A stretch of DNA of 26,038 bases, taken from the IMG/VR virus record IMGVR_UViG_3300042988_000617, positions 1-26,038 of that record; one strand, given 5' to 3'. This document shows positions 1 to 26,038 of this stretch, piece after piece; position 1 is the stretch's first letter, and each line of letters opens with the position of its first letter. A model generated the notes under the pieces. That model was given only the letters and a program-made list of their open reading frames with translations, ran no database searches and was not told where the DNA came from. The translations under genes and the position numbers were made by a program. The DNA is from a virus.

Positions 1-1534
1 TCACGCCGGTTGTCTCCGTTACGGTCGCCCCGTCGTTGACGTATGAAACGCAGTTGCTCCCCAGGTTCGGGAAGGTCACGACAAGGTTATCGTCCGACAA
101 GTCCCGCTGCAGATACCACCCGCCATTAGGCGACAGCCGCAGCACCGGCTTGAGCCCGGTCGCGCCGGACTGCACCGCGTGATAACCGCCCCCGCTCAGG
201 TCGTTCTGTTTGCCGATCGGCTGATCCGGCCCGCTCACCGCCGTCGTGCCCGCCGAGTCCTGATAGAGCGTCAGCGCCACGCCCGCTGCGGCTGCGTTGG
301 TGGCGAATTGAGCGTCCCAGGATGCGCCGATGGGTTGATAGTCGCAGGTGCCGACGGATAGCTGCAAGTAAGACAGCTCAAAGCCCTTTGTAACATCTCC
401 CACATAAGACATTGACCCCCCCACCATCCCATCCAGTTCCACATAATGCGTTGCCGCAGTGGTCTTGCCATATCCTATTAGGGTGATGATGAAGAACAAG
501 CCATCTGCAACGATGGTGGCAGAGGTAACGGTCCCGGTCCCGGTTGCTGCTGCGACTACGGAGACAGTCCCTAGGTCGAACGTGGCGGAAAAACTATCGG
601 CAAATGCCGCAGTGCCAACTGTCAGCTTCCCTTCGGTGCGACTGATGCCGCGAATCCGCGCCTTAAGCGTAAATTGCACTCCGGGAGTGACTGCGGACGT
701 GGCGACATACAGCGCATGAGTGGTTGCGGTTGTTTCCAGCAGGGTGGTGTTGGTCGTTACCGTGTACCCGCCTTTGCTCCACGCCGCATTCGAGAAATCC
801 TCCGAGTACGTCAGCAGATTCCTTCTCAACCACGGCACATTCTTCGCCGCCGCCCAGGCGTATTGTTCGGTTGTCCAGTCCGTTATCTTCTGGTAGGACT
901 TGTCGAGGGTGGAGGCGAGGGAGAGTTGAGCGCCCCAGATAATCACCCCATTCGTGCCAGAATTGGTAACAGCAGTTGATCCGTTGCCATCGCAAACCGA
1001 TATTTGGCTGAAGGTTGTTGCGATGGCACTGCCAATCAGGGTACATCTGAAAAACCCGTTTGCGGCTGGTTCAATTGCAGCAGTAAAACCAAAACCACCA
1101 GTAATGGTGCCAATTGTCCCGGTAGAAACGTTGAACCAAACGCCCCCAGCGGCTGCAGGCGACCCAATCATCACCCACGAAAACTCTGCCGCTTTGGCAT
1201 AAAAAGAGATCCGCACGGTGGTCCCGGCGGCGACGGCTGTGCTGCCTTGATACACTCCGGGAGATGTCGCCGCTGATGTTGGGATGATTTTTGTGGCAGT
1301 GCTGCCGCCTAGGGGGTCAAGTTGTCCGCCCGTAAGTGTTGGGGCCCGGAACTTTGTCCAGATCGCGTTACTGAAATCCTCCGTGTAAGTCAGCAAATTG
1401 CGCCTTGGCAGATGATCCCCCGCCCCCCACAACGACGACGGGTCGTAGATCGCGCCGCCGCCAGCGTTCTGAACCGCCTGCTGCAGTTTGGTCAGCGTGA
1501 ACTTCGGCCGCAACGCTTTGGTGATGGGGCGCAT
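1..1534 (-). CDS. Large tail/fibre protein with duplicated carbohydrate-binding modules, partial (3' end beyond left edge)
   Basis: An open minus-strand frame begins at ATG 1534, six bases after the preceding stop, and stays open for 511 codons to the window edge, so the C-terminus is missing. Two related blocks are visible. One starts near residue 46 with RNLLTYTEDFSNAIW and the other near residue 239 with RNLLTYSEDFSNAAW. This NLL.(Y/W)SEDF.NA.W opening is typical of carbohydrate-binding-like modules in phage tail proteins (family knowledge). Each is followed by beta-rich, Thr/Gly/Ala-rich sequence. Near residues 420-470 a third type of segment (LYQDSAGTTAV, then DLSGGGYHA) resembles the start of a concanavalin A/LamG-like domain. 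There is no clear Shine-Dalgarno, so translation may be coupled to the upstream gene. Likely a host-surface-binding tail protein at the end of the tail gene block; the exact family is not identified. Confidence 0.72.
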   Translation of the reverse strand, partial: MRPITKALRPKFTLTKLQQAVQNAGGGAIYDPSSLWGAGDHLPRRNLLTYTEDFSNAIWTKFRAPTLTGGQLDPLGGSTATKIIPTSAATSPGVYQGSTAVAAGTTVRISFYAKAAEFSWVMIGSPAAAGGVWFNVSTGTIGTITGGFGFTAAIEPAANGFFRCTLIGSAIATTFSQISVCDGNGSTAVTNSGTNGVIIWGAQLSLASTLDKSYQKITDWTTEQYAWAAAKNVPWLRRNLLTYSEDFSNAAWSKGGYTVTTNTTLLETTATTHALYVATSAVTPGVQFTLKARIRGISRTEGKLTVGTAAFADSFSATFDLGTVSVVAAATGTGTVTSATIVADGLFFIITLIGYGKTTAATHYVELDGMVGGSMSYVGDVTKGFELSYLQLSVGTCDYQPIGASWDAQFATNAAAAGVALTLYQDSAGTTAVSGPDQPIGKQNDLSGGGYHAVQSGATGLKPVLRLSPNGGWYLQRDLSDDNLVVTFPNLGSNCVSYVNDGATVTETTGV

Positions 1535-1539
1535 GGCAA

Positions 1540-2058
1540 TCAGTATTGATCGGCGTTGAGGGCAATGGCGAACTGCTGGGCGCTCGCGGGAGCCGCGCCC
1601 GCGGTCTTGACCACCAGCACCCCGTAGAGAGTCCCTGAGCCCGCCACGGTGGTGAACGTCACGGGCAGGTCCAGCCACAGCGCGCTGGCCGAATCTGAGC
1701 CGGTCCCCTCGGTCGCCAGGGCGGGAAAGTCCAGATACCCGATCCGGTTGGAGCGGTCGGCCCAGAGAAGGGTGTAGGGGCTGTTGTCAGCGATCGGCGT
1801 CGGGGCGGTCTTGTAGAGGTACAAACGCACGGCCATACCCAGGCACGCGGTCGCGCTGTTGGTCATCAGCCGGGCCTTGGTGATGGCCCCGGCACAGACG
1901 CCGGGGTCGGCCATGCCGGCGAAAGTGAGAACCGCCGCGGTGCCGGTGTTGCCAAGCACGTCCGAGACGCTGTAAGCCGTGGTGTCCGAGGGGCGGGTAA
2001 AGCTGGTCTCGACGTTGACGCCGGTGAGGATCGGGGCGTTGTACAAGACTCCAGGCAT
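1540..2058 (-). CDS. Small beta-rich phage structural protein, function unknown
   Basis: A 172-aa protein starting at ATG 2058, with a strong AAGGAG Shine-Dalgarno seven bases upstream. It has no signal peptide or membrane segment. The composition is rich in Ala, Thr, Gly and Val with alternating hydrophobic residues, which suggests a beta-sandwich. It lies in the tail gene block between another small structural gene and the large binding protein that starts six bases after its stop, so a tail, fibre or baseplate accessory role is likely by context only. I do not recognise a named family. Proteins of this type often accompany tail fibres in podoviruses, but that is inference. Confidence 0.7.
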   Translation of the reverse strand: MPGVLYNAPILTGVNVETSFTRPSDTTAYSVSDVLGNTGTAAVLTFAGMADPGVCAGAITKARLMTNSATACLGMAVRLYLYKTAPTPIADNSPYTLLWADRSNRIGYLDFPALATEGTGSDSASALWLDLPVTFTTVAGSGTLYGVLVVKTAGAAPASAQQFAIALNADQY

Positions 2059-2070
2059 GGTCGTGACTCC

Positions 2071-2610
2071 TTAGCTGTATTCGTTTTGGGTGCCGAAGGC
2101 GCCCTTCTGGTAATGGGCGTCGATGCTCAAAATCACCGGATCCACTCCCGCGGTCCCGTCGATCTTTTGCAGGCGAAAGGCCAAAATCGTCGAGAAAGTG
2201 GCCCCTGTAAGGGTCACATCCACAAGTTCCTTGATCTGGTGCGTGTACTGCTCCTGACCCGCACAAGTATGCGTGACGGTCCCGGTGTTTTGCTCCACCC
2301 CGAACGTCCCGCCGGGTGCGGCCCAGGTGTAATCGAGACGAAAACCCACGGTATTCCCCGCGGCCGTACTCATCGGGAAAGTGAAATGGACATGAAAGTG
2401 AATCACTGGGTCCGGTAGCAGTTGGTGCGAGAGCTGAATCGTCCCGTGGCAAAGGTCGCCCCCGTCGTACTGATAGCCGAAAACGTTGCCGCCCCGAATG
2501 GCCACAAAGGTGGGCGCGGTGCCGCCTGTAGGTAAGGCAATCGCCGGGGCCTGGGAATCATCCCAGCGGTACTGCTGGGCGCCCTCGCCCGTGTTGGTCA
2601 GGATAGGCAT
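2071..2610 (-). CDS. Small phage structural protein, function unknown
   Basis: A 179-aa protein starting at ATG 2610, one base after the TAA of the upstream gene, so translation is probably coupled. The sequence is beta-rich with a central aromatic and His cluster (IHFHVHFTF near residue 70) and no membrane segment. The His-X-His pattern resembles strands of a jelly-roll or capsid/tail beta-sandwich but is not enough to name a family. Its place between the tailspike-like gene and the carbohydrate-binding tail gene suggests a virion component. Two cysteines (near residues 54 and 116) are the only ones. Confidence 0.7.
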   Translation of the reverse strand: MPILTNTGEGAQQYRWDDSQAPAIALPTGGTAPTFVAIRGGNVFGYQYDGGDLCHGTIQLSHQLLPDPVIHFHVHFTFPMSTAAGNTVGFRLDYTWAAPGGTFGVEQNTGTVTHTCAGQEQYTHQIKELVDVTLTGATFSTILAFRLQKIDGTAGVDPVILSIDAHYQKGAFGTQNEYS

Positions 2611-2611
2611 A

Positions 2612-3319
2612 TTAGCTTAACTCCGTCACGCGGGCCGCGCCCGTGGCGCTGGCCCAGATGCCATCGATGATCCCGGCGTAAACCGGGCTCGACGGTAGCT
2701 CCAGGGTTTCCCCACCGTTGAGCTTGTAGGTGAAGCTCGTCGCCGAAGCGGTCGCCCCAAACTTGAGGTACAAGATGGCCGTGCTGTCGTTCATGACGAT
2801 GGCGCCCTTCCGGGCGCTGTTGGCCGCCAGCACCGTCACGCTCGAAGCCGAGCCGCTGACGTTGCTCAAGGTCGCCGTGCTGGCTGCAGGGAGCGAGGAA
2901 ACCGCCACCGCACCCGTCACGGTCGGGGTCGAGCCCACCGTCCCGCCCGAGCCCGCGCTGATGCTTAAGGTCGCAGTCCCGCCCGTGTCGCAGATTGCGG
3001 CCAGGTGCGTCTCGGTCCCGACATCCCGCGCCAGCGTCTCGCACGAGTACGGGTCGATCGGGTAGTCCGTGACCGCGGCACTGATCCCGGATCCGCCCAG
3101 CTTCACGTAAGCCCGTGACAGCCCGTAATTGCGGACGGTCAGGGTGTCCCCGGTCGCAGGCAGTTCCACGCGAGCGCTGGCCACGGTCGCCGACAAGGAG
3201 ACCGTCCCGGTGGGCGTGTAGCCGGTCGCGCCCGAGTCGCTGGTGAGTAGGTGCCCGTCGGCATCCACCGCCATTGCCACCGGTTTCTGTGTGGCCGCAT
3301 AAATGCCCTCGTTGATCAT
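2612..3319 (-). CDS. Phage tail-associated beta-rich protein
   Basis: A 235-aa protein. The frame can be extended to 3379, but the start at ATG 3319 (MINEGIYAA) is preferred because an AAGGAG Shine-Dalgarno sits nine bases before it and the upstream extension overlaps the tailspike gene. The C-terminal half (LSNVSGSASSVTVLAANSAR, then NDSTAILYLKFGATASATSF and a closing IDGIWASATGAARVTEL) follows a pattern common in short phage structural proteins near tail fibres (family knowledge). The middle is Gly/Ser/Thr-rich and could be a flexible linker. Probable virion surface or tail component; no enzymatic motif is visible. Confidence 0.72.
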   Translation of the reverse strand: MINEGIYAATQKPVAMAVDADGHLLTSDSGATGYTPTGTVSLSATVASARVELPATGDTLTVRNYGLSRAYVKLGGSGISAAVTDYPIDPYSCETLARDVGTETHLAAICDTGGTATLSISAGSGGTVGSTPTVTGAVAVSSLPAASTATLSNVSGSASSVTVLAANSARKGAIVMNDSTAILYLKFGATASATSFTYKLNGGETLELPSSPVYAGIIDGIWASATGAARVTELS

Positions 3320-3335
3320 CTTGGCGTCTCCTTGG

Positions 3336-4736
3336 TTAAGCGTATTGGCCGCCCGTAGCGGCCGAGCCGGCTGTTCCACCGGGCAGGGTCAGGCCGCCCG
3401 TTTGGATCACCGCGTTGTAATTGACGAGGTAGCGGGGGCCGGTCGCACTGCCAACAAAGCTCACGCTGGTGAGGTAAATACAGCCCAGCATCGTGGCCCA
3501 GGCGTAAGCGGTCGAGAAGGCTGGCGTCCCGGTGAGGGTCACGGTGATCCCGCTCGCCGAGATGACCGAGGCGGTGTCAGCGTACAGGTGCCCCACGGCA
3601 TTGGCGCTGATGCTGTAGTTGCCGGTCAGGGCCACATAGGCACCGCGCTGGGCTGCGATCTGATAAACCACGCAGGTACCAAAATCCATGCGATCCATCT
3701 GCACCCAGGCGTTCGAAACCAGCACGCCCGAGCCGCCCGAGGATGACACCTTCAGCCCCCGCAGGCGGTAGCCCCCGTCGAAACTGTCGCCCGCAATGGC
3801 GTTGGAGGCGGACAGCACCAGCACATTGCTCGGAGTGGTAATGTCGCCCTCGATCGTGACGCAGTAGCCGCCGATGCTGGCCGACACAATCGAGCGCAGG
3901 TAAAAGCCGGCATAGGTGCCGGCGCGGACCAATATCGTCACCTGTTGGCTGCCGAGGTCAAGCGTTTCGCTGACAATATCCACTGCGCGCTGAATCGTTC
4001 GGAAGGCGCCGCCCGCGGTGTCCGCCAAGCCGTTGTTGCTGTCGCTGCCGTCCGTTCTGACGTAGTAGGTCCGCGCCGCCGTGAGGCGGTAGCGCACCGG
4101 GCCCAGGCCGCCAGGGGAGACGTCCCCGGTCACGGTGACGTTGCCAGCGACTTCGAGCTTCTGGGTCGGCGTGGTGGTGTCGCCGATGCGAAGGGCGCCG
4201 TTGACGTACCCGTTCCCGACCATCTCCAGCGGCAGCGTCGGGACCGTCGTGTCGCCAATCCGCACCTTGGGCGCGGTGATGGGTTTGTCCGAACTGGTCT
4301 TGGTGCTGGAGAGGCTGACGTTGTTCTGGGTGCCCGATCCCTGGTTGGTTTGGAATGCGAGGTTGCCCGCCGCATCCTGCCAAACCTTCGCCCCGTTGCC
4401 GGTGCTGTCGATGGTGACGGACGTAAATTCGGACGGGAAGGCCGAGGTATCCCCTACCCCGACGATGTTATCGATCGTCCGCACCATCACGGCATCCGCA
4501 TCGGCCAGCACGCACTTGTAGGCGACACCATTGGCCAGCCAGATCGGCGCCGGGGGCTCGCCGCGAGCGTTGAGTACGACGGGCGCGGTATGCGCGGTGC
4601 CGGTCGAGGTCTGATAGACCGTGGCGGGGGTGGTGGTGCCCGCCAGGTACCACGTCAGCGTGCCGCCCACGAGGGGCAGCACGTCGTCGGATAGCTGGGC
4701 GTCTTGGAATACAGGGCTTAGGTTGTAATCGGCCAT
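3336..4736 (-). CDS. Tailspike/tail fibre protein with beta-helix (pectin lyase-like) body
   Basis: A 466-aa protein whose ATG shares a base with the preceding stop (TGATG), so translation is coupled. Residues 1-95 resemble the head-binding N-terminus of short-tailed phage spikes (LVGGTLTWYLAGTT, PIWLANGVAYKCVLADA, VMVRTIDNI). Residues 157-210 form a linker with two IGDTT.PT repeats (RIGDTTVPT near 159 and RIGDTTTPT near 183). From residue 223 the sequence TYYVRTDGSDSNNG, then AFRTIQRAVD, is the classic entry into a right-handed parallel beta-helix, and the remaining Gly/Val/Ser-rich repeats fit that fold. The role is probably receptor recognition and possibly glycan cleavage at the tail tip. 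It occupies the position of P22 gene 9, after the ejection genes. It is shorter than P22 gp9 (about 666 aa) and I see no catalytic residues I can assign. Confidence 0.8.
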   Translation of the reverse strand: MADYNLSPVFQDAQLSDDVLPLVGGTLTWYLAGTTTPATVYQTSTGTAHTAPVVLNARGEPPAPIWLANGVAYKCVLADADAVMVRTIDNIVGVGDTSAFPSEFTSVTIDSTGNGAKVWQDAAGNLAFQTNQGSGTQNNVSLSSTKTSSDKPITAPKVRIGDTTVPTLPLEMVGNGYVNGALRIGDTTTPTQKLEVAGNVTVTGDVSPGGLGPVRYRLTAARTYYVRTDGSDSNNGLADTAGGAFRTIQRAVDIVSETLDLGSQQVTILVRAGTYAGFYLRSIVSASIGGYCVTIEGDITTPSNVLVLSASNAIAGDSFDGGYRLRGLKVSSSGGSGVLVSNAWVQMDRMDFGTCVVYQIAAQRGAYVALTGNYSISANAVGHLYADTASVISASGITVTLTGTPAFSTAYAWATMLGCIYLTSVSFVGSATGPRYLVNYNAVIQTGGLTLPGGTAGSAATGGQYA

Positions 4737-7243
4737 CAGCGGGTCATCCTATTGTAAATCTCCGAGAGGATCCCGGTTCTTGCGCCACTCTGCAGGGCGG
4801 GCATGAAGGCCGCGGTTGACCGCAAGCGCCCAAGGTTCATCAAGCGGGCGCCCTCTTCCGGGTCGATCAGGCCACGCTGGATCATCCGCAACACATCTAC
4901 CTGCGCGGGCTTGGTCGCGGCATCGGCCATTTTTCCGGGGACTGACTGCAAGATGTTCTTCGCAAAGCCCGCAAGTCCGGCGCGGGTATTATCCCCCAGC
5001 AGGCCGCCCATAATGTCGTCGCTGATGATCTGGTTGACGGCCAGGTTTTGAGCCGTGGCGCTATTCACGGGAGCGCCCCCGGTGGTTAGCACATTGGCCC
5101 GCCGCTTCTCTTCCTGGGCCGCTTCAAAGGCTGCCCGTTGCGGCTTGGAGAGCTTCGCGCCGGCTTTGCGCTCGGCGCCCGCGAGGTCGAGCCGGTCGAG
5201 CTTGGCCCCGGATAGCGTCCGGTCCCCGTACAACTGATCCTCATCGGCGATATTGCGCGCGGTGTTTTCGGTCTTGCCGACCAGCTCGCGCCCCAGCTTC
5301 AACCGGCCCTCGGCGCGAGACATGCGAGCGTAGCGGTCGAGGAAGGGCTTGAACTCAGGAACGGCGGCGATCAGGTCATCGTTCATCGCCGAGCGGATCT
5401 GCTGACCTACGCGCTTCATGTCCGCCTTGCTGCCCGCAGTGGCGGTCAGCAGGTTTTCATAGATCAAGTCGTCAAGGCTCTGCCGGTTGTTCCACAGCCG
5501 GATGAAGTTGGTGCCCTCTTCAACGCCCGCCGCGGTCTTGGCGATCAGGTTCTCCAGCTTCGCATTGCCCTGGTGCCGCTTGGCCAGGTCCGCAAGCGTG
5601 GCTTGCAGTTGATTCGGCGCCACGGGCAACTCAGCCGGATCGATGCCCTTGGCCTTCAGTTGGTCCTCGAAGGTCTGGCCAATGCGCTGCTTCACCATCC
5701 CGATGCGGTCGAGCATATCGGTGGCGCCCGCCTTGGGCGCCTTGTTCACCCGGTCGAGGGTGTCACGGATGGCGCTATCCATCTGCGTGATACGCACGGC
5801 GTTGACTTGATCCACACCCGCGTCAATGGCGGTCTGTGACGAGGGTAATACCCGCTGAAGGCGGGCAAGGCCAGGGTCTTGGGTCACTTCCGCAAGGGTG
5901 GGCTTGGAGCCGGGGACCAATTCCCGATTGAAATTTGGATCCGCCGCCCGTGCCGCTGCGGTGTTGGGCGCCGCGGCCTGCTTGTTCAGCACCCGCCCGG
6001 CAATCTTCTCGCGCCCGCCAGCGCTGAAGGGAGCGGCCATGCGGCTGACCCCCGAGCCCACGGCATTCAGGGTGCTACCCGCCACACCGGGAACCATCCC
6101 GCCAAGGATGCCGGCGCCGATCTGCACCGGGACCGGAGCACCGGCTTCGCGGGCGAGGTCGGAGGCACCGGAGGCGGACATGGCGGACAAAGCCTGCTTA
6201 CCGGGGGCTGCGGCGAGAGTGTTTAGCCCGTTGGCGGCCATGCCGCCCGCAGGCGCGGCAGCGCCCACCATCCCCGCCAAACCCGCCCCCGAGGCTGCCC
6301 CCAGCCCGGCCGTCACCACCCTTTCCGCACCTGAGGCCGCTTGCGGGTTGATCCCGCCCGCCTGCAGCGCTTGATCCACATAAGCGCCGGTCGGCGGGAG
6401 GTAGTCCAGCGTGCCGGGGCGGATGGCGTTGACCCCTTTGGCAATCAGGTTCACCGGGGCGTTGATGGCATCCGCGGCCATCGTCAGCGGGGCGGATAAC
6501 CCCTTCGCGGTCGAGCGAATCGCGGTCTGTGCGGTCGGGGACATGCCTGAGGGCTGGGCCTGCTGTTCATCCTCCCACACAAACCCCGCAGGCAAAGCCG
6601 AGCCACCCGGCGCAGGTTGTGCCTGCGCGTCTTCCCATTGGTAGCCCTGCGGCAGCATCACCCCGTTACCAGGTGGCGGTTGATCTGCCGCTTGGGCGGC
6701 CGGAATGATGGCATCGAATAAGCCACTCGCCGCTTGCTGGAAAATGTTGGGCGCGTACTTCTCGCGCATTCCCGCAACGTGCTGGGAGCTGCCCAAGTTC
6801 TTCATGACGCGCGGCACATATTTCTGTGTCTCCCGGTACGGAGGCACGCCCCCGTACTTTTGGACCGCACCGGCCCCGGCGTTGTAAGCCGCTGCCGCAA
6901 GTTCCGGTTTGCCAAACTGCCGCAACAGGTCGCCCAGGTGGCGCCCACCCGCAGGGATCGCTTTGTAAGGGTCTTGGAGGTCCGTGATGGTCTTCATCCC
7001 GTACCGGGCGCCGGTCTCTGGGATGAACTGCATCCGCCCGTAAGCGTTGGCCGGCGATCTAACTCGGTTGCGTAACGCATCGTCCTTGATGTGGCCGGTC
7101 TCAGCGTCCGAAATCGCCTTGGTAAAGCCGGGGGGTAGCCCGTTGACGCGATCCGCTTCGGCATACAGAGCCGCGTAATCCGGCTGCCCGCCCTGCGGCG
7201 TTTGCTCGTCTTCCCACACAAAGCCCGGAGGTAAAGCGCTCAT
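4736..7243 (-). CDS. Ejection protein with N-terminal lytic transglycosylase domain (P22 gp16-like position)
   Basis: An 835-aa protein whose start overlaps the upstream stop by four bases (ATGA). Residues 35-150 are a soluble lytic transglycosylase-like domain: ISDAETGH with probable catalytic Glu48, AYGRMQFIPETG near 67-78, and LAAAAYNAG at 115-123, the three landmarks of the SLT fold. This domain would cut peptidoglycan during DNA entry. The rest is Ala/Gly-rich with a hydrophobic stretch near residues 300-345, then long helical sequence, as expected for an internal virion protein delivered into the cell envelope. Unusually, the motif LPxGFxWEDEQ occurs three times: residues 4-14, 197-207 and 217-227. 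It is the last of three consecutive ejection-type genes and precedes the tailspike. Confidence 0.88.
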   Translation of the reverse strand: MSALPPGFVWEDEQTPQGGQPDYAALYAEADRVNGLPPGFTKAISDAETGHIKDDALRNRVRSPANAYGRMQFIPETGARYGMKTITDLQDPYKAIPAGGRHLGDLLRQFGKPELAAAAYNAGAGAVQKYGGVPPYRETQKYVPRVMKNLGSSQHVAGMREKYAPNIFQQAASGLFDAIIPAAQAADQPPPGNGVMLPQGYQWEDAQAQPAPGGSALPAGFVWEDEQQAQPSGMSPTAQTAIRSTAKGLSAPLTMAADAINAPVNLIAKGVNAIRPGTLDYLPPTGAYVDQALQAGGINPQAASGAERVVTAGLGAASGAGLAGMVGAAAPAGGMAANGLNTLAAAPGKQALSAMSASGASDLAREAGAPVPVQIGAGILGGMVPGVAGSTLNAVGSGVSRMAAPFSAGGREKIAGRVLNKQAAAPNTAAARAADPNFNRELVPGSKPTLAEVTQDPGLARLQRVLPSSQTAIDAGVDQVNAVRITQMDSAIRDTLDRVNKAPKAGATDMLDRIGMVKQRIGQTFEDQLKAKGIDPAELPVAPNQLQATLADLAKRHQGNAKLENLIAKTAAGVEEGTNFIRLWNNRQSLDDLIYENLLTATAGSKADMKRVGQQIRSAMNDDLIAAVPEFKPFLDRYARMSRAEGRLKLGRELVGKTENTARNIADEDQLYGDRTLSGAKLDRLDLAGAERKAGAKLSKPQRAAFEAAQEEKRRANVLTTGGAPVNSATAQNLAVNQIISDDIMGGLLGDNTRAGLAGFAKNILQSVPGKMADAATKPAQVDVLRMIQRGLIDPEEGARLMNLGRLRSTAAFMPALQSGARTGILSEIYNRMTR

Positions 7244-8517
7244 TGCGGTACCAATTGCCCATTACGCACAATCATGCGCTGCCCGGTAGCGGGGTTGATT
7301 GCCACCCGGCCCTCGGGGAGTCCGCCCGCTGGGGCGGGCGCCTGCCCTTGCGCTGGTTGTCCACCCTGCGGCGTCATAGTCCCGAAAGCCATGTCATCAA
7401 GCGCGATGCCTTGTCGTTGAGCAATGCCGGCGTAATTGTCGCGGGCCACGTCATAGGCCTGCTTCAGTGCGTTGGTCTTGCCGGTCGCCATCTCCAACAG
7501 CTTCGCTCGCACATCGGGCGACAAGCGCGCCCCACCTTTGACGGCGTTGTATTGCCCCGCCAGATCCTCAAACCAGGAACCCGTCCCACCAACCAGGCCG
7601 GCATCCGACTCGCGCACCACGCCCTTGGGGTCGAGCACCCTGGCCACGCCATAGATCAGCCCCAAGTCGCCCGCTTTGTTGTCGAGCTGGGCGCTGGAAT
7701 AAAGCCCCTGCATCAGCGGCGCCACGGTGCGGTAAGTCTGCACCTCTTCCAGCCCCTCGAACTGCTTCCGCAGGGCGTTGGCGCGTTCGTTGGCTTTGTT
7801 GCCAAGCTCGGCATGGGTGCTTTGCTGTTGGAGGCCCAGTTGCTGCTGTTGGTACGGCGTTGGCCCCAGGCCCTGCTGGTACGCAGCTTTCTGGTTGCTC
7901 GCGGACACGTCCCGCTGCATTTCCTCGTCGGGGTCTTTGTAGCCGCCCGCCTTGGCCGCGGCCATGATGTGCGGCAGCACATCCGGGTTGCCGGCTGCTT
8001 CCTGCAGTTGCCGCGCCACCTCGGGGTTGCGATCGCCCCAGGTCTTGGACCGGGCGATCAGGTAGCCCGCAAGCGCTTGCGGGTTGGCGTTCGCCCCCAT
8101 CGCCTTCATGTAGTGCGCCGCCCCCACGGCTTCCTGTTTGGCAATGTCGGCATTCTTGCCCTCGTTCTCGATCTGCTTGCCCTGGGTGTCGGCGCCGATC
8201 CGCCCGCCCTCGGCCTTGAGCTTGTTCACCTCGTATTGCGACTTCGCCAGCCCCATCGCCCGCTCGGGGTTGATCTTGTAGAGGGCCGCGAGGCCCTGCT
8301 CTTGATCCGGCCCGCTCAGGTTGGCCTTGACCGCTTCATCCCATCTGGATTCCTCGGCGAGCTTTTGCTGTTCACGCTGGGCCAGCGATTGCAGCGCATC
8401 AGCCCGCGCCTGGGAGGTTTGCAGTTCCTGCATACCCAACATGCCCGAGAGGAAACCGCCCGCGATGTTGGGCTGTTGGATGGCGCCGGGGGGTAGTGAA
8501 ATATCTCCGAATGGCAT
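7240..8517 (-). CDS. Internal virion/ejection (DNA transfer) protein, P22 gp20-like position
   Basis: A 425-aa, largely helical protein. The N-terminal 70 residues (IAGGFLSGMLGMQELQTSQA, then a Gln/Glu/Arg-rich helix) and Gln-rich segments near 215-235 suggest coiled coil. The segment GLIYGVARVLDPKGVVRESD near residues 288-307 is a conserved block found in phage DNA-transfer/ejection proteins (family knowledge). The C-terminus is a Pro/Gly/Gln-rich tail ending in TGQRMIVRNGQLVPQ. Start ATG 8517 lies seven bases after the upstream stop, and the 3' end overlaps the transglycosylase gene by four bases. It is probably packaged inside the head and ejected with DNA. The gp20 assignment rests on position and composition, not on a full alignment. 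Confidence 0.78.
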   Translation of the reverse strand: MPFGDISLPPGAIQQPNIAGGFLSGMLGMQELQTSQARADALQSLAQREQQKLAEESRWDEAVKANLSGPDQEQGLAALYKINPERAMGLAKSQYEVNKLKAEGGRIGADTQGKQIENEGKNADIAKQEAVGAAHYMKAMGANANPQALAGYLIARSKTWGDRNPEVARQLQEAAGNPDVLPHIMAAAKAGGYKDPDEEMQRDVSASNQKAAYQQGLGPTPYQQQQLGLQQQSTHAELGNKANERANALRKQFEGLEEVQTYRTVAPLMQGLYSSAQLDNKAGDLGLIYGVARVLDPKGVVRESDAGLVGGTGSWFEDLAGQYNAVKGGARLSPDVRAKLLEMATGKTNALKQAYDVARDNYAGIAQRQGIALDDMAFGTMTPQGGQPAQGQAPAPAGGLPEGRVAINPATGQRMIVRNGQLVPQ

Positions 8518-8524
8518 GGCCGCC

Positions 8525-9865
8525 TCACATTTTCGACTTGTACCAGTCCAGCGCGTTGCTGTAATTGCCCACGCTGCCGTTGGTGCTGCTGTTTCCGGTG
8601 TTCGACTTCATCCACATCCCCGCCAGCCCCGCAATATTCGACCCCAGCCCCGAGAGGGCCGAGTTATTCATCGCGGCTTGGTTCCAGGCGTTCTGGCTTT
8701 GGGCGGTTGCCCCTCCGGTGTAGGTGCCCACTCTCAAGCCCGTATTCGCCTGCTTCATCCCGGCCGCACTCTTGGCTGCGTCATAACCCAGCCCGGCCAA
8801 GTTCATCAGAAAGCCCTGCCGTTGGAGCTGGCTTTTCGACGTGTTGTCGAAGTTGTCTTGATAGTTCTGGAGCTGCTGCTGGTTGATCAGGTTCTTGTAT
8901 TGCTGGGTGCCGAAATAAAGCCCCTGCTTGCGCGCCAGGTCCGCCTGGTCGGCGGCCTGCGCGGCGTTCCACTGGTTCATCATGGCTTGGCGGTTCTGGA
9001 GGTCGTTGCCGTACAACTGGCTGTAAGCCCCCACCATGCCCTGCCGGTTCGCTAGGTCCGACTGATAGGCTTGGTTGTACTGGTTGAGGGCCTGTTGCTT
9101 CATCGCCTGATCGCGGGCGAAAGCGTCCTTGTACTCATTGGCCGCGTAGTCCTGGGCGTAGCGCTCTTGGGCCTTCAGTTGCCCCCCGCCCAGCACGCCA
9201 CCGCGGGCTGCGGCGAGGCGATCATTGGCTTGCAGGCCTTGCTCGAGCCGGAACTGATAGCCTGGATCGTTCTGGAGCTGATCCCCGCTGTAGCCCTGGA
9301 GGGCGTTGGTCAGGTCGTAGCCGTATTGATCACGGAAGGTGCCGGCGTTGTACTGCTTACCGGCTTGGGAGAGGTCGTAGCCCGTCTCCCGCTGGAACCG
9401 CGCCGGGTCGTACTCAACCCCCGATTTGGCGAGGTCGTAGCCGTAGGTCTTCTGGAAGTCCTCCGGGGTCATCGAATCGTACAGGTTGGCGAGGCTCCAC
9501 CCATCTTGCCCGATCGCCTTGCCGAAATCCTCCGGGGTGTACTCCTTAAGAAACTGCTGCTGGCTGGTACCGGGAGCGAGGCCTTGCTGCTCGACGTACT
9601 GCTCCCAGTTGTAGGGCGTCATGCTGCCGTTGTTCAGCTCATCCCGAGCTTGCCGGAACATGTCGTAACCACCCCAGGCCCACGGGTTGAGGTAGTTACC
9701 GATCATCTTGTCCGAGTTCTGGAGTTCCTTGGAGCTGAACCCCACGCCGCGGTTGATCATCTCTTTTGAGATGCCCCCGGCGCTCGATGAGCCCATCATG
9801 CCCATACCGGCCGAGGCAATGCTCCCGACCGCCCCAATTCCTGCCGCAACGGCTGCAAAAGCCAA
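8525..9865 (-). CDS. Internal virion/ejection protein with 20-residue repeats (P22 gp7-like position)
   Basis: A 446-aa protein that probably starts at TTG 9865, with GAGGG seven bases upstream. The N-terminus is a short hydrophobic Gly/Ala segment (residues 1-30), typical of ejection proteins that enter membranes. Residues 134-189 contain three tandem units of about 20 residues with the core FxxxxGYDL (units begin at 134, 154 and 174); a degenerate unit may precede them at 110. Residues 200-260 (DPGYQFRLEQGLQANDRLAA, then GGGQLKAQERYAQDYAANEY) form a conserved block seen in podovirus DNA-transfer proteins. The remainder is Gln/Asn-rich helix. It is the first of three consecutive ejection-type genes, which matches the three ejection proteins of P22 (7, 20, 16). 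Confidence 0.78.
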   Translation of the reverse strand: MAFAAVAAGIGAVGSIASAGMGMMGSSSAGGISKEMINRGVGFSSKELQNSDKMIGNYLNPWAWGGYDMFRQARDELNNGSMTPYNWEQYVEQQGLAPGTSQQQFLKEYTPEDFGKAIGQDGWSLANLYDSMTPEDFQKTYGYDLAKSGVEYDPARFQRETGYDLSQAGKQYNAGTFRDQYGYDLTNALQGYSGDQLQNDPGYQFRLEQGLQANDRLAAARGGVLGGGQLKAQERYAQDYAANEYKDAFARDQAMKQQALNQYNQAYQSDLANRQGMVGAYSQLYGNDLQNRQAMMNQWNAAQAADQADLARKQGLYFGTQQYKNLINQQQLQNYQDNFDNTSKSQLQRQGFLMNLAGLGYDAAKSAAGMKQANTGLRVGTYTGGATAQSQNAWNQAAMNNSALSGLGSNIAGLAGMWMKSNTGNSSTNGSVGNYSNALDWYKSKM

Positions 9866-9899
9866 CCTTATACCCTCACATTGGTGATTAATTCGGCGT

Positions 9900-9905
9900 T
9901 ATAAT
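9900..9905 (+). promoter_or_regulatory. Possible -10 element for the plus-strand HNH-AP2 gene
   Basis: A perfect TATAAT lies 55 bases before the TTG start of the plus-strand endonuclease, in a short AT-rich interval between oppositely oriented genes. No good -35 is present at 16-18 bp; TTGGTG at 9881-9886 is only 13 bp away. It may be a promoter letting the inserted gene be expressed independently of the late operon. Confidence is low without a -35. Confidence 0.35.
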
Positions 9906-9960
9906 ATGCTGTAGATTCAGCATTTCGCCGTAGCAGCCTCCCACCAATGGAGACCGCATT

Positions 9961-10683
9961 TTGAGATTTAGGCCACTGCCTACACAGCAACGCATATCGA
10001 AAGCTTTTCGCTATAACGCCTTGACTGGTCAAGTCGAAATAACCGGATCTCGGGCACACATCATCATAAACCGAGACGGTTATGCGACCTTTTCCATGCT
10101 CAGGAAAAACTTCATGCTGCACCGATTGATATGGAAATTGCAGACCGGGGAAGATCCTGGCGCAATAGACCATATCAACGGAAGTCGCGCCGATAATCGA
10201 TGGGAAAACCTTAGAGAGTGCCCCGACGGTCAAGGCAACAACATGCAGAACTTTCGGGCCGCACACAAAGACTCCCGAACGGGACTGCTGGGCGTCTCTA
10301 TTGATCCTCGGCCTGGGCGGCGGTACTACGCTCGCATTACATCCAAAGGGAAGAATTACAACCTTGGAACTTATGCGACCGCCGAGGAAGCCCATCAGGT
10401 GTATTTGTCGGCCAAAAAGCACCTGCATGAGTTTGGGAACCTTGATGGAAACCCCGCCCTCGTCGCTACCGCATACCAAAAGATGCCGCGCCGGCAGAAC
10501 AAAACCGGAGTAGCTGGCGTGTGGCCCAGGTACAACGGGCGCTTCCAGGCCAAGATCCGTGTTGACGGGAAAACTATTCATCTTGGGACGTTCCGCACGG
10601 TTGAGGAAGCGTCGGCCGCGTATCAGGAAGCCCGGAACCGCTATCGTCCCCGGCTTGCGCTAAACGGCGACGATCCTCAATAA
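9961..10683 (+). CDS. HNH endonuclease with two AP2 DNA-binding domains (homing-type), opposite strand
   Basis: A 240-aa protein, and one of only two supported plus-strand genes here. No ATG is available in frame; TTG 9961 is used because GGAG lies eight bases upstream. Residues 50-90 hold the HNH core: H54 (MLHRLIW), then IDHINGSRADNR with D70, H71 and N73, and WENLRE. Two AP2-type domains follow: residues 107-152 (GVSIDPRPGRRYYARI, then LGTYATAEEAHQVY) and 183-228 (GVAGVWPRYNGRFQAKIR, then LGTFRTVEEASAAY). HNH-AP2 proteins are mobile homing endonucleases common in phages. The gene interrupts the minus-strand tail operon, and its 3' end overlaps the cupin-like gene by 110 bases in antisense. 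Base composition looks less GC-rich than its neighbours. Confidence 0.9.
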   Translation: MRFRPLPTQQRISKAFRYNALTGQVEITGSRAHIIINRDGYATFSMLRKNFMLHRLIWKLQTGEDPGAIDHINGSRADNRWENLRECPDGQGNNMQNFRAAHKDSRTGLLGVSIDPRPGRRYYARITSKGKNYNLGTYATAEEAHQVYLSAKKHLHEFGNLDGNPALVATAYQKMPRRQNKTGVAGVWPRYNGRFQAKIRVDGKTIHLGTFRTVEEASAAYQEARNRYRPRLALNGDDPQ

Positions 10684-11113
10684 ACGGATCCACCACCAGC
10701 AACTGCTCCAGGGCGGGAATATCGGTCATGCCTTCGGGCACCCCGTGGACCGTAATCCAACTGGTTTCGGTATGGCACAACACGCTGCGCTGCGTCCCTG
10801 GCTCGGTGATCCAGATGCCGGGGGCTTCCACCTCGATCTGCTTGCCGTCTTGGTCTACCACCGTGCATTTGCCGGTGAGGGCAATGGTGATGTGCCGGCT
10901 CTTGTGCAACTTGGTGACCACCACCACATTGGCCGGAACGGTGATCTTGCGCCCGTACACGCCGGGGACGTGGAAGTGTTCAAGGGGTGGCTCGACGCCT
11001 TCAATCTCGTTTATAGATATCGCCGCAATCATCGCGCGACCCAAATCATTCGGGCCCGGCTTCGGTCGGAGGTCGCCGCGTAGATACACTTCGCCGGGGT
11101 AGCAAAAGCCCAT
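10574..11113 (-). CDS. Cupin-like beta-sandwich phage structural protein
   Basis: A 179-aa protein starting at ATG 11113, which shares a base with the preceding stop (TGATG). The frame extends further upstream without a stop but then overlaps the 74-aa gene, so the coupled start is preferred. Residues 42-125 look like a double-stranded beta-helix: LEHFHVPGVYGRKITVPANV, HITIALTGKCTVVD, ITEPGTQRSVLCHTETSWI. The two cupin motifs (H-x-H..., then G...P...H) are suggested but not complete enough to claim metal binding. The last ~35 residues, from about RRRLAQ, are read antisense to the inserted HNH gene and have low-complexity composition, so the native C-terminus may have been replaced. It occupies the position of P22 gene 26 or 14. 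Confidence 0.72.
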   Translation of the reverse strand: MGFCYPGEVYLRGDLRPKPGPNDLGRAMIAAISINEIEGVEPPLEHFHVPGVYGRKITVPANVVVVTKLHKSRHITIALTGKCTVVDQDGKQIEVEAPGIWITEPGTQRSVLCHTETSWITVHGVPEGMTDIPALEQLLVVDPFIEDRRRLAQAGDDSGSGLPDTRPTLPQPCGTSQDE

Positions 11114-11337
11114 CACACCACCGCCCCTGTGGCATCGACCCACAGCGAACCGTCGAACCAGATCGGTTTCCCGAGGTCGCTGTCGAAGTACATCTGCCCG
11201 GCGAACAGCCCGACCGTGGGGCGCCCGACCGTGGGGCCTGCGGTGGGCAGTCTCAGCGCTTGGTAGACCGCCTGGAACCACATCATCCAGCTTGGCTGGC
11301 TGAAGGGATCGCGGAGGGGTGGCGGTGGGATACTCAT
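11113..11337 (-). CDS. Small (74-aa) phage tail-associated protein
   Basis: A 74-aa protein starting at ATG 11337, overlapping the upstream stop by four bases (ATGA), which decides the start although the frame is open further upstream. The N-terminus is Pro-rich (MSIPPPPLRDPFSQPSW); the C-terminus (GQMYFDSDLGKPIWFDGSLW) is a short beta-hairpin pattern seen at the ends of many phage tail and fibre proteins. The gene sits directly after the gp10-like gene, where P22 encodes the gp26 tail needle. It is far too short for gp26 (233 aa) and has no coiled coil, so it is not called a needle. Confidence 0.72.
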   Translation of the reverse strand: MSIPPPPLRDPFSQPSWMMWFQAVYQALRLPTAGPTVGRPTVGLFAGQMYFDSDLGKPIWFDGSLWVDATGAVV

Positions 11338-13361
11338 GCGGTTTTCACCGTGGCGGCAATGATGGCAATTTTGACCGGATCGGAGACGCGGAGCTTCCAC
11401 GTGCGCCGCCAGGAGCGGCCCAGGCGCCGGAAGATGACGCGCCGGGTGTAATCGCCCTCCGCACCAATCGCCCCGGTGACCGGCTGGCACCACGTATGCC
11501 CGGCGTCATCGCTCCACTGCAGCATCAGCTCGGGGTGGGCCGTCACGGGCGAGGTATCAAGGAAGGGCGCAACAGGCACCGGGAAAGCGCCGTCGTACTG
11601 CGCGAAGCCCTTGGTAATCCGGATCTCGGCGACATTGCCGAAGAGGAAATTCGCCGCCAGGTAGCTGGAGCCGATCACCAGCGGGGCCGTCGTGCCGTAG
11701 TCCGTGGCATCGGTGTAGGGCGTGCCGGGGGTGCCGTTCAGGTACAAATTCGTGACACCGTTCTTCCGGCACAGTGCGACGTGGTGCCAAGTGTCCGCGG
11801 TATACCCGGTGCTGATCGTGATGCGGGTGGTGGTCGAGAAGTAGCGCAGGGTGTTGGCGTTTTGGAAGACCACCGGGGCGTCGGTGGTCGAGCCGGTGCG
11901 GAAGTCGAACAGCGTCCGGTTCTGCGCCGTGCCCTCCGGGTACAGCCAGCACTCTAGCGTGAAATCCCCGGTCCCGAAGCCGAAGCGGGTATCCGAGGCC
12001 ACATCCAGGGCGGCCGTCAGGCCGTCAAAGACGATGCTGGAGCCGAGGAATTTGCTGATGGCGGTGTCGGTCTGCACGCTGCCCACGGGCGTTAGGACAT
12101 GCCCGCCGACCGCATCCACAAAGGTGGTCCCGCCCTCGGCGCCGTTGCCGTGACACAAGAGAACCACGTTGTCATAAGCGGGATTCGACTTGTCTACGGG
12201 TTGCCCGCGTTCCATGTCGATCTGCACGGATTGGTAGCTGACGAGCTTCTCATCGCTACCCAGCGTGGGGCTGACCAGCTCGCGGATGATCGTCTCGCCG
12301 GCGTCGGTGTAGAGGTCGAGGTCCATCGCGTACAGGCAGCCATCAATGCGGCTGCCGACCACATGCTTGCGATCAAAGAAGGCATACGCGATGCCCCAAT
12401 GGGCGCCCCCGGCGCTTTGCCGCTCGTGCCAGGTCGAGGTCGTCAGATCGAGTACCCAAGTCGCGTTCCCTGATGGGAACGTGATCACGTAGAACACATG
12501 CCCCTCAGCGGTGTAGCCATAGGCCCGCGCATCGTCCAGGCGCGGATACCGGGTCCATTGGTATTCGACGGCTTCGGTGCTCAGGCGCTCGGTCTGGCTG
12601 CCGCCCGTGTTGGACACGACAAAGCCAGCGCCCTGGGGGGTGGTGGCAAGCCACAAAATCTGGTTGCCCGTCTCGCCCACCTTGGCCACGCTCGCAGGTG
12701 CCAGGCAGCCGAGGTTGCTGACCGCGCCATCGACGCGGCGGAAGACCGAATCCGGATCCCCGGCGTTGTAATGCAGTTCAAGCGTCTGCTGCCCGAACAC
12801 GTACAGCAGGCCAAAGGTCGAAGCCACCGCCACGACGTTATCCGGGCCTGCTTCAGCGCTGTTGAAGTCGAGACCGTTCCATGTGGAACCGTCATAGAGG
12901 GCGCTGTAAAAGTAGGTGTTGGTGCCCTGCGCGTTGGCGATGAAGTAGCCGTCCAGAAAGGTCACGGTATCCGCCACCGGCATCGTGGGGATCAGCGCAT
13001 AGGTGCTGGTGCTGGGCGTGTACAGGTGCCCATTGATGCCGTCCACCACGATCAACTGCGTGCCGTTGTGGGCCATGCTGACCGGCCCCACACCGCTGTC
13101 CAGAGTGCCGCAGGTGGTGGGCACGTAGCCGCTCGTCAGTTTGTACAGCGTCGGCCCGGCGACCACGTAGAGGAACTCCCCCATCACCAACATGCCCCGC
13201 ACGGCTGCGGTGCCGAGGCTGTGCAACGGCTCCAGGCCCGGCGTGCCCAGCACGATCGGGCGTTGATCCAGGGTCATGTGGGGGTACAAATTCAGATACC
13301 TGACCGCGCCCGCATTGACGCTGCGCCCGGTCTGCTGGCCGACAAAGGGGATGATGGGCAT
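11334..13361 (-). CDS. P22 gp10-like packaged-DNA stabilisation protein with an inserted LamG-like lectin domain
   Basis: A 675-aa protein; start ATG 13361 shares a base with the upstream stop (TAATG). The N-terminal ~385 residues look like repeating beta-blades (LIVVDGINGHLY, LDGYFIANAQGTNTYFYSAL, VFGQQTLELHYNAG), and the C-terminus (ELMLQWSDDAGHTW, then RRVIFRRLGRS and LRVSDPVKIAII) is the signature end of gp10 tail-accessory proteins, which plug the head-tail channel. Between these two parts, residues ~397-600 form a concanavalin A/LamG-like domain: VVLLCHGNG, GSSIVFDG, GTGDFTLECWLYPE, WHHVALCRKNG, LYLNGT, IRITKGFAQY. Removing this insert leaves about 470 residues, essentially the length of P22 gp10 (472). 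The lectin-like insert may display a glycan-binding surface on the tail. Confidence 0.85.
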   Translation of the reverse strand: MPIIPFVGQQTGRSVNAGAVRYLNLYPHMTLDQRPIVLGTPGLEPLHSLGTAAVRGMLVMGEFLYVVAGPTLYKLTSGYVPTTCGTLDSGVGPVSMAHNGTQLIVVDGINGHLYTPSTSTYALIPTMPVADTVTFLDGYFIANAQGTNTYFYSALYDGSTWNGLDFNSAEAGPDNVVAVASTFGLLYVFGQQTLELHYNAGDPDSVFRRVDGAVSNLGCLAPASVAKVGETGNQILWLATTPQGAGFVVSNTGGSQTERLSTEAVEYQWTRYPRLDDARAYGYTAEGHVFYVITFPSGNATWVLDLTTSTWHERQSAGGAHWGIAYAFFDRKHVVGSRIDGCLYAMDLDLYTDAGETIIRELVSPTLGSDEKLVSYQSVQIDMERGQPVDKSNPAYDNVVLLCHGNGAEGGTTFVDAVGGHVLTPVGSVQTDTAISKFLGSSIVFDGLTAALDVASDTRFGFGTGDFTLECWLYPEGTAQNRTLFDFRTGSTTDAPVVFQNANTLRYFSTTTRITISTGYTADTWHHVALCRKNGVTNLYLNGTPGTPYTDATDYGTTAPLVIGSSYLAANFLFGNVAEIRITKGFAQYDGAFPVPVAPFLDTSPVTAHPELMLQWSDDAGHTWCQPVTGAIGAEGDYTRRVIFRRLGRSWRRTWKLRVSDPVKIAIIAATVKTA

Positions 13362-14062
13362 TATTGCCCCCCCGTCAGATCATAAAACCCTGCCGGCTCG
13401 CGTATCTCGGGGATCTTGGTGATGGACCGATCCATCAGGATCTCTTTGCGCTTGGCGTAGGGTAGATCCTGGCCGATAAGAATGGCGTTCAAGCGCTGCA
13501 GGTCCGACACCAGATCCAACTCTGCCGCGGTTAGGGTGTTGCGGTTCATGCCCTCGAAACGCCCCGATAGCACTGCCGACACCAGCCTCGCCTCATTCAT
13601 GTAGTGATGGGGCTTGGTTGCCTTCCCTGCCGCCTCCCGGCGTTCCTGCAGGGTGCGGCTCATCCATTCATAGCCGACCTTGGTTTTGTCGCGGAGCTGC
13701 CGCCAGTCCGGATCACGCTGTTGACGGGCCAGGCGTTCGAGTTCGCGGCGCATCTTCTGAAACGCACCGATGAAAGTCTCTTGCCATTTGACCGCCTCAG
13801 GGCCAGTAAACCGCATCGCGATAAACATGAACCCCTCTTCGGTAACGAGGTAGGCTTTTTCCTGTTTTCCGTTCTCAGCGAGGTACGAGGACTCCGCAAA
13901 ATTTGCGGAGTGAAAAGCCTCCGAACAAGGCAAAGACTCGATCTTTCTCAGCACGAAATCGTGCCGCTTTCCAAACTTCTCGGCAATGAGAATGCTCGTG
14001 GTGAACGGTTGGCCGTTCTGGATGACAACGAGTTCGTCTTTAGATACGCTTGCACGCGCCAT
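13361..14062 (-). CDS. rha: Rha-family phage regulatory protein (antirepressor-like)
   Basis: A 233-aa protein. The frame runs upstream to 14158, but ATG 14062 (MARASVSKDELVV) has an AGAGG Shine-Dalgarno eight bases upstream and is the natural N-terminus. Residues 10-105 match the Rha pattern: VVIQNGQPFTTSILIAEKFG, KRHDFVLRKIESLPC, YLVTEEGFMFIAMRFTG and an F-x-x-M-R-R-E-L end. Residues 110-233 are helical (WMSRTLQERREAAG, MNEARLVSAVLSGRF) and form a separate C-terminal domain I cannot name. Rha proteins are phage-encoded regulators linked to lysogeny control or lytic interference. Finding one between the gp4-like and gp10-like genes, on the same strand, is unusual, and a 10-bp hairpin precedes it. 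It may act as a late-expressed modulator; that is inference. Confidence 0.82.
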   Translation of the reverse strand: MARASVSKDELVVIQNGQPFTTSILIAEKFGKRHDFVLRKIESLPCSEAFHSANFAESSYLAENGKQEKAYLVTEEGFMFIAMRFTGPEAVKWQETFIGAFQKMRRELERLARQQRDPDWRQLRDKTKVGYEWMSRTLQERREAAGKATKPHHYMNEARLVSAVLSGRFEGMNRNTLTAAELDLVSDLQRLNAILIGQDLPYAKRKEILMDRSITKIPEIREPAGFYDLTGGQ

Positions 14063-14098
14063 GACATACACCTCTGTATCAGGTTTGTTGTGGAAGTG

Positions 14099-14127
14099 TC
14101 CGACCACCCCCCCAAGAGGTGGTCGGA
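14099..14127 (-). other. 10-bp perfect inverted repeat (hairpin) upstream of rha
   Basis: TCCGACCACC (14099-14108) and GGTGGTCGGA (14118-14127) form a perfect GC-rich 10-bp stem with a nine-base C/A-rich loop, in the 98-base gap between the gp4-like stop and the rha start. Neither strand has a U-tract after it, so a simple intrinsic terminator is unlikely. It could be an operator, an RNA processing site, or a translational control element for rha. Confidence 0.6.
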
Positions 14128-14160
14128 TGCGATCTAAATTAGCACATTCGTGCGCCATCC

Positions 14161-14862
14161 TTACGGCCCCGCGTAGACGATCCAGCGACGGCCCTCGCCC
14201 GCGGTGCGTAGCATGGGATCCATCGCAATGGTCGGGGTGCGTTGGTTGATCCGCTTGAGGTTCCGCAGCGACTTCTCGGCCAAGCGCTTGAGGTCCGCGC
14301 CGGCTTCAATCTGGTATTCAGGCGCGAGCCGAAGGGCGAGGTTGTACCGGATCGCATCCGCGTAGCCGGGGGGCAGGGAAATCACGCTGTACAGCGTGTC
14401 GAAGCCCGTTAGGGGCTTCTCGCTCACGGTGTTGATGGTGTTGCCCGTGGGGATCGGCCAGAGGTACAGCTTGCCAAGCGGGTAATCGGGCTCGTAATAG
14501 CCGTAGATCGGCCAGGCGGTTGTGAGCGTCTTGAGGCGGATCGCCTCGTAATCGTCCACGCCCAACAAGGTGAGCGGGTAATCGACCGTCGCCACCCTAA
14601 CCGTGGCCTGCAGCAAGCGCGCTGGGCGCGCGCTGTTGAACGTGCCCCCGATCCCCCAAGTGTGGGGATTGAGCGATGCGGTGAGGGTGAACGTTTCCCT
14701 CGTCGCGTGGTAAAGGGTGAGGCCTTCCGTGGCCCACGATTCGAGCATCCATTGCAGGGCCTCGAGGGCGTCCTGCGACTCTTGGTCGGTGAGAGTCGTG
14801 TTCCCGGTCAGAACGTTGAGCGGACGCAGGGCGCCCTTGATCAGATCCAGCGCGGTCGTCAT
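14161..14862 (-). CDS. P22 gp4-like head-completion/tail adaptor protein
   Basis: A 233-aa protein starting at ATG 14862 with AAGGAG eight bases upstream. The N-terminus (LDLIKGALRPLNVL, then DALEALQWMLESWATEGL) matches the helical start of P22 tail accessory factor gp4-type proteins, which join the portal to gp10 and close the head. The central part (PLTLLGVDDYEAIRLK, YYEPDYPLGKLYLWPIP) and the helix YADAIRYNLALRLAPEY are shared with this family in many podoviruses (family knowledge). It is longer than P22 gp4 (166 aa). It lies between the decoration-like genes and the gp10 homologue, interrupted only by rha, consistent with the P22 order 5-4-10. Confidence 0.85.
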   Translation of the reverse strand: MTTALDLIKGALRPLNVLTGNTTLTDQESQDALEALQWMLESWATEGLTLYHATRETFTLTASLNPHTWGIGGTFNSARPARLLQATVRVATVDYPLTLLGVDDYEAIRLKTLTTAWPIYGYYEPDYPLGKLYLWPIPTGNTINTVSEKPLTGFDTLYSVISLPPGYADAIRYNLALRLAPEYQIEAGADLKRLAEKSLRNLKRINQRTPTIAMDPMLRTAGEGRRWIVYAGP

Positions 14863-14880
14863 CCGCTCAACTCCTTCCGG

Positions 14881-15042
14881 TTATTTCTTCGGCTTCGGCG
14901 CGGGCGCCTCGTCCTCTGCAGTCAGGTCTAGCACGTCTTGGACAGATCCAAGTACCGCGGCTTCTTCCTCGGCGTCGTGAACCACGACGCCTGTCTCGGG
15001 GTCGTCAGGGTCCGAGTACACCCACTTCGGGTACTCGGCCAC
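14881..15042 (-). CDS. Small acidic hypothetical protein (53 aa)
   Basis: A GTG-started frame at 15042, three bases after the TAA of the preceding gene, with GAGGG seven bases upstream, ending 18 bases before the gp4-like start. It reads MAEYPKWVYSDPDDP, then a run rich in Asp/Glu, and ends with APAPKPKK. It is very acidic with a basic tail and has no membrane segment. The tight spacing on both sides and a strong internal codon pattern support a real gene. Similar short acidic proteins occur between coat and head-completion genes in other phages; the function is unknown. Confidence 0.7.
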   Translation of the reverse strand: MAEYPKWVYSDPDDPETGVVVHDAEEEAAVLGSVQDVLDLTAEDEAPAPKPKK

Positions 15043-15045
15043 CGC

Positions 15046-15381
15046 TTAGCCCTCAAACGCGGTTTTGGTCGCCACCGGGCGGGATACTGCGATCAGGTAT
15101 GCCTCGCTGGCGGTCGGGGTGATCGCCGAGCCCGTGGCATTGACGAAGGTGACGGCCAGGGTATCAGCGGCCTTGACGCGAGCGCCAACGATACCCAAAC
15201 CCGCTTGGGCGGTGGGCTTGTTGATCGACACGATAAAGTCGCCTACCTTCAGGCCGCTGACAGTCAAGTCCTGCTCGGCCGTGGTGTTGGTCCCCACCTG
15301 AGCCGGTGAAAGCGTTGCGGTGATGACGGAAAAGCCACGCTGCTCCAGCAGTGCGGCGGAAACGATGTTGGGAGCTGCCAT
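15046..15381 (-). CDS. Probable head decoration or minor structural protein (111 aa)
   Basis: A 111-aa protein starting at ATG 15381 with GAGG eight bases upstream. It begins MAAPNIVSAALLEQRGFSVI and continues with an all-beta, Ala/Thr/Val-rich sequence (LTVSGLKVGDFIVSINKPT, VTFVNATGSAITPTASEAYL), the look of small beta-barrel head proteins. No cysteine or membrane segment is present. It follows the coat gene except for the inserted HNH gene, so a decoration or capsid-stabilising role is the most likely reading from position. No named family is recognised. Confidence 0.72.
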   Translation of the reverse strand: MAAPNIVSAALLEQRGFSVITATLSPAQVGTNTTAEQDLTVSGLKVGDFIVSINKPTAQAGLGIVGARVKAADTLAVTFVNATGSAITPTASEAYLIAVSRPVATKTAFEG

Positions 15382-15396
15382 TTTCTGATCCTCTGT

Positions 15397-16092
15397 TTAA
15401 TCGACGTCTTTGTACACTTTCCGAGCCCGAATGAGCCCGATCATGGCCTTGGATATGTCGAACCTGATGATTAGGTCGTTGATGGATTGGTTCTTGTCGC
15501 GGATAAGGCGAACGTCATCGGGTTGCAGCGATCTGGGGCGGCCAAACGACTTGCTTCGACCCTTACGGATCATGTCTTGCGTGTTGTCGTTGTTGTCGCC
15601 CAAGAAGAGATGCTTCGGATTACAGCAGATCGGGTTGTCGCAATGATGCAAAACGCAGAGCCCGTCCGGAATAGGTCCGACCCATACCCGGTAGGCTGAA
15701 CGGTGCGCCAATTGCTCGCCGTCAATCCTCACGTGCGTCCCGTATCCTTTCGGGTTGGCGGATGACTGCCAGGGCCAGCATTCATCGTATCCACCTATCT
15801 TCACGTGCTTTCCAAGCACCTGGTGAACGTTCATCTTGCGGCTTTCGGGCAGCCCTGTTGGCGTTCCGTATGCCTTCATGCGCTGATAGTGGGCGCTGCA
15901 CAAAGTCTTCTTTTCAACCTTGCCGCAGCACCCTTCAACAGAACACACCGCATCCGCTGCGATCTTCCACACCCGGTCCCGTACTTGCGCCGGTCCTGGG
16001 TCGCCCTTCGCTTTCTTCCGCTGATAGTGCGCGCCACAGTAACCCGCGGCCTGCGCTTCTCGTTCGCACCCTTCAACTAGACAGAATCCCAT
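15397..16092 (-). CDS. HNH homing endonuclease with two zinc-knuckle repeats
   Basis: A 231-aa protein. The frame is open upstream to 16167, but ATG 16092 has a GGAGGGTGTT Shine-Dalgarno directly before it and starts the recognisable domain. Two knuckles share the spacing C-x4-C-x9-C-x2-H: C4/C9/C19/H22 and C50/C55/C65/H68. Residues 100-180 form the HNH_3-type nuclease: CWPWQSSANPKGYG, LAHRSAYRVWVG, LHHCDNPICCNPKHLFLG (His149, His150, Asn158, His161) and the NT.DM..KGR tail. A C-terminal helical segment (LQPDDVRLIRD, INDLIIRFDISKAMIG) resembles a helix-turn-helix used by homing enzymes to bind DNA. It is inserted between the coat and decoration genes without breaking either. One 60-base stretch counted by hand (15421-15480) is 53% GC. 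Confidence 0.9.
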   Translation of the reverse strand: MGFCLVEGCEREAQAAGYCGAHYQRKKAKGDPGPAQVRDRVWKIAADAVCSVEGCCGKVEKKTLCSAHYQRMKAYGTPTGLPESRKMNVHQVLGKHVKIGGYDECWPWQSSANPKGYGTHVRIDGEQLAHRSAYRVWVGPIPDGLCVLHHCDNPICCNPKHLFLGDNNDNTQDMIRKGRSKSFGRPRSLQPDDVRLIRDKNQSINDLIIRFDISKAMIGLIRARKVYKDVD

Positions 16093-16166
16093 AACACCCT
16101 CCGCATAAATCGAAGGACTATGGTGCCTAATTTGTAGGCTTCTGTCTAGCATGGCTTCCTTATCCA

Positions 16167-16193
16167 AGGTTAAGTTGCTGTTTCGCTTAACCT
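16167..16193. other. 8-bp inverted repeat spanning the coat gene stop
   Basis: AGGTTAAG (16167-16174) and CTTAACCT (16186-16193) form an 8-bp stem with an 11-base loop. The coat stop codon (16187-16189) lies inside the left arm as transcribed. No U-tract follows on the minus strand. It sits at the edge of the inserted HNH gene, so it may be an insertion scar, an RNA-stability hairpin protecting the coat message, or a weak terminator. Confidence 0.45.
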
Positions 16194-17449
16194 ACAAGCT
16201 TACACGCCAGTTCAGGGTAAATGGCCTTCCACCCATAGAGGACATCCAACCTTGAGATGTGCGTATCAGTGAGCGCATCGTACCAACCCTTCACGAGGCG
16301 GATACTCAGCCCCGCAGCCTTGCTGCTCGCCCGAGCCGCTTCGCCGTTGCCCTGCGGCAATGGCAGGTCAGCGCAGGCCAGGGTGTAAGCGTTCTTGTGG
16401 AACGCCAGGTTGACCGGGTAGGCGTTGGCCCCGTAGCCCTGCAACGACGTGATCGTCGCGTTATTCACAAACGCGCCGGTGGAGCTGTAGACGTTCTGGA
16501 ACGGCCCCGAGAAAACGGGATACGGCAGGATCTTTATGGACGTATCGCCGCTCGTGTAGGCCTCCGCCACGACGAAGTTCTTCAGTTGGCCGGTAGAGAC
16601 GCGGCTCTGCGGATTGACCGCATAGACAGAACCGAAGGTCACGCTTGTGCCCGCCGCGATATTCGCGCCGATGTTGTTCACCGCGAGGGTGTACGGGGTC
16701 GTTGCGTCCGACTGCACGGTCAGGGTCGCGCCAGGCGTCCCGTTGACGGTGTTGGTCTTGGCTGCGCTCAGCCCGGTCGCCGTGTGGGCGATGACGTTCT
16801 GATCCCGCACAAAATTGAACCCTAAGACGCTGTCGGCGACGTAGCCTTTGTCGAACTGGCGGCTGATCTTGGTCGGGTTGTTGAACAGGCTGGAGTGCGC
16901 CTGCACGATGCCGGTGTTGGTCGCGGGGGAGATGACCATGTAACGGTCCTCGTCCATCGGGGCCGCTTCTTCATCCAGCCTCTGCCCTGCCGCCAGGATC
17001 GCCGCAATCGCCTGCGCGCTGGTCGGGGTGCCGATCAACTGGCCAGGGGTGCCGACCGCGTTGTGCGTGACCGCGGACATGGCCGACAGCCCGTCATAAT
17101 CGATCTTGTTGGCAATCGCCGCCATTGCCGGGGCAATGATGCGCTGCTTGAAGTCGTCCATGCTCAACGCCAGATCGGCGCTGGTGAACGCCATCGCGAC
17201 GTTAGCCTGGGTGGTCAACGTGACGGGAACATAGGTTTCCACCGATGCCTGCGGCTCGATCACCGGGCCGGTCCCGACCGTGTAGCGGGTCGGCTTGCGG
17301 ACATTCAAGGTTGCCCCAATTTTCGCCCCACTCACGGCGAATTGGTCATCGTATGCGCGGTTTACATGCTTGGAAAAGCCAAGCATGTTCTCCAAAATCT
17401 CCAACGCTTCAAACGTGATCTTGCTGGTAGTTAAAAGTGTGTTAGCCAT
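16187..17449 (-). CDS. Major capsid protein, P22 coat (gp5) type
   Basis: A 420-aa protein starting at ATG 17449 with AAGGTG upstream, eleven bases after the scaffold stop. The N-terminus (MANTLLTTSKITFEALEILE) and the segments KIGATLNVRKPTRYTVGTG, VPVTLTTQANVAMAFTSADL and RIIAPAMAAIANKIDYDGL are characteristic of the P22 coat family, HK97-fold capsid proteins. The length is close to P22 gp5 (430 aa). The central part, about residues 220-330, is beta-rich and may correspond to the inserted I-domain of P22 coat. The C-terminus contains the conserved AFHKNAYTLACADLPLP and SIRLVKGWYDA blocks. Position directly after the scaffold supports the call. Confidence 0.95.
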   Translation of the reverse strand: MANTLLTTSKITFEALEILENMLGFSKHVNRAYDDQFAVSGAKIGATLNVRKPTRYTVGTGPVIEPQASVETYVPVTLTTQANVAMAFTSADLALSMDDFKQRIIAPAMAAIANKIDYDGLSAMSAVTHNAVGTPGQLIGTPTSAQAIAAILAAGQRLDEEAAPMDEDRYMVISPATNTGIVQAHSSLFNNPTKISRQFDKGYVADSVLGFNFVRDQNVIAHTATGLSAAKTNTVNGTPGATLTVQSDATTPYTLAVNNIGANIAAGTSVTFGSVYAVNPQSRVSTGQLKNFVVAEAYTSGDTSIKILPYPVFSGPFQNVYSSTGAFVNNATITSLQGYGANAYPVNLAFHKNAYTLACADLPLPQGNGEAARASSKAAGLSIRLVKGWYDALTDTHISRLDVLYGWKAIYPELACKLVG

Positions 17450-17460
17450 GATCGTTCACC

Positions 17461-18384
17461 TTACTTGCGGGCGGAATGTTTCAGCGCGCGCCATGCGTCA
17501 TAGTTCCCGGCTTGTTCCAGCGCTTCCAACTGCTGATCGAGGTTGATCGCAGGCGCCGCACCGGACCCACGGAGCGGGCTAATCGGGGCGGGGGCTTTGG
17601 AGACGGGTCGGGGCGTGGCGGGCGGTTCTTGGGGCGTCAAGGTGCTGATGAGCTGACCGAGGCGAACGGCTGCGTGCGCCGGGCGCATCCGCGCCAGCGC
17701 TTGCAGTTCTTCCGGGTGCGATCCGAGGTAATACGCGAGGTCCGGGCCTTGCTCGTGCGTAGCCAGGATCTCGACCACACCGGGGTTGCCTTGCAGTAGG
17801 GGCGCCAGGCGTTCGCCTGAAACCACCTCGTTGTAGTCGGCATACTTGGCCCGAGCCGCATCCTCGCGGGTGCGGATATCGGCCACAGTGCGCTGCCGTT
17901 CCTGCTCGGCCTGGAACATCGCCAGCTCTTGACGCGCCTCGTGGCGCGCCATATCCCTGAGATAGCCTCGGTCCAGTTCGCCCTCGGGGTAGCGCTCGGG
18001 GTCGGGCGGTGCGTTAACGTCTACCGGCGCAGGTTCCGGGGCTTTGCCGCCCCGGCTTTGCTCCAGCATCGCCATGGCTCGATCCAATTGAGCCTGCATC
18101 GCGTCGGCCCGGCGCTGGGCGTCGTACTTCTCGCGGGTCAGTTCATCAAGGCGCTTTTGAACGCCGCGCGGAGGCTTGGCTTTCGCTTCGGTCTCCGTTT
18201 CCTCAGTGGACGATTCTGAGTCTGAGCCCTCGTCGGGCTCTGGTGCGTCCGGTTCGGCCGGTTCGGTCGGCGTTTCCTCGTTCACGGTCACGAGGCTTTG
18301 CGCATAAGCCACTTGATCCGCGGGCGTGGTCACAACGATTCGAGGGGCTTCCGCCCCGCTTTCTGCGGGTAAGGTTTCAGTCAC
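17461..18384 (-). CDS. Capsid scaffolding protein, P22 gp8-like position
   Basis: A 307-aa protein. The frame extends to GTG 18417, but GTG 18384 has GGAG six bases upstream and is preferred. Residues 1-70 are disordered and acidic (repeated PAEPDAPEPDE and Ser/Glu runs). Residues 75-185 are long charged helices (VQKRLDELTREKYDAQRRAD, ARQELAMFQAEQERQR) predicted to be coiled coil. The C-terminus is short, helical and basic (YDAWRALKHSARK), like the coat-binding helix-turn-helix of P22 scaffold. Length is very close to P22 gp8 (303 aa). It lies immediately before the coat gene and after a terminator, with its own likely promoter. Confidence 0.85.
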   Translation of the reverse strand: MTETLPAESGAEAPRIVVTTPADQVAYAQSLVTVNEETPTEPAEPDAPEPDEGSDSESSTEETETEAKAKPPRGVQKRLDELTREKYDAQRRADAMQAQLDRAMAMLEQSRGGKAPEPAPVDVNAPPDPERYPEGELDRGYLRDMARHEARQELAMFQAEQERQRTVADIRTREDAARAKYADYNEVVSGERLAPLLQGNPGVVEILATHEQGPDLAYYLGSHPEELQALARMRPAHAAVRLGQLISTLTPQEPPATPRPVSKAPAPISPLRGSGAAPAINLDQQLEALEQAGNYDAWRALKHSARK

Positions 18385-18462
18385 ATGGTTCTCCAGCGAA
18401 GGGAGTGCGCGCCTCACGGCGTGGGGGAGCCCGGTTTGTGGTGATCCGGTAACACTCGCGCG

Positions 18463-18471
18463 ATTGTATCA
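18463..18471 (-). promoter_or_regulatory. Extended -10 promoter for scaffold-coat genes
   Basis: Read on the minus strand, TGATACAAT matches an extended -10 (TGnTATAAT with one mismatch), 79 bases before the scaffold GTG and just downstream of the intrinsic terminator. TTGTAT lies 20 bp further upstream, too far for a standard -35, which is acceptable for an extended -10. It would restart transcription of the capsid genes after the terminator. Confidence 0.55.
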
Positions 18472-18515
18472 CTACATTTTGCGCGGAAATACAAGAGGGA
18501 CCACTAGATGTAGTG
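18470..18515. promoter_or_regulatory. Inverted repeat flanking the scaffold promoter (possible operator)
   Basis: CACTACAT at 18470-18477 and its exact reverse complement ATGTAGTG at 18508-18515 flank the promoter region 30 bases apart; the right copy also forms the tighter palindrome CACTA-GATG-TAGTG (18502-18515). A closely related ATGACTAC motif occurs twice in the RHH regulator's control region at 19355-19362 and 19391-19398. A shared DNA-binding protein is a plausible reader. Confidence 0.45.
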
Positions 18516-18521
18516 CTGGGC

Positions 18522-18548
18522 AAAAAAAAGCCCCGGAGGGCCGGGGCT
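18522..18548 (-). terminator. Intrinsic (rho-independent) terminator
   Basis: AGCCCCGG (18529-18536) and CCGGGGCT (18541-18548) form an 8-bp GC-rich stem with the four-base loop AGGG, read on the minus strand and followed at once by eight U residues (18529-18522). It lies 26 bases after the 113-aa gene stop and closes the cassette between portal and scaffold. Confidence 0.92.
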
Positions 18549-18573
18549 CAAGTACGTAAGGAGAAAAACGGGG

Positions 18574-18915
18574 TCAGCCGTATTTTAACGCATCGATCCG
18601 CTCAACCATCTCTATCAACTCGGCTCGCATCGCTTGAATAAATGGCTTTGCCCTTTGATCAAGCAGGCGCGGCCCGATCTTTTCGTACTCCCCCGGAAGC
18701 AACGAAAAGCCCTCAGCCCGATCAAGGATTGATGTCAACGTAAAGCGCAGATCAAGCAACACGTTCACATCGTCCTCGTCATCCCGCCACGCTGCAATGG
18801 CCTGGTTTTCGGCGTCGGAATTGTCCTTTTCCACAAAAACCCTAAGCGATAACCGGCCGTCTTCAAGGAAAGACCAGACCAACTTGTTTTTTTCAACAAA
18901 CTGCCTTGTTTTCAT
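18574..18915 (-). CDS. Acidic hypothetical protein (113 aa), last gene of inserted cassette
   Basis: A 113-aa protein starting at ATG 18915, overlapping the stop of the frameshifted small gene by an ATGA. No family is recognised. The N-terminal half appears beta-rich (NKLVWSFLEDGRLSLRVFVE), followed by an acidic WRDDEDDVNVLLDLRF and a long C-terminal helix (QAMRAELIEMVERIDALKYG). No membrane segment, cysteine cluster or catalytic motif is visible. It is followed directly by a strong intrinsic terminator. As the terminal gene of a regulated cassette inserted between portal and scaffold, it is the best candidate for the cassette's cargo, possibly acting on the host rather than in the virion; that is inference from layout only. 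Confidence 0.72.
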   Translation of the reverse strand: MKTRQFVEKNKLVWSFLEDGRLSLRVFVEKDNSDAENQAIAAWRDDEDDVNVLLDLRFTLTSILDRAEGFSLLPGEYEKIGPRLLDQRAKPFIQAMRAELIEMVERIDALKYG

Positions 18916-19111
18916 TGGCCGATGCCATAGACGTCGTTGCCGTAGCGGATCCAGGCGCGCGTGCCCTGGCCGGGGCCGAGGCGGTACATGGTGTCGCCGT
19001 ACTGGATATAGCTCTGCGTGCCGCGTGGGTCGCCCTGGATCACCGCCGTACTGCTGTTGCTGCGGTACGAGGGATCAGCGCGGCGGTCGTGTTTTTGGTC
19101 GTGGCGTTCAT
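18912..19111 (-). pseudogene. Small gene with apparent frameshift (about 66 aa if corrected)
   Basis: ATG 19111 has a good GGAG Shine-Dalgarno eight bases upstream, but its frame stops after 23 codons. From about codon 7 the adjacent frame reads a coherent protein: HDRRADPSYRSNSSTAVIQG, then YIQYGDTMYRLGPGQ and WIRYGNDVYGIGQ, ending at a TGA (18912-18914) that overlaps the next gene's ATG. One extra A in the A5 run near 19092-19096 would join the two parts. The YGD/YGN pair looks like a short internal repeat. It could be a sequencing indel, a broken gene, or a frameshifted product; the local heptamer (CAAAAAC) is not a canonical slip site. Alternatively a 43-aa product could begin at an internal GTG. 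Confidence 0.55.
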
Positions 19112-19121
19112 TGTGTTGCTC

Positions 19122-19328
19122 CTAAAGGAAGACGTGGAAGAAAAGCCAAACAGGAACCCAGAGCGGCGCAAGCATGATGATCAACAGGCCGCCGACGAAG
19201 GGAATCCAAAGCGGGGCGGTGAGGATCAATACCACGCCCTCGCAAAAGCGCTCGCCCCATCCCGGCTCGGCCGGCTTCTCAGGCATCGGATAGCCCTGGT
19301 AGGTGCGGAGGATGTCATCGGTGTTCAT
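19122..19328 (-). CDS. Small membrane protein (68 aa), first gene of inserted cassette
   Basis: A 68-aa protein starting at ATG 19328 with AAGGGAAAAGG upstream. Residues 1-25 are polar (MNTDDILRTYQGYPMPEKP); residues 28-66 are almost entirely hydrophobic (EGVVLILTAPLWIPFVGG, then LLIIMLAPLWVPVWLFF), consistent with two closely spaced membrane segments linked by a Gly-Gly turn and repeating the APLW(I/V)P motif. A perfect TTGACA promoter lies 35-63 bases upstream. It could be an exclusion-type or holin-like protein; nothing in the sequence decides this, and no lysis genes are nearby. It leads the cassette that ends in the terminator. Confidence 0.72.
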   Translation of the reverse strand: MNTDDILRTYQGYPMPEKPAEPGWGERFCEGVVLILTAPLWIPFVGGLLIIMLAPLWVPVWLFFHVFL

Positions 19329-19354
19329 TGCCTTTTCCCTTCTTTGCGTTGATA

Positions 19355-19382
19355 ATGACTACACTCTAACCACAAGTATAGT
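19355..19382 (+). promoter_or_regulatory. Divergent promoter for the RHH-type regulator
   Basis: On the plus strand TATAGT (19377-19382) is a good -10, with ATGACT (19355-19360; four of six -35 matches) 16 bp upstream. The regulator's ATG is only nine bases after the -10 and lacks a Shine-Dalgarno, so the message may be leaderless. The promoter lies inside the minus-strand promoter, a compact face-to-face switch. Confidence 0.5.
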
Positions 19383-19391
19383 TGTTGTCAA
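19363..19391 (-). promoter_or_regulatory. Sigma-70 promoter of the inserted cassette
   Basis: On the minus strand a perfect -35 TTGACA (19386-19391) is followed after exactly 17 bp by TAGAGT (19363-19368), four of six -10 matches. The start of the membrane-protein gene lies 34 bases downstream of the -10. The -35 overlaps the first base of the divergent regulator, so binding there could control both directions. Confidence 0.7.
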
Positions 19392-19558
19392 TGACTACGC
19401 AAAAAGAAAATAAGACGCGCACCCTCCACACCCGCATCAAGCAGAGTACGTGGGAAAAGATCGCGGCAATGGCCGAAGCCGACGGGCGAACCGTGACCGG
19501 CTGGCTAGAGTGGATCGTTGAACGCGAGTACGCGAAAAGCGGCCTTAAGACCCCGTGA
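19391..19558 (+). CDS. Ribbon-helix-helix-type (Arc/CopG-like) small regulator (55 aa)
   Basis: A 55-aa plus-strand frame at ATG 19391, divergent from the cassette and overlapping the portal 3' end by 14 bases. It reads MTTQKENKTRTLHTRIKQST, then WEKIAAMAEADGRTVTGWLE and WIVEREYAKSGLKTP. A basic beta-strand (TRTLHTRI), helix A (STWEKIAAMAEADG), a T-x-x-x-W-L turn and helix B (WLEWIVEREYA) match the RHH fold of Arc, CopG and Mnt regulators (family knowledge). Such proteins are dimeric operator-binding repressors. The promoter overlap suggests it represses the cassette and itself; two ATGACTAC copies lie in this intergenic region, one of them at its own start. No partner toxin is recognised, although an antitoxin role is not excluded. 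Confidence 0.68.
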   Translation: MTTQKENKTRTLHTRIKQSTWEKIAAMAEADGRTVTGWLEWIVEREYAKSGLKTP

Positions 19559-21698
19559 TCGGCGCCCCGCCCTGGTTTGTATTGCTAGCAGGAACAGGGA
19601 ACGGTTCACGCATAGCACGCTCATGGGCCTCTTGCTTGCGTTCGCCCTCTTCGACGAGGAGGGTTAATTTTGCCAGCTCGGCCTCCAGGTCGAACTCCTT
19701 CCGCATCGCCTCTTGTGGGTCTTGGGCTTGGGCCTGTTCTGGCTTTAAGAGGGCCATGCGTTTCGTCTCGGCCTCGTATTGCTGAACCTGCAAAGCGCCG
19801 GATTTTATCTGTAGCTCACCCTCTTTCAGTCCGCGCTCATCCGCTGCCAACTGGAGCTGCTGCTGAAGTTGCATAAGTTGCTCTTGCATCTGTTGGAGTT
19901 GTTGCTGTGCCGCCATCATCTGAGGGTCTACGTCGTCTCCTTCCGTGGCCGCAAGGATCTGAGGGGGCAGCGCGGCTTTTAGCCGGTCTGCCATTAAATC
20001 AGCGCCGGGTGCGTCCCAATTGCGGAGGATCAAATCGCCCGCAAGCTGGCCGAGTTGAGGCATTCCTTGAATGAGTTGCGCCGCGGCATCGAACGATTCC
20101 TGTCTCTTAGTGGTGTAGCTGGGTCCGGCGACTGCTACCACGTCGTACTTCCCAACAGCCAGGTTGTAAATCTTCCTGACTTCTCCGTTCTCTTCCTGAA
20201 CTTCAATCATTGCTTGGGGTTGCTGCGGGTCGTGCTCGATGTGCTCGACCTCTTCGCCGTCTTCGCCCAGGATCCGCAGAACTCTGCGCGTGTCGTATAT
20301 GGAAGGGATGAGTTGCAAAATTATGCGGCCAGCCTGGGCCACACTCTTGGAAAGATTGTCGGAAAAATGAAAAGTTGCCACCGCACCCTGTTCTTGAAGG
20401 CTGCGGATCGCTCGGCCGCTTTGGTCAGGGCCTTGGCCGCGCCCCACGCTCGGGTCTTCCATCCCTACGGCCGCGCGGATTCCTTCCACCGCAAAATTAA
20501 TTTGCTCGACATATCCCGATGGGATTGGTGGAGGCGCTTGCCGTGATGGTGCCGGTAACACGGTTCCTCCGAGCGTCGTCGGTTCATACTCCAAAAACGC
20601 AAAATTGCGAGAATTAGCCTGACTCCATTTTTCCTCAAACCCTTCAAACGCACCTGCAGGCCCCACCCAGGGAACCTTAGGCTGCAACGCGACTTGTTCA
20701 GCCACCGCACTCAGCCAAAAGTTAAGCAACTGCTGTGGAGGCTTGGCTGCTCGCACAAGCCCGCATATTTCCCGCTGTCCTTGATTCCACCATTCTTCCC
20801 CAAAAACTGGGATTATCGGCACGAAACTACAAGGCAGCTCTCCCTGCTCTAGGATCTGGTTTCCCGCGATCTTCCACCATCCGCAGGTTGTTCGGGTTGT
20901 CTTGCGGGTCTGTTGTGGTTGGTCTTCTGGTGTCAAATCGTCCGCCCAAACGGTACGGCCGTCGACCGTCAAGACAAGTTCGGCCGGCGTTTCTATCAAC
21001 TCGAAAAATTCCGCGACCCGAACAGAATCTTCCTCTAGCCAGCTCCGATCGCCCGTGGTCCCCTCGGCCCAGTCTTGAAGCTCAACGCCTGGGTAGTCCC
21101 GCTCGAACTGCTCGCGGGAAATATCTTCCACAATCATTGCCGACTTTGCGTCCGAACCGTCCGGCTGAATTGAAAAACAGTCGTAGTAAACGCGGAAGGG
21201 GTCGCTGATCAGCCTGAAGGCAATATCCTGATCCCAGGTGTCATCACTGACGTACTTTGTGTGGATTCCGAAATAGCCGCGCCCGCAATCAACGGCGTAT
21301 TCCACGGCCTTATCCAGCGCATTGCTGGCTCGGCTGACGTTCTCAATATTCCTGATGACTCCCTGAAGGATCTCGGCGACCTTCCCGTCACCCGAATCGT
21401 CAACGGGCCTGACCTTAATGCTCGGGGTGTTCTGCCGAATCTGGTTGATCACGCTCGTGCGGTACCGCTTGATGCGGTTGTCCGTCAACATCGGCCGTTC
21501 CTGGCCGGGGATGTTCCTGGCATCTCGAGCATAGGTCGGCCACTGCTCCACCCCGCCGATGCGGACGAACTTCAAATCGTCGAGCATTTCCGCTCTGACT
21601 TTGGCTTCGAAATCAGCCATAGTCCGCCACCAATCCCTAATTCTGGCCAGGAACTCGTCGTCGCTCTCTTTGGCGCTGCTGGGCTTGTCGTTCTTCAT
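19545..21698 (-). CDS. Portal protein, P22 gp1-like (internal start within the fused frame)
   Basis: Translation from internal ATG 21698 gives 717 aa, close to P22 gp1 (725 aa). AGGA nine bases upstream (21708-21711) is a credible Shine-Dalgarno. Landmarks of the P22 portal family include residues ~15-60 (DEFLARIRDWWRTM, WPTYARDARNIPGQERPMLT), NRIKRYRTSVINQIRQNTPS, LDKAVEYAVDCGRGYFGI and FRLISDPFRVYYDCFS in the core. The C-terminal third is helical and Gln-rich (MMAAQQQLQQMQEQLMQLQQ), comparable to the barrel extension of P22 portal, and ends in SNTNQGGAPITGS. The portal is the dodecameric DNA channel to which terminase and gp4 bind. Counted by hand, two portal lines (20341, 20461) are 45% and 52% GC, lower than the upstream glycosidase region. 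Confidence 0.9.
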   Translation of the reverse strand: MKNDKPSSAKESDDEFLARIRDWWRTMADFEAKVRAEMLDDLKFVRIGGVEQWPTYARDARNIPGQERPMLTDNRIKRYRTSVINQIRQNTPSIKVRPVDDSGDGKVAEILQGVIRNIENVSRASNALDKAVEYAVDCGRGYFGIHTKYVSDDTWDQDIAFRLISDPFRVYYDCFSIQPDGSDAKSAMIVEDISREQFERDYPGVELQDWAEGTTGDRSWLEEDSVRVAEFFELIETPAELVLTVDGRTVWADDLTPEDQPQQTRKTTRTTCGWWKIAGNQILEQGELPCSFVPIIPVFGEEWWNQGQREICGLVRAAKPPQQLLNFWLSAVAEQVALQPKVPWVGPAGAFEGFEEKWSQANSRNFAFLEYEPTTLGGTVLPAPSRQAPPPIPSGYVEQINFAVEGIRAAVGMEDPSVGRGQGPDQSGRAIRSLQEQGAVATFHFSDNLSKSVAQAGRIILQLIPSIYDTRRVLRILGEDGEEVEHIEHDPQQPQAMIEVQEENGEVRKIYNLAVGKYDVVAVAGPSYTTKRQESFDAAAQLIQGMPQLGQLAGDLILRNWDAPGADLMADRLKAALPPQILAATEGDDVDPQMMAAQQQLQQMQEQLMQLQQQLQLAADERGLKEGELQIKSGALQVQQYEAETKRMALLKPEQAQAQDPQEAMRKEFDLEAELAKLTLLVEEGERKQEAHERAMREPFPVPASNTNQGGAPITGS

Positions 21699-23042
21699 GG
21701 CTTTTTTTCCTGCCGTCTCACGACGGGTAGAGGTTGAAGGCGCGGGCGCTCGGCGCCCGGCCTTGGCGGAGGGGCTGCGGGCGCTGACCGGCGAAAGGTA
21801 CTTGAGCGATGAACCGCCGACCGTGGGCGGTATCTCGGGCACGGTCCAATAGTACGGGTCCACGTAGGACGGGCTCGAATCGTCCAGGGTCAGCCAGACG
21901 CCCGAACCATCCGCCTCGGCCTGCAGGTAGGAGTCGGTCAGCTCATGCAGCGCGAGGTAGGTCGCCAGGCGCGTCGTCTTGACGTAGAGGCGTTCCCGCT
22001 GCGGCTCGTACTGCGTGATGTGCGAGTGCATCGTGTTGAGGATGTACGGCATCGATGAACCCAACAGGATGGTCCCTTCAGGCCAGGCGCCGTAGGTCTC
22101 AGGGAAGCCATCGATCGGGCAGCCCGTGCTGATAGCGAAGGCGGTCGGGCCGAAGTCCTGGGCCACATCCCACAACAGCGGGATCCATGTCGCTTCCATC
22201 AGCCAGGAAACGCCATCCACAAACGCTTGAGACTCGGCCGGCGTCGAGGGGTCCACCGCCCGGGCGTTGTAGTAGTCCTGAAAGGTCTGGTTGGGATCCC
22301 GTCCCCAGGTCGTACAGAAGTCGGTGCCAACACATACCGCCAGCGTCTCGCCGATGCGGTCAGCCATCTCCGGGGCGGTGCCGCCCTCGGTGAACGCAAA
22401 GGGCTTGGTGCCCAGGTGCGAGCGCAGGAACGTCAGCCCGTTGCGGATCTGCGTCTCGGTCTCGGCGTAGAGGTGCTGCTCCAGTCCCTCGAAGTCCGCT
22501 GTATCGCGGACCATCTCACAGAGGGCCTGGGCATAGGCGTTCTTGTTGGCGGTCGTGTAGAAGGCGACATAGCCGCCCCCAGCATAGATGCGAAGCGGCT
22601 CGCCCCGAAAGTTAGTATGGCCTTGCGCCACCAAATGAGCGGCCCAGCGCTTCTGGAACTCAAGCGCGGGGTAATGCCCGGTGCCGTCGTCGGTGATGTC
22701 GGCGGCCTGGTAATCCACATTCTCATTGCCGAGGCTCAAGACCTCGACGCGCCCATTCATCGCCGCCAGGGCGCGGTCTACCCATACCCAGATTGCCGCC
22801 TCTTCGGCGCTGCCCGAGGCGGGCACGGGGTTGTCGGTGAAGTTCCAAGACCAGTAAAGCCGCAGGCCTTCCGAGGCCGCGGCGCGGAGCTTGGCGAAAA
22901 GGCGATCAGTGACCGGATCGGTGTCGGTCGTGACGTGCGCGTAGCGGATCTGAGCCCGACACCAGACGGCTTTCAACGCCCGCGCCTGCTCGCGGTTCAG
23001 GCGCTTCCAGTCTCTATCGGTATTGATCAGGAATTCGGTCAT
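19545..23042 (-). CDS. Clan GH-A-like glycoside hydrolase fused in frame to a P22-type portal protein
   Basis: One open frame of 1165 codons begins at ATG 23042, one base after the terminase stop. Residues 1-400 read as a TIM-barrel glycosidase: LRLYWSWNF near 60, SLGNENVDY with the Asn106-Glu107 pair expected after strand 4, H190-x-Y192 (strand 6), KPFAFTEGG with Glu219 (strand 7) and a Trp after strand 8 (TWIPLLWD, 285-292). This is the clan GH-A layout of acid/base and nucleophile (family knowledge). Residues 405-448 are a Ser/Pro/Ala/Arg-rich linker. From Met449 the sequence is a full portal. A GC hairpin and a composition change mark the join. The polypeptide may be made as a fusion, or the portal separately from its internal start; a one-base sequence error could also have merged two genes. 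Confidence 0.75.
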   Translation of the reverse strand: MTEFLINTDRDWKRLNREQARALKAVWCRAQIRYAHVTTDTDPVTDRLFAKLRAAASEGLRLYWSWNFTDNPVPASGSAEEAAIWVWVDRALAAMNGRVEVLSLGNENVDYQAADITDDGTGHYPALEFQKRWAAHLVAQGHTNFRGEPLRIYAGGGYVAFYTTANKNAYAQALCEMVRDTADFEGLEQHLYAETETQIRNGLTFLRSHLGTKPFAFTEGGTAPEMADRIGETLAVCVGTDFCTTWGRDPNQTFQDYYNARAVDPSTPAESQAFVDGVSWLMEATWIPLLWDVAQDFGPTAFAISTGCPIDGFPETYGAWPEGTILLGSSMPYILNTMHSHITQYEPQRERLYVKTTRLATYLALHELTDSYLQAEADGSGVWLTLDDSSPSYVDPYYWTVPEIPPTVGGSSLKYLSPVSARSPSAKAGRRAPAPSTSTRRETAGKKAMKNDKPSSAKESDDEFLARIRDWWRTMADFEAKVRAEMLDDLKFVRIGGVEQWPTYARDARNIPGQERPMLTDNRIKRYRTSVINQIRQNTPSIKVRPVDDSGDGKVAEILQGVIRNIENVSRASNALDKAVEYAVDCGRGYFGIHTKYVSDDTWDQDIAFRLISDPFRVYYDCFSIQPDGSDAKSAMIVEDISREQFERDYPGVELQDWAEGTTGDRSWLEEDSVRVAEFFELIETPAELVLTVDGRTVWADDLTPEDQPQQTRKTTRTTCGWWKIAGNQILEQGELPCSFVPIIPVFGEEWWNQGQREICGLVRAAKPPQQLLNFWLSAVAEQVALQPKVPWVGPAGAFEGFEEKWSQANSRNFAFLEYEPTTLGGTVLPAPSRQAPPPIPSGYVEQINFAVEGIRAAVGMEDPSVGRGQGPDQSGRAIRSLQEQGAVATFHFSDNLSKSVAQAGRIILQLIPSIYDTRRVLRILGEDGEEVEHIEHDPQQPQAMIEVQEENGEVRKIYNLAVGKYDVVAVAGPSYTTKRQESFDAAAQLIQGMPQLGQLAGDLILRNWDAPGADLMADRLKAALPPQILAATEGDDVDPQMMAAQQQLQQMQEQLMQLQQQLQLAADERGLKEGELQIKSGALQVQQYEAETKRMALLKPEQAQAQDPQEAMRKEFDLEAELAKLTLLVEEGERKQEAHERAMREPFPVPASNTNQGGAPITGS
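21708..21711 (-). promoter_or_regulatory. Shine-Dalgarno for internal portal start
   Basis: AGGA on the minus strand, nine bases (A6GCC) before ATG 21698. It supports independent translation of the 717-aa portal inside the longer frame. It borders an A7 run, a place where single-base errors or slippage are likely. Confidence 0.6.
21743..21759. other. All-GC hairpin at the glycosidase-portal junction
   Basis: CGGGCGC (21743-21749) and GCGCCCG (21753-21759) form a perfect seven-base-pair stem with a TCG loop, 45 bases before the internal portal ATG. No U-tract follows. It falls in the linker and could slow ribosomes, mask or expose the portal start, or be a relic of recombination. Confidence 0.5.
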
Positions 23043-23043
23043 G

Positions 23044-24288
23044 TCAGCCCATCCATGAAGAGGCGGCCTGTTGCGACGTCTTGGCGCGCTTTTCCACGCG
23101 TTTGGTCAGTGCGGGGAAGAGGTCCGTAAAGGCCCACACCAGGCCGTCAGCGCGATCGGGCGAGCCGTTGCCATCGTAGCCCGCCGCGGTGATCAGGCAA
23201 AGCTGATCTTCCAACTTCTGGAAGGTGCCGACGTGCGAGACCTTGCCCAGCGCATAGAGCGAGGCGATCGGCTCGGCCCGCACATGCTTACCGCGGGTCG
23301 CCACCACTTCAATGACGGGCAGCCCATGCCGTACCGTCCGCAGCACCTCGCGGCACATGTCGCCGCCTTGGTTGCGCTCGATCACGATCGCATCCGCACC
23401 CCATTTGTCATAGAGGGCGACGGCCCGCTCGGACCATTGCCGGGGGCTGCCCTTTAGGCTGCCATCCTCTAGCACATAGCCGCGCCGGTCCTCACCGATG
23501 CCCGCCACGATGATGCCGTGTTCGTCGCTGTCGGCCTCGTTCGATACCGCGGGATCAATTGCCACCACCGTGCGCCCCATTGCCGGGATGGTGTCCAGCG
23601 AACGCCGCCACTCGTGGAACATCTGCCGCGTCCAGATCGCACCAATGGCCGCGGGCTCGTATTCTCCGAGCCATATGTGCGCGTAGCGTTCGGGGTTGCT
23701 GGCCTCGTCGTGTTCGCGTTCCGCGACCAACTCATCGGGGAACCAGGGATTGTCCGAGAAGTTCACCCGGATGCAGATCGAATCCGGGGGCGGGGTGGTG
23801 GCGCGAAAGAAGGCATCCACCGGATCTACAGCATTGCGGGGATTCCACGAGGCCCAAATCTCCGAACCCGGCGCGCGGATGGTCGGGCGCAGCATTTCCA
23901 GGGAGCGAGCGGAAAGGGTCTGACCTTCCTCGATCCAAGCCCAATCGAAGCCTTCAAGGCTCTTGATCGATTCCGCGGTGTGGTCCTGCATCCCCTGGAA
24001 CAAGATCACCCCACCGCCTGGCGTCACGATCTCGTCGGTTTTCACCCGGAAGCCAAAGGATGATGGCAGGGCGTCGATCTTGTCCTCTAGGAGCCGTTTG
24101 GCGGATTCCTTAAGGCTCTTTTGCACCTCACGGACGCACACCCCGCGCGACTTGGAACGCAGCAGGCAGCGCTCGATTCCAAGCTCCGCGAAGAAATGCG
24201 ACTTACCCGAACCGCGGCCCCCATAAGCCCCCTTATACCGCGAGGGTTTCAGCATCGGGGCGAATACCCGCGGGGTTTTAATCTCCAT
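23044..24288 (-). CDS. terL: Large terminase subunit (TerL)
   Basis: A 414-aa packaging motor. Residues 23-30 are the Walker A motif (GGRGSGKS); residues 114-121 the Walker B with catalytic Glu (FDWAWIEE); residues 143-150 (EIWASWNP) fit the coupling motif. The C-terminal RNase H-like nuclease has Asp245 (VVAIDPAVS), Glu304 (IVIERNQGG) and Asp381 (DRADGLVWA), a full active-site set. The form resembles the PBSX-type terminase family rather than P22 gp2 (499 aa). Start ATG 24288 overlaps the small-subunit stop by 11 bases, and the stop is one base from the next gene. It acts with the portal to pump DNA into the prohead. Confidence 0.95.
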   Translation of the reverse strand: MEIKTPRVFAPMLKPSRYKGAYGGRGSGKSHFFAELGIERCLLRSKSRGVCVREVQKSLKESAKRLLEDKIDALPSSFGFRVKTDEIVTPGGGVILFQGMQDHTAESIKSLEGFDWAWIEEGQTLSARSLEMLRPTIRAPGSEIWASWNPRNAVDPVDAFFRATTPPPDSICIRVNFSDNPWFPDELVAEREHDEASNPERYAHIWLGEYEPAAIGAIWTRQMFHEWRRSLDTIPAMGRTVVAIDPAVSNEADSDEHGIIVAGIGEDRRGYVLEDGSLKGSPRQWSERAVALYDKWGADAIVIERNQGGDMCREVLRTVRHGLPVIEVVATRGKHVRAEPIASLYALGKVSHVGTFQKLEDQLCLITAAGYDGNGSPDRADGLVWAFTDLFPALTKRVEKRAKTSQQAASSWMG

Positions 24289-24652
24289 CCGGTACGACGG
24301 TCGCCTTGCCGTCGATAATGCGCCGGGTTATCTCCATCGGGGCGCCATCCTTGCCGGTATGTTCCATAACGTGTTTCTCGGACCACCCGCCCCTGGTCTT
24401 CATATAAAAACAGATAGCCCAAGCCTGCCCGCCGCGAGCGGCTTCAAAGAGCTTGTTTGTGACCACGGCCACGCCCTTGGCTTGGCCTCTTTTTACGGCT
24501 GCTGCAATCTCTGCATCCGAACTCTTGCTGTAATGGTAGGCCCGCGGGCTCATCCCGAGACAGTCTGCGATCTGTTCTTGTGTGAGCCCCTGCGCCGCCA
24601 GTTGCTCGACCTTCTCCAGATCAATGGGGGGCAGTCGGGGTTTAGCCGCCAA
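24278..24652 (-). CDS. Small terminase subunit-like DNA-binding protein
   Basis: A 124-aa protein. The first in-frame start is TTG 24652, overlapping the methyltransferase stop; no better-placed ATG exists, so this start is provisional. Residues 10-45 hold a helix-turn-helix (LEKVEQLAAQGLTQEQIADC, LGMSPRAYHYSKSS), followed by IAAAVKRGQAKGVAVVTNKL and a basic ICFYMKTRGGWSEK segment, the standard arrangement of small terminase proteins that recognise the packaging start site (family knowledge). Immediate overlap with TerL supports the call. Confidence 0.85.
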   Translation of the reverse strand: MAAKPRLPPIDLEKVEQLAAQGLTQEQIADCLGMSPRAYHYSKSSDAEIAAAVKRGQAKGVAVVTNKLFEAARGGQAWAICFYMKTRGGWSEKHVMEHTGKDGAPMEITRRIIDGKATVVPDGD

Positions 24653-25802
24653 ACTCCACCCCCGAAGATTCCAGGGTGGCGCGCTTGCCGGTGAAGGCTT
24701 GCCAGCGCTTCACGGCCACGTCCACGTATTGCGGGGAGAGCTCCATCGCATAAATAGCCCGGCCGGTCATTTCCCCCGCAATAATGGTGGTTCCTGAGCC
24801 CGAGAAAGGCTCATAGATGACTTCGCCTGTTTCACTGGTTCGTTCCATCAGCCAAGACCAGAACTTGATCGGCTTTGTGCAAGGGTGCCCGAAATCCTCC
24901 GCTGATTCCGTGTGAACGATCGCGTCAGGGTGTGATCCTTTACCCTTTTTAAGCTTTGGATCTTTGCCATAACACAGAACTGGCTGCCAACAGCAAAACC
25001 CCCATGGTCCGACACCGACACCCGCCGGGGTAAACCATGCCATCGTCCAGTCCGGATCAGGGTACTTGCGGTGATTTGTCGTCCCGGGCGTCAGCACCAC
25101 GCACGCGGCATGATGCATTGCAATCGGTAAAAAATTTGCAATCAAGCCGATCAGGTTTTCTTTGGTGTCTCGGTATTCGATATAGTTGTTCTTGTCGCTT
25201 TTGGTGTCAGCGAGCCCATACGGTGGGTCAGTCAAACATAGGTTTGCTTTCTGCCCATGCATGAGCGCAGACACGCACTCCCCGTCCGTACTATCCCCGC
25301 ACATCAGCCGATGCCGCCCCAGAAGCCATACGTCACCCGGTTGGGTAATAGCGTCCTCGGTGAGTTCGGGCACCTCGTCGGGGTCGGTCAGCCCGTCGTT
25401 GGGGGGCGCACAGGTGAGCATCTGCTCCAGTTCCTCCGACGAAAACCCCGTCAGGCTCAGGTCGATTTCCCCGGTGTCGAGGTCTTGGAGTTCGAGGCGC
25501 AGAAGGTCGAAGTCCCAGCCGGCGTTGAGGGCGAGCTTGTTGTCGGCCAGCACATACGCCCGCCGCTTGGCCTCGCTCCAATCCTGCCCGATGGTCAGCG
25601 TCGGAACGGTCTCCATGCCCAATTGACGGGCCGCTAGGACGCGCCCGTGCCCCGCAATGATGTTGCCCTTGCCGTCGATTAGTACGGGGTTGGTGAAGTT
25701 AAATTCACGAATGCTGGCCGCGAGCTGCGCCACCTGCGCGTCCGAATGCGTGCGGGCATTGCGGGCGTAGGGGATCAACTGCTCGATGGGCGTCTCAGTC
25801 AC
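24642..25802 (-). CDS. ParB-like nuclease domain fused to DNA methyltransferase
   Basis: A 386-aa protein starting at GTG 25802 with GGAGGGCGGGA upstream; it overlaps the preceding stop by eight bases. Residues 5-120 are a ParB/Srx-like domain with LIDGKGNIIAGHGRVLAARQ (GHGR at 51-54). Residues 155-386 are a class-beta methyltransferase: catalytic DPPYG at 192-196, then EPFSGSGTTI at 331-340 containing the AdoMet-binding FxGxG. DPPY is usual for N6-adenine and some N4-cytosine enzymes. It would modify phage DNA, protecting it from host restriction or marking packaging sites. ParB-methyltransferase fusions beside terminase genes are a known phage arrangement. Confidence 0.92.
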   Translation of the reverse strand: MTETPIEQLIPYARNARTHSDAQVAQLAASIREFNFTNPVLIDGKGNIIAGHGRVLAARQLGMETVPTLTIGQDWSEAKRRAYVLADNKLALNAGWDFDLLRLELQDLDTGEIDLSLTGFSSEELEQMLTCAPPNDGLTDPDEVPELTEDAITQPGDVWLLGRHRLMCGDSTDGECVSALMHGQKANLCLTDPPYGLADTKSDKNNYIEYRDTKENLIGLIANFLPIAMHHAACVVLTPGTTNHRKYPDPDWTMAWFTPAGVGVGPWGFCCWQPVLCYGKDPKLKKGKGSHPDAIVHTESAEDFGHPCTKPIKFWSWLMERTSETGEVIYEPFSGSGTTIIAGEMTGRAIYAMELSPQYVDVAVKRWQAFTGKRATLESSGVEFGG

Positions 25803-25980
25803 TCCCGCCCTCCGCCTGCCCTAGTTGGTGTTCCACCACGCTCAGATCAATACTCGCCTGCCGGGCCAGGTGCCACACCTCCGAGTTCTCGCGCTGAATC
25901 GATTCGATCAGCCGGCGCGTGGAGCGGAGAAGGCGGGCCATCGTTTCTCTGTCAATGTTGATTGGATCGGTCGTAGTCAT
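25795..25980 (-). CDS. Small helical hypothetical protein (61 aa)
   Basis: A 61-aa frame at ATG 25980 that overlaps the methyltransferase start by eight bases. It reads MTTTDPINIDRETMARLLRS, then TRRLIESIQRENSEVWHLAR and ends QLGQAEGGSD. It is charged and predicted to be two helices, likely coiled coil, with no membrane segment. No Shine-Dalgarno is seen, so translation is probably coupled to an upstream gene that ends inside it. No family is recognised; its place suggests a packaging or DNA-modification accessory role. Confidence 0.6.
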   Translation of the reverse strand: MTTTDPINIDRETMARLLRSTRRLIESIQRENSEVWHLARQASIDLSVVEHQLGQAEGGSD

Positions 25981-26038
25981 TCTGTCGTGTTGCGTTCGTT
26001 TCCCCGCGCTCCAAGGCGCTGATCCGGTGCATCAGTGC
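25952..26038 (-). CDS. C-terminal fragment of an upstream gene, partial at right edge
   Basis: A minus-strand frame is open from the edge to TGA at 25952-25954 and reads ALMHRISALERGETNATRQN before ending. The Leu/Ile/Met spacing suggests the end of an amphipathic helix. It overlaps the next gene by 29 bases. A competing frame ends at a TGA overlapping that gene's ATG (25977-25979). Only about 28 residues are visible, so neither choice is firm. Confidence 0.35.
   Translation of the reverse strand, partial: ALMHRISALERGETNATRQNDYDRSNQH

Follow-up and report, generated by a model that had tools for sequence, protein, structure and literature searches.

A glycosidase-like domain in one reading frame with a P22-type portal in a phage population

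Can a phage portal carry an enzyme at its N-terminus, and if a genome appears to encode such a protein, how did the two parts come to be joined? The portal is a ring that serves as the entrance for DNA into the virus head, and it nucleates head assembly. The stretch of DNA analysed here (the window, 26,038 nucleotides) comes from a 26-kb virus record, and a preliminary description of it had proposed a glycosidase-like domain in the same frame as a complete portal. This arrangement was confirmed, on the minus strand: the complement of 19545–23042 reads from ATG to stop as one uninterrupted frame of 1165 codons, while the plus strand of the same interval contains many stops. The features discussed below are collected in Table 1.

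Table 1. Coordinates of the long reading frame, its parts and the neighbouring head genes, numbered along the window.
Feature	Position	Strand	Basis or remark
Glycosidase-like domain and portal, one ORF, 1165 aa	19545–23042	-	Same frame in L002 and L004
Glycosidase-like domain, residues 1–345, clan GH-A type layout, no signal peptide	22008–23042	-	Family profile and hhalign
Glu107 codon, predicted acid/base (Gly-Asn-Glu, end of strand 4)	22722–22724	-	Invariant in four-protein alignment
His190 codon (strand 6, H-x-Y/H)	22473–22475	-	Invariant in four-protein alignment
Glu219 codon, predicted nucleophile (T/S-Glu, end of strand 7)	22386–22388	-	Invariant in four-protein alignment
Further coding sequence, residues 346–410	21813–22007	-	Frame-0 codon signal
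Linker, residues 411–448, rich in Ser, Ala, Pro and Arg	21699–21812	-	Frame-0 coding signal lost
Candidate former stop of the glycosidase-like gene (TGA, -1 frame), 19 nt upstream of the portal ATG	21718–21720	-	Codon-usage switch
AGGA, Shine-Dalgarno-like, of the portal	21708–21711	-	Sequence; pairing with anti-SD predicted at -5.7 kcal/mol
Complete P22-type portal, 717 aa from Met449	19548–21698	-	PF16510, PHROG 156; start as in relatives
Terminase large subunit (TerL)	23044–24288	-	Ends one base upstream of the long frame's ATG (TGACATG)
Probable scaffold	17461–18417		Position
Coat (P22)	16187–17449		PF11651
P22 tail-4/adaptor-like	14161–14862		
Head-closure protein, P22 gp10-like	11334–13361	-	PHROG 578

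The reading frame that joins the enzyme-like part and the portal is real and no isolated assembly artefact. It is overlapped by two IMG/VR contigs that derive from other metagenomes: L002 matches the window over 4523 nt with no differences, junction included, and L004 matches over 8563 nt with 8 substitutions, all at 17542–17587, and keeps the frame across the junction. The three assemblies represent one virus population. As the junction is identical in both contigs, a chance misassembly of the linker is unlikely, and neither a stop nor an indel, which would have separated the two parts, was present between them in these independent assemblies.

The second part of the frame, residues 449–1165, is a full member of the P22-type portals, as had been suggested. 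The Pfam profile P22_portal (PF16510) matched residues 469–1066 over 587 of its 594 positions (1–587, E 2e-160), and PHROG 156 matched the portal at E 5e-126. The order of the head genes is also that of a P22-type phage, with TerL upstream and the P22 coat (PF11651) downstream. The portal is 35–48% identical to many portals and 77% identical to that of one related locus, L005. Ninety-odd loci with P22-type portals were gathered (some end at contig ends) and about 85 related portals were compared. None of these ~85 proteins, whose total lengths are ~600–810 aa, has a comparable N-terminal extension, and the N-terminal domain studied here was found between terminase and portal in none of the related loci. 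The portals of these relatives start near an equivalent methionine without a large N-terminal domain, whereas the phage protein has 448 extra residues in frame before Met449. That methionine is itself intact, and the L005 portal starts at the equivalent position. The TerL–portal slot of the relatives holds little or nothing, or small ORFs, and in some cases HNH or GroES genes; L005 has an HNH gene followed by a stand-alone portal, and DSL-LC05 has an HNH gene, a GroES gene and several small genes. A portal with an N-terminal glycosidase-like domain, noted as unfamiliar at the outset, was without a match in the collections searched.

What is the N-terminal domain? Searches of Pfam, NCBIfam, PHROGs, PDB sequences and phage records gave no match to residues 1–420; for the last of these, tblastn of the domain against 50,697 records gave zero matches at E up to 10. 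Pattern scans of viral contigs returned the same virus and nothing else, and scans of genome contigs returned no relative. The domain was absent from 40 of the 42 whole records searched, the other two being the same virus. The first lead was a weak plasmid match (E 0.5) to a protein of Catenovulum adriaticum (WP_268076550.1), in which Asn106-Glu107, His190 and Glu219 align with GNE, H and TE. With this protein as query, we found homologues in Rhizobium sp. CCGE532 (E 2e-37) and Bacteroides finegoldii (WP_055279005.1, E 5e-12). A profile of the three bacterial proteins, from which the phage domain was left out, recovered that domain at E 8.8e-14 (hmmsearch) from ~4,150 target sequences that included 2,000 shuffled versions of the domain; among unrelated sequences, the lowest E was 0.26. 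Similarly, hhalign aligned the family with the phage domain over residues 18–339 at a probability of 95.7. The Rhizobium protein alone found the phage domain at 1.5e-5, and the Rhizobium and Bacteroides proteins together at 6e-9, so the homology is independent of the Catenovulum protein that was found first. By these profile comparisons, the N-terminal domain is a member of an unnamed bacterial family represented in Rhizobium, Catenovulum and Bacteroides, to which it is ~20% identical. None of the bacterial members is fused to a phage protein.

The bacterial proteins likewise lacked a match to a named family in Pfam, NCBIfam or the PDB sequences, where neither single-protein queries nor the family profile gave more than chance matches; in the same collections the phage domain matched no named family of clan GH-A. 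A separate match on a Cupriavidus plasmid covered only residues 250–399, off the catalytic motifs, and was rejected as chance.

The arrangement of conserved residues fits the clan GH-A layout. Positions invariant in the alignment of the four divergent proteins include N7, W27, R29, G105-N106-E107, G186, H190, K213 and E219, in the order expected for strands 1, 2, 4, 6 and 7 of clan GH-A enzymes; we infer the placement of the catalytic residues on these strands. The Asn-Glu, His, Glu and WxR motifs follow in the same order in all three bacterial homologues, and the 29-residue spacing of His190 and Glu219 is equal in the Rhizobium protein. Asn106, Glu107, His190, Tyr192 and Glu219 were found where the preliminary description had placed them, and the two glutamates predicted to be catalytic, Glu107 and Glu219, are conserved in the bacterial proteins. 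Two of the three bacterial genes lie in polysaccharide-degradation loci: the Catenovulum gene adjoins a TonB receptor, and its plasmid has many sulfatase, GH43 and GH28 genes; the Bacteroides gene follows a sulfatase. Judged by the conserved Asn106-Glu107, His190 and Glu219 together with these loci, the domain is, in our own estimate, likely a glycosidase of GH-A type. Single-sequence AlphaFold models were of too low confidence (mean pLDDT 35 and 41) to model a (beta/alpha)8 barrel or to serve in a fold search. Comparison of the family by hhalign with a GH5 protein from the plasmid that carries the Rhizobium homologue remained at background level, and comparison with GH5-type and control proteins of the homologues' plasmids gave no signal either way.

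Composition does not mark the domain as a recent import, a possibility that was considered and rejected: its GC3 of 0.83 fits the phage genes. The compositional outlier is the portal, which has the lowest GC3 measured (0.64, against 0.67–0.85). A further candidate relative, the protein encoded at 915–2102 on the plus strand of L005, showed no detectable relation to the domain; it is 395 aa long, has a weak GH42/beta-galactosidase-like match and lies upstream of a lysozyme-like gene.

Both parts of the frame have a start of their own. The portal has, as proposed earlier, its own ATG (window 21698) and a Shine-Dalgarno-like AGGA (21711–21708), which runs directly into an A-tract at 21702–21708. 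At the other start, the spacing between the TerL stop and the ATG of the long frame is typical of translational coupling. Predicted Shine-Dalgarno pairing is -6.0 kcal/mol for the start of the long frame and -5.7 kcal/mol for that of the portal; on these values both starts appear plausible and neither dominant. The bacterial relatives are secreted proteins with a signal-peptide-like N-terminus (Rhizobium and Bacteroides) or a longer N-terminal part, whereas the phage domain has no such N-terminus and would therefore stay in the cell until lysis or ride in the virion.

The linker between the two parts holds a trace of a possible lost stop. Codon usage in frame 0 is strong up to about residue 410–415 and again from residue 446, and poor between. 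At residues ~428–440 the -1 frame fits better, and this frame ends at the TGA at 21720–21718, just before the AGGA of the portal. The switch scored 11.8, above all 297 null cases taken from genes of the phage itself, the highest of which reached 8.8. It spans ~12 codons, however, and the null cases came from the same genes on which the score was trained, which makes it suggestive and not proof. When the linker was shuffled with its dinucleotides preserved, a given frame was free of stops in 55% of cases. Thus, an open frame here needs no selection, and a chance fusion would arise easily.

How, then, should the fusion be read? The absence of a fusion among the relatives, the stand-alone portal of L005 and the codon usage of the linker point towards a cargo gene that lost its stop. 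We lean towards this account and consider it, by a little, probable: a glycosidase-like cargo gene in the terminase–portal slot would have lost its own stop, giving a fusion alongside a normal portal from Met449. A phage-borne gene of the unnamed family would occupy the slot in which relatives hold small cargo genes. It would formerly have been separate, probably ending just before the ribosome-binding site of the portal, until a change in the linker removed the stop and extended the enzyme's frame into the portal. Initiation at 23042 would then give the 1165-aa enzyme–portal fusion, and initiation at Met449 the normal portal that builds the virion. The domain has no export signal, so any hydrolase activity would be exerted within the cell or once lysis has occurred, and the presence of the enzyme part in virions would be incidental. 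The join looks young and confined to one phage population, and may be accidental. Against this account, selection might be expected to act against an accidental extension of 448 residues on a head protein that is essential, yet the extension is fixed in three samples; in addition, no homologue was found for residues 346–448.

Do the two parts instead remain separate proteins today, the enzyme normally ending before the portal through recoding or through a length error common to the assemblies? The better fit of the -1 frame up to the TGA is what a -1 shift in the linker would leave, and the A7 at 21702–21708, proposed as an alternative site of slippage, is in register as a -1 slippery heptamer in the enzyme's frame. 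However, the A7 lies after the TGA, such that slippage there would terminate within the portal gene, and RNA structure around the junction was no more stable than chance (z -0.93). The three assemblies also agree base for base. We regard separate proteins as doubtful.

Less likely still is a working virion part, in which some or all of the 12 portal subunits bear an active N-terminal enzyme at the head–tail vertex. The enzyme would cut glycans of the host surface or released ones, and the two in-frame starts would tune a mixed ring. The single open frame fixed in three assemblies, the retention of the predicted catalytic residues and the comparable predicted pairing at the two starts are all consistent with such a role, as is the extra ConA/LamG-like domain on the head-closure protein of this phage. 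By contrast, no relative has the fusion, and codon usage makes the linker look non-coding in frame 0. In T4, head assembly requires the N-terminal part of the portal, for which contact with the capsid has been discussed (PMC4493910); a 45-kDa extension at this end would thus be a steric problem. That the N-terminal part is a decaying, hardly translated gene, with the portal from Met449 alone mattering, would fit the lack of close phage relatives but is very improbable given 410 stop-free codons, strong phage-like codon usage, a GC3 like that of other phage genes and intact predicted catalytic residues.

In all three contigs the domain has viral genes on both sides (TerL upstream, portal downstream), as expected of a virus-encoded auxiliary glycoside hydrolase. 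A GH5 endomannanase of a soil virus has been shown to be active (PMC6786970), as has a soil-virus chitosanase (PMC9485262). Like these enzymes, the phage domain is a bacterial-type carbohydrate-active gene between phage structural genes; the soil-virus enzymes are separate genes whose activity was tested, whereas the phage domain belongs to no named family and lies in frame with a portal. Searches of the open-access literature turned up no description of a portal that bears a glycosidase domain. If fused subunits do enter virions, they would place an enzyme on a portal for which that literature offers no counterpart. Even if accidental, the fusion shows how a cargo gene can become joined in frame to a core virion gene and stay so. 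It also brings out an unnamed, probably carbohydrate-active family common to soil, marine and gut bacteria and one phage.

The remainder of the window contains a P22-like set of head genes (Table 1). The extra domain of the head-closure protein is C-terminal (ConA-like/Laminin_G_3, residues ~460–582) and constitutes a second glycan-related domain of the phage, on a neck-region protein. All eight substitutions that distinguish L004 from the window cluster in 46 bp at the 3' end of the probable scaffold gene, which suggests a hypervariable or recombined patch. A Rha-like regulator and two HNH endonuclease-like genes lie scattered in the structural cluster (13361–14158 and 15397–16167, both minus strand; 9961–10683, plus strand). 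L005 matches part of the Rha-like gene at 93% identity and has it directly after the portal. Upstream of the terminase, 24642–25802 (minus strand, PHROG 498) encodes a ParB-like domain and a DNA methyltransferase in one protein.
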